Assembly (NCBI RefSeq): GCF_018919395.1
Contig: NZ_JAHLME010000001.1
Coordinates: 1 to 64,000, forward strand
Direction: 5' to 3'
Origin: Geomonas azotofigens
GTDB taxonomy: Bacteria > Desulfobacterota > Desulfuromonadia > Geobacterales > Geobacteraceae
DNA length: 64,000 nucleotides
Notes under the pieces: generated by a model
Told to the model about the DNA's origin: nothing
What the model saw: only the letters and a program-made list of their open reading frames with translations
Databases searched by the model: none
Shown here: positions 1 to 64,000 of the stretch, piece after piece
Numbering within the stretch: position 1 is the first letter of the stretch
How the letters are laid out: each line of letters starts with the position of its first letter
Made by a program: the position numbers and the translations under genes

Positions 1-1181
1 TGCGGCCCCTGCTTGTGGCAGGAGGTACAGGTGACGCCGACCGTCTTGTGCATGGAGCGGTCGTAGCCCGAGAAGATCGAATCGCTGTGGCAGGCCTCGC
101 AGTAGTACCCCCCCACCGGCCCCGCGCTGGGGAGCTGGTTCACGAAGGTGCTGGAGTTGACGCTCGAGGTGTTGACCGGGGTCGGCATCGCCCCGGTGGT
201 GTGGCAGGAAACGCAGGAGACGCCCAGCTCCTTGTGGTTCGAGGAGGACCACAGGGTGAACGCCAGCGGGGTCGGGTAGACCCCCGAGGCGGAGTGGCAG
301 CCGTTGCAGTCGGTTCTCATGGAGCTGATCAGCGACTCGACCACCCTCACCTGCACGGTGGAGGTCGCCACCGCCACGCCGCTTAAGTACTGGGTGAGCC
401 GGAACACGTAGGTGCCAAGTTGCATCGGCACGAAGCTCGGGTTGAGCGTGTTGATGTCCTGCAGGGTGACCACCGGGCCGCTATCCTGGCTCCAGGTGAA
501 GGTGCCGCTCCCCTGCATGGAGCCCCTCAGGGTCGCCTTGGTGATGATCATGCCGGTCTGGTCCTCGCCGGCGTTGACGCCGACCGTGGCGAAGGAGGCC
601 GAGACGCCGGTCGGGGCGGTCACGTTGCTGACGGTGATGGTGACCGGGCTCGTGTAGGGGTAGCTGACCGCGCCGCCGGAAGCGTTGGTGACCGTGCCGC
701 CGGTGACGCCGGTCAAGACCGCGCCGGTGCTCGGGCTCGCGGTGAACACGGCGGTGCCGCCGTAGGCCACCTGGGTACTGGCCGGGGTGATGATGCCCGG
801 GCCGTAGACGACGCCGGTGACGGTGTATTTCTGCGCGGTGAAGCCCGCCACCAGGGACTGCGTCGAGCCGTCAACCTTCCTGAAGGTGGTGGAGTAGTGA
901 GTCGTGTAGTTGCCGATCACCTGGGCCACGCCGGTCTTGGTCAGGCTGGTGATCTTGTAGCCGGGGTTGGCGGTCACCTTCACCGGAACCGGGTCGGCCG
1001 TGGTGAAGTTGCTGTAGACGACCGTGCCGGCCACTGTCTGGACGGGGTTGTTGCGAACCTGCAGGCTGCCGCCGGCACTGCTCAGCTTCGTTTGCAGCTG
1101 AAACGATGTCGCGGCCCATGACCAGAGCGCTCCCGATATGATGGCCGTAGCAGCCAGAACAGCCAGTGTTTTTTTCAGCAT
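1..1181 (-). CDS. Multihaem c-type cytochrome with Ig-like repeats (3' end outside window)
   Basis: Secreted electron-transfer or haem-carrying protein. The start ATG at 1181 follows a GGGGAAGG ribosome site, and the frame stays open to the window edge, so only the first 393 codons are seen. Residues 1 to about 25 form a signal peptide (basic start, hydrophobic core, Ala-rich end). Residues 25-270 are Thr/Val/Gly-rich, resembling bacterial Ig-like and PKD domains of extracellular proteins. The last 110 residues carry four CxxCH haem-attachment motifs: CNGCH, CVSCH, CEACH and CTSCH. This domain order is common in Geobacter outer-surface or periplasmic cytochromes. The total haem number and the electron partner cannot be judged because the C-terminus is missing. 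Confidence 0.85.
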   Translation of the reverse strand, partial: MLKKTLAVLAATAIISGALWSWAATSFQLQTKLSSAGGSLQVRNNPVQTVAGTVVYSNFTTADPVPVKVTANPGYKITSLTKTGVAQVIGNYTTHYSTTFRKVDGSTQSLVAGFTAQKYTVTGVVYGPGIITPASTQVAYGGTAVFTASPSTGAVLTGVTGGTVTNASGGAVSYPYTSPVTITVSNVTAPTGVSASFATVGVNAGEDQTGMIITKATLRGSMQGSGTFTWSQDSGPVVTLQDINTLNPSFVPMQLGTYVFRLTQYLSGVAVATSTVQVRVVESLISSMRTDCNGCHSASGVYPTPLAFTLWSSSNHKELGVSCVSCHTTGAMPTPVNTSSVNSSTFVNQLPSAGPVGGYYCEACHSDSIFSGYDRSMHKTVGVTCTSCHKQGP

Positions 1182-1740
1182 AGCCTTCCCCTGTCCCTGA
1201 TCCTCACGTGCGGTAATGGACGATGTAGAGGTACGAAATAGTCCTACAGGCGCGCCAGGACGCAAGAAATGTGCCCCTTGCATCCCGGCAAAGACAGCCG
1301 CGTCCCCGTGAAGCAAAGTTAAAGAATGTAAAACCGGGATGTTGAAGATTTGTTTTTTTTTGTAAAGGAATGTAGATTAGAGATTTGGGACCGTTGCCCG
1401 AGGAGCAAAAGTACGTTACTTCGCGAGGAAATGAGGTGGTTTCCCGTGAAAACACCGGCCTTTACCCGGCCTTTACCCGGCACGTCCCACAACGAAAAGC
1501 GACGAAAAGCAGCGATCTGGTAACGATTGAATTAAAAATCGCGTCGAGCGGGGGAGTAAATTCTCTCCGCTGCGTGTTTTCCTCCCTTGACGTGGGACTT
1601 ACAGACCCTTCATGAACTATGAGTGGGGATCCGGGAAATCCGCGATTACGTCAAATAGCCGGTCGTTGGTGCTCGCGGGGTCGGTGCTCGCGCCGCGCAA
1701 CTCCACCCGCGGTGGAGGCCCTGGGAACTCTAAAATGACA
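1182..1740. other. Intergenic region, no gene seen
   Basis: Apart from the candidate sigma-54 site, this stretch holds no convincing coding region. It contains a short direct repeat of the type cggcctttaccc near 1459-1485 and a small hairpin (CTCCACC/GGTGGAG, 1701-1717) without a U-tract. Confidence 0.5.
1260..1277 (-). promoter_or_regulatory. Candidate sigma-54 promoter of the cytochrome gene
   Basis: On the minus strand GGCAC-N5-TTGC reads with GG and GC 12 bases apart, matching the -24/-12 consensus of RpoN promoters. It lies about 80 bases upstream of the cytochrome ATG. Seen by eye only; no activator site was identified. Confidence 0.5.
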
Positions 1741-1769
1741 TTGACTGAGGTGGGAATTTACGGTAAAAG
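1741..1769 (+). promoter_or_regulatory. Promoter of tRNA-Thr
   Basis: TTGACT (1741-1746) and TAAAAG (1764-1769) are separated by 17 bases. This places transcription start about 15 bases before the tRNA. Confidence 0.55.
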
Positions 1770-1790
1770 GTTAACCTCGCTAACAGATAG

Positions 1791-1866
1791 GCCGGAGTAA
1801 CTCAGTTGGTAGAGTAGCTGATTCGTAATCAGCAAGTCGGCGGTTCGAGTCCGCTCTTCGGCTCCA
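1791..1866 (+). tRNA. tRNA-Thr (anticodon CGT)
   Basis: A 76-base cloverleaf with encoded CCA. The acceptor arm GCCGGAG pairs with CTTCGGC (one G-U). The anticodon arm GCTGA/TCAGC encloses the loop TTCGTAA, giving anticodon CGT, which reads ACG (Thr). The T-loop GTTCGAGTC is present. A 27-base copy of the anticodon-arm region (tRNA positions 1812-1838) recurs at 7676-7702. Confidence 0.95.
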
Positions 1867-1872
1867 AAAAGC

Positions 1873-1908
1873 AAAAGGGTCACAGACGAAAGTCTACGAC
1901 CCTTTTTA
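1873..1908 (+). terminator. Rho-independent terminator of tRNA-Thr
   Basis: AAGGGTC and GACCCTT pair around an inner CAGAC/GTCT hairpin with a GAAA loop and are followed by a T-run. Confidence 0.85.
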
Positions 1909-1947
1909 ATTGTTGGCGGCCACATCGTTTCGTGAGCCGGTACAGTG

Positions 1948-2132
1948 AAAAGGCCCGCCTTGATGGCGGGCCTTCTTTGTTGCGTCTACTTGGGTACCCT
2001 TTTCAAGGGTGGTTGCCAGTGCCCGTGGGCACCGGGAGGCTACAGCTTCAGGTTGTGAGATTCCGAATCGGTGGAGTTTCTTTGATGCTGATTACCTCCT
2101 TTTTTCCGAGATCCCTCTTAGCTAGCTAGCTG
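1948..2132 (-). ncRNA. Structured RNA-like element A, paralogue of element B
   Basis: About 185 bases on the minus strand that begin with AGCTAGCTAGCT and end in a terminator-type hairpin (GGCCCGCC/GGCGGGCC, 1950-1974). A shared core follows the start: TCGGAAAAAAGGAGGTA, then GAAACTCC, then a stable hairpin (GTGCCC/GGGCAC). The same order of motifs occurs in element B at 2942-3131. GGAGG and CCTCC can pair to close a central arm. No open reading frame of note is present. I could not match it to any riboswitch family I know (GEMM, c-di-GMP-II, ydaO and Moco were considered). It could be a small RNA; four GGA motifs would be compatible with binding a CsrA-type protein, which is a guess. Confidence 0.5.
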
Positions 2133-2273
2133 AGTCAAACATAGCATCGCCCAACCGAAAGAAACAGTCTGTCAAAAACTTTTTTTTCCAGTTATACTGT
2201 TCGAGTTGCCTCCTGATAAGTGTGAAACACTTAACGTTGCCATCCCTCTTTCCACCTCTGAGTATCAGCCCCC

Positions 2274-2807
2274 CTACTTGTAGACAGCCGCCACCTGCCG
2301 ACCGAGATTGAACGCGCCGGAACCGGAGCTGGTCACCTGCACGCCGTCCCTGCCGCGCATCGCCTGGAACCGGGTCACGTTGTCCCCCTCCCGCAGCGCC
2401 GCGACCGAGTTGCCGCTCTTCACGTTCCAGTCGATGGTGAGGGTGTCGACATAGGTATCACCATGGTAACGGTTGAAGGTGTAGCGCAGGATGTCGCCGC
2501 TCTTCTTTGCGTGGACCTTGAAGGTGTCGCCGTTTTCGCTGTACTGGAACTCCTTCTCCCCTTGGGCCACGGGGTTATGCCCGCTCCAGAACTCGATGGT
2601 GTTGAACAGCACGAAGTCGACCAGTGCCGCAATGCCATAGACCGGAACGATGATGAATACCCAGGTCACCAGGCTGCGCAGGAATTTGTCCCCTACCTCG
2701 CCGTTCACCTGGTAGACCTTTCTCGTGAGCGCCATCTTGCCGTAGCAACCTTGCAGGGAAACCATGGCCATCACCATGGCAAGCAGTGCCGCTGTTATCC
2801 TCTTCAT
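2274..2807 (-). CDS. DUF3332 family lipoprotein
   Basis: A 177-residue protein of unknown function. The N-terminus is a lipoprotein signal peptide with a lipobox ending in LQGC, so it should be lipid-anchored to the envelope. It carries the DUF3332 hallmarks: Lys-Val-Tyr followed by NGEVGDKFLRSLV, then a hydrophobic segment with IIVPVYGIAALVDFVLFNTIEFW and the motif SGHNP (about residues 35-80). A soluble beta-rich C-terminal part follows. The start at 2807 is preceded by AGGAGGAAT. The gene stands alone between two related RNA-like elements on the same strand, and element B with its terminator lies about 140 bases upstream, so that element may control it. The role of the family is not known. 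Confidence 0.8.
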   Translation of the reverse strand: MKRITAALLAMVMAMVSLQGCYGKMALTRKVYQVNGEVGDKFLRSLVTWVFIIVPVYGIAALVDFVLFNTIEFWSGHNPVAQGEKEFQYSENGDTFKVHAKKSGDILRYTFNRYHGDTYVDTLTIDWNVKSGNSVAALREGDNVTRFQAMRGRDGVQVTSSGSGAFNLGRQVAAVYK

Positions 2808-2941
2808 AGCTATTCCTCCTTTGGTATGGATGAAATGCGGGAATTACGCTATCCCGATTCCCCTAATATAGCAGAAGACGCATGCAACTTGCTTATATTC
2901 TTTCAGCTGTGCCAGTACGGTGACCAACTGTGACTGTGACA

Positions 2942-3131
2942 ATAAAAAAGAGGCCCGCTGTCGCTACGCAAGGCCTCTTTTATTTACTCGATCCCCTCGT
3001 TACAGGAGTCATTCCGATGCTTTGGGCATCGGAGCTGGTACAGCTGCCTGGTAATTAGAATCCTCTTCAGTGGAGTTTACCTCGATACCGCTACCTCCTT
3101 TTCCGAGACATTCTGTTACAGCTAGCTAGCT
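2942..3131 (-). ncRNA. Structured RNA-like element B, upstream of the DUF3332 gene
   Basis: Same architecture as element A on the same strand: AGCTAGCTAGCT at the 5' end (3120-3131), TCGGAAAAGGAGGTA, AAACTCCAC, a stable hairpin (CCGATGC/GCATCGG) and a closing terminator hairpin (AAAGAGGCC/GGCCTCTTT, 2945-2981). It has five GGA motifs. A possible -10 (TATATT) lies about 11 bases before the 5' motif. It may be a free small RNA or a leader that controls the DUF3332 gene by termination. It is not a family I recognise. Confidence 0.5.
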
Positions 3132-3230
3132 GATATTCAATATACCACCTGTCTGATTTTTTTACAGAGAGCTACAATATTTTTTAGTGACGGTCATCGC
3201 ACCTGTGCCAGTCCCCTGCCCCGCCCAGGC

Positions 3231-3258
3231 TGGACTTCGAGGGGGTGGGTGCTAAAAT
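3231..3258 (+). promoter_or_regulatory. Candidate sigma-70 promoter for the M23 peptidase
   Basis: TGGACT and TAAAAT with a 16-base spacer, about 95 bases before the chosen start codon. Confidence 0.45.
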
Positions 3259-3354
3259 CCGATGGTGCCTTAACCCGGATTAACTATGCTCGACAGCACG
3301 GGCGCCGGAACGGGGGGAACGTCCTCCGCCGTGCCCGCCGCTGGGAGGAGAGCC

Positions 3355-4677
3355 ATGAAAACGACAGCTGTGGCGGCCATCCTGATCATCCTGCTTCTTC
3401 TCGGCCTCGGTGTGTATTACTTTCTTGACACTTCGGGCCCCGCCCTGTCGCTCTCCCGGCAAAACGGCCCTATATCGTCGAAGCTCGACGTGGCGCTGCG
3501 GCTGCGCGACAAGTCGGGGCTCAAGTCGTTGAGCGTCAACCTGGTGCAGGGGCAGAAGAGCTTTCCCGTCCTCGCCAGGGATTATCCCGCGGGCACCACG
3601 CAGGCGACCGAGACCTTCAGGCTTCCCGCGCAGCCTGGGCTCAAGGAAGGGCCGGTCCGGCTGGAGGTCCGGGCAGCGGACCGCTCCATATACGGGTTCG
3701 GCTCCGGCAACCGCACCGAGCAGTCGTTCACCTTCGATTACCAGAACAAGCCTCCCGCGGTAGCCATCCTCAGCACCGCCCACAACGTCTCCCGGGGCGG
3801 CGCCGGATTGGTGCTCTACACGGTGAACCGGGAGGTGGCCAGGACCGGCGTCGTCTTCGCCGACCGCTTCTACCCCGCCTATCTCCAGCCCGGCGGCTTC
3901 TACGCCTGCCTGTTCCCCTTCCCCAGCGACCTGCCGCAGGAGCGCTTTGTCCCCAAGGTGCTGGCCGTGGACCGGGCCGGCAACGAGCGGCTCACCGGCA
4001 TCTACTACCACGTGCTGGAAAAATCCTTCCCGAGGGACCGGATCGAACTGACCGACTCCTTCCTGGAGAAGGTCTCAGGCGAATTCAAGGACCGCTACCC
4101 GAAGGCGGCCTCGCCGCTGGAGATCTTTCTCAAGGTGAACGGCGAGGGGCGCCAGGCCGACCGGAAAACCCTGTACCAGGTGGGGCTCAAGACCTCCCCC
4201 ACTCCGCTTTGGCAGGGCGAGTTCCTGCGCCTCCCCAACTCGGCGCCGCGGGGCAGCTTCAGCCAACTGCGCAGCTACTTCTACAAGGGGAAACAGGTGG
4301 ACGAGCAGTACCACCTGGGGATCGACCTCGCCTCCCTGGCGCACTCGAAGGTCCCGGCCGCCAACGCCGGGCGCGTGGTATGGGCCGACGACCTCGGCAT
4401 CTACGGCCAGTGCGTCATCATCGACCACGGCATGGGGCTGCAGACGCTCTACGGTCATTTGAGCCGGATCGGCGTGAAGGAAGGGGACCAGGTGAAAAAG
4501 GGGGACATCATCGGCGACACCGGCGACACCGGGCTTGCCGGCGGCGACCACCTCCACTTCGGCGTGGCCATTTCGGGGCAGGAAGTGAACCCGATCGAGT
4601 GGTGGGACCCGTCCTGGATCAAGAACAACGTCACCGACAAGCTGGAAGAGGCGAAACAGGCGACGGGCGCCAAGTAG
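3355..4677 (+). CDS. M23 family zinc metallopeptidase, membrane-anchored
   Basis: A 440-residue peptidoglycan endopeptidase or LytM-type factor. Residues 5-24 form one transmembrane segment, so the rest lies in the periplasm. Residues about 30-290 are a non-catalytic region rich in beta strands. The M23 domain (about 310-425) has both zinc motifs: HLGID and, near the end, HLHFG, with the expected YGHLS between. The start at 3355 is chosen because GGGAGGAG lies 5 bases upstream; an in-frame ATG at 3286 has no ribosome site. It probably cuts peptide cross-links in the cell wall or activates amidases. gpmA follows 31 bases downstream and may share the transcript, without any obvious functional link. 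Confidence 0.85.
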
Positions 4678-4708
4678 CGCCGCGGCGGGTTGCAAAGGAG
4701 GCGGGCTC

Positions 4709-5416
4709 ATGCAGCAACTGGTACTGATTCGACATGGAGAGAGCGTCTGGAACAGGGAAAACCTGTTCACCGGCTGGACCGACGTGGAGCTTTCCCCACA
4801 GGGCGAGGAGGAGAGCAGGAGCGCGGGGCGTCTCTTGAAGGAGAAGGGATTCGTCTTCGACGTCGCCTTCACCTCGGTGCTGCGCCGGGCCATCGAGACG
4901 CTCTGGATGATCCTGCGCGAGATGGACCTGGTGTGGATCGAGGAACACAAGGACTGGCGTTTGAACGAGCGGCATTACGGCGCTTTGCAGGGGCTGAACA
5001 AGGCGCAGACGGCGGAGAAGTACGGAGAGGAGCAGGTGCAGCTGTGGCGGCGCAGCTACCACGTCCGCCCCCCCGCGCTCGCCGAGGGCGACCAGCGCTA
5101 TCCCGGCCGCGACCCGCGCTACGCCTTTCTGCCGCGGCACCTGATCCCGAGGACCGAGTGCCTGCAGGACACGGTGGAGCGGGTGCTCCCCTGCTGGCAG
5201 CAGGTGATCGCCCCGGCCCTGCGCGAGTGCCGTCGGCCGCTCATCGTCGCCCACGGCAACAGCCTGCGAGCCCTCATCAAGTACCTGGACCGGGTCTCGG
5301 ACTCGGACATCGTCCACCTGGAGATCCCGACCGGGACGCCGCTGGTGTACGAGTTGGACGACGACCTCAAACCGATCCGCCACTACTACGCCACCGAAAC
5401 CGGCGGCCCCGCCTAG
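4709..5416 (+). CDS. gpmA: 2,3-bisphosphoglycerate-dependent phosphoglycerate mutase
   Basis: Interconverts 3- and 2-phosphoglycerate in glycolysis and gluconeogenesis, in the cytoplasm. At 235 residues it is close to the usual 230-250. The phosphohistidine motif RHGES is at residues 8-12 (His9). [14 protein letters not shown] follows, the acid residue is in [11 protein letters not shown], and the second catalytic His is in [10 protein letters not shown]. The ribosome site AAAGGAGG lies 9 bases before ATG. The stop codon overlaps by four bases (CTAG) the stop of the convergent penicillin-binding protein gene. Confidence 0.95.
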
Positions 5417-7512
5417 CGCAGTACGTCCCCCTCGCGACCGGCAGCGCCGTCGGCGCCTTCATCCCCACCCTCCTCGGCAGGTTCCTTGGCCGGAGTCCCT
5501 TCCCCCGGAGCGGTGACGCCCGGCTGTCCCGGCTGTCCCGGCTGTCCCGCCTGTCCCGGCTGTCCCGGCTGCGCCGGCGGCATGGCGTCGCCGCCGTGCC
5601 TGGAGCAGTACGTGGTCGGCTCGGTCCCGGCGATGAAGTCCTCATCCTTGGTGGTCGGGCACTCCGGCGTGGCGAGCTGGCCGGTGCTGGGGTCGATGTT
5701 GACGGTGACCACGCCTTCGGGCTTCGCGAAGTCGACCGCCGGCTTGCCGGCGCTGGCGACCCGCATGAATTTCTCCCAGATCGGCGCGGAAACCGCGCCG
5801 CCGGTGAAGCCCCTGCCACCCGGCTTGGGCTTGTCGTATCCCACCCAGACGCCGGTGATCAGCTGCGGGGTGTACCCCACGAACCAGGCGTCGCGGTAGT
5901 CGTCGGTGGTGCCGGTCTTGCCGGCGGCGGGGCGCTGGCGGGTGAAGTTCCTGAGCCCCTTGGCGGTCCCGTAGGTCAGGACGTCCTTCATCATCGAGGT
6001 GGTGACGAAGGCGGTGGCCGGAGAGAGCACCGGCGCCACCTGGGACGGGTTCTCGTTCCAGCTCTTGCGGTTGCGGTCATAGACCCGGATGATGGTGCGC
6101 CCCTCGCTGCGCATGCCGCCGTTGGCCAGCGGCGAGTAGGCCGAGACCAGGTCGTTCAGGGTCACCTCGTCGGTGCCCAGGGCGAGCGATAGGTCGTTGG
6201 GGGTGCGCAGGGTGAGGCCCAGGCGCCCGGCGAAGGTGACGAAGTTGTTCACCCCGAGCGATTCGAGCAGCTTCACCGTGATCACGTTGTTGGAGTGGGC
6301 GAGCGCCTGCCTAAGCGACAGATCCCCGTAGCTCTTCTTCTCGTAGTTCTGCGGTTTCCACACCTGCCCATTGCCCTTGTTGTAGCTGGCCGGCTTGTCG
6401 TCCAGGATGCTCGCCGGCGTGTACCCCTGCTCCAGAGCGGCGGCGAAGATGAGCGGCTTGATGGAAGAGCCGGGCTGGCGCTTGGCCGAGAACGCGCGGT
6501 TGAAGCCCCCCTTGCCGTTGTCCACCCCACCCACCGCGGCCAGCACGTCGCCGGTCTTCAGGTCCATGCAGATGAGCGCCCCCTGCAGGTTCGGGTTCAC
6601 CTTCTTCACCCCGTCGCGCAGCACCTGTTCCGCCTGTTTCTGCAGGTTCACGTCCATGGCCGAGATCACGTCCAGCCCGCCCTGCTCCACGATATGCGCC
6701 CCGTAACGCTCCACGAGCTGTTTGCGCACCAGGTCGAGGTACCCCTGCGCCTGCCCCGGCTTGATCACCGTGGCCGGGTGCGCCTCGATGGCCCTCTTCT
6801 GCTGCGGCGTGATCATCTTGACCGCGACCATGCGGGAGAGCACCACGCTGCGGCGCGCGCTCACCTTGCCCTGGTCTCCCAGCGGGTTGTAGCGGCCGGG
6901 ATTCTTGGGCACCCCGGCCAGAAGGGAGCACTCCGCCTCGGTCAACTCCTCCGGGTTCTTGTCGAAGTACTGTCGCGCCGCCTGCGCGATGCCCCAGGCG
7001 CCGTTGCCGAAGTAGATCTCGTTGAAGTACATCTCCAGGATCTGGTCCTTGGTGTACTTCTTCTCGAAATCCATGGCGAGCTGCACTTCCTTCACCTTGC
7101 GGTCGAGCGACTTCTCGCCGGTCAGGAACTTGTTCTTGATCAGCTGCTGGGTGATGGTGGAGCCACCCTCGGCGAGCCTTCCCTTGACCACGTCCTTCAC
7201 GAGGGCCCGGGCGATGCCGCGCACGTCGATGCCGCCGTGCTCGTAGAAGCGGGAGTCCTCGGTGGCGACCAGGGCCTTGCGCAGGAAAACCGGGATCCTG
7301 TCGATGGAGACCCAGTAGCGCTGGGTAGGGAGGATGCGCCCGACGTAACGCTGCTGCCCGTCGAAGACCCGGATCGAGGTGTAGCCGGTCGGGAGTTCCG
7401 GATAGGTCGCGATGGAGGCGTGGGCGGAAACGGCGCAGGTGAGCGCCAGGAGGATGACGAGAAAAACGGGGGAGAAGAGCTTCTTGAGTGAAGCGTACCG
7501 ACGGGAAAGCAA
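5413..7512 (-). CDS. Class A penicillin-binding protein (PBP1A type)
   Basis: Bifunctional peptidoglycan glycosyltransferase and DD-transpeptidase, 699 residues, inner membrane with a periplasmic body. One membrane segment is at about residues 10-30. The glycosyltransferase domain has [10 protein letters not shown] (about 84) and GGSTITQQL. The transpeptidase domain has SSIK (about 349), SNN and KTGT (about 530). The C-terminal tail has tandem QPG/QAG triplets that resemble a collagen-like linker. The start chosen is TTG at 7512 with AAAGGAGT upstream; an alternative at 7569 would add 19 Ser/Ala-rich residues. The gene stands alone and is convergent with gpmA. Confidence 0.9.
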
Positions 7513-7591
7513 GGTTGCTACTCCTTTTGTTGACGACGGCGATGCTGCGGCTTTCGTGGTGGCTACCAACAGTAGGTGAGGCGAGAGCGCT

Positions 7592-7617
7592 GGGCGAATG
7601 ATTATTCGCCCCTACAG
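7592..7617. repeat. Dispersed palindrome, copy 1
   Basis: GGGCGAAT-ATTCGCCC hairpin followed by CTACAG. This is one of about 18 copies in the window. Confidence 0.85.
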
Positions 7618-7675
7618 CGGGAATGTCTCGTCCGGGTGCCAGTGCTTAATGGCATCAGGCAATGATGCCGATGGT

Positions 7676-7702
7676 GAGTAGCTGATTCGTAATCAGCAAG
7701 TC
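7676..7702 (+). repeat. 27-base fragment of tRNA-Thr
   Basis: Identical to positions 1812-1838 of the tRNA-Thr (anticodon arm plus flanks). It directly abuts a palindrome copy. It is too short to fold into a tRNA. Confidence 0.8.
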
Positions 7703-7728
7703 CTGTAGGGGCGAATAATCATTCGCCC
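7703..7728. repeat. Dispersed palindrome, copy 2
   Basis: CTGTAGGGGCGAAT-AATC-ATTCGCCC. Inverted relative to copy 1, with the tRNA fragment between them. Confidence 0.85.
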
Positions 7729-7764
7729 GCCTGTGTCCATCGCGATCGAGGCTACCTGACCGGC

Positions 7765-8298
7765 CTACCTGATCCCCTCGAGGTACCTGGTCACCTGCGC
7801 CGCCAGCTCCGGCGCGTCCAGCAGCACCGACAGCTCCCGGTTCCGGGTCAGCGCCGCGTGGGAGAGGTTGTGGCTCCCGATCAACACGTACCGGTCGTCG
7901 ATGACCACGGCCTTGGCGTGCGTGGTGCGCCTGCCGGGCGGAAAGATAACCCGCACCCCCTTGCGCGCCAGGTACGCGGCCGCGGCGCGGTTGTCGCGTC
8001 CTACCGAATCGCCCGGTTCCAGGATCACGGTGACATCCACCCCGCGCCCCCTGGCCTGGGCCAAGTCCTGCGCGATCTGTGCCGGGAGATTCCCCCTGCG
8101 CCCGCTGGCCTTGAAAAGGTAAAAGGCACAGATGATGCGCCTTTTCGCCCCGCGGATGCGTTCCCTGACCGCGCCGGAGTAGGCGCCGTCAGCCAGCAGC
8201 GTCGCCTGGGCGGGGGCACTCAGGGCCGGCACGGGACGGGCGGCGAGCAAAAGAACCGCCAGAAAACCGACCACGCACCGGGTGAGCGTTTTTGTCAC
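7765..8298 (-). CDS. Secreted phospholipase D-like protein, single HKD motif
   Basis: A 177-residue protein with an N-terminal signal peptide (hydrophobic core at about residues 8-22, Ala-rich cleavage region), so it acts in the periplasm or outside. One HKD motif is present, [10 protein letters not shown] followed by IGSHNLS at about residues 126-145. This is the arrangement of small Nuc-type endonucleases or phosphodiesterases that work as dimers. The start is GTG at 8298, sharing GTGA with the dnaJ stop, so translation is probably coupled. It is the last gene of the hrcA-grpE-dnaK-dnaJ row, and heat-inducible expression can be inferred from that. The substrate (DNA or phospholipid) cannot be told from sequence. 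Confidence 0.8.
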
Positions 8299-9416
8299 GT
8301 GAGGATGTCCATGACCTTGGCGAAGAAGTTCTTGCGCATCGGGTTTACATCCTCGCCGCTGATGCGCGCCAGCTCCTCCAGGAGCTCGCGCTGCTGCTTG
8401 TTGAGGTTGGTCGGGGTCTCCACCTTGGCGATGACCAGGTGGTCGCCGCGCCCGTACCCCTGCAGCGCCGGAACCCCCTTGCCGCGCATCCTGAAGATGG
8501 CGCCGGACTGGGTCCCTTCCGGGATCTTCATGTTCACCTTGCCGTCCAGGGTGGGCACCTCGATCTCGCAGCCGAGCGCCGCCTGGGTGAAGCTGATCGG
8601 GATCTCGCACAGGACGTCGTTGTCCTCGCGCCGGAAGATGGAGTGCTCGCGCACCGTGAGCGCCACGTAAAGGTCGCCGTTGCCCCCCCCCTTGATCCCC
8701 TGCCCACCCTCGCCGGAGAGCTTCAAGCGGATGCCGGTCTCGACGCCGGCGGGAACCTTCACCGAGATGGTCTTCTTGTCCCGCACCGTGCCGGTACCGC
8801 GGCAGCTCGGGCAGGGATGCTCCACCACGCGCCCTTCGCCGTTGCAGTGCGAGCAGGTCTTGGAAACGCTGAAGAAGCCCTGCTGGAAGCGCATCTGCCC
8901 GGCACCCTGGCAGGTGGGGCAGGTCTTGGGCTGGGTGCCGGCCTTGGCGCCGGAACCGCCGCACGTCTCGCAACGCTTGGCGTAGGGGATGTCGATCTTC
9001 TTCTCGACCCCGAAGGCCGCCTCCTCGAAGGTGATCTCCAGGTTGTACTGCAGATCGTCGCCGCGCTTGCCGCGCGAACTCTTCTGGCGGCCGCCGAACA
9101 CCTCCCCGAAGATGTCCCCGAAGATGTCCCCGAACGGGGAGCCGCTGAAACCGCCGAAGGGGGAGCCGTTGAAGCCGCCGCCCCCCATGCCGGCGTGGCC
9201 GAACTGGTCGTAGCGGGCACGCTTCTCGGGGTCGGAAAGCACCTCGTAGGCCTCGGAGATCTCCTTGAACTTGTCCTCGGCGCTCTTGTCGCCGGGGTTC
9301 TTGTCCGGGTGGTACTTGATGGCCAGACGCCGGTACGCCTTCTTGATCTCGGTCTCGGAGGCGTTCTTGTTCACCTCGAGCAGTTCGTAGTAATCCTGTT
9401 TGTCACCGTTTGCCAA
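8295..9416 (-). CDS. dnaJ: Molecular chaperone DnaJ
   Basis: Hsp40 co-chaperone that stimulates the DnaK ATPase and hands over unfolded proteins. It has 373 residues. The order is: J domain with YHPDKN, a Gly/Phe-rich stretch ([15 protein letters not shown]), four CxxCxGxG zinc motifs ([32 protein letters not shown]) and the C-terminal substrate domain. The start is taken as TTG at 9416 because GAGGG lies 6 bases upstream; a GTG at 9434 has no such site. It follows dnaK by about 120 bases, with a hairpin between them. Confidence 0.95.
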
Positions 9417-9439
9417 TGTAAGCCCTCGTAACACAAAGA

Positions 9440-9466
9440 GCAGCGTCCCATCTCATGAGACGCTGC
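9440..9466 (-). other. Hairpin between dnaK and dnaJ
   Basis: GCAGCGTC and GACGCTGC pair across an 11-base loop. There is no clear U-tract, so partial termination or an mRNA processing or stability role is more likely than full termination. Confidence 0.5.
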
Positions 9467-9537
9467 CCGTTGCGGTTGTCATTTCTAAGATGCAGCGCCA
9501 TCTTCCACTAAAGCGGCACCGGTTTGCAACCTTTTAC

Positions 9538-11457
<1,920 letters not shown>

Positions 11458-11539
11458 GTGATTGCCTCCTCATATGGTAACTGTCACTCAGCAAGCTAGT
11501 CATGCCCCCGGTAAAAAACAAGGGGCGGGGTAAAAAAAA

Positions 11540-11620
11540 CTGCGGGGCTGGGGGCTGGGGGCTAGGGGCTGGCAAACCCAAGGTTTTTACTCGCCCTAGT
11601 CCGTAGTCCCCAGTCCCTGC
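11540..11620. repeat. Imperfect inverted repeat between grpE and dnaK
   Basis: A run of GGGGCTGGGGGCTAGGGGCTGG is followed by its degenerate complement (CCCTAGTCCGTAGTCCCCAGTCCC). The same 'ggggctaggggctgg' wording recurs in the tandem array at 59159-59695. Confidence 0.6.
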
Positions 11621-11622
11621 GG

Positions 11623-12186
11623 TTAAGGTTTTACGGCGACCGTGACCATGGCGGGGCGGAGCAGTCGCTCGTTCAGCATGTACCCCTTCTGGAACACGTT
11701 GACGACGGTGTTGGGCTCCTGGTCCGCGCTCGGTACCTGGGTCATGGCCTGGTGGAAGGCGGGATCGAACGGGGTCCCGGCCGGGGTCTCCAGCGGGGTG
11801 ACGCCGAACTTCTTCAGGGTGGAAAGGAGCATGTTCAGGGTGAGCTTCACCCCCTCGACGATGGGGTCGTCCTCGCTGGCGTGGTCGATGGCACGCTCCA
11901 GGTTGTCCACCGAGGGAAGGAGCTCCATGATGATCTGCTCGTTGCCGTACTTAAGGATCTCCTCCTTCTCCTTCTGCACCCGCTTCCGGTAGTTCTCAAG
12001 GTCGGCGCGCTCGCGCAGGTACTTGTCCCAGTTGCTCGCCGACTCAAGCCCCTTGGCGGCCAGGGCCTCTTCGAGTTCCTTGATCCGATCCGCATCCGAC
12101 AGCGGCTGCGCCAGTTCGACGTGGTCCTGCGACGCCGCCTCCGCTTTCTTGTCGTGCTGGTGCGCATCGTGTTTTTTCTTGTCCAT
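11623..12186 (-). CDS. grpE: Nucleotide exchange factor GrpE
   Basis: Releases ADP from DnaK. It has 187 residues. The charged, Lys/His/Gln-rich N-terminus is variable in the family. A long coiled coil (about 35-90) is followed by the conserved [29 protein letters not shown] and, at the end, the beta domain with [10 protein letters not shown] and [21 protein letters not shown]. It lies 27 bases after hrcA, so the two are probably co-transcribed. Confidence 0.95.
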
Positions 12187-12213
12187 CCCTTTGTACTCTC
12201 CTTTTCTCTCGCC

Positions 12214-13248
12214 CTACTCGCTCTCGAGCAGGCGGCTTATCAATTTGGCCGTATAGTCGACGATCGGTATCACCCGGCCGTAACCCATCCGGGTCGGGCC
12301 GATGACCCCCAGCACCCCGACCGTGTCCTTCCCGGTGAGGTAGGTGGAGGTGACCAGGCTCATCCCCTCCATCTTGAGCAGGGGCGATTCCGACCCGATG
12401 AAGATCTGGACCCCCTCGGCCTGCATGGAGCGGTCCAGCAGGTCCAAAAGGAGGCTCTTCTTCTCGAATGCCCTGAAGATCTCCCGCATCTTGGCGGCGT
12501 CGGCGAATTCCGGCTGGTCCAGGATGTTCGCCTGCCCCTCGAGGAAGATCTCGGTGCTGTCGGTCCTGATGGTCTGCTCGGAAAGCGCCAGCGCCCTGGC
12601 CATCAGCGAGTCGTAACGGACCTTCTCGCTCTGCATCTCGGCCAGAAGCCGTTCACGCACCTGCGCTATGGTCAACCCCTGCAGCATCCCGTTCAGGTAG
12701 TTGGCCATGCGGACCAGGTCCTCCTGCGGGATCTCCTCCTCGGTCTCCAAAAGCCGGTTCTGCACCGTGCCGTTTTGCGAGACCAGGATGGCCAGGATGC
12801 GGTGGCTGGAGAGCTTGACGAATTCCATCTGGTGGAAGACGTTGGCGGCCATGCGCGGCGCCATCACCACCCCCATGTAGCTCGAGGTGGTTGAGAGAAG
12901 CCGGCTCGCTTCCTTGAGCATCTCGGCCGGGTCCTTGCCCGCCATGCGACAGCGCCTGCGGATCTCGTCGCGCTTGCCCGGCATGAGGTTCTGCTTCGCC
13001 TCCAGGATCGAATTGACGTAGAGACGGTAAGCCTTGTCGGTGGGGATGCGGCCGGCGGAGGTATGCGGCGAGGCGAGCAGCCCCATCTCCTCCAGGTCGG
13101 CCATGACATTTCGTACCGTGGCCGGTGACAGCGCCAGCGCGTGGCTGCGGGTGATGGTCCTGCTCCCCACCGGTTCTGCGGTCGCTATGTAGTCCTCGAT
13201 GACCGCTTCGAGGATCCGTTTGCCGCGTTCAGAAAGTTGCTCTTCCAT
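12214..13248 (-). CDS. hrcA: Heat-inducible transcription repressor HrcA
   Basis: Represses class I heat-shock genes by binding CIRCE and needs GroEL for activity in other bacteria. It has 344 residues. The N-terminal winged helix has EPVGSRTI and LSPATVRNVMADLEEMGLL, the GAF-like middle includes VTSTYL, and the C-terminus has VLGVIGPTRMGYGRVIPIVDY. The start at ATG 13248 follows GAGGG by 8 bases. The gene lies directly behind the CIRCE operator, so it is autoregulated. Confidence 0.97.
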   Translation of the reverse strand: MEEQLSERGKRILEAVIEDYIATAEPVGSRTITRSHALALSPATVRNVMADLEEMGLLASPHTSAGRIPTDKAYRLYVNSILEAKQNLMPGKRDEIRRRCRMAGKDPAEMLKEASRLLSTTSSYMGVVMAPRMAANVFHQMEFVKLSSHRILAILVSQNGTVQNRLLETEEEIPQEDLVRMANYLNGMLQGLTIAQVRERLLAEMQSEKVRYDSLMARALALSEQTIRTDSTEIFLEGQANILDQPEFADAAKMREIFRAFEKKSLLLDLLDRSMQAEGVQIFIGSESPLLKMEGMSLVTSTYLTGKDTVGVLGVIGPTRMGYGRVIPIVDYTAKLISRLLESE

Positions 13249-13269
13249 AGCCTTGACCCTCAAAAGCGT

Positions 13270-13296
13270 TTAGCACTCAAAAAGTTCGAGTGCTAA
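13270..13296 (-). promoter_or_regulatory. CIRCE operator
   Basis: A perfect TTAGCACTC-N9-GAGTGCTAA inverted repeat, the HrcA binding site. It lies between the promoter and the hrcA start codon. Confidence 0.97.
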
Positions 13297-13305
13297 ACGA
13301 GCTTC

Positions 13306-13334
13306 AAGTTAGCAACGCACCTGTGCTTTGTCAA
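13306..13334 (-). promoter_or_regulatory. Promoter of the hrcA-grpE-dnaK-dnaJ operon
   Basis: TTGACA (13334-13329) and TAACTT (13311-13306) with a 17-base spacer. The predicted start falls at the upstream edge of CIRCE, the usual layout for HrcA repression. Confidence 0.8.
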
Positions 13335-13362
13335 GGGGTTCTCTGGCAGGATAATGGCGGAT

Positions 13363-14508
13363 TTACAGAAAGCGGGAAAAGATGCTGTTGGCGATGATTA
13401 CCGAGCTGTCGGCAAGACGGATGCGCTCCCCCTCGGCGACCAGCAGACCGGCCCGCAGCAGCCCCCGCACCTCCGCCAGCTGGCCCGCCAGCGCCTGCTC
13501 GCCGAAGCGCGCCTTGAGGGGGGCGAGGTCCATCCCGGTCAACACCCTGAGGCCGAGAAAAAAGCTCTCGGCCACCGCGTCCTCGAGGGAGAGCCGCACC
13601 TCGTCCCGCTCGGGAAGAAGCCGGGCGCCGATGGCGGCGCGGTAGCCGTCGAGGTCGGCGGCGTTGTTCCAGCGGCGCCCCAGCCCGTCGGGGTTCCAGA
13701 AGGAATGGGCGCCGGAGCCGAAACCGAGGTAGCTCTGCCGGCTCCAGTACGATTGGTTGTGGCGGGAAAAGCGGCCGGGGAGGCCGAAGTTGGAGATCTC
13801 GTAATGGAGGTAGCCGGCGCCGGTGAGCATCTCGGCGGTGGTCTCGAACATGCGCGCGGCCTCTTCCTCAGCCGGCAACTGGAGTTCCCCACGCTGGTAC
13901 AACCCTTCGAAGGGGGTCCCCTCCTCGATGGAGAGCGCGTAGGCGGAGACGTGTTCGGGAGCGAGCGCGATACCCCGCGCCAGCGCGGCGCGCCAGTCGT
14001 CCAGGGTCTGCCCGGGGAGGGAGTGCATGAGGTCGATGCTCACGTTGTCGAAGCCGGCGCGGCGCGCCTGCTCGAAGGCCGCCAGCGCCTCATCCACCGT
14101 ATGCACCCGCCCGAGACGCTCGAGGAGGCGTTCTTCGAAAGACTGGATGCCGAGCGACAGGCGGTTCACCCCCGCCGCCCGGTAGCCGGCCAGCCGCTCC
14201 GGGGTGAGCGTGCCCGGGTTCGCCTCCAGGGTGACCTCCGCCCCCTGTTCCAGGCCAAACCGGAGCGCCGCCTGATCGATCAGGCGCCCCACCAGTTCCG
14301 GCGCGATGAGCGACGGCGTGCCGCCGCCAAGGTACAGGGTCGACGCCTGCACCGTTTCCGGGAGTACCTTCTGGCGCAGCTCCATCTCGCAAAGCAACAG
14401 CTCGACGTAGCCGTCCAATTCGTCGCCGGACCAGGCGGTGGAGTTGAAGTCGCAGTACAGGCATTTTTTGAGGCAGAAGGGGAAATGAATATAGAGACCG
14501 GCTCTCAT
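13363..14508 (-). CDS. hemW: Radical SAM haem chaperone HemW (HemN-like)
   Basis: A 381-residue radical SAM protein. The [4Fe-4S] motif CLKKCLYC is near residue 12, right after YIHFPF. GGGTPS follows at about 60, and NRLSLGIQSF and the C-terminal HemN domain later. It resembles HemW, which inserts haem into target proteins, rather than the anaerobic coproporphyrinogen oxidase HemN, which is longer (about 450) and carries an extra Cys before the cluster. Its end lies about 30 bases before the hrcA promoter, so it could read through into the heat-shock operon. Confidence 0.88.
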   Translation of the reverse strand: MRAGLYIHFPFCLKKCLYCDFNSTAWSGDELDGYVELLLCEMELRQKVLPETVQASTLYLGGGTPSLIAPELVGRLIDQAALRFGLEQGAEVTLEANPGTLTPERLAGYRAAGVNRLSLGIQSFEERLLERLGRVHTVDEALAAFEQARRAGFDNVSIDLMHSLPGQTLDDWRAALARGIALAPEHVSAYALSIEEGTPFEGLYQRGELQLPAEEEAARMFETTAEMLTGAGYLHYEISNFGLPGRFSRHNQSYWSRQSYLGFGSGAHSFWNPDGLGRRWNNAADLDGYRAAIGARLLPERDEVRLSLEDAVAESFFLGLRVLTGMDLAPLKARFGEQALAGQLAEVRGLLRAGLLVAEGERIRLADSSVIIANSIFSRFL

Positions 14509-14884
14509 GGCTCTCGCGCTCCTTTACACGCCAGCTATGGTTCTAGCAGATCCCCCCTCTCCTTGTCACGCGAAAGCGCCGCAACTGCACGAAGACGCTT
14601 GAAATTGGCGGGGAGTAATATTACACTCCGAGCGCCGTCGGATCGCCTGCCCGTGATGGCAAGGTTTCGGGCGGCGCTCCCGAAGGGGAGGGCGAATTAC
14701 TATCCACCCCGACAGGCACAGGGCCGACATGTCCACCAAAGGCACCAGGCTGTCCACGGTAGGGGCAAATACTATTTGCCCAGCCGTCGGGGCCTTGTGC
14801 GCCGATGATGGCCAAAGAGGCAAAGACGCGACAGAGGCGGGCGAATGATTATGCGCCCCCACAGATTTTTGTGCCACGTGGTCA
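14509..14884. repeat. Intergenic region with three palindrome copies
   Basis: About 375 bases without a gene. Copies of the dispersed palindrome are at 14690-14715 (degenerate), 14759-14782 (GGGCAAAT-ATTTGCCC variant) and 14838-14864 (stem mismatch). The last ends 33 bases before the next start codon. Confidence 0.7.
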
Positions 14885-14897
14885 ATGAGGAGGGAAC

Positions 14898-15677
14898 ATG
14901 CAGAAGAGCATCAAAGCCGCCGCGTTGCAGTTCAACATAGCGCTGGGAGACATCGACAAGAACCTCGCCTACGTGACCGACAAGCTGCGCCAGCTCGCCC
15001 AGGACGGCGTGGAGCTCGTGGTGCTGCCGGAATTGTGGAGCTGCGGCTTCGACTACCGTCAGCTGAACCAGCTGGCCCTGCGAACCCCGGCCCTGGTGGA
15101 GCGGATACTGGCGCTTTCGGGGGAACTCGGCATGACCATCGTCGGCAGCCTCCCCGAACCGCACGGCGAGAAGGTCTACAACACGGCCTACGTCGCCGAC
15201 CGCGGCAAGCTGGCCGGGAGCTACCGGAAGATGCACCTCTTCGGCCTGATGCACGAGGACCGGCACCTGGACCGCGGCGACGCCGTCTGCCTGCTCGACA
15301 CCAGCGTCGGCAGGATCGGCGTCATCATCTGCTACGACCTGCGTTTTCCCGAGCTCACCCGCAGGCTCGCCGTGGACGGCGCCGAGATCATCATCGTCTC
15401 CGGCGAGTGGCCCAAGCCGCGCGAGGAGCACTGGCGCACCCTGATCCGCGCCCGCGCCATCGAGAACCAGCTCTTCGTGGTCGCCACCAACACCTGCGGC
15501 ATGATCGGCAAGCTCGACTTCTTCGGCTCCTCGATGATCGTCAACCCCAAGGGGGAACTTTTGGCCGAAGGGGGTTACGAGAACTGCGAGCCGACCGCGC
15601 TCCTCGACCCCGCCGAGATCACCTCCTGGCGCGCGAGCATCGGCTGTTTTCAAGACAGACGGCCGGAGTGCTACTAG
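14898..15677 (+). CDS. Carbon-nitrogen hydrolase (nitrilase superfamily, omega-amidase-like)
   Basis: A cytoplasmic amidase of 259 residues. The catalytic Glu-Lys-Cys triad is visible: Glu in VVLPELWSCGFD (about residue 43), Lys in YRKMHLF (about 111) and Cys in VIICYDLRFPE (about 144). The sequence around the triad resembles omega-amidase (NIT2/YafV), which hydrolyses alpha-ketoglutaramate or alpha-ketosuccinamate to ammonia and the keto acid. GAGGAGGG precedes ATG. It is isolated, with repeats on both sides, so context does not narrow the substrate. Confidence 0.8.
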   Translation: MQKSIKAAALQFNIALGDIDKNLAYVTDKLRQLAQDGVELVVLPELWSCGFDYRQLNQLALRTPALVERILALSGELGMTIVGSLPEPHGEKVYNTAYVADRGKLAGSYRKMHLFGLMHEDRHLDRGDAVCLLDTSVGRIGVIICYDLRFPELTRRLAVDGAEIIIVSGEWPKPREEHWRTLIRARAIENQLFVVATNTCGMIGKLDFFGSSMIVNPKGELLAEGGYENCEPTALLDPAEITSWRASIGCFQDRRPECY

Positions 15678-15690
15678 GGAAACCCGAAAG

Positions 15691-15808
15691 GCCTAACGCA
15701 AAGGCGCAAAGGCGCCAAGCCGCGAAGAAAAGACTTTGACAAAAGACTCTAGGTTTTAAGTGCTTAAAGTCTTGGCGCCTTCGCGGCTCCGCGTCTTTGC
15801 GTTGAGGC
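15691..15808. repeat. Long imperfect inverted repeat, family 2 copy 1
   Basis: Outer arms AACGCAAAG (15695) and CTTTGCGTT (15795), with inner parts rich in GGCGCC and CCAAG(C). A second copy is at 51512-51630. It could act as a terminator for the amidase gene, but has no U-tract. Confidence 0.75.
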
Positions 15809-15853
15809 TTTTGGATGTGCCTTGCCCGAGCGCCGCGCGGCACGTGTTTCCTG

Positions 15854-15882
15854 TTGACTTCCCAATGGGTTCAGCATATTTT
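15854..15882 (+). promoter_or_regulatory. Promoter of the tol operon
   Basis: TTGACT and TATTTT with a 17-base spacer, about 40 bases before the tolQ start. Confidence 0.65.
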
Positions 15883-15920
15883 TCCAGTTTGGTTTCCATC
15901 TAACCGCGGAGGGTTGCTAC

Positions 15921-16595
15921 GTGGGCATGCTTGCTTCGACCGGCCTGGTCGTAAAACTGGTACTTTTACTGTTGCTCTATTTCTCGGTGGTCTCCTGGGG
16001 CATCATCTTCTACAAGCTGCTGCAGGTGTACCGCGCCAACGGCGCCTCCGAGCGTTTCCTGGAATTCTTCTGGAAAGCCAAGCGCTTCGACGCCATCAAC
16101 TCGCAACTGGACCGTTTCGAGCACTCCCCCCTCACCGTCCTGTTCCAGGAGGGGTACGGCGAGCTGAGGAAACTGCAGGAGAAGGTCGAGGAGAAGGCTG
16201 ACCCGAACATCGTCAGCACCGACCTCGGCGGGGTCGACAACATCGCCCGTGCCCTGCGCCGCGCCACCACCATCGAGATCACCCGGCTGGAGAAATACCT
16301 GACCTTCCTCGCCACCACCGGCGCCACCGCGCCGTTTGTCGGCCTCTTCGGCACCGTCTGGGGCATCATGACCGCCTTCGAGAAGATCGGCCAGAGCGGC
16401 TCCGCTTCCCTGGCGGTCGTCGCCCCGGGCATCGCCGAGGCGCTCATCGCCACCGCGATCGGCCTGGTCGCCGCGATCCCGGCGGTCATGGGCTACAACC
16501 ACTTCCAGCACAAAATCAAGGTGCTCATCTCGGAGATGGACAGCTTCTCCACCGAATTTCTCAACATCGTGCAGCGCAACTTCGCGGGGAGATAA
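15921..16595 (+). CDS. tolQ: TolQ proton channel subunit (MotA/TolQ/ExbB family)
   Basis: Inner-membrane motor subunit of Tol-Pal, which draws the outer membrane inward at division. It has 224 residues and three transmembrane segments: about 9-29, 128-150 (LATTGATAPFVGLFGTVWGIM, the conserved channel segment) and 172-194. The start is GTG at 15921, with GGAGGG 7 bases upstream; ATG at 15927 is too far. It is the first gene of tolQ-tolR-tolA-tolB. The genes immediately downstream decide for TolQ rather than ExbB. Confidence 0.9.
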   Translation: MGMLASTGLVVKLVLLLLLYFSVVSWGIIFYKLLQVYRANGASERFLEFFWKAKRFDAINSQLDRFEHSPLTVLFQEGYGELRKLQEKVEEKADPNIVSTDLGGVDNIARALRRATTIEITRLEKYLTFLATTGATAPFVGLFGTVWGIMTAFEKIGQSGSASLAVVAPGIAEALIATAIGLVAAIPAVMGYNHFQHKIKVLISEMDSFSTEFLNIVQRNFAGR

Positions 16596-16598
16596 GCC

Positions 16599-17018
16599 AT
16601 GGAGTTCGGCAACAGGGATAACGGCGATCGCGGCACCATGTCGCAGATAAACGTCACGCCTCTGGTCGACGTCATGCTGGTGCTCTTGATCATCTTCATG
16701 GTCACCGCGCCGATGATGCAGCAGGGGGTCCAGGTCAACCTTCCCAAGGCGGACACCAAGTCGCTGGCGCCCAAGGAAGACACCCTGGTGGTCTCCGTCG
16801 AGCAGTCCGGCAAGACCTTCATCAATTCCACCGAGGTCGCGGGCGACCAGCTGAAGGACAAGCTGACCACGATGCTGGCCGGCCGCGAGAAGCGCGAGGT
16901 GTTCCTCAAGGCTGACCAGGCCGTTCCCTACGGCGACGTGGTGCGGGTCATGGCCCAGATCAAGGGGGCCGGCGTGGAGCGCCTGGGCATGGTGACGGAG
17001 TCCCCGCAACGCCGATGA
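16599..17018 (+). CDS. tolR: TolR (ExbD/TolR family)
   Basis: Partner of TolQ, 139 residues. A short cytoplasmic start is followed by one membrane segment (about 20-42) that carries the proton-path Asp in NVTPLVDVMLVLLIIFMV. The rest is a periplasmic domain ending in KADQAVPYGDVVRVMAQIKGAG. It starts 3 bases after tolQ and overlaps tolA by four bases (ATGA). Confidence 0.92.
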   Translation: MEFGNRDNGDRGTMSQINVTPLVDVMLVLLIIFMVTAPMMQQGVQVNLPKADTKSLAPKEDTLVVSVEQSGKTFINSTEVAGDQLKDKLTTMLAGREKREVFLKADQAVPYGDVVRVMAQIKGAGVERLGMVTESPQRR

Positions 17019-17767
17019 AAACCGCGTTCACGCGCAACTACCCGGGGCCGGGGGGGATGCTGGCGGTCTCCCTCGTCTGCCACCTGGTCGTGTTCCTGAT
17101 CATCGCCAACTGGCACGCCCTCCCTGAGTTCCGCAGGGACGAAACCCCGGTCACCTACGTCGACATGGTCACGCTACCGGTCGCTTCGCCGCAAAGCGGC
17201 ATGCCCGCCGCGCCTGCTCCGGCCGAAGCCAAGGCTCCCGCTGCGCCGCCCCCACCCCCCGCGGCGCCCAAGCCGGCCATGGCCCTGCCGACCAAGCCCG
17301 CGCCGAAGGCGCCCGCGAAACCCCAGGCCAAAACCGAACAGCAGCAAAAGGAGGCCGAGGACAAGGCCTTCAACGAACGGATGGCCAAGCTGCAGCAAAA
17401 GGCCGAGGACCGCCGCCAGGCCGCGGTGCTGGATGCCCTGAAGAAACGAGGGAGCAGCCGCATCGGCATGCCGGGAGCAACCGGGAACCAGGCGGGGAGC
17501 GACTACTCTTCGTACCTGCAGTCCCGGCTCAGGGACGCCCTCAAGCAGGTCATCGCCACCCAGACCAGGGCGCCGCAGGTGATCGCCACCATCACGGTCT
17601 CTCCCGACGGCAGCATCGATTACCGCGTGGAAAAGGGATCGGGCGACCCCTTCTTCGACGACGCCGTGCAACGCGCGGTGGCGCTGGCCGGCAAGACGCT
17701 GGTGCCCCCGCCCAACCACACACAATACAAACGCGTGTTCCGCTTCATGCCTGAAGGGGTGAAATAG
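17015..17767 (+). CDS. tolA: TolA / TonB-like energy transducer
   Basis: A 250-residue link between the TolQR motor and outer-membrane Pal/TolB. One membrane segment is at about 17-37, then a Pro/Ala/Lys-rich stretch (about 60-110), a charged coiled coil (about 110-150) and a C-terminal TonB/TolA fold (about 165-250) with RVEKGSGDPFFDDAVQRAV and FRFMPEG. It is shorter than enterobacterial TolA (421) because the helical arm is reduced. Position between tolR and tolB supports TolA over TonB. Confidence 0.85.
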   Translation: MKTAFTRNYPGPGGMLAVSLVCHLVVFLIIANWHALPEFRRDETPVTYVDMVTLPVASPQSGMPAAPAPAEAKAPAAPPPPPAAPKPAMALPTKPAPKAPAKPQAKTEQQQKEAEDKAFNERMAKLQQKAEDRRQAAVLDALKKRGSSRIGMPGATGNQAGSDYSSYLQSRLRDALKQVIATQTRAPQVIATITVSPDGSIDYRVEKGSGDPFFDDAVQRAVALAGKTLVPPPNHTQYKRVFRFMPEGVK

Positions 17768-17769
17768 AA

Positions 17770-18990
<1,221 letters not shown>

Positions 18991-19009
18991 CGCGAACAAA
19001 TCATGACCG

Positions 19010-19038
19010 TTGCTTAACCTCGAAAACGTGGGTATACT
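19010..19038 (+). promoter_or_regulatory. Internal promoter for pal
   Basis: TTGCTT and TATACT separated by 17 bases in the gap between tolB and pal, about 70 bases before the pal start. Pal can thus be made independently of tolQRAB. Confidence 0.65.
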
Positions 19039-19107
19039 TTCAGTCGTTTTTTTCAAGGGCATCGGCAGCCACGATGTCAATATTCCATAGATCAAAAGGA
19101 GTGGGGA

Positions 19108-19701
19108 ATGCGCAAGAATATCGCCGGATGCCTTGTTGTTCTTTGCATGGGAGCTTTGGTAGCGGGAGGCTGCGCCAAAAAGGATCTGGTCAAGCCCGAG
19201 GAGACGGCTCCGTCGGTCACGGCCCCCGCCCCCGAAACAGCCAAACCGGCCCAGGAGGCCAGGCCGCAGACGAAGGCCCCGGTCACCGAGCCGACCCCGG
19301 TGCGCGAGCCGGTGGTGGCGCAGGAGCCGACCCGTGAGGCCTCCAAGGCGCCGGCAGGTGACCTGCAGGGGCAGTTGCAGAAGATCTACTTCAACTTCGA
19401 CTCTTCCGACCTTTCCGAGGACTCCCGCAACATCCTCACCAGGAACGCCGAGTACCTGAGCCGTCAGGCGTCGGTCAAGATCCGCATCGAGGGGAATTGC
19501 GACGAGCGCGGCTCCGACGACTACAACATGGCCCTGGGCGAAAGAAGGGCCAAGGCCGCCAAGGATTACCTGGTGAACCTGGGCATCGCCTCGGAGCGCA
19601 TCGCCACCATCAGCTACGGCGAAGAGAAACCGGTCGACGCCGGCCACGACGAGGCGGCCTGGGCCAAGAACAGAAGGGACGAATTCGTCGTCGTCAAGTG
19701 A
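19108..19701 (+). CDS. pal: Pal, peptidoglycan-associated lipoprotein
   Basis: Outer-membrane lipoprotein of 197 residues that binds peptidoglycan and TolB. The lipobox VAGGC is at about residue 22. A Pro/Thr/Ala-rich linker (about 30-85) follows, then an OmpA-like domain with IYFNFDSSDLSEDSRNIL, IEGNCDERGSDDYNMALGERRA and ISYGEEKPVDAGHDEAAWAKNR-type sequence, the Pal signatures. AAAGGAGTGGGG precedes ATG. It is followed by a terminator. Confidence 0.95.
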   Translation: MRKNIAGCLVVLCMGALVAGGCAKKDLVKPEETAPSVTAPAPETAKPAQEARPQTKAPVTEPTPVREPVVAQEPTREASKAPAGDLQGQLQKIYFNFDSSDLSEDSRNILTRNAEYLSRQASVKIRIEGNCDERGSDDYNMALGERRAKAAKDYLVNLGIASERIATISYGEEKPVDAGHDEAAWAKNRRDEFVVVK

Positions 19702-19718
19702 CGCTCGCCACGCAGCCC

Positions 19719-19746
19719 AAAGGAGCCTTCGGGCTCCTTTTTTTAT
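19719..19746 (+). terminator. Rho-independent terminator after pal
   Basis: AAAGGAGCC-TTC-GGGCTCCTTT followed by a run of T. It separates pal from cpoB, which must be made by readthrough or a weak promoter. Confidence 0.8.
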
Positions 19747-19772
19747 CGACCGGCCTTAAAGGAGGTTTTGTC

Positions 19773-20624
19773 ATGACGTTTACGAGGGGGGCGCTGGGAG
19801 CGCTGGTTCTTCTTACCATTTTCGGCTGCGCCAGCCAGAGCGATCTGGAATCGGTGCGCCGGGACAACGACGAGATCAAGAACCGCCTCTTCACGCTGGA
19901 CCGGGGACTCAACGAGGTCCGCGGCGAGGTGAAGGAAGGGGTGGAGAAGTCACTGGCCGGTTACCGGCAGAGCCTCGAGGCGCTGCAGGCCGACATGGCG
20001 GGGTACCAGAAGGAAATGGCCTCCATCCGCAAGGGTGGGGCCGACCTGCAGGCGACCCTGGAGAGCGCCAGGGTGGACATGCAGCTTCTGACCGGCAAGG
20101 TGGACGACGTGCGCATCCTGGCGCAGAAACCTGCCGACGACATCGCGCTTTTGAAGGAAGACCTGAACAAGAGGCTGACCGCGCTCGAGGCGCGCATGAC
20201 CAAGCTGGAGAAGGGGATCGAGGAGCAGCAGGCCAAGGCGCAGGCGGCGCTCAAGTCCCCAGAGTTGCTCTACCAGCAGGGGCAGGACGCCCTCAAGGCG
20301 GGCCAGGGGGCCAAGGCCCGCGAGTACTTCGCGAGCTTCCTGGTGCAGTACCCAAAGCACAACCTGGCCGCCAACGCCCAGTACTGGATCGGCGAGAGCT
20401 ACTACCAGGAGAAGAACTACGAGCAGGCGGTGCTGGAGTTCCAGGAAGTGATCAAGAACTACCCGGACAAGGAGAAGGCCCCGGCCGCCATGCTGAAGCA
20501 GGGAATGGCATTCAGGGAGTTGGGGGACAGCAAGAGCGCGGCCTACATCCTGAAGAAGCTGGTGGATGAGCACCCGAAATCGGAAGAGGCGAAGATCGCC
20601 AGGGACAAGTTCAAGATCAAGTAG
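19773..20624 (+). CDS. cpoB: Tol-Pal system coordinator CpoB (YbgF)
   Basis: Envelope protein of 283 residues that links Tol-Pal to cell-wall synthesis in E. coli. Unlike the E. coli protein it appears to be a lipoprotein: the lipobox is LTIFGC (about residue 18). A coiled coil (about 20-150) is followed by TPR repeats (about 160-283) with LYQQGQDALKAG and NAQYWIGESYYQEKNYEQAV. The start ATG at 19773 follows AAAGGAGG. It lies directly after pal, as in most proteobacteria. Confidence 0.88.
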   Translation: MTFTRGALGALVLLTIFGCASQSDLESVRRDNDEIKNRLFTLDRGLNEVRGEVKEGVEKSLAGYRQSLEALQADMAGYQKEMASIRKGGADLQATLESARVDMQLLTGKVDDVRILAQKPADDIALLKEDLNKRLTALEARMTKLEKGIEEQQAKAQAALKSPELLYQQGQDALKAGQGAKAREYFASFLVQYPKHNLAANAQYWIGESYYQEKNYEQAVLEFQEVIKNYPDKEKAPAAMLKQGMAFRELGDSKSAAYILKKLVDEHPKSEEAKIARDKFKIK

Positions 20625-20649
20625 CTATAAACCAGACACTGACTACCGA

Positions 20650-20684
20650 AAGGCCCTCCTGCCAGAGCGGGAGGGCCTTCCCGT
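20650..20684 (+). terminator. Terminator after cpoB
   Basis: AAGGCCCTCC and GGAGGGCCTT pair across a 9-base loop; a short T-rich stretch follows. Confidence 0.7.
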
Positions 20685-20719
20685 TTGCGGCCGCGGCCGC
20701 CACGGAAAAAGGAGATACC

Positions 20720-20917
20720 ATGTTCCTCGCCAGAGACAAGAACAACGACCTGTACCTTTTCGACAAGCTCCCGGTGAAGGGGAACGAATGCTGGTGGGCT
20801 GAGACGGGGGTGGACGGCACCTACCTGAAGCTGGACAAGTCCCTCTACCCGGAGATCACCTGGGAGAGCGAGCCGGTCCCGGCCGAACTCGTGGTGCAGG
20901 GGCGCAGGGGCGAATAA
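20720..20917 (+). CDS. Small protein of unknown function (65 aa)
   Basis: Not recognised. A 65-residue acidic, Trp-rich protein (ECWWAETGVDGTYLKLDKSLYPEITW) without signal or membrane segment. AAAAAGGAGAT precedes ATG, so translation is credible. The final residues GRRGE and the TAA stop are encoded by a copy of the dispersed palindrome (20905-20927), so the present C-terminus probably arose by insertion of the repeat. Confidence 0.65.
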   Translation: MFLARDKNNDLYLFDKLPVKGNECWWAETGVDGTYLKLDKSLYPEITWESEPVPAELVVQGRRGE

Positions 20918-20927
20918 CCATCCGCCC
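20905..20927. repeat. Dispersed palindrome, copy 6, overlapping a stop codon
   Basis: CAGGGGCGAATAACCATCCGCCC, with stem mismatches. It supplies the stop codon of the preceding small gene. Confidence 0.7.
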
Positions 20928-20936
20928 GACCCTTGC

Positions 20937-21356
20937 CTACATCGGGCGAAAATCCGGCTTGATGTTTTCGGGGGTGTAGCTCTGTGCCACGGCCCACCCC
21001 TTCCCCGGCACCAGCCTCGGTTCCAGCCGGCAGGCGATGTAGCCGATCAGGTTGGCAGGCTCGGGGAGGTCCGAGGCGATGGTGACCACCCGGAAGCCGA
21101 CGAACTCCCCCTCTTCCGGGTATCCCGGCGCGCCCTTCAAGGTGCAGCTCCAGAGCTGCAACGGCCGTTCGGGGGCGGCCAGGCTGACCAGGAAGGTGCG
21201 CTCGCCGTCGCGGTTCAAGCCTCCCGACTCCTCGACCAGCGCCGGGACCAACCCGCCGATGAGCGGGGTGTAGCCGATGGAGCAGGCGTGCGCGAAGGCG
21301 GCGGCGCTGTCGGGAAACTGCTGTTCCTCTTTCTTTTTCCTGAACCAGTTGAACAT
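20937..21356 (-). CDS. Conserved-looking protein of unknown function (139 aa)
   Basis: Not recognised. It starts MFNWFRKKKEEQQ, a basic amphipathic beginning. The body is mixed alpha/beta with several Gly-Pro turns (GAPGYPEEGEFVGFRVV) and a Pro-rich end. There is no signal peptide or known motif. Codon use matches its neighbours. It lies downstream of tatB on the same strand, behind a terminator. Confidence 0.6.
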   Translation of the reverse strand: MFNWFRKKKEEQQFPDSAAAFAHACSIGYTPLIGGLVPALVEESGGLNRDGERTFLVSLAAPERPLQLWSCTLKGAPGYPEEGEFVGFRVVTIASDLPEPANLIGYIACRLEPRLVPGKGWAVAQSYTPENIKPDFRPM

Positions 21357-21411
21357 GGCGTCACCTGTGCCCGCCCCGCGACGGGTGCCGGATCATAGCG
21401 GCTGAGCATAA

Positions 21412-21441
21412 GAAAAAAGGCGGGGATGTCCCCGCCTTTTT
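21412..21441. terminator. Bidirectional terminator after tatB
   Basis: AAAAAGGCGGGGA and TCCCCGCCTTTTT pair across two bases. A- and T-runs on both sides let it serve either strand; tatB (minus) ends 25 bases away. Confidence 0.85.
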
Positions 21442-21465
21442 CGCGTACTGATGTTTGGGCGGCCC

Positions 21466-21798
21466 CTAGGCCTTCTTCTCCGTTTCCACGGCGGCCGCGG
21501 CGGCCGGTGCCGGCTCGGCGGCAACGGTCCCCTCGACCTTCGCCTTGAGTTCCTCCGCCTCGCGCACCTTCTCCTCCTCGGCCTTCTTCTTGGCCTCGGC
21601 GAGCTTCGCCAGGTGCTCCTTCTCCTCTTCGGTCCTGCTGTCGGCCTCGATGGTCTGCTTGAAGTCGTCGGTGGCCTTCTTGAACTCGGCCAGCCCCTTC
21701 CCCAGCGACTTGGCCAGGTCCGGCAGCTTCTGGGGACCGATGACGATGAGTGCTATGACCAAAATGATGACCAGTTCAGGCATCCCGATTCCGAACAT
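21466..21798 (-). CDS. tatB: Twin-arginine translocase TatA/TatB family protein
   Basis: Component of the Tat system, which exports folded proteins such as metalloenzymes. It has 110 residues. The N-terminal membrane segment [19 protein letters not shown] is followed by the hinge [16 protein letters not shown] and an amphipathic helix, then a long charged coiled-coil tail (about 50-90) and an Ala/Glu-rich end. TatA and TatB are hard to separate in deltaproteobacteria; the Glu in MPEL and the long tail favour TatB. No tatC is visible nearby. It is divergent from nadA. Confidence 0.8.
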
Positions 21799-21913
21799 AC
21801 TATTTACCTCGCTTGGTATGCGTCAAACGCGCGTTTGTCATACAAAAAGTCCAAAAAATAATAGAGGTTTTACCGACGGGTGTCAAGCTTGCAAAGGTAG
21901 GACCTTAATTGGT

Positions 21914-21942
21914 TTGACATGATCCCGAACATTGTCTAAGAT
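21914..21942 (+). promoter_or_regulatory. Promoter of nadA
   Basis: TTGACA and TAAGAT separated by 17 bases, predicting a leader of about 50 bases. Confidence 0.75.
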
Positions 21943-21998
21943 CGGTCCTGTTTACCATATATTTCAAATGAGAAAGACAGATTTTGGTGGTGACAAAC

Positions 21999-22913
21999 AT
22001 GACGCAGGATTCTTTAAAAGCCGATATTAAGGCGCTGCTCAAGGAGCGCAAAGCCGTGCTCCTGGCGCACAACTACATGCGCGACGAAGTGCAGGAGATC
22101 GCTGACATAACCGGGGACTCGCTGGCCCTTTCCATGGAGGCGGCCAAGACCGACGCCGAGGTGATCGTCTTCTGCGGCGTCCATTTCATGGCCGAATCGG
22201 CCTCCATCCTGGCTCCGGAAAAGACGGTACTGCTCCCCCGCCTGGACGCCGGCTGCCCCATGGCCGACATGGTGTCCGCCGAGGAGCTGAAAAAACTCAA
22301 GGCGAAGCTCCCCGGCGTGCCGGTGGTGACCTACGTTAACTCCTCCGCCGCGGTCAAGGCCGAGAGCGACATCTGCTGCACCTCCGCCAACGCCCTGAAA
22401 GTGGTCCAGTCCATGAGCGAGCAGGAGATCATTTTCGCGCCGGACAAGAACCTGGGGAGCTACGTGGCGCGCTTCACCGACAAGAAGTTCCACCTCTGGG
22501 AGGGGTACTGTCCCACCCACGAGCGGCTTCGCCCCGAAGTGGTCAAGGAGTTGAAGCAACAGAATCCCGGTGCGCCCTTCGTCTGTCACCCTGAGTGCAA
22601 TCCGGCGGTGGTGGCGCTCGCCGACCACGTCTGCTCGACCACGGGGATGTACGACTACTGCAAGAAAAGCGACGCCAAGCGCTTCATCATCGGCACCGAG
22701 GCGGGCATCCTCTGGAGGCTCAAGCGCGAGAACCCGGACAAGGAGTTCATCCTCGCCTCCCCGGCCCTCATCTGCCCCAACATGAAACTCACCTCCCTGG
22801 AGGACGTGCACGAGGCGCTGGTCAGCATGAGCCCCGTGGTCAAGGTCCCCGAGGAGGTCCGTGTCCCCGCCAAGCGCGCCCTGGACCGGATGCTGGCCAT
22901 CCCGAGGGACTAA
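21999..22913 (+). CDS. nadA: Quinolinate synthase NadA
   Basis: [4Fe-4S] enzyme that condenses iminoaspartate with dihydroxyacetone phosphate to quinolinate in NAD synthesis. It has 304 residues, like the short NadA form. Landmarks are [34 protein letters not shown], the motif [19 protein letters not shown] and the C-terminal [12 protein letters not shown]. Conserved Cys residues near positions 84, 170 and 256 fit cluster ligands. An in-frame GTG 12 bases upstream is an alternative start. nadB and nadC are not in this window. Confidence 0.95.
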
Positions 22914-22917
22914 GGCG

Positions 22918-23035
22918 GACTCCCCTCGCCCTGCGGGAGAGTGGCTTGGGGTAAGGGCGGCGCCAGGCACCCAAAAGCAACAACATGAAAAGACTCCCTC
23001 ACCCCACCCCTCCTCCGGGGGGAAAGGGAGAGTGG
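22918..23035. repeat. Dispersed CT/GA-rich repeat, family 3 copy 1
   Basis: CCCTCGCCCTGCGGGAGAG and, in opposite sense, CCCTCACCCCACCCCTCCTCC with GGGGGGAAAGGGAGAG. Related copies are at 53620-53660 and 60359-60510. Confidence 0.6.
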
Positions 23036-23086
23036 ACGTCCCCCCGCTCACAGAGAAGGGAGCGGACGAACCACAGGAGAAGACAC

Positions 23087-23674
23087 ATGATCCGATCCTT
23101 CAAAGGGATGCATCCCAAGATCGACCCGTCCGCCTTCATCGCGGAGGGGGCGGTGGTCATCGGCGAGGTGACCATCGGCAAGGAAGCGAGCATCTGGTAC
23201 AACTGCGTGGTGCGCGGTGACGTGAACTCGATCAGCATCGGGGACCGCACCAACATCCAGGACCTCTCCATGCTGCACGTGACCCACAAGAAACACGCCG
23301 AAGACCCCGGCGCCCCGCTGGTCATCGGCAACGACGTCACCGTTGGGCACAGCGTCACCCTGCACGGCTGCACCATCGAGGACGGCGCCTTCATCGGCAT
23401 GCAGGCCATGATCATGGACAAGGCCGTGGTCGGCAAGGGGGCCCTGGTCGGCGCCCGCGCCCTGGTCACGGAGGGGACCGTGATCCCCCCCGGCACCCTC
23501 TGGGTCGGGGCTCCCGCCAAGTACAAGAGGGACCTCACCGAAAACGAGATCGCCTGGCTCGGACGCTCCGCCGGGAACTACGTCAGGTACTCCAGGGAAT
23601 TCCTCGAAGACGCCGCCGAACAGGCGCGCAGCCTCAGCGACGCTCCGGAAAACCGCGGCGACCTGGCGAAGTAA
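23087..23674 (+). CDS. Gamma-carbonic-anhydrase-like hexapeptide protein
   Basis: A 195-residue left-handed beta-helix protein of the gamma-CA / YrdA / PaaY group. Hexapeptide turns run from about residue 10 to 150 (VVIGEVTIGKEASIWYNCVV, SISIGDRTNIQDL). The three metal-binding His are visible in LHVTHKK and VGHSVTLHG. Proteins of this group form trimers with zinc or iron between subunits; many lack proven carbonic anhydrase activity. The C-terminus (about 160-195) is a helix with NYVRYSREFLED. The ATG at 23087 follows CAGGAGAAG. It may be co-transcribed with nadA across the repeat. Confidence 0.85.
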   Translation: MIRSFKGMHPKIDPSAFIAEGAVVIGEVTIGKEASIWYNCVVRGDVNSISIGDRTNIQDLSMLHVTHKKHAEDPGAPLVIGNDVTVGHSVTLHGCTIEDGAFIGMQAMIMDKAVVGKGALVGARALVTEGTVIPPGTLWVGAPAKYKRDLTENEIAWLGRSAGNYVRYSREFLEDAAEQARSLSDAPENRGDLAK

Positions 23675-23766
23675 CCACAGCGACGCCTTTGGCAGCCGTA
23701 ACGACACCCCCAGCGCCCCCGGCGACGTACATCAACGTCGCCCCTGGCGACCGCGCCACTTGACGG

Positions 23767-23796
23767 GGCCGGCTCATCGAGCCGGCCTTTTGTTTT
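23767..23796 (+). terminator. Terminator after the gamma-CA-like gene
   Basis: GGCCGGCTC-ATC-GAGCCGGCC followed by TTTTGTTTT. Confidence 0.85.
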
Positions 23797-24056
23797 GCCC
23801 TCGGCGGCGCGGGAGCACGGCGACGGGCTAAATGGCGGAGATCGCTACGCCATTTGACAAGTTTCAGGAAAAACCTCTCACGTCTCTCCCGCGTCGCTCA
23901 TCCCCGCAGACCCGCCCATCGGACGTTTACGCAAAAGCTCGCCATTCCCGCGCCGCTCGCACAGTATTTGCATAATTTCATTGGGTATTTTTGCCCCCAA
24001 ACGCCTAACCCTATACGGAAAAGTTCACAGTTCATTCCACTGCGAGGTCTGTACTC
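23797..24056. other. Upstream region of the giant protease
   Basis: About 260 bases with no gene. No clear promoter was found; CTATAC near 24010 could be a -10 box but lacks a good -35. GAGG lies 10 bases before the protease start. Confidence 0.4.
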
Positions 24057-27000
24057 ATGAAGATGAACCGATGCCTGCTGCTCCTGCTCTCCTTGCTCAT
24101 GCTGCTGCTCCTCCCCTGCGGGGTCCAGGCGGCTCCCGGCTCCCCCGGCGAAAGCCACGCGGGAATCAACCCGGCCCCGAAACAGCGCGACGATGCCATC
24201 ATCGTCAAGTTCAAGCAGGGCGTAACCGCACATGCCAAGGAGAAGCTGCACCAACGCCACGGCACCGCCGCCGGCAAGGACTTCCCCCGCCTGAACATGC
24301 AGCAGGTCAAGGTGAAAAAGGGGATGACCGTCGAGGAGACCCTGGCCGCGATCAAGGCGGATCCGGACGTCGAGTACGCCGAGCCCGACTACGCCGTCGA
24401 GGCGAGCGCCGTTCCCAACGACGAGTACTGGCGCAGCGGCCACCTATGGGGGCTCGACCGGATCAACGCCCCCGCCGCCTGGGACATCACGACCGGCTCC
24501 AGCGAGACCGTGGTCGCCGTCATAGACACCGGCATCGACTACAACCATCCCGACCTCGCCGACAACGTCTGGACCAACCCCGGCATCGACACCGGCTACG
24601 TCGGCGACGTGCACGGCATCGACACCTACAACCACGACTCCGACCCCTTCGACGACAATTACCACGGCACCCACATCGCCGGCACCATCGGCGCACTGGG
24701 CAACAACAACGTCGGGGTGGTTGGGCTCAACTGGAACGTGAAGCTCCTGGCTTGCAAGTGCCTGGGCACCACCACTCCCAGTTCCCCTCCCGTCCTCATG
24801 CCGTTGGCCACCACCGACACCGCCACCGGGTACATCTCCTCCGCGATCGAATGTCTCAACTACGTCAAGACCTTGAAGGACAAGGGCGTGAACGTCGTCG
24901 CCACCAACAACAGCTGGGGGACCCGGACCTACTCGCAGGCGCTCTACGATGCCATCGCCGCCCAGCCCGACATACTGTTCGTCGGCGCGGCGGGGAACTA
25001 CGGCGCTGACAACGACAAGTCCCCCTTCTACCCCGCGAGCTACCCCCTCACCAACGTCATCGCGGTGGCGGCTTCCGGACAGAACCCGAACTCCCCGTTC
25101 GAGGAGACCCGTCCTTCCTGGACCAACTACAGCCGCAACACGATCCACATCGCCGCCCCCGGCGACAACATCCTGAGCACGGTCCCCTACTTCTCCAATT
25201 ACAACATCGGCTACCAGAGCGGTTACGGAATGCAGAGCGGCACCTCGATGGCCGCCCCGCACGTCACCGGCCTGGCCGCCCTTTTGCGTTCGACCGGCAA
25301 GGACTGGAAACAGACCAGGAACCTGATCCTCTCCGGCGGCGATGCCGTCCCCGCCCTGGCCGATGTCAGCATCACCGGCAGAAGGCTCAACGCCTACAAC
25401 TCGCTCGCCTGCACCGACCGGCCGCTGTTCGCGCCGCTGTACCAGTCGCGGACCTTGACCGCCGGGGTGCCGGTAACCCTGAGCGTCCTCAGCATCAACT
25501 GCGGTTCCGCGGTGGGCCCGGTCATCGCCACCCTGCCGGGAGGCGCCACCATCGAGTTGCTGGATAACGGCGTCGCCCCCGACCAGACCGCCGGCGACGG
25601 CATTTTCACCGCCACCTGGACCCCCAATACCGACAGCGGCACGGTGAATTTCAGCTACCCCGGCGGCAGCATGTCGGTTGGGTATCCCCAGGTCTCCCTG
25701 CTCGATGCGACCTCGGTCGATCTTCCGGCCAGCTACATAGGCCACATCGTCTCCGCGAAACTTCCGCTCAGGTTCGCGATGCGCCTGGGTGCCGTGGGCG
25801 GCCTCCCCCCCTACACCTGGTCCATCGCCTCCGGCACCCTCCCCGCCGGCCTCAGCATGAACCCCGCCACCGGCGAGATCTCCGGGATCCCGACGGAGAC
25901 CGGCAACCCGCAAATCACCGTCCGCGTCACCGACAGCGCCGGCTACTACGACACCGCGACCTGGCAGATCATGCTGACCAAGGACGAGATGTCCGCGTGG
26001 CCCTTCGTCTACAGCAATCCCCCGGCCGGCGCCGACGGCAATTCATCGCCGGTATTCGCCGACGTCAACGGTGACGGCAAGCAGGAGCTGATCGTCAGCA
26101 TGTGGAATTCGCTCCTGGTCCTCAAATCGGATAACACCGTCTACGCCCGCTACGACTTCCCCGCCGGCACCACGATCTCCACCCCGGCCGTGAGCGATCT
26201 CTTCCGGAACGGCTCCAACAAGATCATCGTCAGCGTGAACACCCCCGGCCAGCCCGGCGGGATCGTGGTTTTCACCGGGGGGCTGCAGACCGTGTCCAAC
26301 TCCACGACGGGCATTTCCGGATCCTGCGGTGCCCCGGTCATCGCCGACCTCAACAGCGACGGCAACAAAACCATCACGGTGGAGTGCTCGCCGGACAGCC
26401 CCGCCGATCCCAATTTCGGTAAATCCATCCTGGCCACCGTGACTGCGCAAGGGACGATGCTCCCGGGCTGGCCGGTGCTGAACGGCCCCGCCGTGGGCTC
26501 CAGGGCCACCAGCGAGCAGATGCCGGTGGTGGGAGACCTCCTCGGCGACGGCAGGAAGGAAGTGGTGTCCATCACCAGCGACGGCGTGCTGCATGCCTAC
26601 GCCAAGGAAGGAAACGAGGTCAAGCAGTGGCAGGCGGCGACCAACCTGGGCGACTGGAACAACGCCAAGACCAGGATCTGGACCCCGGTCCTCGCCGACG
26701 TGAACGGCGACAACGCCCTCGAGGTACTGGTCAAGCAGAACTACTTCGCCGACGCCACCACCCAGGCGCACCGCATCTCGGTCTTCGACAAAAACGGCAC
26801 GCAGCTGCCGGGGTGGCCGCTGCAGTTCCCGGTCCCCGTCGCGGAAGGGGGCATCATCGCCGCCGACCTGACCAAGGACGCCATTCCGGAAATCATCACC
26901 AACATCAGCTCCACGCCGTCCAGCTACCAGTGGCGCGCCTTCAAGGGGGACGGCTCGGTGCATCCCGGCTGGACCCTGTTCAACGAGAGCCAGGCCGTCC

Positions 27001-30000
27001 AGAAGAAGGCCCTCCCCATCGTTGGAGGCTACGGCGGCAACACGCTCCCCGACATCTTCTTCGCCAGCAGCGATACCGACGCCTACCTCCAGGGGTACAA
27101 CGCCTCCGGTGTCACCCTCGCCTCCTACCCGGAACGCGTCGCGCTCAACACCTACGCCGCCAGCTCTCCCGCCATGGGCGACTTTGACGGTGACGGCAAG
27201 CTCGAACTTGCGCTGAAGACCGCGGACGGCAACGTTCACGTCTGGAAGTCCGGACAGTACCTCTCCCCGTTCAGCCACCAATGGACCGTGTTCGCCCACG
27301 ACCTCGAGCACACCGGCACGCTGCCGGTCCTCGATCCTTCGCAGCTCCCGGGCAGCGACCTCGTGGTGAGCGCGGTGAGCGGCAGCGTGGCGGCCGGAAA
27401 GCTCAGCTACTCGGTCACCGTCACCAACAGCGGAACCATCACCGCCGGCTCCTCCAGCACCGACATCTACCTCTCCACCGACAATGTCATCTCCAGCTCG
27501 GACGTCAGGATGATACGGCTGGCCACACCGTCGATCGCCGCCGGCGCCAGCGTCACCCTGGTCAGCAGCATCGCCCTCCCCACCTCGCTTGCCAACGGCA
27601 GCTACTTCGTCGGCGCCATCGCCGACGCCACGGGAATCGTCGTCGAGCGGGACGAGAGCAACAACGCGGCCACCGGCGACCAGTTCACGGTGCACAACGA
27701 TCTCACCGTCAGCGACCTCTCCGGCACCCTCTCCGCCGGAGTACTCACCTACACGGTGACCTTGAACAATACCGGCAACGGCAACGCCAACGCCCCGGTC
27801 GCCCTTTACTTCTCGGACGACGCCAGCGCCGCGACCACCGACCGCCTCATCACGACCCTGAGCGCCACCGCCATCCCCGGCGGAACCAGCAAGACCTTGA
27901 CCGGGATGGCCAGCATCCCGGGCACGATGCCCGCCGGCACCTTCTACCTGGCGGCCCTCGCCGACCCGGCCAACATCGTCGCCGAGGACAGCGAGACCAA
28001 CAACGGAACCTCCGCCGAGCAGTTCACCGTCGGCAACGACCTGCAAATCACCGCCGTCTCCGGGAGCATCTCCGGCGGCAAGCTCGACTACTCGATCACC
28101 GTGCTCAATACCGGCAACATCGCCGCGGCCGCGAGCAGCACCGGCCTGTACCTGAGCCGCGACACGTTCGCGGCACCGGGCGACTACCAGGTCGGCAAGA
28201 TCAGCACTCCGGTGCTCGCGCCGGGTGCGCAGGTCGTCCTCACCGGCAGCGTGACACTCTCCGCCTCGGCCCCGACCGGCTCCTTCAACCTCACCGCCAG
28301 GGCGGATGTGGCGGAGCAGCTCACTGAAACCGACGAGGGGAACAACAGCGCCCTGGGCAACCCGGTCGTTTTGAACAACGACCTCACCGTCACCGCGGTC
28401 TCCGCCACCCTCTCCGGCGGCGTGCTCACCTATTCCGTCACCGTTGAAAACAACGGCAACGGCAACCCCAACGTGCCGGCGAGCCTCTACTTCTCCACCG
28501 ACCCGACCGTCACCACCGCCGATTACCTGGTAACCGCGCTCTACACGAGCGTGGTCCCCGGCGGTTCCAGCAAGACCTTCAACGGCAGCGTCACCGTGCC
28601 CGGCACCATCCCCAGCGGCACCTTCTACCTCGGCGCCTTGGCCGACCCGGCCAACATCGTCTCCGAGGACAACGAGAACAACAACGGTGCCACCGGCCCG
28701 CAGTTCGCCATCGGCAGCGACCTCAGGGTGACCGCCGTCTCCGGCGCCATCGCCGGCGGCATGCTCACCTACTCGGTCACCGTCAAAAACGACGGCAACA
28801 TCACCTCGGGGGGGTCCAGCACCGGCATCTACCTCTCCACCGACGCCACCGCCACGACGGCGGACTTCCTGGTGACCAAGGTCGCCACCGCCCAGATCCC
28901 GGCCGGCGCCGACCTCACCCTCACCGGCAGCGTCCCCCTGGCCGCGCCGACCCCGATCGGCACCTTCTACCTGGCCGCCGTGGCCGACATGGCCGGCATA
29001 GTGGCCGAGGCCAACGAGGACAACAACGGGGCCGTCGGCAACCAGGTCCAGGTGAAGAACGACCTCACCGTGAGCTCCGTCTCGGGGAACCTCTCGGCCG
29101 GGGTGCTCAACTACTCCGTCACCGTGTCCAACAGCGGCAACGGCAACCCCAACGTCCCGGTCGCCCTCTACTTCTCCGCTGACAACAGCGTGACCACCTC
29201 CGATTACCTCATCACGCAGATCCCCGGCTCCCCGCTGCCGGGTGGCTCCAGCAAGACCATCAGCGGCACCGTGACCATCCCGTCCACGGTCCCCGCCGGC
29301 ACCTTCTACCTCGCCGCGCTGGCCGATCCCAACGGCATCGTCGCCGAGGATGCCAAGAGCAACAACGGCTCCACCGGCACCCAGTTCACCATCGGCAGCG
29401 ACCTCAGGGTCACCGCCGTCTCCGGCAGCGTCTCCGGCGGCATGCTCACCTACTCGGTCACCGTCAGAAACGACGGCAACACCACCTCCGGCGTATCCAA
29501 CACCGGCATCTACCTCTCAACCGACGCCATCGCCTCGACGAGCGACTACCTGGTGCTCAAGGCGAGCACCCCGCCGCTGCAGCCCGGCACCGAGGTGGTG
29601 CTGACCGGCAGCTTCTCGCTCCTGGCCGCCGCCCCCTCCGGGAGCTACCAACTGGCAGCCATCACCGACGTGGCGGGTGTGGTGACCGAAAGCGACGAGA
29701 CCAACAACGGCGCCATCGGCAACGCGGTCACCGTCAACAACGACCTCACCGTGAGCGCCGTCTCCGGCACCATCGTCAACGGCGTCCTCACCTACTCCGT
29801 CACCGTCAACAACAGCGGCAACGCCAACCCGACGGTGCCGGTCAACCTCTACTTCTCCGCCGACACCAGCGTGACCACCACCGATTACCTGGTCACCCAG
29901 ATTCCCGGCTTCCCGCTGCCGGGCGGCACCAGCAAGACCATCACCGGCACCGTGACCATCCCGTCCACGGTCCCCGCCGGCACCTTCTACCTCGGCGCCC

Positions 30001-32462
30001 TGGCGGATCCCAACAACATCGTCACCGAGGACGACAACGGCAACAACGGCGCGGTCGGGGCGCAGGTCACCATCGGCAGCGACCTCAAGGTGACCGCCGT
30101 CAGCGGCAGCATCGCCGGCGGCATGCTCACCTACTCGGTCACCGTCAGAAACGACGGCAGCATCACCTCCGGGGTCTCCAACACCGGCATCTACCTCTCA
30201 ACCGACGCCATCGCCTCGACGAGCGACTACCTGGTGCTGAAGGCGAGCACCCAGCCGCTGGCACCGGGCACCGAGGTGGTGCTCACGGGGAGCTACCAGC
30301 TCGTGGCCACCACCCCCTCCGGGAACTACCAGCTGGCGTCCATCGCCGACGTGGCGGGCGTCATCACCGAAAGCGACGAGACCAACAACGGCGCCGTCGG
30401 CAACGCGGTCACCGTCAACAACGACCTCACCGTGAGCGCCGTCTCCGGCACCATCGTTAACGGCGTCCTCACCTACTCCGTCACCGTCAACAACAGCGGC
30501 AACGCCAACCCGACGGTCCCGGTCAACCTCTACTTCTCCGCCGACACCAGCGTGACCACCACCGATTACCTGGTCACCCAGATCCCCGGCTTCCCGCTGC
30601 CGGGCGGCACCAGCAAGACCATCACCGGCACCGTGACCATCCCCTCCACGGTCCCCGCCGGCACCTTCTCCCTGGGGGCACTGGCGGATCCCAACAACAT
30701 CGTCACCGAGGACGACAACGCCAACAACGGCGCCGTCGGGGCGCAGGTCACCATCGGCAGCGACCTCAGGGTGACCGCCGTCACCGGCAGCATCGCCGGC
30801 GGCATGCTCACCTACTCGGTCACCGTCAGAAACGACGGCAGCATCACCTCCGGGGTCTCCAACACCGGCATCTACCTCTCCACGGACGCCGTCGCCGCGA
30901 CGACCGATTACCTGGTGCTGAAGGTCAGCACACAGCCGCTGCAGGCAGGCGGCGAGGTGGTCCTGACCGGCAGCTACCTGCTCCTCGCCACCACCCCCTC
31001 CGGGAGCTACCAGCTGGCCGCCATCGCCGACGTGGCGGGGGTGGTCACCGAAAGCGACGAGACCAACAACGGCGCCGTCGGCAACGCCGTCACGGTCAAC
31101 AACGACCTCACCGTGAGCGCCGTCTCCGGCACCATCGTTAACGGCGTCCTCACCTACTCCGTCACCGTCAACAACAGCGGCAACGCCAACCCCACGGTCC
31201 CGGTCACCCTCTACTTCTCCGCCGACACCAGCGTGACCACCTCGGATTACCTGGTCACCCAGATCCCCGGCTTCCCGCTGCCGGGCGGCACCAGCAAGAC
31301 CATCACCGGCACCGTGACCATCCCGTCCACGGTCCCCGCCGGCACCTTCTACCTCGGCGCACTGGCGGATCCCAACAACATCGTCACCGAGGACGACAAC
31401 GCCAACAACGGCGCGGTCGGGGCGCAGTTCGCCATGGGGAGCGACCTCCAGGTCAGCGCCGTCACCGGCAGCATCTCCGGCGGCGTGCTCACCTACTCGT
31501 TGACCGTGAAGAACGCTGGCAGCACCGCGGCGGCCTACTCCAACACCGGCCTGTACCTCTCCACCGACACCACCGCCTCCAGCGCGGACTACCTGGTGGT
31601 CAAGGTCGCCACCCCGCCGCTGGCGGCCGGCGCCGCGACGGTCCTCACCGGCAGCGTCGTCCTCACCTCGTCCACCCCGGTCGGGAGCTTCTACCTGGCC
31701 GCTCTCGCCGACGTGATGGGCGTGGTCACCGAGAGCGACGAGAGCAACAACGGCACCATCGGCAGCCCGGTGCAGGTGAGAAACGATCTCACCGTCACCG
31801 CCGTCTCTGGAACCCTCGCCAACGGCGTACTCAGCTACTCGGTCACCGTCAACAACAGCGGCAACGGCAACCCCAACGTGCCGGTCACCCTCTACTTCTC
31901 GGCCGACGCCACCGCGTCCACCTCCGACTACGTCATCACCATCGCCACACCGTCCAGCGTCGCCGGCGGCACCAGCAAGACCTTCACCGGCACGGTGAAC
32001 GTCCCCTCCTCCATCCCCGCCGGGACCTACTACCTGGCCGCCCTGGCCGACCCCGCCAACGTGGTCGCCGAGGACAACGACGCCAACAACGGCGCCGTGG
32101 GGGCACCGTTCGGCGTCGGCAGCGACCTCCAGGTCACCGCGGTCACCGGGAGCGTCTCGGCCGGAAAACTCACCTACTCGGTGACGGTCAAGAACATCGG
32201 CAGCACCTACTCCGGCCTTTCCTACACCGGCGTCTACCTGAGCCGGCTCACCTTCACCGGAACCGGCGAGTACCTGGTCACCAAGGTCAGCACCGCCCAG
32301 CTCGCGCCGGGAGCCCAGACCGTCCTGACCGGCACCGTCACCATCCCGACCACCGTCCCGACCGGGACCTACATGGTCTCCGGCATCGCCGACACCAACG
32401 CCCAGTTGGCGGAGAGCGACGAGGGGAACAACGCGTTGTTCGGCAACCAGGTGGTGCGCTAA
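24057..32462 (+). CDS. Giant secreted subtilase (S8) with FG-GAP region and 15 CARDB repeats
   Basis: A 2801-residue exported serine protease. It has a signal peptide (1 to about 24, Leu-rich, ending VQA), a propeptide of the I9/fervidolysin type (about 42-117), and an S8 domain (about 130-440) with Asp157 in AVIDTGIDYNHPDL, His203 in YHGTHIAG and Ser397 in SGTSMAAPHV. A putative Ig-like domain (about 583-640, SGTLPAGLSMNPATGEISG) comes next. FG-GAP-like units with DxNGDG calcium-loop wording span about 650-1060. Residues 1101-2801 are 15 CARDB repeats of about 113 residues, alternating between two subtypes. The last repeat ends at the stop, with no anchor or sorting signal seen. It is probably released or held on the cell surface. 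The gene stands alone. Confidence 0.9.
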   Translation: MKMNRCLLLLLSLLMLLLLPCGVQAAPGSPGESHAGINPAPKQRDDAIIVKFKQGVTAHAKEKLHQRHGTAAGKDFPRLNMQQVKVKKGMTVEETLAAIKADPDVEYAEPDYAVEASAVPNDEYWRSGHLWGLDRINAPAAWDITTGSSETVVAVIDTGIDYNHPDLADNVWTNPGIDTGYVGDVHGIDTYNHDSDPFDDNYHGTHIAGTIGALGNNNVGVVGLNWNVKLLACKCLGTTTPSSPPVLMPLATTDTATGYISSAIECLNYVKTLKDKGVNVVATNNSWGTRTYSQALYDAIAAQPDILFVGAAGNYGADNDKSPFYPASYPLTNVIAVAASGQNPNSPFEETRPSWTNYSRNTIHIAAPGDNILSTVPYFSNYNIGYQSGYGMQSGTSMAAPHVTGLAALLRSTGKDWKQTRNLILSGGDAVPALADVSITGRRLNAYNSLACTDRPLFAPLYQSRTLTAGVPVTLSVLSINCGSAVGPVIATLPGGATIELLDNGVAPDQTAGDGIFTATWTPNTDSGTVNFSYPGGSMSVGYPQVSLLDATSVDLPASYIGHIVSAKLPLRFAMRLGAVGGLPPYTWSIASGTLPAGLSMNPATGEISGIPTETGNPQITVRVTDSAGYYDTATWQIMLTKDEMSAWPFVYSNPPAGADGNSSPVFADVNGDGKQELIVSMWNSLLVLKSDNTVYARYDFPAGTTISTPAVSDLFRNGSNKIIVSVNTPGQPGGIVVFTGGLQTVSNSTTGISGSCGAPVIADLNSDGNKTITVECSPDSPADPNFGKSILATVTAQGTMLPGWPVLNGPAVGSRATSEQMPVVGDLLGDGRKEVVSITSDGVLHAYAKEGNEVKQWQAATNLGDWNNAKTRIWTPVLADVNGDNALEVLVKQNYFADATTQAHRISVFDKNGTQLPGWPLQFPVPVAEGGIIAADLTKDAIPEIITNISSTPSSYQWRAFKGDGSVHPGWTLFNESQAVQKKALPIVGGYGGNTLPDIFFASSDTDAYLQGYNASGVTLASYPERVALNTYAASSPAMGDFDGDGKLELALKTADGNVHVWKSGQYLSPFSHQWTVFAHDLEHTGTLPVLDPSQLPGSDLVVSAVSGSVAAGKLSYSVTVTNSGTITAGSSSTDIYLSTDNVISSSDVRMIRLATPSIAAGASVTLVSSIALPTSLANGSYFVGAIADATGIVVERDESNNAATGDQFTVHNDLTVSDLSGTLSAGVLTYTVTLNNTGNGNANAPVALYFSDDASAATTDRLITTLSATAIPGGTSKTLTGMASIPGTMPAGTFYLAALADPANIVAEDSETNNGTSAEQFTVGNDLQITAVSGSISGGKLDYSITVLNTGNIAAAASSTGLYLSRDTFAAPGDYQVGKISTPVLAPGAQVVLTGSVTLSASAPTGSFNLTARADVAEQLTETDEGNNSALGNPVVLNNDLTVTAVSATLSGGVLTYSVTVENNGNGNPNVPASLYFSTDPTVTTADYLVTALYTSVVPGGSSKTFNGSVTVPGTIPSGTFYLGALADPANIVSEDNENNNGATGPQFAIGSDLRVTAVSGAIAGGMLTYSVTVKNDGNITSGGSSTGIYLSTDATATTADFLVTKVATAQIPAGADLTLTGSVPLAAPTPIGTFYLAAVADMAGIVAEANEDNNGAVGNQVQVKNDLTVSSVSGNLSAGVLNYSVTVSNSGNGNPNVPVALYFSADNSVTTSDYLITQIPGSPLPGGSSKTISGTVTIPSTVPAGTFYLAALADPNGIVAEDAKSNNGSTGTQFTIGSDLRVTAVSGSVSGGMLTYSVTVRNDGNTTSGVSNTGIYLSTDAIASTSDYLVLKASTPPLQPGTEVVLTGSFSLLAAAPSGSYQLAAITDVAGVVTESDETNNGAIGNAVTVNNDLTVSAVSGTIVNGVLTYSVTVNNSGNANPTVPVNLYFSADTSVTTTDYLVTQIPGFPLPGGTSKTITGTVTIPSTVPAGTFYLGALADPNNIVTEDDNGNNGAVGAQVTIGSDLKVTAVSGSIAGGMLTYSVTVRNDGSITSGVSNTGIYLSTDAIASTSDYLVLKASTQPLAPGTEVVLTGSYQLVATTPSGNYQLASIADVAGVITESDETNNGAVGNAVTVNNDLTVSAVSGTIVNGVLTYSVTVNNSGNANPTVPVNLYFSADTSVTTTDYLVTQIPGFPLPGGTSKTITGTVTIPSTVPAGTFSLGALADPNNIVTEDDNANNGAVGAQVTIGSDLRVTAVTGSIAGGMLTYSVTVRNDGSITSGVSNTGIYLSTDAVAATTDYLVLKVSTQPLQAGGEVVLTGSYLLLATTPSGSYQLAAIADVAGVVTESDETNNGAVGNAVTVNNDLTVSAVSGTIVNGVLTYSVTVNNSGNANPTVPVTLYFSADTSVTTSDYLVTQIPGFPLPGGTSKTITGTVTIPSTVPAGTFYLGALADPNNIVTEDDNANNGAVGAQFAMGSDLQVSAVTGSISGGVLTYSLTVKNAGSTAAAYSNTGLYLSTDTTASSADYLVVKVATPPLAAGAATVLTGSVVLTSSTPVGSFYLAALADVMGVVTESDESNNGTIGSPVQVRNDLTVTAVSGTLANGVLSYSVTVNNSGNGNPNVPVTLYFSADATASTSDYVITIATPSSVAGGTSKTFTGTVNVPSSIPAGTYYLAALADPANVVAEDNDANNGAVGAPFGVGSDLQVTAVTGSVSAGKLTYSVTVKNIGSTYSGLSYTGVYLSRLTFTGTGEYLVTKVSTAQLAPGAQTVLTGTVTIPTTVPTGTYMVSGIADTNAQLAESDEGNNALFGNQVVR
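27357..32459 (+). repeat. Tandem coding repeats (15 CARDB units)
   Basis: Each unit begins with Asp-Leu-x-Val and ends near NNGxxG. Units alternate in type, so the DNA period is two units. From about 29400 to 31440 the two-unit period is exactly 681 bases: type-A units begin at 29400, 30081, 30762 and 31443. Near-identical DNA there indicates recent duplication or gene conversion. Confidence 0.9.
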
Positions 32463-32510
32463 CCAGGAAGCTCTGGACAGGGAGGGCGCAATGCTGCTAC
32501 CGTAGCTAGT

Positions 32511-32545
32511 CGGCCGCCGGCGAGGGAATTCCCCCCGCCGGCGGC
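32511..32545. other. Strong GC hairpin after the protease gene
   Basis: GCCGCCGGCG and CGCCGGCGGC pair around AGGGAATTCCCCC. There is no T-run, so its role as a terminator is uncertain. Confidence 0.45.
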
Positions 32546-32569
32546 ACTCCCCGGCCCGGAGAAGAGAAG

Positions 32570-33250
32570 TTGGCAGCAAAGGAACGGCGAACCCGCCTGC
32601 TGGAAATATACGACGCGCTGTACCAACGCTACGGCGCCCTCAACTGGTGGCCCGCGGACACCCCCTTCGAGGTCTGCGTCGGGGCCATCCTCACCCAGAA
32701 CACCAACTGGCTCAACGTAGAAAAAGCGATAGCGAACCTGAAACGGGAGGGGCTCCTCTCGGCGGAGGCGATCCGGGAGGTACACCTGGAGCGGCTCGCC
32801 GAGTCGATACGCCCCTCCGGTTTTTTCAACGTGAAGAGTGTGCGGCTGAAGGGGTTCGTGCGCTGGCTTTTCGAGCGGCACGGGAGCCTGGAGGCGATGT
32901 TCGCCGGAGCGTGGCAGCCGCTGCGCGACGAGCTGATCGCGGTCCCCGGCATCGGCCCGGAGACCTGCGACTCCATCCTCCTCTACGCCGGCGGCAAGCC
33001 CTCCTTCGTGGTCGACGCCTACACCCGGCGCCTGTTTTCCCGGCTGGGCCTGGTCAGCGAGAAAGACGACTACCACCGGGTACGCTCCCTGTTCATGGAA
33101 CACCTGCCGCACGAGGTCCCGCTCTTCAACGAGTACCACGCCCTGATCGTCGAGCAGTGCAAGCGCCACTGCCGCAAGAAACCTTCCTGCGACGGCTGCC
33201 CGCTCGGGCCCGCCTGCTGCCACGCCACCCATACTCCCGGGAAACCATGA
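32570..33250 (+). CDS. EndoIII-like DNA glycosylase (HhH-GPD, Fe-S)
   Basis: Base-excision repair enzyme of 226 residues. The helix-hairpin-helix is VPGIGPETCDSILLYA (about 125-140). The catalytic Asp is in FVVDAYTRR, but the usual Lys before the hairpin-end turn of Nth is replaced, as in monofunctional glycosylases. Near the C-terminus CKRHC-x5-CDGC-x5-C can bind a [4Fe-4S] cluster. The N-terminal ILTQNTNW wording resembles the MagIII (3-methyladenine glycosylase) branch more than Nth. TTG at 32570 is the start, with GGAGAAGAG upstream. It overlaps the next gene by ATGA. Confidence 0.8.
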   Translation: MAAKERRTRLLEIYDALYQRYGALNWWPADTPFEVCVGAILTQNTNWLNVEKAIANLKREGLLSAEAIREVHLERLAESIRPSGFFNVKSVRLKGFVRWLFERHGSLEAMFAGAWQPLRDELIAVPGIGPETCDSILLYAGGKPSFVVDAYTRRLFSRLGLVSEKDDYHRVRSLFMEHLPHEVPLFNEYHALIVEQCKRHCRKKPSCDGCPLGPACCHATHTPGKP

Positions 33251-34455
33251 GAAACCTCGCCAACGTCTTCCTGATCCTGTTCTTCGCCGACGGCTTCCTT
33301 TCCGTGCTGGACGAGCTCTCCTCGCTGGTCGCCCCGGTGGCGCCGCTCGCCATGTTCAGGTTCCAGGTCGCCAACTCGGTCCTGCTCCTCGCCATCCCCC
33401 TCTACCTCTGCCTGGGGATCGACCGGCGGCTCCCCAAGAAGCTCTTCATCCCGCTGATCGCGTTCCTGTTCGTTTCTCCCCTGGCGGCCTGGGCGTTCCC
33501 GGTGCTGAGCGACTCCAGGCTCTACGCCGTCGCCATGTCGCTCGTACAACTATGCGTCCCGCCGCTTATGATCGCGCGCTACCGCGATGCCAAGGACCCG
33601 GGGCTGACGCTGCCGGACTGGCGCTTCGAAGGCCCCTACTTCGGTGTCAGAAACACGCTGGTCTTCGCCGGTGTCAACCTGGTGTTCCTTCCCGTGCTGC
33701 TGGCGACGCTGACCCTGTTCCTGGCCGACGGCTGGGCGCAGGGCAACACGGCCGGCTTCATCAGGGTGACGCCGCGCGGGCTCTACCTGGCCGAGCGGGT
33801 GTACCGCCGCGGCGACCAGACTCTGCGGCTCACCGGCATGGTGCATGTTGGGGAGAAGGGGTATTACGAGGACGTGGCACGGGTACCGGCCCAGGGGCGG
33901 ACTGTGGTGCTGGCGGAAGGGGTGACCGACAAGAAGGGGGCGCTGCAGCACCACTTCGATTACCGCGGCGTTGCGAGCTTCCTCGGGCTCGCCTCGCAGC
34001 AGAAGCTGTTGTTTCCGGGGAGGGTGATCGACGAGAAGGGGCTGCGGACGCCGGCCAAACCGGCCGACAACCAGCCCGACATCCTGGTGGCGGACACCGA
34101 CCTGAGCGCCTTTCGACCCGAGACGCTGCGCTTTCTGGACCAGGTCGGGAAGGAACTGGGGAGGACTCCCTCCTTCGCCGAGGCGGCCCTCAACCTGAAC
34201 CGCTGGGCGGAGCGAAACGTCACCCCGGAAATGCAGGAGGTGATCATGGACGACATCCTGACCCGCCGCAACGAGGTGCTGCTCGGCTACCTCGACGAGG
34301 GGCTCAAGAAGTACGACACCATCCTGATTCCGTGGGGTGCACTGCACATGAAAGGGATCGAGGCGGGGGTGCTGAAACGGGGCTTCGTGCTGCAAAAGGA
34401 GCAGAGGCGTCTGGCCATCGACCTGAAAAGAATGCTACTCGAGCAGGCGCGCTAA
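33247..34455 (+). CDS. TraB/TIKI-like membrane protein
   Basis: A 402-residue protein. The N-terminal half is membrane-embedded, with about five hydrophobic segments (about 5-25, 33-58, 67-83, 90-110, 137-162). The C-terminal half carries the marks of the TraB/TIKI/GumN superfamily: GMVH at 197-200, Glu224 in LAEGV, Arg340/341 in RRNE and a second GxxH, GALH at 364-367. In that family the two His and the Glu are thought to form a metal-dependent protease site. Its start overlaps the glycosylase stop by four bases, so the two are translationally coupled. The pairing has no obvious reason. The orientation of the catalytic half (inside or outside) cannot be settled here. Confidence 0.7.
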   Translation: MRNLANVFLILFFADGFLSVLDELSSLVAPVAPLAMFRFQVANSVLLLAIPLYLCLGIDRRLPKKLFIPLIAFLFVSPLAAWAFPVLSDSRLYAVAMSLVQLCVPPLMIARYRDAKDPGLTLPDWRFEGPYFGVRNTLVFAGVNLVFLPVLLATLTLFLADGWAQGNTAGFIRVTPRGLYLAERVYRRGDQTLRLTGMVHVGEKGYYEDVARVPAQGRTVVLAEGVTDKKGALQHHFDYRGVASFLGLASQQKLLFPGRVIDEKGLRTPAKPADNQPDILVADTDLSAFRPETLRFLDQVGKELGRTPSFAEAALNLNRWAERNVTPEMQEVIMDDILTRRNEVLLGYLDEGLKKYDTILIPWGALHMKGIEAGVLKRGFVLQKEQRRLAIDLKRMLLEQAR

Positions 34456-35084
34456 AACTGCTCCGACTCCTCGCCCGCCTGCTCCACCCCCCAGAACACG
34501 TCCAGGAAGTTCTTCAGGATGCGGGCGGTCAGCCCCCAGATCTCGTCGTCGCCGTAGAGGTAGAAGTACATCGGATAGTTCTTGAACCCCTTGTGGTCCC
34601 AGTACTCGACCCGGTAGACGCCGGGCCTGGAGAAGTGCGCCAGCGGCACCTCGATGAGCCGTTCGATCTCCGCGTCGTTGACGGTGAGGACGTAGTTTTC
34701 GGGAAAGATGCCGACCACGGGGGTGACCAGGTAGTTGTGGATGGAGTGGCAGTCGTCCAGCTCGCCGAGGATCTCGACGTCGGCGGGATCGATGCCGACC
34801 TCCTCCCAGGCCTCGCGGGTCGCGGTGTCGGCGCTGTCGCGGTCGCTTTCTTCGCAGCGCCCGCCGGGGAAGGAGATCTCGCCGCTGTGGTGGGTGAGGT
34901 GGGTGGTCCGCTTGGTGAAGAGGATGTGGTATTCGCCGTTTTTCAGGAACAGGGGAAGCAGGACGGCGGCGGGGATCGGCCCCGCCTCCATGGGAACGCG
35001 GCGACGGGCGGCAAGAGAGGCCTTCAGCCGCTCCCTGATCGCGGCCGGAGCCCCCGGCCGTTCCTGTCCGTCTTTCGCTATCAG
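34452..35084 (-). CDS. Nudix hydrolase, CoA-pyrophosphatase type
   Basis: Cytoplasmic hydrolase of about 210 residues, probably splitting CoA or its derivatives to phosphopantetheine and 3',5'-ADP. It has the CoA-Nudix pre-motif [21 protein letters not shown], followed by the Nudix box with REAWEEVGI. The start is unclear. The first ATG (34991) has no ribosome site and would cut off an N-terminal helix ([16 protein letters not shown]) that belongs to the family. Upstream, AAGGAG is followed after 8 bases by CTG at 35084, which shares CTGA with the rpe stop; this CTG is chosen as the likely start. The stop overlaps that of the convergent TraB-like gene by four bases. Confidence 0.75.
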
Positions 35085-35746
35085 AGCACCGGCTCCTTGG
35101 CCCGCCGCTTCAGCTCGGCGATGGTGGCCGCGTAGTCGGGCGAGTTGAAGACGGCGCTGCCGGCCACGAAGACGTCGGCGCCGGCGTGGGCGATGCGGGC
35201 GATGTTGTCGGTTTTCACCCCGCCGTCCACCTCGAGCTCCGCCTCCACCCCCCTGCGGTCCATGGTGGCGCGCAGCGCCTGGATCTTGGGGATGCAGGCC
35301 TCGATGAAGGACTGGCCGCCGAAGCCCGGGTTTACCGTCATCAGGAGGATCAGGTCCAGCTCCTCCATGACGTAGTCGAGCACGTTGAGCGGGGTGGCCG
35401 GGTTCAGCGAGACGCCCGCCTTCTTGCCGAAGGACTTGATCAGCTGGACGGTGCGATGCAGGTGGTTGGTCGCCTCGGCGTGCACCACGATGATGTCGCT
35501 CCCCGCCTTGGCGAAGTCCGGGATGTAGCGGTCCGGGTCCACGATCATCAGGTGCACGTCGAGCGGCAGCGTGGTCACGCGGCGCGCGGCCTCGACGATG
35601 AGCGGGCCGATGGTGATGTTGGGGACGAACTGGCCGTCCATCACGTCGATGTGGACGTAGTCGGCGCCCGCGGTCTCGATGGCCTTGATCTCCTCGCCCA
35701 GACGTGCGAAGTCGGCGGACAGTATGGAAGGTGCGATCTTTTTCAT
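35081..35746 (-). CDS. rpe: Ribulose-phosphate 3-epimerase
   Basis: Interconverts ribulose-5-phosphate and xylulose-5-phosphate in the pentose phosphate pathway. It is a 221-residue TIM barrel. Landmarks are [34 protein letters not shown] (metal-binding His and Asp), [19 protein letters not shown] and [11 protein letters not shown]. It lies 8 bases after rsmB on the same strand, so rsmB-rpe-Nudix form an operon. Confidence 0.97.
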
Positions 35747-35754
35747 GGCTTCTC

Positions 35755-37104
35755 CTACTTGATTTTCTTGAGGCGGGCGGCGAAGAAGCCGTCCATGCCG
35801 TCGCGGTGCGGCCAGCTCCTGAAGAAGCCGCGCTCGGTGAAGAGCGGCGCGAACTCGGGGAAGAGCGTGCGCAGGTCCTCGGCGACGAATTCGGGGTGCT
35901 CGCGCAGGAAGGTGTCGATGACGTACTCGTTCTCCTGCACGCTGGTGGAGCAGGTGGCGTAGAGGAGTATCCCCTCCTTCTCCAGGTACTTGCAGAGGTT
36001 CTCCAGGATGGTGCCCTGGGTGCGCGCCTGCGGCAGGAGGTCATCCGGCGACTTGCTCCACTTCCCCTCCGGGTTGCGCCGGATCACGCCGAGCCCCGAG
36101 CAGGGGGCATCGACCAGGATGCGCTGGAAGGTGACCTCCTTGATGGCCGGGGAGGGCGCCATGGCGTCCATGGTGAAGGTGCGCACCGAGGTGATGCCGA
36201 GGCGGTCGCAGGTCTCCTTGATCAGCCGGAGCTTTTTGTGGTTGACGTCGCAGGCGTAGATCTCGCCGGTGTTGCCCATGAGCTGCGCGATCTGGGTGGT
36301 CTTTCCCCCGGGGGCCGCGCAGGCGTCGAGCACCCGGTCCCCCTTCTCCGGCGCGAGGAACAGGGGCGCCAGTTGCGACGACTCGTCCTGCACGGTGAAG
36401 AGGCCGTCGCGGAACGAGGGGAGCCGCGAGATGAGCCCGGACTGGTTCAGCCTGACGCCGTCGGGGGACCAGCGGGTCTCGCTGCAGTTGACCCCCTCCT
36501 CGGCCAGGCGGGCCATGAGCGACTCCCGGGAGGCGCGCAGGGTGTTGACCCGGATGGTGAAGGGAGGCGGCTCCGACATGGCGGCGGCCAGTTCCTCGGC
36601 CCCGTCCACCCCCAGCTGGTCGCACCACTGCCTGGTGAGCCAGGCGGGGTGGGAGTAGCGCACCGCCAGGTAGGCGGCCGGGTTCTCGGCGCGGTCGGGA
36701 TAGCTGATGTTGTCGCGGTTGCGGTCGGCGTTCCTCAGGATGGCGTTGATGAAGCCCGACGCCCGCGGCGCGAGCTCCTTGGCGAGCTTCACCGTCTCGT
36801 TCACCGCCGCCGAGACCGGGACGCGGTCCAGGAAGAAGCACTGGTACAGCCCGAGGCGTAACAAGAGCAGCACGTAGAGCTCGAGCTTGTCGGTTCTCTG
36901 CTTGGAGAACTGCCCGATGATGTGGTCCAGGGTCCCCTGCCGACGCAAGACGCCGTACACCAGTTCGGTGAGAAGGCCGCGGTCGGCCCCCTTGATCATG
37001 TCCTTGGACAGTTCATGGTCTATCAGGATGTCTGCGAAGGACTTCTCTTTTTCGATGCGAAGCAGGATCTCAAAGGCGGCGCGGCGCGGGTTTTTGCTGG
37101 ACAA
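35755..37104 (-). CDS. rsmB: 16S rRNA (cytosine-967-C5)-methyltransferase RsmB
   Basis: SAM-dependent methylation of C967 of 16S rRNA. It has 449 residues. An N-terminal NusB-like RNA-binding domain (about 1-140, [15 protein letters not shown]) is followed by the Fmu methyltransferase domain with [15 protein letters not shown], the first Cys in [15 protein letters not shown] and the second in LLYATCST. The start is taken as TTG at 37104, with AAAGGAAG upstream; starts further up would add a short unconserved tail. Confidence 0.92.
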
Positions 37105-37188
37105 AATACTTCCTTTCAGGCGTGAGTGTCTGGGCTGGGCCGGATTCATTATATGCATTTCGCCCAAAACTGCAAGCGGTTAGGGGAC

Positions 37189-37216
37189 TTGACACAGGAA
37201 ATCCAAGGGCTACCCT
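37189..37216 (+). promoter_or_regulatory. Candidate promoter of the thioredoxin-like gene
   Basis: TTGACA with TACCCT 16 bases on. The -10 is weak. Confidence 0.45.
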
Positions 37217-37255
37217 TTAGCGTGGGTTTAATGATAACCGGGAGGAGGGTTTACC

Positions 37256-37816
37256 ATGCTACCTTGGGAAACGGACATGGGGAAAGCGCTGGCTCGGGCG
37301 AAGGCTGAACAGAAGACCGTTCTGCTTGAATTCTTCAGCCCGCAATGTATCGGCTGCAAGCAGATGGAAGAGGTCACCTTCGCCGACGAGGACGTGGTGA
37401 ACTTCATCGCGGACCGCGTCATCCCGGTCAGGATCCCGGTTTCCGCCACCACCCAGACCGGCGACTTCCGCATCTCCTGGACCCCGACCCTGATCACCCT
37501 CGACCTGTACGGGCGCGAGCACCAGCGCACGGTTGGCTTCCTCCCTCCCGAGGAGATGATCGGCTCGGTGCTCTTGGGGATGGGGAAGGCGAGCCTTGAT
37601 AACGGCCAGTTCAACGAGGCGGTGATCCAGTTCACCACCCTCTTGAACGGCTGCCCCGACTGCGCCGCGGCGCCCGAGGCGGTGTACCTGCGCGGCGTGG
37701 CCCGGTTCAGTTCGAGCCACGATCCCGCCGCGCTCAAGGAAATCCACCAGCAGCTCTCCAAAGAGTATCCCGAGAGCGACTGGACCAAGCGGGCCCAGCC
37801 GTTCACGCTGCTTTGA
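37256..37816 (+). CDS. Thioredoxin-like protein with C-terminal TPR-like region
   Basis: A 186-residue protein without a signal peptide, so probably cytoplasmic. Residues about 15-110 are a thioredoxin fold with the active-site pair CIGC (SPQCIGCKQMEE) and the cis-Pro region SWTPTLITLD. The rest (about 115-186) is helical, with TPR-like wording (GQFNEAVIQFTTLLNGCPDC). CIGC replaces the usual CGPC. It resembles the thioredoxin_7 / SoxW-DsbD-gamma type. Likely a thiol-disulphide or stress protein; the partner is unknown. GGGAGGAGGG precedes ATG and a terminator follows. Confidence 0.7.
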   Translation: MLPWETDMGKALARAKAEQKTVLLEFFSPQCIGCKQMEEVTFADEDVVNFIADRVIPVRIPVSATTQTGDFRISWTPTLITLDLYGREHQRTVGFLPPEEMIGSVLLGMGKASLDNGQFNEAVIQFTTLLNGCPDCAAAPEAVYLRGVARFSSSHDPAALKEIHQQLSKEYPESDWTKRAQPFTLL

Positions 37817-37852
37817 GCTCCGCTTCACGCCGCAGTTGCCAATTTCACCGGA

Positions 37853-37879
37853 GGGCGGCAGCCATGCCGCCCTTTTTTT
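37853..37879 (+). terminator. Terminator after the thioredoxin-like gene
   Basis: GGGCGGCA and TGCCGCCC around a 4-base loop, then seven T. Confidence 0.85.
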
Positions 37880-37932
37880 AACTGCTATGACGGCCCCGCG
37901 CCAGATGCTTCACTGACAACAGGCTCATCCTT

Positions 37933-39363
<1,431 letters not shown>

Positions 39364-40521
39364 CTTCTCCCGCTCCTCCCCCGGTCCCCGCTCCGATTCC
39401 GCCAACGAAACCCGGTTCTTCCCCAGCCGCTTGCTGCGGTACATGGCCAGGTCCGCCTGCTTCACCACGCTCTTCAAGTCGTCCCCGTCCCACGGGAACG
39501 AGGCGATGCCCGCCGAGAGGGTGCATTCCATGAGGTTGCCGTCATAGCTGAACGGGCAGCTGCTCATGGCGCGCACGATCCTCTCCACCGCCGGGCGGAT
39601 CTGCTCCTTGTCGTGGTCGGGGTACATGATGATGAACTCGTCCCCGCCAAAGCGCGCCGCGATGTCGCTCTCCCGGATGTTCGACCTGATCACCCGGGCC
39701 GTCCACTTGATCAGTTCCGTCCCCGCCAGGTGGCCGTAGCGGTCGTTGATCTGCTTTAGGTTGTCGGCGTCCAGCATGCAGATCGCGTAGGGTGACTGGT
39801 AGCGGCGGGAAACCTTCTCCTGCTGCAGGGCGAGGGCCTCGAAGCTGCGCATGTTGTTCAGCTCGGTGAGGTCGTCGGTAAGCGAGAGGCGCTCCACCTC
39901 GGAGCGGGCCGCCTCGGTCTCGCCGGCGAGGATGGCGCCCACGTGCGCGATCAGGATGAACGGGAAGACGCGGATCAGGTAGCCGGGCAGCTGGCTCCAC
40001 AGCGGAGGGGAGTCGCCGGCGGCCAAAAGCGAGTAGGAGGCGACGGCGAGCCCCGCCATCAGGTAGGTGATGCGCCTCCCCAGCGTGAGCGAGGTGGCCA
40101 TCAGGACCAGGTAGATGGCCGAGATGAAAGGGCTGTCGGTCCTGCCGGTGAACCAGCAGACGGCAAGGAGGTAGAGGAGGAGGAGCACCAGTTCCAGCGA
40201 GGCCTTGAGCTGGCCGTTGCGGAGAAGGCGCCGCGTGAGGAGCAGGGATACCACCAGGGCGAGGGACGCGAGCGCCGCGCGCACGGCACAGGAAGGCGGC
40301 AGGGGGACCAGGTAGATGTCGAGCAGCACCAGCCCGACCAGGAGCGACGCGATCACCCCCAGCACCCGGTTGTGGCCGGCGTACCTCTCGCCAGCCTGCG
40401 CAGTTACCCATCCCTTTGCCTCTATCATCCCAGCCGCCTCGTCAGTTCCGGCGCAATGCCCGCCAATTGAGCTTATCGGCGGCCCTGCTGGAAAGTTAAC
40501 CGGGCGGGAAAAAAATTGCGG

Positions 40522-41346
40522 CTAGGGATGGCGCAGCAGGGTGCGGGCGGCAAAGGCGCAGAGAAAGACGGCGAAGTTGATCAGCACGATGGTGGCGCCG
40601 GTGGGGAGGTTCATGACGAAGGAGAAGGAGATGCCGCAGATGACGGTGACGACGCCGATGGCCGCCGCCGAAACGATGGCGGTCTTGAACCCCTTGGCGA
40701 TCTGCAGGGCGGAAACGGCGGGGAGGATGAGGAGCGCCGAGATCAGCATGATCCCCACCACCTTCATGGCAAGCACCACGGTCAGCGCGGTCAACAGCAC
40801 CAGGACCATGTTGATGCGGTCGGTGTCGAGCCCGGAACTCTTGGCCAGTTCCTCGTCGAAGGTGCTGGCGAAGAGCTCGTTGTAGAACATGACCACGCCC
40901 GCGATAACGATGACGAAGAGCGCCGCCGCGATGGCGAGCTCGCTTGAGCTGATGGAAAGGATGTTGCCGAACAGGTAGCTGAAGAGGTCGACATTGAAGC
41001 CGCCTGCGACGCTGGCGAGGAGCACGCCGGTCGCGATGCCGATGGCGGAGACCATGCCGATGGCGGCGTCGCCGTAGATCCTCGCCTTCTGGGCGAGCTT
41101 CAGTATCCCCAGGGCCGAGGCGAGCACCACCGGGATGATGGAGAGGGTCATGTAGACCGAGTGCAGCCGGAAAAAAAGTGCGAGCGCCACGCTGCCGAAG
41201 GTTACGTGGGCCAAACCGTCGCCGATCAGCGAGAGCCGGCGCAGCACGAGGAACACCCCGAGCACCGAGCAGAGGATGGCGATCAGCGACCCGCCGATAA
41301 GCGCCCGCTGCATGAAGCCGTAGCTGAGCATCTCGTTCAGATTCAT
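40522..41346 (-). CDS. znuB: Zinc (or manganese) ABC transporter permease ZnuB
   Basis: Inner-membrane channel of a metal uptake system, 274 residues with about eight membrane segments (ABC-3 family). The start ATG at 41346 (NLNEMLSYGFMQRALIGG) follows GAGG by 7 bases. It is separated from znuC by about 115 bases that hold two palindrome copies in opposite orientation; the operon may continue across them. Confidence 0.88.
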   Translation of the reverse strand: MNLNEMLSYGFMQRALIGGSLIAILCSVLGVFLVLRRLSLIGDGLAHVTFGSVALALFFRLHSVYMTLSIIPVVLASALGILKLAQKARIYGDAAIGMVSAIGIATGVLLASVAGGFNVDLFSYLFGNILSISSSELAIAAALFVIVIAGVVMFYNELFASTFDEELAKSSGLDTDRINMVLVLLTALTVVLAMKVVGIMLISALLILPAVSALQIAKGFKTAIVSAAAIGVVTVICGISFSFVMNLPTGATIVLINFAVFLCAFAARTLLRHP

Positions 41347-41363
41347 TTCAAAACCTCGAAAGG

Positions 41364-41390
41364 CGGGCAATGATGCTTCGCCCCTACAGG
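41364..41390. repeat. Dispersed palindrome, copy 7
   Basis: GGGCAATGATGCTTCGCCCCTACAG, degenerate stem. It lies between znuC and znuB. Confidence 0.7.
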
Positions 41391-41408
41391 AAACAGTCAT
41401 TTGTGCAC

Positions 41409-41432
41409 GTAGGGGCGAAGAATCATTCGCCC
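41409..41432. repeat. Dispersed palindrome, copy 8
   Basis: GTAGGGGCGAAGAATCATTCGCCC, opposite in sense to copy 7. Confidence 0.75.
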
Positions 41433-41460
41433 AGCGCTGCCGGCATCAGGACGCAGCGGC

Positions 41461-42213
41461 CTAATGCCTATGACAAACCAGGTGCTGTCCGTGCTCGCCG
41501 AAGAAACCGGTCATTTCCGCGGAGTTGCAGAAGTCGTCGAAGCTGCCGTAGAAGACCACCTTCTTGTCCAGGTACAAAAGGTGCGAGGCGTACTTGCCGA
41601 TGGTTGCCGTGTCGTGGGTGACGAGGAGCACGGTGCACTGCTTCTCCCGGTTCATCTCGAAGATGAGCTTGTAGAAGCTCTCCCTGGTTTCCGGGTCGAG
41701 CGCCGTGGTCGGCTCGTCCATGACCAGCAGCGCCGGGTCGTTCACCAGCGCCCGGGCCAGGAGCACCCGCTGCCTAAGCCCCCCCGACAGCTCGCCGATC
41801 ATGGCGCCCCTGATGTGGGAGATCCCCATCCATTCCATGGTCCGGTCCACGGCGAAGGCGTCATCGCGGTTGAAGCGCTTCGGGAATTTCTTCGCCGAGA
41901 GCCGACCCAGGCGGATCACCTCGTCCACCGTCGCGGGGAAGTGCGGGTTGAAGAACTGCAGCCCCTGCGGCAGGTAGCCGATCCGGTGCCAGTCGCGGAA
42001 GGAAGCCTGCGGGGTCCCCAAAACGGATACCTCGCCCGAGGTCGGCGCCAGGAGTTGCAGGATGATCTTGATCAGGGTGCTCTTGCCCGACCCGTTGGGA
42101 CCGCAGATCCCGACGTAGTCACCGGCGTTCACGCTGAAGCTGATGTCCTGCAGCACCTCGCTGCCGTGATAGCCGGCGCAGAGGTTGCGCACGCTGAGAG
42201 CCTTGTCGTTCAT
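41461..42213 (-). CDS. znuC: Zinc (or manganese) ABC transporter ATPase ZnuC
   Basis: ATP-binding subunit, 250 residues. Walker A GPNGSGKS (about 38-45), Q-loop LPQGLQF, signature LSGGLRQRVLLARAL and Walker B LLVMDEPTTALD are all present. The start ATG shares ATGA with the znuA stop. The C-terminal 25 residues contain several His and Cys, which might sense metal. Confidence 0.92.
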   Translation of the reverse strand: MNDKALSVRNLCAGYHGSEVLQDISFSVNAGDYVGICGPNGSGKSTLIKIILQLLAPTSGEVSVLGTPQASFRDWHRIGYLPQGLQFFNPHFPATVDEVIRLGRLSAKKFPKRFNRDDAFAVDRTMEWMGISHIRGAMIGELSGGLRQRVLLARALVNDPALLVMDEPTTALDPETRESFYKLIFEMNREKQCTVLLVTHDTATIGKYASHLLYLDKKVVFYGSFDDFCNSAEMTGFFGEHGQHLVCHRH

Positions 42214-43136
42214 TGCAGTCCCGTCCTCAGGTTTCGGAGATTTTCTTCCATGAGGGAGACGAAGGTGACGCCGCGCTGCAGGTCGTCCCTGGTGACGTTG
42301 TGCCCGGCGCGCAGCATGAGCACCTTGGCACCGGTCTCGCGGGCGATGGTCTCGGCGATCCGGGGGCTCAGGAGCTCCTCGGTGTAGACGTAGCTCAGGT
42401 GCTCGCGGCGCATCACCTGCACCAGTTCGGCCAGCTTCGTCGGGGTGGGCTCGGCATCCGCGTTCACCGCGGAGGCGGAGATGTATTTCAGGCCGTAACG
42501 CCTGGCGAGATACCCGAAAGCGTAGTGGCCGCCATGCAGCAGCACCTTCTTCGGGCACTGGGCCAGGGTCTGCTTGAAACGCTGGTCCAGCGCGGCCAGT
42601 TGCTGGTCCAGCTTGGCCGCGTTTTGCTCGTAGAACGCCTTGTTGGCCGGGTCACGGGCCACGTAGGCTGCCAGGATGTTCTTCGCGATGGCGCGGGCGT
42701 TGTCGAAGTCGAGCCAGATGTGGGGATCCACCCCCGTCCCTTGGTGGACGTCGTGCTCTCCGCGGTGCTGGTCCGACACCGGCCCCTGCATCAGCGGGAT
42801 CCCCTTCCCCCCCTCGACCACCTCGACCTTGCCACGGTCCAGTCCGGAGATGATGTTGGCGCCCCACGGCTCCATGGCCGCGTTGGTATAGATGAAGAGG
42901 TCGGCTCGGTTCACCCGGACCACGTCCTCCGGGCGCGGCTCGAAAGAGTGCGGCTCGACGCCCGGCGGGAGCAGCAGGCTCACCTTGGCGCGATCACCGC
43001 CGATGGTCTTGGCGAAATCGTAGAGCGGGAACAGGGTGGTCACCACCTGGAGCTTGCCGTCGCTTTGCCGCTCTTCCCTGCTGCACCCCGGCGCCACCAG
43101 GAGCAGCGCCAGAAGTAAGGCCATCAGCCATTTCAT
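42210..43136 (-). CDS. znuA: Metal-binding lipoprotein ZnuA-like (cluster A-I)
   Basis: Periplasmic metal receptor of the ABC system, 308 residues. The lipobox is LLVAPGC. The metal ligands expected of the family can be seen: His in GVEPHSFEP, His in GVDPHIWLD, His in HGGHYAFGYLA, and an acidic residue near the C-terminus. A short His/Asp-rich loop (DQHRGEHDVHQG) before the second His favours zinc over manganese. It overlaps both neighbours by ATGA. Confidence 0.9.
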   Translation of the reverse strand: MKWLMALLLALLLVAPGCSREERQSDGKLQVVTTLFPLYDFAKTIGGDRAKVSLLLPPGVEPHSFEPRPEDVVRVNRADLFIYTNAAMEPWGANIISGLDRGKVEVVEGGKGIPLMQGPVSDQHRGEHDVHQGTGVDPHIWLDFDNARAIAKNILAAYVARDPANKAFYEQNAAKLDQQLAALDQRFKQTLAQCPKKVLLHGGHYAFGYLARRYGLKYISASAVNADAEPTPTKLAELVQVMRREHLSYVYTEELLSPRIAETIARETGAKVLMLRAGHNVTRDDLQRGVTFVSLMEENLRNLRTGLQ

Positions 43137-43567
43137 CGTATTTCCCCGTTGTCAGCACAGCCGCCGCACAGCCCGTTCAGCTGCAGGATATGCGAGAGCA
43201 CCTTGCCGCCGTTACGCCTGGTCACCTCCTGCTCCAACGCCTCGATGCCGCACGCGGGGATATCCTCGACCTTGCGGCAGGAGAGGCAGACGAAGTGGTG
43301 ATGGTGCTCGCGGTTGCTGCAAAAGTAGTAGTAAAGTTGGCGGTTAGGGTGGATCACCTTGGAGAGGACGCCGCTTGCGGAGAGTTCCTCCAGGTTGCGG
43401 TACACCGTGGGCAGGCCCAGCCGGTCGAAACGATCCTTCAACCTCTTCCAGAGCTCCTCGGGGCTCGCGTACCCAGGTTCGGCCTCGAGCATCTCGAGGA
43501 TGGCCAGCCTCTTCGGCGTCGCCTTCATGCCGGCGGCCTTCAAGGCCGTTGCGTGACACTGCTCCAT
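43133..43567 (-). CDS. Fur-family metal regulator (Zur-like)
   Basis: A 144-residue repressor. The winged helix (about 10-80) includes ATPKRLAILEML and LPTVYRNLEELSASGV. The metal site has NREHHHHFVCLSC, and the structural zinc pairs are CLSC and, near the end, CGGC. The start at 43567 follows AGAGGGTGG. It is the first gene of regulator-znuA-znuC(-znuB), which suggests zinc-dependent control of its own operon; PerR or Fur specificity cannot be excluded from sequence. Confidence 0.85.
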   Translation of the reverse strand: MEQCHATALKAAGMKATPKRLAILEMLEAEPGYASPEELWKRLKDRFDRLGLPTVYRNLEELSASGVLSKVIHPNRQLYYYFCSNREHHHHFVCLSCRKVEDIPACGIEALEQEVTRRNGGKVLSHILQLNGLCGGCADNGEIR

Positions 43568-43576
43568 ACCACCCTC

Positions 43577-43625
43577 TAAATAGAAATGATTTCGTTTTAG
43601 AATAGCCAGCACGCGGTTGTTGTCA
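43577..43625 (-). promoter_or_regulatory. Promoter and possible Fur/Zur operator
   Basis: On the minus strand TTGACA is followed after 16 bases by TATTCT. Just downstream an AT-rich inverted repeat (GAAAT-C-ATTTC, 43582-43592) lies over the start region, where a Fur-family repressor would act. Confidence 0.55.
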
Positions 43626-43689
43626 AGAAAAATATTGTAATAAAAAGACACTTTGCGTTAAGATTCCAGCGCTTCCGGTCATATGGCCC

Positions 43690-43797
43690 AACGTTTACGG
43701 TCTTTGGCGGACACCGCCGCTGCAGGATTAAAAGTCCTGAAGCCGGTACCCCAGTGAGATCAGCGAGTTGACTCCCCCGGCAGTACCGGGGACACGG
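43690..43797 (+). other. Hairpin-rich stretch upstream of the PilZ gene
   Basis: Contains GGCGG-ACA-CCGCC, CAGGA/TCCTG and CCCCGG/CCGGGG hairpins in about 110 bases. It lies upstream of the candidate sigma-54 promoter, so it is either part of another transcript or an activator-binding region. No known riboswitch was recognised. Confidence 0.4.
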
Positions 43798-43815
43798 TTG
43801 GCGTCTGTATTGCAG
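43798..43815 (+). promoter_or_regulatory. Candidate sigma-54 promoter of the PilZ gene
   Basis: TTGGC-N8-TTGCA with GG and GC 12 bases apart (43800-43801 and 43812-43813), about 50 bases before the start codon. Confidence 0.55.
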
Positions 43816-43864
43816 TACCTAACCAGCTGTAGCTATTTGTTATTTAATTTCGGTGGGCGGCGTC

Positions 43865-44596
43865 ATGCAAAACGGGACCTACAACTATAAGGACTACTTC
43901 CAACCCGGACAGAAAGCCCGGGTCGAGGTGGCGTTATCCGGGGATACGATTTTCAATGATGGCGCGGTGGTCACCGAGATCAACGACGCCGAGGTCCGCC
44001 TGAGGCTGTCCCGGGAGAAACTCCCCGAAGGGGTACTGCTGCGGCGTGAAGCTCCGCTGGTGGTCCGGGTCGGCATGGGGGGCAACAGCTACCGCTGCAA
44101 GGGCGTCGTCGTGGACGACCATGGCGACGAGGACCTGCGGGTCGCTTTCACCGACCGGGTCACCCCCGAGGACCAGAGGGAATATTTCCGCCTTGCCACC
44201 GACATACCGGTGATCCTGTTCAACGTGACCGCGGGCACCGCCGAGGAGAGCGGCACCGCCGGATTGCGAGTGGCGACGCAGAGCAGCCTCCCCAGGATCG
44301 TCAACATCAGCGGCGGCGGGTTGCGCACCGAGACCGAGATGGAGATGACGCGGGACGACATCGTCTACGCCACCTTCCATCTGCCGCTGCCCGAGCCGAA
44401 AGTGGTACCGGTGGTCGCCCAGGTGATGCACAGTGAGAAGATCACCAGTGGTGACGCGGTGGTCCACAGCGCCGGGCTTCGCTTCATGCACATCAACGAG
44501 AGGGATCGCGACGCCATAGTCCGCTACGTCTGCAACGAGGAGATCAAGCGTATCAGGCTGTGCCGCAAGGACTTCTACTCCATGCCCAACAGTTAG
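43865..44596 (+). CDS. PilZ domain protein (cyclic di-GMP receptor)
   Basis: A 243-residue cytoplasmic protein. The N-terminal part (about 1-100) is a YcgR-N-like beta domain. The PilZ domain starts with the RxxxR motif (REYFRLATDIPV, about 104) and has the (D/N)xSxxG motif as NISGGG (about 146), so cyclic di-GMP binding is likely. It ends in a helix with RDRDAIVRYVCNEEIKR. ATG at 43865 is chosen; a GTG 12 bases upstream is possible. A terminator follows, so it is a single-gene unit. YcgR-type proteins often slow flagellar motors, but no motility gene is in the window. Confidence 0.8.
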   Translation: MQNGTYNYKDYFQPGQKARVEVALSGDTIFNDGAVVTEINDAEVRLRLSREKLPEGVLLRREAPLVVRVGMGGNSYRCKGVVVDDHGDEDLRVAFTDRVTPEDQREYFRLATDIPVILFNVTAGTAEESGTAGLRVATQSSLPRIVNISGGGLRTETEMEMTRDDIVYATFHLPLPEPKVVPVVAQVMHSEKITSGDAVVHSAGLRFMHINERDRDAIVRYVCNEEIKRIRLCRKDFYSMPNS

Positions 44597-44645
44597 AGAC
44601 GGCCGTAGCAAGGCCGACCGGCACCATACTGCAATGCAATAGCCA

Positions 44646-44678
44646 GAGCCAACCGGACACCCGGTTGGCCTCTTTTTT
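44646..44678 (+). terminator. Terminator after the PilZ gene
   Basis: GAGCCAACCGG and CCGGTTGGCCTC around ACAC, followed by six T. Confidence 0.9.
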
Positions 44679-44859
44679 GTTCTCTACGGGATTCCGGCGA
44701 TGGCAGCCCGCGCATCAACCATGTGCAGCCCCGCATCATCCGTGTGCCACGCGCAACGCTTCACATGTGCCACAAAGCGTTGCGCGCGCCCCACGTCCTC
44801 CCCTTTGCCAAGGGGAGACAGCAGGGGATTTGCCTTTCCATGCCCACCCGCCCTTATGC

Positions 44860-45939
44860 CTAGGCCAGTGCCGCCGCCAGTGCTCGCACCAGCAGATCGT
44901 TTTCCTCCTCGAGTCGCACCGCCACCCTGAAGAAGCCCGCGTCCAGTCCCTGGAAGTTACTGCAATCCCTGATCAGTATCCCCTTCGGGAGCAACGCCTC
45001 GCGCAAATGCCCCGCCGTCACCTCCTGGCGCAGTATCCGCACCAGCAGGTAATTGGCCCGTCCCGGGAACACCTGCAATCCGGGGATGCCCGCAAGGGCG
45101 CTGGCGAGCCTTGCGCGCTGCTCGTCGACGTAACTCCTGGTGCGTTGGCAGTAACCATCATCCGCCAGCGAGGCGACGCCGGCGATCTGCGCCGCGGTGT
45201 TCACGTTCCAGGGATCCTGTTGCGCGACGATTTCCGCTACCGTCTCCGCCGCCGCGACGGCGTAGCCCAGGCGCAAACCGGGAATACCGAAGAATTTGGT
45301 CATGGAGCGGAGCAGCACCGCGCGCGGGTTGCCGAGTACCAGCAGCTTAGCCGACTCCCCCTCGCAGAAATCGATGAACGCCTCGTCGAGGACCAGGAAG
45401 GTGCCGCTTTCCCGGCACAGGTCGATGACCCCGGCGATCTCCCGCCGCGGCAGGAGAGTGCCGGCCGGGTTGCCGGGGTTGCAGAGAAAGAGCATGTCGT
45501 AACCGGCGCCCAGGCTTCGCGCGAGATCCGGCAGAGACAGGGCGAAGTCGGCGGTGGGAGAGAGGGTGAAATAGTCGATCTGCCACTCCGCCCGCTCCAG
45601 GGCCAGGGCGTACTCGGCGAAGGCGGGCGCCACGATCAGCGCCTTGCGCCCGGGGAAGGTGCGCGGCAACAGGTGGATCAGCTCGGTCGAGCCGTTGGCG
45701 ACCGCGATCTCGGCCGGTTCGACCCCGTGGTAGGCGGCCAGGGCCTGCTTCAGCTCGGCAGCCCCCTTGTCCGGGTAATGGAGCAGGCGGTCCAGGCTCG
45801 CCGTCAGCGCCTCGCGCACCCCCGGCGCCATCCCCAGCGGATTGATGCTGGCGGAGAAGTCGATGATCCGCTCCGGCGCGAGCCCGAGGTTCCTGGCCAC
45901 GGCGAAGACGTTGCCGCCATGTTCATGTGGGATTGCCAT
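44860..45939 (-). CDS. cobD: Threonine-phosphate decarboxylase (cobalamin side arm)
   Basis: PLP enzyme that makes (R)-1-amino-2-propanol phosphate for the nucleotide loop of cobalamin. It has 359 residues and an aminotransferase class I/II fold close to HisC. The start HEHGGNVFAVARNLGL is typical of CobD. The PLP Lys is in SMTKFFGIPGLRLGY, and NPGNPAG and the Asp in LVLDEAFIDF are present. It is the last gene of the cobalamin row, about 185 bases after cbiB, with two palindrome copies between. HisC is the alternative, but the context decides for CobD. Confidence 0.88.
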   Translation of the reverse strand: MAIPHEHGGNVFAVARNLGLAPERIIDFSASINPLGMAPGVREALTASLDRLLHYPDKGAAELKQALAAYHGVEPAEIAVANGSTELIHLLPRTFPGRKALIVAPAFAEYALALERAEWQIDYFTLSPTADFALSLPDLARSLGAGYDMLFLCNPGNPAGTLLPRREIAGVIDLCRESGTFLVLDEAFIDFCEGESAKLLVLGNPRAVLLRSMTKFFGIPGLRLGYAVAAAETVAEIVAQQDPWNVNTAAQIAGVASLADDGYCQRTRSYVDEQRARLASALAGIPGLQVFPGRANYLLVRILRQEVTAGHLREALLPKGILIRDCSNFQGLDAGFFRVAVRLEEENDLLVRALAAALA

Positions 45940-46017
45940 ACATCACCTTTCCGCCTCAAGCGGTACTCCAAGAGAACCTACGGCTGTCGACGCGACCAGT
46001 TGGAACCGCGTCCGACC

Positions 46018-46041
46018 GTAGGGGCAAATTATCATTTGCCC
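46018..46041. repeat. Dispersed palindrome, copy 9
   Basis: GTAGGGGCAAAT-TATC-ATTTGCCC, a compensated stem variant. Confidence 0.8.
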
Positions 46042-46103
46042 AGCCGCGCGTGCCCAATTTTCTGCAGCGGCATGAGGAGCGCGAACCCTGCCTGCTGAAA
46101 ATC

Positions 46104-46130
46104 AGGGCAATGATTATTCGCCCCTACAGG
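46104..46130. repeat. Dispersed palindrome, copy 10, overlapping the cbiB stop
   Basis: GGGCAATGATTATTCGCCCCTACAG. The CTA at 46124-46126 is the complement of the cbiB TAG stop. Confidence 0.8.
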
Positions 46131-47083
46131 TGAAACGGCGCAACCAGCACGCCCCATCCAACCACCAGCAACGCCTCGCTGCCGTACATAAGCCGCACCA
46201 CCCCTGCGTAACTCTCCTGGGAAAGCGGCAGCAGCGGGTCGCCGATGGTCGGCTTCTCCACGATCTTGCCGAAGTAGCGGTTCGCCCCGCCCAGCCTGAC
46301 ACCGAGCGCTCCTGCTGCCGCCGCCTCGGGAAAGCCGCTGTTCGGGGAGGAATGGTTCCTGCCGTCCCGGCGCAGGATCCGCCAGGCGCCGCCGCCGTTC
46401 AGACCGCACAGCGGGGCCACCAGCACCATGAGCACGCCGGTCAACCGCGCCGGAAGGTAGTTGGCCACGTCGTCGAAGCGGGCCGACGCCCAGCCGAACT
46501 CGAGGTAGCGTTCATTCTTGTAACCGACCATCGAATCCAGCGTGTTGACCGCCTTGTAGGCGATGGCCAGCGCGGGGCCGCCCAGCACGAGGTAGAAAAG
46601 CGGCGCGATCACGCCGTCGCCGGTGTTCTCGGCCACGGTCTCCACCGCTCCCCGGATGATCTCCGGCTCGTCCAGCTCAGCGGTCTCGCGCCCCACGATG
46701 TACGACAAGGCCACCCTCGCGGCGGGAAGGTCGCCTTCTTGCAGCGCCCGCACCACCCTGGCGGATTCCAGGTGCAGCGAGCGCGCAGCCAGCGACACCC
46801 AGGCGAGGTACAGGGATACGAGCAAGCCCGCCGCCGGAGCGAGCAGGTACGCCGCATAGATGAGCGACGCGGCCAAGGCATAACTGGCGCCAACGGTGAT
46901 AACCAGCAGCAGAATACCAGCCGCCCGCGCGTTGGGGATCAGGCGGCGCAGCGGTCCTTCCAGCGACGAGATCAGCTCGCCGATGCCGACCACCGGGTGA
47001 GGCAAGGCGCGCGGATCGCCCAGGACCAGGTCCAGCAGCACCGCGCCGAGCACGACCGCGATGGGTGACTCGGCGATCGTCAT
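46124..47083 (-). CDS. cbiB: Adenosylcobinamide-phosphate synthase CbiB
   Basis: Inner-membrane enzyme that attaches aminopropanol phosphate to adenosylcobyric acid. It has 319 residues and about five hydrophobic segments. Family signatures are LDLVLGDPRALPHPVVGIG at the start, VGRETAELDEPEIIRGAVET, ENTGDGVIAPLFY and NTLDSMVGYKNERY. The start overlaps the end of the cbiH-cobQ fusion by four bases (ATGA). Its TAG stop lies inside a palindrome copy, so the last residues (PFHL) may have been set by that insertion. Confidence 0.92.
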   Translation of the reverse strand: MTIAESPIAVVLGAVLLDLVLGDPRALPHPVVGIGELISSLEGPLRRLIPNARAAGILLLVITVGASYALAASLIYAAYLLAPAAGLLVSLYLAWVSLAARSLHLESARVVRALQEGDLPAARVALSYIVGRETAELDEPEIIRGAVETVAENTGDGVIAPLFYLVLGGPALAIAYKAVNTLDSMVGYKNERYLEFGWASARFDDVANYLPARLTGVLMVLVAPLCGLNGGGAWRILRRDGRNHSSPNSGFPEAAAAGALGVRLGGANRYFGKIVEKPTIGDPLLPLSQESYAGVVRLMYGSEALLVVGWGVLVAPFHL

Positions 47084-49410
47084 CTGCCGGGAGAAATGCC
47101 GCAGATCTGGAAGATCCGCTCCAGGTCAAGGTGCTTTTCCATGTGCGCGGCGAGCTCATCGAACGGGTCGGGCGCAAGCGCCGCTTCCGCCCGCTCCGGG
47201 ATTCCCTTCTGGCGCCTGATGCGGTTGAGGAAGGCGGTCCGGAAACCATGGTTGTCGAAGATCCCGTGCAGGTAGGTGCCGAAAACCCTGCCGTCCGCAG
47301 AGACCGCGCCCTCCTCCAAATCGGTGCCCCCCCCGGAACGGCTGCTGATCCGCGCGAACGGGCTCGCGCCGCTGCCGAGCACGCTTTCGCCCATGTGGAT
47401 CTCGTAGCCGGCGATGGCGGGGTTGCATCCCGGCGCCACCCCCTGCCCTGCCGGCAGTAACTCTCCCTCGGCCTGGTGGGTTTGCTTATCCTTGAGCATG
47501 GTGGTCACCACGTCCAGAAGCCCCAACCCTTCCGTCCCTTCCAGGCTGGATTCCACCCGGTCAGGATCGTTCACCGCGGCGCCGAGCATCTGGTAGCCGC
47601 CGCAGATGCCGACCACCGGTCCCTGGTAGCGGCGCAGGGCATCGGCGATCCCCTGCTCCCTGATGGCGACGAGGTCGGCGATGGTCGACTTGGTCCCCGG
47701 GACGATCACGAGGTCCATGGTCTCGACCAGCCACGGGGAATGGATGTAGTACAGGTCGACATCCGGCTCGGCCTCGAGGATGGAGAAATCGGTGTAGTTG
47801 GAGATGCGCGGCAGCCTCACCACGCCCACGCGCAGCTTCTCACCCGACGGCAGCTCTTTGGGGGGCGCCGGTTTCCTCTGCAGGGCGACGCTGTCCTCTT
47901 CGGGGATGGCAAGCCCCTTGAACCAGGGGAGCACCCCCAGCACCGGTACGCCGGTCCTTTTTTCCACGTACTCGATCCCCGAGGTGAGCAGCGAAGCGTC
48001 GCCCCGGAACTTGTTGATGATGACCCCCTGCACCAGCGCCTTCTCCTCCGGCGTGAGCAGTTCCAAGGTCCCCACTATCTGGGCGAAGACGCCGCCGCGG
48101 TCGATGTCCGCGACCAGGATCACAGGCGCACCCGCCATGGCGGCTACCTTGAGGTTGGCGATGTCGTGCTCGCGCAGGTTGATCTCCGCGATGCTCCCCG
48201 CCCCTTCCATGACGATGAAGGAGTAACGCTCGCGCAGGCGCTGGAAGCTCTCCCGCACCTTCAGGAAGGCCTCTGGCTTATAGGCGTTGTACTCCTTGAC
48301 GCCCATGTTGCGCACCACCTTGCCCTGAACGATCACCTGGCTGCCGGTGTCGGAGTTGGGCTTCAAGAGGATCGGGTTCATGTCGGTATGGGGCGGGATG
48401 CCGCACGCTTCGGCCTGCACGCCCTGGGCGCGGCCGATCTCGCCCCCCTCGGGGGTCACCGCCGAATTGAGCGCCATGTTCTGGGATTTGAAGGGAGCGA
48501 CCGAGAGCCCGTGACGCTTGAGGATGCGGCAGAAGCCGGCGGTCAGCACGGACTTGCCCACGTCCGAGCCGGTGCCGCAGAACATGAGCGCGTGCGGATC
48601 GGCGTTGGGGGCATTCGTGGCCGCTGCGGCGCTGCGCTTCCTGCGGTTGGGATTCTGGCTGTCGCCGCGCGTGGCGTAACCGCGCGGGGTGACGATCCTG
48701 CCGTCGCCGCAGAGGCGGGTCGAGGCGTTGCCGATGATGACGATGGAAAACATGTCGATGGGGTGGTCCAGCATCTCCCCCAGCGTGGTGATGATGCGCT
48801 CCTCACCGTCCCGGCAGGCGTTACGGACGATGCCGACCGGCACCTGCGGGCCGCGCGCGGCGATGAGGATGGCCGCGGCCTCCTCGATCTGGGTGGTGCG
48901 CCCCTTGCTGCGCGGGTTGTACAGTGCGACCACGAAATCCGCCTCGGCGGCGGCCTTCAGCCGTTGGCGGATCTTGTCCAGCGGGGTCAGCAGGTCGGAG
49001 AGGGAGATGACGGCGAAATCGTGCATGAGCGGCGCACCGAGCACCGACGCGGCGGCCTGCACCGCCGACACGCCGGGAACCACCACGACCTCGACATCCC
49101 GGTACGGCGCGTCCGGTTCGTCCGCAAGCTCCAGGGCGAGTCCCGCCATGCCGTAGATACCCGCGTCACCGCTGGAAACCAGGGCCACGGTCTTGCCCGA
49201 TGCGGCGATGGTGAGAGCCTGCGAACAACGCTCCACCTCGCGCATCATCCCGGAGGAGTAAAGGATCTTGCCGGCAAGAAGCGGCTGGATGAAATCAAGA
49301 TAGGCCTGGTAGCCGACGATGACGTCGGCATTCTCGATCGCCTGGCGTGCCTCGAAGGTCATGTGGTTCAGCCCGCCGGGGCCGATGCCTACTACGTAAA
49401 GCTTGGACAT
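47080..49410 (-). CDS. Fusion: precorrin-3B C17-methyltransferase (CbiH) and cobyric acid synthase (CobQ)
   Basis: A 776-residue cytoplasmic protein joining two cobalamin steps. Residues 1 to about 245 are a CbiH/CobJ methyltransferase (YVVGIGPGGLNHMT, SSGDAGIYGMAG, VPGVSAVQAAAS, VALYNPRSKGR), which methylates C17 with ring contraction. A basic, Ala-rich linker (about 250-270) follows. Residues from about 272 are CobQ/CbiP, which amidates four side chains: P-loop-like FCGTGSDVGKSVLTAG, EGAGSIAEINL, DIDRGGVFAQIVGT, the glutaminase Cys in GICGGYQMLG and the His in GTYLHGIFDN. ATG at 49410 is preceded by AGAGG. No frameshift or stop separates the parts. The two reactions are many steps apart, so the fusion is not for direct channelling. 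Confidence 0.88.
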   Translation of the reverse strand: MSKLYVVGIGPGGLNHMTFEARQAIENADVIVGYQAYLDFIQPLLAGKILYSSGMMREVERCSQALTIAASGKTVALVSSGDAGIYGMAGLALELADEPDAPYRDVEVVVVPGVSAVQAAASVLGAPLMHDFAVISLSDLLTPLDKIRQRLKAAAEADFVVALYNPRSKGRTTQIEEAAAILIAARGPQVPVGIVRNACRDGEERIITTLGEMLDHPIDMFSIVIIGNASTRLCGDGRIVTPRGYATRGDSQNPNRRKRSAAAATNAPNADPHALMFCGTGSDVGKSVLTAGFCRILKRHGLSVAPFKSQNMALNSAVTPEGGEIGRAQGVQAEACGIPPHTDMNPILLKPNSDTGSQVIVQGKVVRNMGVKEYNAYKPEAFLKVRESFQRLRERYSFIVMEGAGSIAEINLREHDIANLKVAAMAGAPVILVADIDRGGVFAQIVGTLELLTPEEKALVQGVIINKFRGDASLLTSGIEYVEKRTGVPVLGVLPWFKGLAIPEEDSVALQRKPAPPKELPSGEKLRVGVVRLPRISNYTDFSILEAEPDVDLYYIHSPWLVETMDLVIVPGTKSTIADLVAIREQGIADALRRYQGPVVGICGGYQMLGAAVNDPDRVESSLEGTEGLGLLDVVTTMLKDKQTHQAEGELLPAGQGVAPGCNPAIAGYEIHMGESVLGSGASPFARISSRSGGGTDLEEGAVSADGRVFGTYLHGIFDNHGFRTAFLNRIRRQKGIPERAEAALAPDPFDELAAHMEKHLDLERIFQICGISPGR

Positions 49411-49439
49411 TAAGCAGGAACCTCTGGTGATTCGATTTT

Positions 49440-49463
49440 GTAGGGGCGAATAATCATTCGCCC
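49440..49463. repeat. Dispersed palindrome, copy 11, overlapping the cbiG stop
   Basis: GTAGGGGCGAAT-AATC-ATTCGCCC. It supplies the TGA stop of cbiG at 49454-49456. Confidence 0.85.
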
Positions 49464-50503
49464 GCCTGCGCGACGGCGAGGGTGACGTTGCCATCCTTCA
49501 CCTTGTGCAGCAGCAGTTTGCCTCCCGCCGCGGCCAGAAGCGCGGCCGGCTCGGCGACCCCGCGCGCCCCGATGGCGGCGAAGGCATGCTCGGACGGCGG
49601 CGAGGGAACACTGACGCCGTTCAACTCGGCGCTGCTGAAGAAAACCAGTGGGATACCCTTCTGTCCCGCGTAGTTCAAAAGCCCCTCTTCGTCAGCCTTC
49701 GCCTCGGCGCTCGCCAGGCACTTGATGCTCCCCTCGGAGAGGGAGAGCCGGGCCAGGTGCCGGGAGATGACCGACTCTATCTCGTCGGCGCCAGTGCCCC
49801 GGTTGCAGCCGATGCCGAGGCAGAGGTCGACGGGGCGCAACACCAGCGTCCTTGCCAGGTCGACTCCCGGCGGCAGCAGCCCGCTGGTCACCAGCACCAC
49901 GCCGTCCGCGCCGCTTTCCGCCGCCTGCTCCATGTCGTCCACGAAGAGAAGGTTCCCCTTGCCTGCGCAGTACCGCGCCACCCGCCCGGTCGGGTCGACC
50001 ACCGCGATCTCCTTCCCCTCGAGGAGCAGCGCGTTCAGCACCTTGACCCGGGACAGGTCCTCGATGCGCCAGCCGTTGTCCTGGGCCAGCATGTCGAAGG
50101 AAGGGAGGTTGTTGACGTCGGTCGCCGTGGTGATCACGGGCGTCGCGCCGGCAAGGTCGGCGCATCGCGCGGCAAGCTCGTTGGCGCCCCCAAGATGGCC
50201 GGAGAGGAGGGAGATGGCGAAGCGGCCGGCATCGTCCATGACCACGACGGCCGGGTCACGTTCTTTGCCCTGCAACAGCGGCGCGAAAGAGCGGACCACG
50301 ATGCCGGTGGCCATGATGCAGACGAAGCCGTCGAAATCCGGCCAAAGGCGCGCCAGCAGTGCCGGCACCCGTTCCGAGAACGCCACCGCGTCGGCCGCCG
50401 CGTGCTTCTCGAGGACGAAGAGCGTGCCCTGCGGCAGGTCACGCTTGAGCGTCGCCCCCAGCTTGGCGCCGTTGGCGGTTATGGCGATGATGGCGACACG
50501 CAT
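49454..50503 (-). CDS. cbiG: Cobalt-precorrin-5A hydrolase CbiG
   Basis: Opens the delta-lactone of cobalt-precorrin-5A with loss of acetaldehyde, a mark of the anaerobic pathway. It has 349 residues. The N-terminal domain ([43 protein letters not shown]) and the C-terminal CobE-like domain ([17 protein letters not shown]) are both present. The last residues AGE and the stop come from a palindrome copy. Confidence 0.92.
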
Positions 50504-50541
50504 AAAGTTCTTGTTGTCCCCGTGGAGGGGACGTCATTTTC

Positions 50542-50567
50542 CTGTAGGGGCGAATAATTATTCGCCC
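50542..50567. repeat. Dispersed palindrome, copy 12
   Basis: CTGTAGGGGCGAAT-AATT-ATTCGCCC. Confidence 0.85.
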
Positions 50568-50630
50568 AGCCGCGGTCGGCGGCACCAATGCCGCAGCGCG
50601 AAGCCCGGATTCCGTGGGGGCACCTGTGCA

Positions 50631-50656
50631 GGGCGAATGATTATTCGCCCCTACAG
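50631..50656. repeat. Dispersed palindrome, copy 13
   Basis: GGGCGAAT-GATT-ATTCGCCC followed by CTACAG, opposite in sense to copy 12. The pair could form a larger hairpin between cbiF and cbiG. Confidence 0.85.
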
Positions 50657-50699
50657 ATGCTGTCGAATCAAGGTTTTAACGTAGAACCTAGAACGTCTT

Positions 50700-51485
50700 C
50701 TAGGTGACGATTCCTTCCCTGCACCCGTGGCTGAATCCCTTGTCGTAGAGCAGGGACTTGGCCTTCATCCCCTCGCTGCGTGCCCGCAGCACGTCCCCCA
50801 CCACGATGAGCGCCTGCTTGGCGATACCCGCGTCCCGCACCTTGGCGGCGATATCCGCCAGCGTCCCGGTCAGCACCTGCTCGTCCGCCCAGGAAGCCTT
50901 GGCCACCACGGCGACCGGCGTGTCCTCCCGGTAGGCGCCGGAGAGGAGTTCCTCCACCACCTTCTCGATCATGGAGACGGAGAGGTAGATCACCAGGGTG
51001 GCGCCGATCTGCGCGATGTTGCCCAGCTGTTCCCGCTCCGGCACCGGCGTCCTTCCCGCCAGCCGCGTGATCACCACGGTCTGCGACACCTCGGGAAGGG
51101 TCAATTCCTGCTTGAGGGTGGCCGCCGCAGCGAAGGCGCTGGTGACACCGGGAACGACCTCGTAGCCGATACCGAGCCGGTCCAACTCCTCCATCTGCTC
51201 CTGGATGGCGCCGTAGATGGATGGATCGCCGGTATGCAGGCGCACCACCCGTTCACCCGCGAATACCGCCTCGGCGAGGACCTTGGTGGTCTGCTCCAGG
51301 TCCATGCCGGCGGAATCGTAGACCCGCGCATCCGGCGCATAGGTGAGCACCACTTCGCGGTCGACGAGGCTGCCGGCATACACCACCACATCCGCCTCGC
51401 CCAAAAGGCGCGCCCCCTTCACCGTGATCAGCTCGACGTCGCCGGGCCCGGCACCGACAAAATGGACTATGTTCTCATGGGACAT
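50700..51485 (-). CDS. cbiF: Cobalt-precorrin-4 C11-methyltransferase CbiF
   Basis: SAM-dependent methylation at C11. It has 261 residues in the uroporphyrin-III methyltransferase superfamily: HFVGAGPGDVELITVKG at the start, VVYAGSLV, RLHTGDPSIYGAIQEQ, VVPGVTSAFAAAA and ITRLAGRTPVPE. The RTPVPE segment is typical of CbiF/CobM. It lies downstream of cbiL, with a long inverted repeat between. Confidence 0.93.
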   Translation of the reverse strand: MSHENIVHFVGAGPGDVELITVKGARLLGEADVVVYAGSLVDREVVLTYAPDARVYDSAGMDLEQTTKVLAEAVFAGERVVRLHTGDPSIYGAIQEQMEELDRLGIGYEVVPGVTSAFAAAATLKQELTLPEVSQTVVITRLAGRTPVPEREQLGNIAQIGATLVIYLSVSMIEKVVEELLSGAYREDTPVAVVAKASWADEQVLTGTLADIAAKVRDAGIAKQALIVVGDVLRARSEGMKAKSLLYDKGFSHGCREGIVT

Positions 51486-51511
51486 GAATCAACCTTTCAC
51501 AGGCTTAAAAG

Positions 51512-51630
51512 CATTAACGCAAAGACGCCAAGCCGCGGAGACGCCAAGAAAAACGGAAACGGGGAAAGGCAAAGAAACCCTGACGCTTTACCCTTACGCC
51601 TCTGCGCCTTTGCGCCTTTGCGTTGAGGTT
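51512..51630. repeat. Long imperfect inverted repeat, family 2 copy 2
   Basis: Arms AACGCAAAG (51516) and CTTTGCGTT (51616) with inner GACGCCAAG(C) wording, the same family as 15691-15808. It lies between cbiL and cbiF. Confidence 0.75.
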
Positions 51631-51652
51631 TAAGGGCCTTAGCCTATCAGAT

Positions 51653-52363
51653 TTACAGCGGGTTCTTCCTCACGATCAGCATGGAGAGGTAATCGAGCTT
51701 TTGGCCCACCAGGGACTCCAGGTCGTGATGCACCTCTTCTTCGGAGGAACCGACCCGGCGCACGAAGACGCCCCCCTTGTCCCGCCCCAGTTCCTTGAGC
51801 GCGGCATAGACGGAGTCGAAGACCCGGTTCACCTTCATGAGCACCACGGTGTCGAACTCCTCCAGTGTGCGCTTCAGCTCGTCCTTTTCGTAGGTGGCGG
51901 GGAGGATCGCGATGCGCTCGGCCCCGAGGCCAAGCGGCAGTCCGGAGACTGCGGAGGAGGCGAGAATGCTGGAGATGCCCGGCACCACTTCTATCTTGAT
52001 TTCGGGATACTTGGCGAGGAAGATCCTGTGGATGTAGAGGTAGGTGGAATAGAGAAACGGGTCGCCGATGGTGACGAAGGCGACGTCCTTGCCGGCGGCG
52101 ATCCGCTGCGCCACCTGGTCGGCGGCTTCCTCCCAGAACGGGTCCAGCCCCTGCTGGTCTTTCACCATGGGGAACAGCTGGATCAGCACTTCCTGGCGGC
52201 TGCGGTCGATGAATTCCTCGACGATGGAAAGGGCGTAGCTCCCCCCTTCGGCCGCACCGGTGGGGGCGCAGATGACATCCACGCTCCGCAAGATCCGCTC
52301 CGCCTTCCTGGTCAACAGTTCCGGATCGCCCGGCCCCACACCTACCGCGTAGACAACCGCCAC
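51653..52363 (-). CDS. cbiL: Cobalt-precorrin-2 C20-methyltransferase CbiL
   Basis: SAM-dependent methylation at C20. It has 236 residues. The start YAVGVGPGDPELLTRKAERIL and FVTIGDPFLYSTYLYIH, EVVPGISSILASSA are typical. The start is GTG at 52363, with GGGGAGGAG upstream; it overlaps the cbiET stop by one base (TAGTG). The C-terminal LVGQKLDYLSMLIVRK is typical of CbiL/CobI. Confidence 0.92.
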   Translation of the reverse strand: MAVVYAVGVGPGDPELLTRKAERILRSVDVICAPTGAAEGGSYALSIVEEFIDRSRQEVLIQLFPMVKDQQGLDPFWEEAADQVAQRIAAGKDVAFVTIGDPFLYSTYLYIHRIFLAKYPEIKIEVVPGISSILASSAVSGLPLGLGAERIAILPATYEKDELKRTLEEFDTVVLMKVNRVFDSVYAALKELGRDKGGVFVRRVGSSEEEVHHDLESLVGQKLDYLSMLIVRKNPL

Positions 52364-53580
52364 TACTCCTCCCCTTTCCAGGCGGCGATCACGTACACCG
52401 GGTTGTGAGCGGCGAACATCTTGTAGTCGGTGAGGCTGCGGGTCTTGGAGATGTTGACGCAGGTGACCTCGACGGTATAGCCGTGATCCTCCAGGAATTC
52501 CACCGACTTGGTCAGGGTATCCAGGGTAACCGCGTTGAGGACGATGAAGCCGTCGGGTTTGAGGCGCTTGTCCACCGCCTCGATGATCTCCTCCAGCATC
52601 CCGCCGGAACCGCCGATGAAGACGCGGTCCGGATCGGGCAGATCCTCCAGCCCTTCGGGAGCGAAGGTCTCGGCCACGGTGACATTGCGGGCCACGAACT
52701 TCTTGAGGTTTTCCTTGAGGTAGGTGAGGTACTGGGGATTCTTCTCCAGGGCGAAGATGCGGCCGTTGGGCATCAGGTTCCCGGCCTCGATGGAAACGGA
52801 ACCGCTGCCGGCGCCGATATCCCACATCACCAGGTCATCCTGCAGTTGCAGCTTGCCCAGGGTGATGGCGCGCACCTCCTCCTTGGTGATCAGCTTCTTG
52901 ACCGTGGCGAATTCCTCGTCGCGGATGCCGATCACCGGGTAGTTCTCCAGGTTCGGCTCCCAGGTCTTGATCAGGATCAGGATGTTGAGCGGCGAGCACG
53001 TGACGTCGACCAGGCCGCGGATGTCGGTCTTGGTGAATTTCTCGGTGGGAAGACCGAGGTCCTCACAGACCCAGGCCTCGTACCCCTCGGCGCCACGGTG
53101 GATCAACTCCCGGGCCAAGACCGCTGGGGTGTTGACGCTATCGGTGAGGATGGCGATCTTCTCGGCGGCGATGATACGGTCCAGCGCGGGCTTGATTCCC
53201 CTGCCGTGCACGGAGACGAAGGTGGCGTCGTCCCACGGCTCCTTGATCCGGGCGAAGGCATACTGCACGCTGGTGACGTTGGGGTAGATCTCGATGCGCT
53301 CTTTAGGGAGGTTCCTGAGCAGGAACCGGGCGACACCGAAGAAGTTGGGATCGCCGGAACCGAGGACCACCGTTTTCTTCTCGGTGTTCTTCAGGTGTTC
53401 CAGCATGATGGAGAGGTCCTCGAGGAGGCGTTTCTCTCCCTTGAAGTCGGGGAAGATGTCCAGCAGACGTTTGTGGCCGATCAGGACCTCGGCGCTGTCG
53501 ATCACCTCGAGTGCCTGTTTGCCGAAGCCTTCCCAACCCTCGATACCCGCGCCGACGAGGTAAATCTTTTGTTCCGCCAT
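52363..53580 (-). CDS. cbiET: Precorrin-6Y C5,15-methyltransferase, fused CbiE-CbiT
   Basis: Bifunctional enzyme that methylates C5 and C15 and decarboxylates the C12 acetate. It has 405 residues. The N-terminal CbiE part (about 1-205) has LVGAGIEGWEGF, VVLGSGDPNFFGVARFL and SVHGRG. The C-terminal CbiT part (about 215-405) has a class I methyltransferase motif WDIGAGSGSVSIEA and RVFIGGSGG. This fusion is common and is called CobL in the aerobic pathway. Confidence 0.93.
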   Translation of the reverse strand: MAEQKIYLVGAGIEGWEGFGKQALEVIDSAEVLIGHKRLLDIFPDFKGEKRLLEDLSIMLEHLKNTEKKTVVLGSGDPNFFGVARFLLRNLPKERIEIYPNVTSVQYAFARIKEPWDDATFVSVHGRGIKPALDRIIAAEKIAILTDSVNTPAVLARELIHRGAEGYEAWVCEDLGLPTEKFTKTDIRGLVDVTCSPLNILILIKTWEPNLENYPVIGIRDEEFATVKKLITKEEVRAITLGKLQLQDDLVMWDIGAGSGSVSIEAGNLMPNGRIFALEKNPQYLTYLKENLKKFVARNVTVAETFAPEGLEDLPDPDRVFIGGSGGMLEEIIEAVDKRLKPDGFIVLNAVTLDTLTKSVEFLEDHGYTVEVTCVNISKTRSLTDYKMFAAHNPVYVIAAWKGEE

Positions 53581-53619
53581 GACCCCCTCCTTTCCATCAA
53601 AACATGATCAACTGTTATC

Positions 53620-53660
53620 TCCCTCCCCCTCTCCCTCCGGGAGAGGGCTGGGGTGAGGGT
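53620..53660. repeat. Dispersed CT/GA-rich repeat, family 3 copy 2
   Basis: CCCTCTCCCTCCGGGAGAGGG hairpin plus CTGGGGTGAGGG, between cbiD and cbiET; it overlaps nothing coding. Confidence 0.7.
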
Positions 53661-53663
53661 GCG

Positions 53664-54734
53664 CTACCTGTCGAAGTAAAGCGTCTCCCCCTGGTACCCG
53701 GCCAGGAACACCCGCACCTTCAGATAGGGCGCAAGTTCAGCGCAGGCCTCGGCCACCTTGCCGCAAACCAGCTTGATCAGCGCCTTGTCGAAGCCGGACT
53801 CCTCCAGCAGTTGGCGCGCCGTGTTGGCTTCCCGCGCCAGCTTTGCCAGGTGCGCCGTCGCCGGGTTCTCCCCGAGCCAGGATGCAACCGTCACCAGGTC
53901 CAACTCCGACGAGGCGACGTGGGTCTGCTCGTGGCCGCAGGCGATCTTCACCAGCTTGGCGAACTGCCCCGCCACTACCACCTCGGGAACGCCCTTCCTG
54001 GCGCAGCTCTGCAGGGAGTAGCCGAAGTGGTCCCCCATCATGACGAAGGATTCCTCGGTCAGCTTGAGGACCCGCTGCACCGCCAGCTCCGAACTGCGCC
54101 CCGTGGAGAGGACCACGGTTCGGGAGCCGCAGGCGAGCGCGACATCGACGGCGGTGTCCACGGTATCGGTCCAGGCCCTGGTCGATATCGGCTTCACGAT
54201 CCCGGTGGTCCCCAGGATGGAGAGCCCGCCGATGATCCCCAGCCGCTCGTTCAGCGTTTTCTTGGCCAGCTCCTCGCCGTTGGGGATGCTGATGGTGAAG
54301 GTGAGGGTGGCCGGCACGCACCGGACCGCGAAAACTTCCTTCACCACCTCGAGGATCATGCTGCGCGGCACCGGGTTGATGGCCCATTCGCCAACGGGAA
54401 CCGCCAGCCCCGGCTTGGTCACCTTGCCGATGCCGACGCCCCCCTGGATCACGATGCGGTTCTTGGTGAACATGTCGACCTGGGCGGTGACGTGGATCTG
54501 GGCGCCGTTGGTCACGTCCGGGTCGTCACCGGCGTCCTTGACCACGTAGCAGGAAGCCGTGTTATCGCGCAGTACGCCACCCTCGATGCGGAACCTGGCC
54601 CCCTTGCCGCAGGGGAGCGTCAGTTGCACCTCGTCGACCAGAACCTGGTCCCGCAGCATCTGGGCGGCGCCTTTAACGGCGGCAGCGGCACAGGCTCCGG
54701 TGGTAAAGCCGTATCTGAGTTCTTTCCCGCTCAT
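53664..54734 (-). CDS. cbiD: Cobalt-precorrin-5B C1-methyltransferase CbiD
   Basis: SAM-dependent methylation at C1 in the anaerobic pathway. It has 356 residues. The start LRYGFTTGACAAAAVKGAA is the CbiD signature, followed by VQLTLPCGKG, GGVGIGKVTKPGLAVP, NPVPRSMI, RLGIIGGLSILGTTGIVKP and VVLSTGRSSE. About 90 bases separate it from cbiC. Confidence 0.95.
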   Translation of the reverse strand: MSGKELRYGFTTGACAAAAVKGAAQMLRDQVLVDEVQLTLPCGKGARFRIEGGVLRDNTASCYVVKDAGDDPDVTNGAQIHVTAQVDMFTKNRIVIQGGVGIGKVTKPGLAVPVGEWAINPVPRSMILEVVKEVFAVRCVPATLTFTISIPNGEELAKKTLNERLGIIGGLSILGTTGIVKPISTRAWTDTVDTAVDVALACGSRTVVLSTGRSSELAVQRVLKLTEESFVMMGDHFGYSLQSCARKGVPEVVVAGQFAKLVKIACGHEQTHVASSELDLVTVASWLGENPATAHLAKLAREANTARQLLEESGFDKALIKLVCGKVAEACAELAPYLKVRVFLAGYQGETLYFDR

Positions 54735-54825
54735 ACTTCATCCCATGTGAAGAACGAAACTTCAAAAATTACATGATAAATAGAAGCCGGTGATGGGTTC
54801 CCGGCCTTAAAAACGGATTGGTCCT

Positions 54826-55470
54826 CTACTGGGCCCCGACAGCCTGGATGAGTATCGCATTCATCACCGCGGCCGCAACGTTTGAGCCCCCCTTGCGCCC
54901 GATATTGGTGACAAACTGCAGTTCCGGGTATTCCCGCGCCAGTTCCCGGAGGGCATCCTTGCTCTCGGCGGCGCCGACGAAACCGACCGGCAGCGCCACG
55001 ATGAGCCTGGGGCGCACCCCTTCCTCGCGAATCAGCCTGATCAATTCAAAAAGGGCGGTGGGCGCGTTGCCGATGACGAAGATGCCGTTAGCCGCGTCCC
55101 GTGCCGCTTTACGCATGGCCAGGATGGAGCGGGTCACCCCCTGTTCCTTGGCCTCCCTGGCCACCTGCGGGTCCGCGACGAAACAGGAGAGCTGGGCCCC
55201 GAACCCGTTGAGCCGCTCCTTGTTCATGCCGGAGATGATCATGGTGGTGTCGGTCACGACACCCAATCCGGCCCGGAGCGCCTCGATGCCGCCGGCCACC
55301 GCGTGCTGCGTGATCACCATGCTGCGGGCGTAATCGAAGTCGGCGCTGGTGTGGATGGCGCGGCGGACCAGCGGCCACTGTTGCGCGTTCCAGTCATGCG
55401 GCCCCAGTTCCTCCTCGATGATGCGGAACGACTCCGCCTCGATCTCCTCGGGGCGCAGGTGCACCGACAT
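54826..55470 (-). CDS. cbiC: Precorrin-8X methylmutase CbiC
   Basis: Moves a methyl group from C11 to C12. It has 214 residues. ESFRIIEEELG, VRRAIHTSADFDYA (His of the active site), DTTMIISGMNK and VIGNAPTALFELIRL are typical. ATG at 55470 overlaps the cbiX stop (TGATG), with AGAGGTGG upstream. Confidence 0.95.
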   Translation of the reverse strand: MSVHLRPEEIEAESFRIIEEELGPHDWNAQQWPLVRRAIHTSADFDYARSMVITQHAVAGGIEALRAGLGVVTDTTMIISGMNKERLNGFGAQLSCFVADPQVAREAKEQGVTRSILAMRKAARDAANGIFVIGNAPTALFELIRLIREEGVRPRLIVALPVGFVGAAESKDALRELAREYPELQFVTNIGRKGGSNVAAAVMNAILIQAVGAQ

Positions 55471-55853
55471 CAGTGCCACCTCTGCTCGGTGAGGCTTTCG
55501 GCGACGCGCTCCACCACGACCTCGGCCAGCTTGTCGTGCACGCCCAGGTGTTTGCCGAGCACCATCTCCACGCCCGGGTGGCGTTTCCTCGCCTCCTCCA
55601 GTTCCTCCGGGAGGTCCTCAAGGACGTGCGCCCCCATGTAGAGGAAGTAAGGGACCAGTAGGATGCGCTCCGCCCCCTGTGCCACGCAGGCGTCCACCCC
55701 CTGCTGGATATTGGGAAGGTGCTGTTCGCGGAAGGAGACCTCGACGATCTCGAACTGCGTCATTTTCTGCACCCGTTTAGCGATCTCGTGCACCGCGTCA
55801 TTTGCCTCGGCGATCCTGCTGCCGTGGGCCATCAAGAGTAATGCTGTTTTCAT
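55470..55853 (-). CDS. cbiX: Sirohydrochlorin cobaltochelatase, short form CbiX
   Basis: Inserts cobalt into sirohydrochlorin, the first committed step of the cobalt-early pathway. It has 127 residues, half the usual chelatase length, as in the CbiX-S form, which works as a dimer. Metal-binding His are in LLMAHGSR (about 10) and GAHVLEDLP (about 74). It is the first cobalamin gene of the row, about 120 bases after the M16 peptidase gene. Confidence 0.92.
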   Translation of the reverse strand: MKTALLLMAHGSRIAEANDAVHEIAKRVQKMTQFEIVEVSFREQHLPNIQQGVDACVAQGAERILLVPYFLYMGAHVLEDLPEELEEARKRHPGVEMVLGKHLGVHDKLAEVVVERVAESLTEQRWH

Positions 55854-55865
55854 ATCAAAACCTTT

Positions 55866-55970
55866 CGTTCTATGTTCTACGTTCTATGTTCTACGTTAAA
55901 AGCAGAGGGAGCCTGCGGTCGCTACGCTCGGGGTTCAACGTAGAACGTAGAACTTAGAACGTAGAACTTG
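55866..55970. repeat. Inverted repeat of TTCTACGTTCTATG type
   Basis: Several copies of GTTCTA(C/T)G and, in opposite sense, CGTAGAAC flank AGCAGAGGGAGCCTGCGG. The same wording occurs at 50676-50697. No cobalamin riboswitch is seen in this gap before cbiX. Confidence 0.65.
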
Positions 55971-55972
55971 TT

Positions 55973-57265
55973 TCAGCTCCACCCCTTCTGGTATTCGCGC
56001 ACCAGCTTCTCCACCGCGCGCCTGGCGGGCGCCTTCCAGGGGCCTACCGCGGCGATGACCAGGTTCTTCGGGGCAAACAGGGCGTGCGCCATGTGCTTCA
56101 GCTCTTCGGCGCCGACCGCGGCCGCCTCGACCCGGTCCTCGTCGATAGTCCTCACCAGGGACATCAACTCGCCCCAGCCGTAACGGACCTGCATCTCGTA
56201 GGTGGAATCGGCGCTGTACTCGAGATCGTAGAAGTACCCTTCCTTGACCCGCGCCAGCTCCGCCTCGCCGACCTCCTCGAAGGCCAGACTCTTCACCTCG
56301 CGCAGCACCTCGGACACGGCCAGCACCAGATTCTCCGGCGCAGTGGAGAGCTCGATGGCGAAGGCACCGGTCTCCTCGTAGGCCGACAGGGACGCATCAA
56401 CGGAGTAGACGATACCGAGCTTCTCCCGCAGCGACAGGTGCAGTCTCGAGCTGCCGCCGCCGGAAAGGATGCGCCGCATCAGCCGCAGCCCCATGAGACG
56501 CTTGTCCTGACGGGCGAAACCGCGGAAGGCGATCTGTAGGTTCACCTGGCTGTCCGAGTCCTTCACGAAGAGGGCGCGGGGTTCCTGCTGGACCTGGTTG
56601 GCCGGGATGGGCGGAATGGCGCTGCCGCCCTTCCAGTCGGCGAAGAACTGCTCGCAGGCCGCGAAGAACTGGGCCGAGTCATGCCTTCCCGCGGCGACGA
56701 TGAGCGCATTGCCGGGAACGTAGTGATCGGCGAGATAGCAGCGCAGGTCCTCCTCGGTGATCCCCTTGATGCTGTCCAGGTAACCGATGGTGGGCGTGCC
56801 AAGGGGGTGGTCCGGCCACAGGAGCTTGCTGCAGAGGTTACTGGTGTTGGTCTCCTCGCCGCGCTCGTTGATGTCCTCCAGCGCCTCCTCGGTGATGATC
56901 CGTTTCTCTATCTCCAAACCTTCCAGGGTCGGGGACAACAGCATCGAGGAGAAAAGACGGATCCCCTCGCCGATCTGGTCCGGATGGACGCGGGAGAAGT
57001 AGCAGGTGGTCTCCTCGTCGGTGGCCGCGTTGACGCTGCCGCCGATGGCCTCGAAGGCGATCTCAAGTTCCAGGTTGGAAGCGAATTCGCTGGAGCCTCG
57101 GAAGAGCATGTGCTCCAGGAAATGGGAGATGCCGGCCTTGCCGGGGGTATCGTTGCGGCCTCCCGCCTTTATGTAGATGGCAATCTCCGCGCTGTGCAGG
57201 TGCGGCATCTCGACCGAAACGAGGCGCAGTCCGTTGGGGAGAACCTTCTTGGTACAACTGAGCAT
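55973..57265 (-). CDS. M16 family zinc peptidase
   Basis: A 430-residue processing-peptidase-like protein with the inverted zinc motif HFLEH (about 47-51, in GISHFLEHMLFRGS) and the downstream Glu in ATDEETTCYFSRVHPD. The C-terminal inactive half contains GSSRLHLSLREKLGIVYSV. It is about the length of one M16 unit, with no signal peptide, so cytoplasmic. ATG at 57265 follows GGAGG. It lies 14 bases after the YqaA-like gene. The substrate is unknown; PqqF, mitochondrial-type and YmxG-like roles have been given to relatives. Confidence 0.88.
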   Translation of the reverse strand: MLSCTKKVLPNGLRLVSVEMPHLHSAEIAIYIKAGGRNDTPGKAGISHFLEHMLFRGSSEFASNLELEIAFEAIGGSVNAATDEETTCYFSRVHPDQIGEGIRLFSSMLLSPTLEGLEIEKRIITEEALEDINERGEETNTSNLCSKLLWPDHPLGTPTIGYLDSIKGITEEDLRCYLADHYVPGNALIVAAGRHDSAQFFAACEQFFADWKGGSAIPPIPANQVQQEPRALFVKDSDSQVNLQIAFRGFARQDKRLMGLRLMRRILSGGGSSRLHLSLREKLGIVYSVDASLSAYEETGAFAIELSTAPENLVLAVSEVLREVKSLAFEEVGEAELARVKEGYFYDLEYSADSTYEMQVRYGWGELMSLVRTIDEDRVEAAAVGAEELKHMAHALFAPKNLVIAAVGPWKAPARRAVEKLVREYQKGWS

Positions 57266-57279
57266 CAAACCTCCGTACT

Positions 57280-57729
57280 TCAGAGTGCCGCCCCCTTCAC
57301 GGTGAGCCAGGCCACCGCCGCGTAACGCGCCAGCTTGCCGGTCAGGACCAGAAGGGAAAAGCGGATGAAACCGACCTGCAGCACGCCGCCGACCAGGCAG
57401 AGCGGGTCGCCGATCACTGGCAGGAAGCTGAACAGAAGCGACAGCGATCCGAAGCGCTCATAGAACCGCTCCGCCTTCCGCGTCGTCTCCTCGTCCATGC
57501 GCAGCACCCGGCGCCGTAAAAAATCGCCTCCGTAGAGGCCGATCCAGTAGGTGCTGAGCGCTCCCAGGTAGTTGCCGGCGGTGGCGACGAGGACCACGGC
57601 GACAGCGTTTTGCCCCCCGATCAACAGCGCCACGACCAGCCACTCCGAGCCGAGCGGCAGCAGGGTGGCGGCCAGGAAACTCAGCAGAAACAGGGAGTAA
57701 AACCCGTAATTGACCAGCCACTCGTGCAT
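57280..57729 (-). CDS. YqaA-like small SNARE-associated (DedA/VTT) membrane protein
   Basis: A 149-residue inner-membrane protein with four to five hydrophobic segments. LPLGSEWLVVALLIGGQN and GNYLGALSTYWIGLYGGDF, followed by the loop GSLSLLFSFLPVIGDPLCLVGG, are typical of the YqaA branch of the DedA superfamily, which is linked to lipid scrambling or membrane homeostasis. ATG at 57729 is chosen because the promoter elements lie directly upstream; the mRNA appears to be leaderless. Confidence 0.82.
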   Translation of the reverse strand: MHEWLVNYGFYSLFLLSFLAATLLPLGSEWLVVALLIGGQNAVAVVLVATAGNYLGALSTYWIGLYGGDFLRRRVLRMDEETTRKAERFYERFGSLSLLFSFLPVIGDPLCLVGGVLQVGFIRFSLLVLTGKLARYAAVAWLTVKGAAL

Positions 57730-57736
57730 TCCGGTC

Positions 57737-57765
57737 AAATTAGCGGAAAGGGTGCTGATTGTCAA
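57737..57765 (-). promoter_or_regulatory. Promoter of the YqaA-like gene
   Basis: TTGACA and TAATTT with a 17-base spacer on the minus strand. Seven bases lie between the -10 and the ATG. Confidence 0.7.
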
Positions 57766-57846
57766 ACAACATTGAATTAAATCGGGGCTAAGTAGCGTCC
57801 ATGGAAACGGGATGTCGCGGGGAATCAGCAGGCGAGGTTTTTTTTG

Positions 57847-57875
57847 TTGACATTAGAGCCTTCGAGTGGCATTAA
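57847..57875 (+). promoter_or_regulatory. Promoter of the aromatic attenuator and DAHP synthase gene
   Basis: A perfect TTGACA (57847-57852), then 17 bases to CATTAA (57870-57875), a weak -10. The predicted start is at or next to the leader-peptide ATG at 57883. Confidence 0.6.
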
Positions 57876-57882
57876 CGCTGTC

Positions 57883-57969
57883 ATGATCAACACCGGCTAC
57901 TTTACCTTTACTAACTTTTACTTTTGGTACGGCTTTTATTTTAGGCCGTCGCCCCGGGTAGAGGTGTAA
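57883..57969 (+). CDS. Leader peptide rich in Phe, Tyr and Trp (28 aa)
   Basis: A 28-residue reading frame too short for usual gene finding. Residues 5-20 read GYFTFTNFYFWYGFYF: six Phe (all TTT), four Tyr and one Trp among 16 residues. It ends in RPSPRVEV. This composition and its place before a DAHP synthase gene make it a control peptide: when charged tRNA-Phe or tRNA-Tyr is scarce the ribosome stalls on these codons. There is no Shine-Dalgarno site, but the promoter would put the mRNA start at the ATG, so translation may be leaderless. Confidence 0.85.
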   Translation: MINTGYFTFTNFYFWYGFYFRPSPRVEV

Positions 57970-58096
57970 TTTAGGTAGCAGGTACTAAATTCCGAACCGA
58001 AGCCGGGGTGGCAGGATTCTCCTCCCCCTTACGGTTCGGATAGCAGATTACCAGAACATCATACTAAGGGCCGGGGGAGCAATCCTCCGGCCCTTT
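57929..58096 (+). promoter_or_regulatory. Transcription attenuator of the DAHP synthase gene
   Basis: Mutually exclusive pairings can be drawn. Segment 57948-57957 (GTCGCCCCGG, end of the leader peptide) pairs over ten bases with 58003-58012 (CCGGGGTGGC). If it does, CTCCCCC at 58022-58028 is free to pair with GGGGGAG at 58073-58079 and block the terminator. If the ribosome reads on to the TAA at 57967-57969 and covers the first segment, 58003-58012 folds with CCTCCCC inside the hairpin CCGAACCG/CGGTTCGG (57992-58039), and the terminator forms. A small hairpin AATTTAG/CTAAATT also occurs at 57968-57991. Confidence 0.8.
58066..58096 (+). terminator. Attenuator terminator before the DAHP synthase gene
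   Basis: GGGCCGGGGGA-GCAA-TCCTCCGGCCC followed by TTTCGCTTT. It lies 30 bases before the start codon. Confidence 0.85.
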
Positions 58097-58125
58097 CGCT
58101 TTGGGGACCAACAAGGAGCGTGAGT

Positions 58126-59145
58126 ATGATCGTGGTAATGAAGGCAGGAGCGGCAAAGAAGGAACGGGACGCAGTCACCAAGAGGATCAAGGAACTCGGC
58201 TACACCCCGCACATCATCCGCGGCACCACCCGCGACGTCATCGGCGCGGTCGGCGACGAGCGGGGCAAGAGCGTGCTGCAGACGCTCGAGTCGATGCAGG
58301 GCGTGGAGAGCGTGGTTCCCATCCTGCAACCGTACAAGCTGGCCTCCAAGGAAGTGAAGAAAGAGCCGAGTGTCGTGCGCATCTCGGACACCCTCGCCAT
58401 CGGCGGCAAGGAACTGGTGGTCATGGCCGGCCCCTGTTCGGTGGAGAACGAGGAGCAGATCATCGAATCGGCCAGGGCCGTCAAGGCGGCGGGCGCCCAG
58501 ATGCTCAGGGGGGGCGCCTTCAAACCCCGCACCTCCCCCTACTCCTTCCAGGGCCTTGAAGAAGAAGGCCTGAAACTCCTCGCCAAGGCCCGCGACCTGA
58601 CCGGCCTCCCCTTCGTCACCGAGGTCATCGATCCTGAATCCGTCGACCTGGTCGCCTCGTACTCCGACATGCTCCAGATCGGGGCCCGCAACGCGCAGAA
58701 CTTCGCCCTGTTGAAGAAAGTTGGCCAGATCAACAAGCCGATCCTGTTGAAGCGCGGCATGTCCATGACCATCCAGGAATTCCTGATGAGCGCCGAGTAC
58801 ATCATGAGCGAGGGGAACCAGTCGGTGATCCTGTGCGAGCGCGGCATCAGGACCTTCGAGACCGCCACCAGGAACACCCTCGACCTCTCCGCGATTCCGG
58901 TCTTGAAGAACAAGACCCACCTCCCCATCGTCATCGATCCCTCCCACGGCACCGGCAACTACCATTACATCGCGCCGATGTCCTACGCCGCGGTTGCCGC
59001 AGGCGCGGATGGCCTGATCATCGAGGTCCATCCCGATCCCGAGAAGGCCTCCTCCGACGGTCCGCAGTCGCTCAAGCCGAAGAAGTTCCAGGCACTGATG
59101 GACCGCCTGAAGCTGTTCGCGGAAGCGGCGGAGAAGACGCTGTAA
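58126..59145 (+). CDS. aroF: 3-deoxy-7-phosphoheptulonate (DAHP) synthase, type I-beta with ACT-like domain
   Basis: First step of the shikimate pathway: phosphoenolpyruvate plus erythrose-4-phosphate to DAHP. It has 339 residues. The N-terminal ferredoxin-like regulatory domain (about 1-70, [17 protein letters not shown]) is like that of Thermotoga DAHPS, which allows feedback inhibition by Tyr or Phe. The barrel (about 85-339) has [69 protein letters not shown] and [20 protein letters not shown] at 58126 is 7 bases after AAGGAG; GTG at 58120 is too close. Expression is probably set by the leader-peptide attenuator just upstream. Confidence 0.96.
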
Positions 59146-59158
59146 AGGCAGGAGCAAA

Positions 59159-59723
59159 GGCAGGGGCTAGGGACTGGGGGCTAGGGGATGGCAAATCCTC
59201 TCGCCCACGGTTCCCCGCCACCTGTGGGGGCGAATGATTATTCGCCCGGCGCTCTTGCCCCACGGACGCTGCACGTCTACAGGGCGATGGCGGAATAACG
59301 GCAGGGGCTAGGGGCTGGAGGCTGGCAAAAATCGCTCTCGCCCGCGTTCCCCGCCACCTGTAGGGGCGAATAATCATTCGCCCGGCGCTCTTGCCTCACG
59401 GACGCTGCACATCCACAGGGCGATGGCGGAATAACGGCAGGGGCTAGGGGCTAGAGGCTGGCAAAACACCTCTCGCCCGCGTTCCCCGCCACCTGTAGGG
59501 GCGAATAATTATTTGCCCCGACGCTCTTGCCTCACGGACGCTGCACGTCTACAGGGCGATGGCGGAATAACGGCAGGTGCTGGGGGCTGGCAAAATCCTC
59601 TCGCCCGCGTTCCCCGCCACCTGTAGGGGCGAATAATTATTCGCCCAACGCTGTTGCCTCACGGAGGCGGCACGTCTACAGGGCGATGGCGGAATCAGGG
59701 CGAATGATTATTCGCCCCTACAG
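59159..59723. repeat. Tandem array of four 136-141 base units with palindromes
   Basis: Units begin at 59159, 59300, 59436 and 59572. Each has GGCAGGGGCTAGGGGCTGG-like wording, CTCTCGCCCGCGTTCCCCGCCACC, one dispersed palindrome (59222-59248, 59358-59383, 59493-59519, 59621-59646), GCGCTCTTGCCTCACGGACG and ACAGGGCGATGGCGGAATA. A fifth palindrome (59698-59723) closes the array. No gene is present in this stretch of about 680 bases. Confidence 0.9.
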
Positions 59724-59822
59724 TGGACGGATGCCTCCGCGAGGCGACCGAACCTCCCTCCACTGGCGCCACAGCCGTTTTAAGATATCCTCTCCGGGTA
59801 CCCGCATCTGAGGAGGTGCCCC

Positions 59823-60317
59823 ATGTCCGTCCTGCGCCACGTGCTGATCCTGACGTTCGTCTTTGCCATCGCCGCCCCCTCCGCAGGTGCCCGGCGCGGC
59901 GGCCCCGCGCACGCCACCACCTCCGCCAGCGAACAGGAGGTGCTCAAGGACTTCGAATCCATCCTCGACCTCTGGCGCGACGGCAGGTATGAGGATCTCT
60001 ACCTGCACACCAGCGGCGGCAAGGACGGCAAAGAGAAATTCGCCAGCCGGCTCGCCTCCGCGCCGCGCAAGCCCGCCTGCTGCTGGGAGAAGATGCAGGA
60101 GGCCAGGGTATCGCTGAAGAGCGGCACGAGCGCGGTGGTGCAGGCGCGGCTCGGCTTCGAGGCCAGCACCCCCGGTACCGAATTCGTCACCAAGACGATT
60201 CACCTGAAGAAGGAAGGGGCGACCTGGACTGTCTCGCAGTCGGACCTTTACTCACTGGCCGACCTTTCCTCCCACAAACGCAGGTACAAGTACCTCCCCA
60301 TCCAGCCCAAGAAGTAG
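59823..60317 (+). CDS. Secreted protein of unknown function (164 aa)
   Basis: Not recognised. It has a signal peptide (about 1-22, ending PSAGA) and a mature part starting with a Gly/Ala/Thr stretch and then a helix EQEVLKDFESILDLWRDGRYEDLY. Two adjacent Cys (ACCWEKMQEA) lie near residue 81. The remainder looks like a beta-rich NTF2-like or DUF4878-type fold (LRFEG-like strands, KKEGATWTVSQSDLYSLADLS). GAGGAGGTG precedes ATG. It stands alone between repeat arrays. Confidence 0.7.
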   Translation: MSVLRHVLILTFVFAIAAPSAGARRGGPAHATTSASEQEVLKDFESILDLWRDGRYEDLYLHTSGGKDGKEKFASRLASAPRKPACCWEKMQEARVSLKSGTSAVVQARLGFEASTPGTEFVTKTIHLKKEGATWTVSQSDLYSLADLSSHKRRYKYLPIQPKK

Positions 60318-60358
60318 CAGCCCCCCCCGATCCACATCACCCCCTATTCATAGATAGC

Positions 60359-60510
60359 GCCCTCTCCCCCTGGGCGAGGGCAGGGGTGAGGGCGCTGCAA
60401 CCGGCAAATCCCGTCTTCGTGGCGCGCCCCTCACCCGGCCTTCGCCCCCCCCTCCGGGAGAGCGAGGGATTAGCCCGGCGTTACGTTCTCCCCCGGAGGG
60501 CGAGGGCAGC
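60359..60510. repeat. Dispersed CT/GA-rich repeat, family 3 copy 3
   Basis: CCCTCTCCCCCTGGGCGAGGGCAGGGGTGAGGGCG, then CCCTCACCCGGCCTTCGCCC and two further GGGAG(A)GCGAGGG pieces. It is a composite of three partial copies. Confidence 0.65.
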
Positions 60511-60563
60511 ATGGATCGACCTTGCCGCTTGACCCGTGTCACCCCTTCCGGTACTCTAGGCGA

Positions 60564-62942
60564 ATGTCATTAAAACTAAACGGTACTGTCACCAATAAAC
60601 CCGAATTGCTGTCCCCCGCCGGTTCGCTGGAAGCCTTTTTCGCCGCCATGGAGAAAGGCGCCGACGCGGTCTACGCCGGCTTGCGCGATTTCTCAGCCCG
60701 CGCCAAGGCCAAGAACTTCACCCTCTCCCAAATGGAGCGCATGACCGGCTACGCCCATGCCCACGGCAAGAAGGTCTACGTCACCCTCAACACGCTGGTG
60801 AAGGAAAACGAACTGCCGCTGCTGATCGACAACCTTGCCGCCCTGGAAGCGATGCGGGTGGACGGCGTGATCCTGCAGGACATGGCCGTGGCGCGCCTGG
60901 CGCGGGAGTTCTTTCCTGGCATCCCGCTGCACGCTTCCACGCAGATGACCATCCACAACTCGCTGGGCGTGCGCCAGCTCGAGGAGCTCGGCTTCGAGCG
61001 CGTGGTGCTGGCCCGCGAACTGCACATCGACGAGATCAAGACCATCGTGGCGGCGAGCCGCGCCGAGATCGAGTGCTTCATCCACGGCGCCCTCTGCTTC
61101 TCCATCTCCGGCCAGTGCTTCTTTTCCTCGTTCCTAGGGGGGCACAGCGGCAACCGCGGACGCTGCGCGCAGCCCTGCCGCCGCCAGTACAAGCACAAGG
61201 GGAAGGAAGGGTACTACCTCTCCACCAACGACTTCTCCAGCATCGAGATGATCCCGCAGCTCATCGAGGCGGGGGTCCATTCCCTCAAGATCGAGGGAAG
61301 GATGAAATCCGCGGAGTACGTGGCCAGCGTCATCGGCGCCTACCGCATGGTGCTGGACGCCGCACCTGGGCAGCACGCGGCCAAGGTGGCCGAGGCCAAG
61401 GAGCTCTTGAAGCTTTCCTTCGGGCGGGTGCCGACCAAAGGCTTCCTTGCCTCGCACAACCCGACCGACATCGCCACCCCCTCCATAAAAGGAGCGACGG
61501 GACGCTACCTCGGCGACATCAGGGAGATCCGCGGCAACCGGATCAGCTTCGACACCAAGGACGCACTGCACGTCGGCGACCGCATCCGCGTCCAGCCCAA
61601 GAGCGACATGGCCGGCCGCGCCTTCACCATCAAGGAGCTTTACCTGGGCGGCAAGAAGGTGATGAACGCCAAGGAAAACACCCTGGTCTCGACGCCGTCC
61701 CCCTTCCCGTTCAAGCTGGGCGACTCGGTCTTCAAGGTCTCCTCCGAGACCGCCTTCACCATGAGCGAGAACGCCTGCCTCAGGCGGCTGGAAGGGGTGA
61801 AGGGGGGGAGCATCCCCTGCCGGCTCACCCTCTCCTACCAGGACCAGAAGCTGAAGATCGACGCCAAGGTGCTCGGCAGCGACCTGTGCACCGAGTTCGA
61901 GCTGGGCGAACTGGAACCTTCCCGCACCAGCGACATGGAAGGGGTGCTGCGCGCTCAGTTCGCCAAGAGCGGCGACACCCAGTTTACCCTGGCCTCGCTT
62001 TCAGCCCCCGGTTTTCCGGCGCTGATGATCCCTCCCCCCGTCCTCAAGGACATCCGGCGCCGCTTCTACGCCTGGTTATCCGAGCAGTCGCTGGGCGCGC
62101 TCAAGGACAGGAGCGCGCAGAACCGGGAAAAGGCGCTGGCTAGCCTGGTCGGTAAGCGGCCGGTGCCGGCTCGCGGCAAGGAAGAGCTGGCGGTAAAACT
62201 TGAGCATGTCAAGGAGTGGCACGAGCTGCACCGCGATCTGGTCGACACGGTGGTGCTGCCGGTCTCCAAGGCGAACCTGCACCAGTTCGGCCCCTTCGCC
62301 CGTAAGTTGAAGGGAAGCGAGCACAAGGTGATCTGGCAGCTCCCCTTCATCATCTTCGAGGCGGACCTCCCCTTCTACCTGGACGCTGTCCAGGGTATCC
62401 TGCGTGCCGGCTTCAAGCGTTTCGAGCTCACCAACCTGTCCCACTTCCAGTTCTTCAAGGGAACCGACGCGGAGCTGAACACCGACTACCGGCTCTTCTC
62501 GCTGAACAGCCAGGCGCTCCTCTGCTGGCAGGAGCTGGGAGTGTCGCGCGCCACGCTCTACATCGAGGACGACCGCGCCAACCTGGCGCAACTCCTCTCC
62601 TGCGACCTGAAGATCAACCGCGGCGTGCTTCTCTTCGCGCCGGTCCCGGTGATCACCTCGAAGATCGCCATCAAGGATATGAAGGGGGACGCGCCGCTCG
62701 CCTCCGACCGCGGCGATCTCTACTCGGTCAAGGTGAAGGACCACCTCACCGTGGTGAGCGCGCAGACGCCGTTCGCCCTGACCCAGTACCGAAACGACCT
62801 GCGTGGGCTCGGCTGCGGCAGGTTCCTGCTCGACCTCTCCGCGCTGCAGCAGCAGGAACGCGAGCGGGTGCTGGAGGCGTACCGCAAGGGGGTCGCCGTA
62901 CCGGGCGCATCCGAATTCAACTTCAACACCGGACTGGTGTAA
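60564..62942 (+). CDS. U32 family peptidase / RlhA-like protein
   Basis: A 792-residue cytoplasmic protein. The U32 domain (about 10-300) starts with ELLSPAGSLEAFFAAMEKGADAVYAGL and holds the signature with conserved Cys: FIHGALCFSISGQC followed by GNRGRCAQPCRRQY (about 172-205). A long C-terminal part (DUF3656 and a second U32-like region) follows. E. coli RlhA, the relative with known function, makes 5-hydroxycytidine at C2501 of 23S rRNA with help of Fe-S and prephenate metabolism; others are collagenase-like. The length fits the large RlhA-type members. ATG at 60564 is taken (SLKLNGTVTNKPELLSP). Confidence 0.85.
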   Translation: MSLKLNGTVTNKPELLSPAGSLEAFFAAMEKGADAVYAGLRDFSARAKAKNFTLSQMERMTGYAHAHGKKVYVTLNTLVKENELPLLIDNLAALEAMRVDGVILQDMAVARLAREFFPGIPLHASTQMTIHNSLGVRQLEELGFERVVLARELHIDEIKTIVAASRAEIECFIHGALCFSISGQCFFSSFLGGHSGNRGRCAQPCRRQYKHKGKEGYYLSTNDFSSIEMIPQLIEAGVHSLKIEGRMKSAEYVASVIGAYRMVLDAAPGQHAAKVAEAKELLKLSFGRVPTKGFLASHNPTDIATPSIKGATGRYLGDIREIRGNRISFDTKDALHVGDRIRVQPKSDMAGRAFTIKELYLGGKKVMNAKENTLVSTPSPFPFKLGDSVFKVSSETAFTMSENACLRRLEGVKGGSIPCRLTLSYQDQKLKIDAKVLGSDLCTEFELGELEPSRTSDMEGVLRAQFAKSGDTQFTLASLSAPGFPALMIPPPVLKDIRRRFYAWLSEQSLGALKDRSAQNREKALASLVGKRPVPARGKEELAVKLEHVKEWHELHRDLVDTVVLPVSKANLHQFGPFARKLKGSEHKVIWQLPFIIFEADLPFYLDAVQGILRAGFKRFELTNLSHFQFFKGTDAELNTDYRLFSLNSQALLCWQELGVSRATLYIEDDRANLAQLLSCDLKINRGVLLFAPVPVITSKIAIKDMKGDAPLASDRGDLYSVKVKDHLTVVSAQTPFALTQYRNDLRGLGCGRFLLDLSALQQQERERVLEAYRKGVAVPGASEFNFNTGLV

Positions 62943-62945
62943 GCA

Positions 62946-63503
62946 ATGGGGATCATCGACACGATCAAGGGGAGGATCCAGGATCGGCTCAACGATCCCG
63001 CCTTCATGGGGCTGGTGCAGGAGCAGAGCCTCAAGGATCTCCTGCTGCGCCGGGAATTCCGCATCACGCAGGAATACCTGCAGCGCGAGTTCCTGGACAA
63101 GGCGCTGGACGACGAGCTGGTGGAATTCAGGCTCGGCATCGAAAACGGTTACTGCGAGCTGTCCGGGAGACTGAAGAAGCGGCTGGTTCCCTTCGCCATC
63201 CCCTTTTCCGCCAGCTTCACCATAGAGGGGATCGAGTTCAGCGCCGCGCGCAAGTGCGTGTTCCTGAAGCTCGGGCCGGTCTCGCCGCTTGACCTAGACT
63301 GGCTCACCAGGAAGGTGGTGCAGAGGATACCGTCATTGAGCATGATGGGAGAGCTGCTGGTGTGCGACCTGAACCAGGTGCCGCGCCTGGCCGAGCTGTT
63401 CGCCCACCGGGTGAAGGGGATCAGCATCTGGGATTACATTACGTTGAAAGAGCTCTGGCTTAAGCGGGGCGAACTAGGAGGAAGGGTGGGGGTGGTTCTA
63501 TGA
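62946..63503 (+). CDS. Protein of unknown function (185 aa)
   Basis: Not recognised. It starts 3 bases after the U32 gene and overlaps hslO by ATGA, so the three are co-transcribed. The N-terminal third is helical and charged ([21 protein letters not shown]). The middle is beta-rich ([39 protein letters not shown]), which resembles a lipid-binding or DUF2993-like sheet, but this is only an impression. No signal peptide or catalytic motif is seen. Confidence 0.7.
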
Positions 63504-64000
63504 CAGATTATCTGGTGCGCGCGATTGCCAAGTCCGGGGCGGTGAGGGCCCTCACCTGCGTCACCACCGGCACGGTCAGCGAAGTCTGCCGGCGCCACGG
63601 CACGCTCCCAACGGCTACCGCCGCGCTGGGACGCTCCCTTACCGCCGGGGCCCTGATGGGGGCCATGCTGAAGACCGGCCAGCGGGTCGCGCTGCGCTTC
63701 GAGGGGAACGGTCCGCTGAAGAAGATCGTCATCGAGGCCGACAGCGACGGTAGCGTGCGCGGCTACGTGGGCGATACCAAGGTGCACCTGCTTCGTCCCG
63801 ACGGCGCCCTCGACGTCCCCAACGCCCTGGGGCGCGCTGGCTTTCTCACCGTCGCCAAGGACCTTGGACTGAAGGAACCGTACCGCGGCACCGTCCAGCT
63901 TTACACCAGCGGCATCGCCGAGGATCTCGCGCTGTACCTGGTGGAGTCCGAGCAGATCCCTTCCGCCGTCGGCATCGCCGAGTTCATCGAGCAGGACGGC
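63500..64000 (+). CDS. hslO: Redox-regulated chaperone Hsp33 (3' end outside window)
   Basis: Chaperone active under oxidative stress. The first 167 residues are present: [54 protein letters not shown] and [21 protein letters not shown] are typical. The C-terminal zinc-binding Cys pairs that form the redox switch lie beyond the window. The start overlaps the previous stop by ATGA. Confidence 0.92.

Follow-up and report, generated by a model that had tools for sequence, protein, structure and literature searches.

A predicted leader-peptide attenuator ahead of the DAHP synthase gene aroF of Geomonas azotofigens, with a pairing core that recurs at other amino-acid loci of the phylum

The aroF gene of Geomonas azotofigens occupies positions 58126–59145 (+) of the window analyzed here, the first 64,000 nucleotides of contig NZ_JAHLME010000001.1. 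It encodes a type I-beta DAHP synthase with the Pfam domain DAHP_synth_1 (PF00793, E = 3.2e-84) and a ferredoxin-like domain (PF18152, E = 2.6e-20), which confirms the earlier note's placement of a DAHP synthase gene downstream of the leader, and it is the gene that the leader would control. The protein is 99% and 98% identical to those of its closest named relatives, G. diazotrophica and G. propionica, respectively, and a Shine-Dalgarno (SD) sequence, AAGGAG, lies at 58113–58118 (+). All 19 genomes of the genus carry one DAHP synthase (E ≤ 1e-100). Of the 29 other genomes of the family, 22 give multiple matches, with a second kind of enzyme that is 53 to 59% identical; in the 20 second paralogs that we checked, the covariance model matched none (0/20) and no comparable leader was present upstream. 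On the 3′ side of aroF, short direct repeats around 'gtaggggcgaataatcattcgcccgg' can be seen by eye at 59170–59650.

Upstream of aroF, an open reading frame at 57883–57969 (+), delimited from the sequence and from peptide profile A1, begins with an ATG that has no SD sequence, ends with TAA at 57967–57969, and encodes the 28-residue peptide MINTGYFTFTNFYFWYGFYFRPSPRVEV. Its six Phe, four Tyr, and one Trp had been pointed out before and are present, the 11 aromatic residues spanning 15 positions. Profile A1, built from 20 chosen leader peptides, recognizes the window leader at E = 1.2e-16. A chance aromatic reading frame is ruled out by the matches to this profile in 47 of 48 family genomes and, at E ≤ 0.01, in 179 of 277 genomes of the class (132 of 187 good genomes), a class count that misses diverged leaders. 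The family genomes each have one strong match (E of 2.4e-9 or better), and all 47 matches lie, by coordinates, directly 5′ of the primary aroF; the 48th genome (G022, 78% complete) contains only the second DAHP synthase paralog. The leader is found at aroF in all 19 genomes of the genus. Placement of the same leader before genes other than aroF within the class was considered and rejected: 13 of the 14 loci with extra or unplaced copies precede aroF, and the remaining one (L215) ends at a contig edge. The 20 chosen peptides share invariant M1, F14, W15, G17, F18, and S23. The Trp is kept in all 78 Geobacterales-type upstream regions (72 unique), a set from which no region was excluded for absence of Trp and which includes one locus, L029, filed as a Thermodesulfovibrionales metagenome-assembled genome (MAG). 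Leaders much like that of the window were seen in L029 and in L035, from a Nitrospiraceae MAG, before AroF proteins that share 78% and 74% identity, respectively, with that of the window; transfer or a binning error would explain their position. With respect to codon usage, the choice among synonymous control codons affects attenuator sensitivity according to PMC1183508. Over the 72 leaders, Phe is encoded by TTT 346 times and by TTC 135 times, and the aroF gene of the window has no TTT and eight TTC. There is a single Phe tRNA, and the published synonymous-codon argument may then not apply.

The region before the leader contains a −35-like TTGACA at 57847–57852 (+) and, after a 17-nt spacer, a weak −10-like CATTAA at 57870–57875 (+); a promoter scan of the window found no promoter and did not list the TTGACA. 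In 70 of the 72 unique Geobacterales leaders, TTGAC lies 35 to 38 nt before the leader ATG (42 and 46 nt in the other two), and 69 of these 70 have C or T at position −1. SD-like motifs stand before aroF in all 72 loci and before the leader ATG in only 2. The leader mRNA is quite probably leaderless, with +1 on the A of the ATG or beside it, and a start predicted at this AUG implies that the leader would be translated as a leaderless mRNA. A precedent is trpL of Sinorhizobium meliloti, for which PMC7298713 describes an attenuator RNA that begins at the leader ATG; that element is a Trp leader of trpE(G) and its leaderless nature is known, whereas the leaderless start of aroF is only predicted. 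By eye, five Desulfuromonadales loci (L030, L032–L034, and L036) have a purine-rich, SD-like stretch before the ATG.

From the leader codons to the aroF start, five segments can pair in alternative ways. Segment 1 (57948–57957, +; GTCGCCCCGG) lies in the Pro-Ser-Pro-Arg codons of the leader and, for antitermination, would pair with segment 2 (58003–58012, +; CCGGGGTGGC) over ten positions, including two G·U pairs and an exact CCCCGG/CCGGGG core. Segment 2 can otherwise enter hairpin 2:3 (T1; 57991–58040, +), the arms of which (57991–57999 and 58032–58040) are exactly complementary over 9 nt; this hairpin is terminator-like in most Geobacterales and is without a U tract here. Segment 3 (58022–58028, +; CTCCCCC) can pair either with the segment 2 region or, exactly, with the GGGGGAG of segment 4 (58073–58079, +). 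Segment 4 is in turn part of hairpin 4:5, the predicted terminator T2 (58066–58095, +), with arms at 58066–58078 and 58083–58095 that are 92% complementary. A short hairpin inside the leader codons (57929–57949, +; arms 57929–57934 and 57944–57949) reaches 2 nt into segment 1. The pairings proposed earlier, namely 1:2, 3:4, the 2:3 hairpin, and the terminator, are all found in the sequence, and the fold of the 256-nt leader is more stable than those of 200 out of 200 shuffles (z = −7.15).

We propose, with a probability of about 0.87, that the aroF leader is a ribosome-mediated, leader-peptide transcription attenuator, and consider it likely that the full relay, including 3:4, operates. Scarcity of charged Phe-, Tyr-, or Trp-tRNA would stall the ribosome on the aromatic codons. 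A ribosome covers about 10 nt past its A site, and segment 1 would remain uncovered whichever of the nine aromatic codons of the Tyr6–Phe18 stretch occupied that site. Free segment 1 would then pair with segment 2 and block hairpin 2:3, releasing segment 3 to capture segment 4 and block terminator 4:5, upon which aroF would be transcribed. When aromatic aminoacyl-tRNA is plentiful, the ribosome would reach the stop codon at 57967 and mask segment 1, hairpins 2:3 and 4:5 would form, and transcription would end. Because hairpin 2:3 of Geomonas has no U tract (3 T of 9), it would act there as a relay hairpin; in 57 of 60 phylum loci inspected outside the class, both hairpins are U-tailed and would constitute a double lock. 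The comparisons establish the layout of the leader, its conservation, four coevolving helices, the association with aroF across the family, and which genes lie downstream in the phylum; the start site, stalling, termination, the direction of the response, and the sensitivity to each amino acid are what we infer from the sequence.

The proposed relay, 1:2 plus 3:4 against 2:3 plus 4:5, differs from textbook attenuators in its register. In the E. coli and Salmonella trp and pheA leaders, 1:2 and 3:4 terminate and 2:3 antiterminates. The aroF leader resembles these in that a stall on control codons would select the antiterminator; unlike them, it would use 1:2 and 3:4 for antitermination. The trp-type register (3:4 terminator, 1:2 protector, 2:3 antiterminator) was not found, segment 1 lying inside the leader codons. 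Because of this position, and because no segment clearly protects termination without translation, untranslated leader RNA should read through, a predicted default that is unusual. The earlier note's appeal to trp/phe-type logic is well supported for leader-peptide attenuation of aroF and does not hold for the four-segment register, since the antiterminator is 1:2. The plausible relay of the aroF leader resembles the enterobacterial his attenuator, a relay of more than four segments in which B:C and D:E are opposed to C:D and E:F with one terminator. The his case differs in that 57 of 60 phylum loci have tandem U-tailed hairpins and Geomonas one likely terminator, and in that the aroF leader hairpin at 57929–57949, with its 2-nt overlap, hardly competes with segment 1.

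Attenuated DAHP synthase genes are already known. The closest case is the aroR-aroF attenuator of Corynebacterium glutamicum (Neshat et al. 2014, as reported in PMC11802643), in which a Phe/Tyr leader also precedes a DAHP synthase gene and ribosome stalling also raises transcription; it belongs to another phylum, and our comparison covers its leader peptide. According to that report, the Phe-Tyr-Phe leader answers Phe and not Tyr; in view of this and of the single Trp codon here, the earlier suggestion that all three end products are sensed at once is only a possibility. The uORFC-13-1 motif (PMC8632094), a predicted uORF attenuator before aroF in Acholeplasma represented by 24 sequences, is also from another phylum, and tandem terminators go unmentioned in the portion of its description considered here. 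Among the paper titles and abstract openings searched, none described this element for Geobacter or other members of the phylum, and a word search of PMC545781, on metal-reducing delta-proteobacteria, did not return "leader peptide," "aromatic amino," or "tryptophan." For Geobacter and its phylum, a large and little-studied group of bacteria, the aroF leader is a specific candidate site at which the synthesis of aromatic amino acids would be regulated.

Conservation of the helices was examined in 52 Geobacterales sequences of less than 85% identity. In a swap test that compares cognate with swapped duplexes and does not correct for kinship, z was −5.5 for 1:2, −7.9 for an inner stem around the leader stop codon, −5.1 for 2:3, and −11.3 for 4:5; five control segment pairs gave −1.0 to +0.9. 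Alignment A2 tells the same for 1:2, the inner stem, and 4:5: 89.3% of cells are paired, 13 of 22 pairs have two-sided changes versus 5.1 in shuffles, and pairing falls to 36 to 54% when the partner is slid. Within A2, helix 1:2 is paired in 95.4% of cells with two-sided changes in five of eight pairs, and helix 4:5 has such changes in five of nine; hairpin 2:3 stands outside the A2 pair count, two lineages being one column off, and was scored by lineage. The expectation that relatives would keep the aromatic codons and the pairings, with compensatory changes, is therefore borne out for 1:2, the inner stem, 2:3, and 4:5; 3:4 does not covary in Geobacterales (swap-test z = −2.2). The hairpin within the leader codons is paired in 91.9% of cells of the 52 sequences, with three of six pairs changed on both sides, among them synonymous third bases that covary in one six-sequence group; it may be an RNA polymerase pause hairpin.

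The status of 3:4 bears on a rival explanation, namely that this helix never forms, that T2 terminates weakly or as a back-up, and that the choice between 1:2 and 2:3 alone decides. The missing covariation of 3:4 in Geobacterales would fit this, although with 91.2% of cells pairable the covariation test speaks neither for nor against the helix, and across the phylum 3:4 coevolves (z = −7.4 over 43 non-redundant loci) and T2 is U-tailed. Folding gives a mixed picture. Both series of calculations cover the RNA from the ribosome onward. In equilibrium folds with the ribosome at the stop codon, all 52 sequences prefer 2:3 and 51 prefer 4:5; with a stall at the Trp codon, 1:2 is preferred over 2:3 in 11 of 52 and 3:4 over 4:5 in 15 of 52. 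Equilibrium folding alone thus fails to reproduce the switch in most of the 52 sequences, and in the window sequence a stall at Trp favors 1:2 as far as the end of segment 3, whereas the full-length RNA reverts to 2:3 plus 4:5. We also folded the RNA sequentially, in the order of transcription, holding 1:2 and the inner pairs once formed. When the ribosome stalls at the Trp codon, every one of the 52 sequences forms 1:2 and, with segment 4 emerging, 3:4; after the appearance of segment 5, with 1:2 still held, 3:4 persists in 23 and 4:5 forms in 29, the latter favoring a decision between 1:2 and 2:3 only. With the ribosome at the stop codon, 2:3 forms in all 52, 3:4 appears transiently before segment 5 in 21, and the final structure contains 4:5 in 51. 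Taken together, the equilibrium and sequential outcomes mean that the switch must depend on timing.

The tails of the two hairpins bear on the same question. When T is counted over the 9 nt that follow the final G/C pair of the stem and five or more are taken as U-rich, T1 is U-rich in 35 of 52 Geobacterales sequences and T2 in 19 of 52; the richer T1 and the generally U-poor T2 would again suit a switch without 3:4. In the window, however, T1 has 3 T of 9, and T2 is followed by TTTCGCTTT, with 6 T of 9 that are not a clean U run; a simple terminator scan of the window did not list T2. In the Geomonas-type loci inspected (L001, L098–L102, and L114), the GGC-U run of segment 3 is gone and the 2:3 stem is extended outward. 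Geomonas has thus lost the U-tailed putative first terminator, and because 2:3 lacks a U tract in these loci, T2 is the likelier terminator there, which runs counter to T2 as a mere back-up. The weight of T1 versus T2 differs among Geobacterales lineages, T2 often being weak by the tail measure. On balance, we regard a switch that dispenses with 3:4 as unlikely.

Two other rival explanations also concern the leader of the window. Alternative hairpins might hide the aroF ribosome-binding site and attenuate translation, with no termination involved. An exact 8-nt pairing of 58058–58065 with 58123–58130 covers the aroF start codon in the minimum-energy fold, and 33 of 52 T2 tails are poor in U, as such a mechanism would allow. 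But the aroF SD sequence lies outside both hairpins, the start-codon pairing is absent by eye in two neighbors (L098 and L099), and U-rich tails follow T1 in 35 of 52 Geobacterales sequences and both hairpins in 57 of 60 phylum loci; we hold translational attenuation to be improbable. Even less credible is a tRNA- or metabolite-binding riboswitch, such as a T-box, with the leader frame incidental. A structured leader conserved before an amino-acid gene is what a riboswitch would look like, but conservation extends to the reading frame of the leader, elsewhere the leader codons track the gene's product, and neither the window leader nor any of 20 related loci scored at the gathering threshold of an Rfam family, T-box included; a further Rfam comparison gave only matches under that threshold. 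Transcription attenuation by the leader peptide remains the reading that we adopt.

The element is confined neither to aroF nor to the Geobacteraceae: its RNA core recurs, joined to other leader codons, upstream of many amino-acid genes of the phylum. From the 52 aroF leaders alone we built a covariance model, R1, which matched 144 of 395 phylum genomes, 15 of them in the window's own genome, family, order, or class and 129 outside the class, some of the latter matches covering the terminator part only. We inspected 60 listed matches from outside the class, which were picked by score and as second copies rather than at random; an automatic search found two U-tailed hairpins in 57 of them. The first downstream open reading frames, clustered and named via a profile on one or two representatives each, comprise type Ib DAHP synthase (20 loci), 2-amino-3,7-dideoxy-hept-6-ulosonate synthase (14), type Ia DAHP synthase (9), phenylacetate-CoA ligase (5), aminotransferase (4), TrpE (2), and an ABC periplasmic protein (2), along with single genes for a TrpB-like protein, a thiamine pyrophosphate (TPP) enzyme (L245), which we take to be acetolactate-synthase-like, a TPR protein (L252), and a protein without a profile match (L229), presumably amidotransferase-like.

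The predicted leader codons match the product of the downstream gene. Trp-rich leaders precede TrpE (L230 and L231), the TrpB-like gene (L241), and DAHP synthase genes followed by an open reading frame that is TrpE-like by resemblance (L235 and L247); a GILGLLLPLV leader precedes the TPP enzyme, the one putative branched-chain gene of the set; and Phe/Tyr-rich leaders precede nearly all other inspected genes, L229 excepted. The leader codons predict a downstream gene's purpose. For example, the Phe-rich leaders before phenylacetate-CoA ligase (PaaK; L238, L240, L242, L259, and L270, one member of the cluster named via profile) suggest that the enzyme may there serve Phe synthesis from phenylacetate and not its breakdown. 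Fusions of DAHP synthase with prephenate dehydratase (PF00793 plus PF00800) were seen behind the attenuator in L232 and L248. The ABC periplasmic binding proteins of L261 and L287 (Peripla_BP_6 in Pfam for L287) stand behind Tyr- or Phe-rich leaders and are perhaps concerned with aromatic amino-acid uptake.

Across the phylum, the swap test on 43 non-redundant loci gave z values of −11.5 for 1:2, −15.6 for 2:3, and −17.8 for 4:5, with controls that were not flat (−0.4; 3:5, −3.1; 1:4, −3.3; 2:5, −4.0), so that 3:4 is supported phylum-wide and is not cleanly separated from relatedness or from the likeness of T1 and T2. Segment 1 is GUCUGCC or one of four near forms in 40 of 57 phylum loci, read in frame 0 (VCP) in 14, frame 1 (GLP) in 11, and frame 2 (SA) in 15. 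Since R1 itself favors GUCUGCC and its hits are biased accordingly, we examined loci found by AroF protein alone. Outside Geobacterales, 37 of 75 such loci have an aromatic leader, and the 7-mer, in one of five forms picked after inspection of the data, occurs in 29 of these 37 versus 4.2% of mononucleotide shuffles; the 29 are distributed over frames 0, 1, and 2 as 10, 2, and 17, and 25 have a downstream partner, G·U allowed. In Geobacterales, one of seven close forms is present in 67 of 72 leaders, always in frame 2. The use of all three reading frames argues for selection on the RNA, and one core with swapped sensor codons would allow RNA selection to be separated from peptide selection. 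Perhaps something recognizes GUCUGCC itself.

Whether these cores share an origin is a matter of degree. Convergence on GC-rich terminators, as opposed to common descent, could explain the core in other operons of the phylum; the bias of R1 and its terminator-only matches of up to 21.5 bits in the window's own genome are in keeping with it, whereas the frequency of the 7-mer and its partner at loci chosen by AroF protein argues the other way, and we hold convergence to be possible if rather doubtful. A single shared module by descent seems to us about an even prospect. In its fuller form, which we advance tentatively and at somewhat less than even odds, the aroF leader would be one copy of an exchangeable module in which the sensor peptide varies with the amino acids sensed (Phe/Tyr, Trp, or branched-chain); its core would consist of GUCUGCC in the leader codons, of GGGCAGAC as its partner within the first of a pair of near-repeat terminators, and of the 3:4 bridge that links the terminators, and it would span the phylum and at least Rokubacteria/Methylomirabilota. 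The set found by AroF protein includes Rokubacteria/Methylomirabilota leaders (L038, L048, L050, L052, L053, L058, L067, and L069), and R1 matched 12 of 95 genomes of that phylum, weakly, at 21.6 to 35.1 bits. Further copies of the leader in the window's own genome were considered and dropped: the 16 additional R1 matches, three of which were inspected, all score 21.5 bits or less, and nine cover the terminator part only. With a register that is not trp-type, the aroF leader looks like a member of a phylum-wide family. The locus whose downstream gene is without a profile match, L229, has the full core (GUCUGCCC/GGGCAGAC and two hairpins) with a leader that reads CMC, and this leader may sense Cys or Met.
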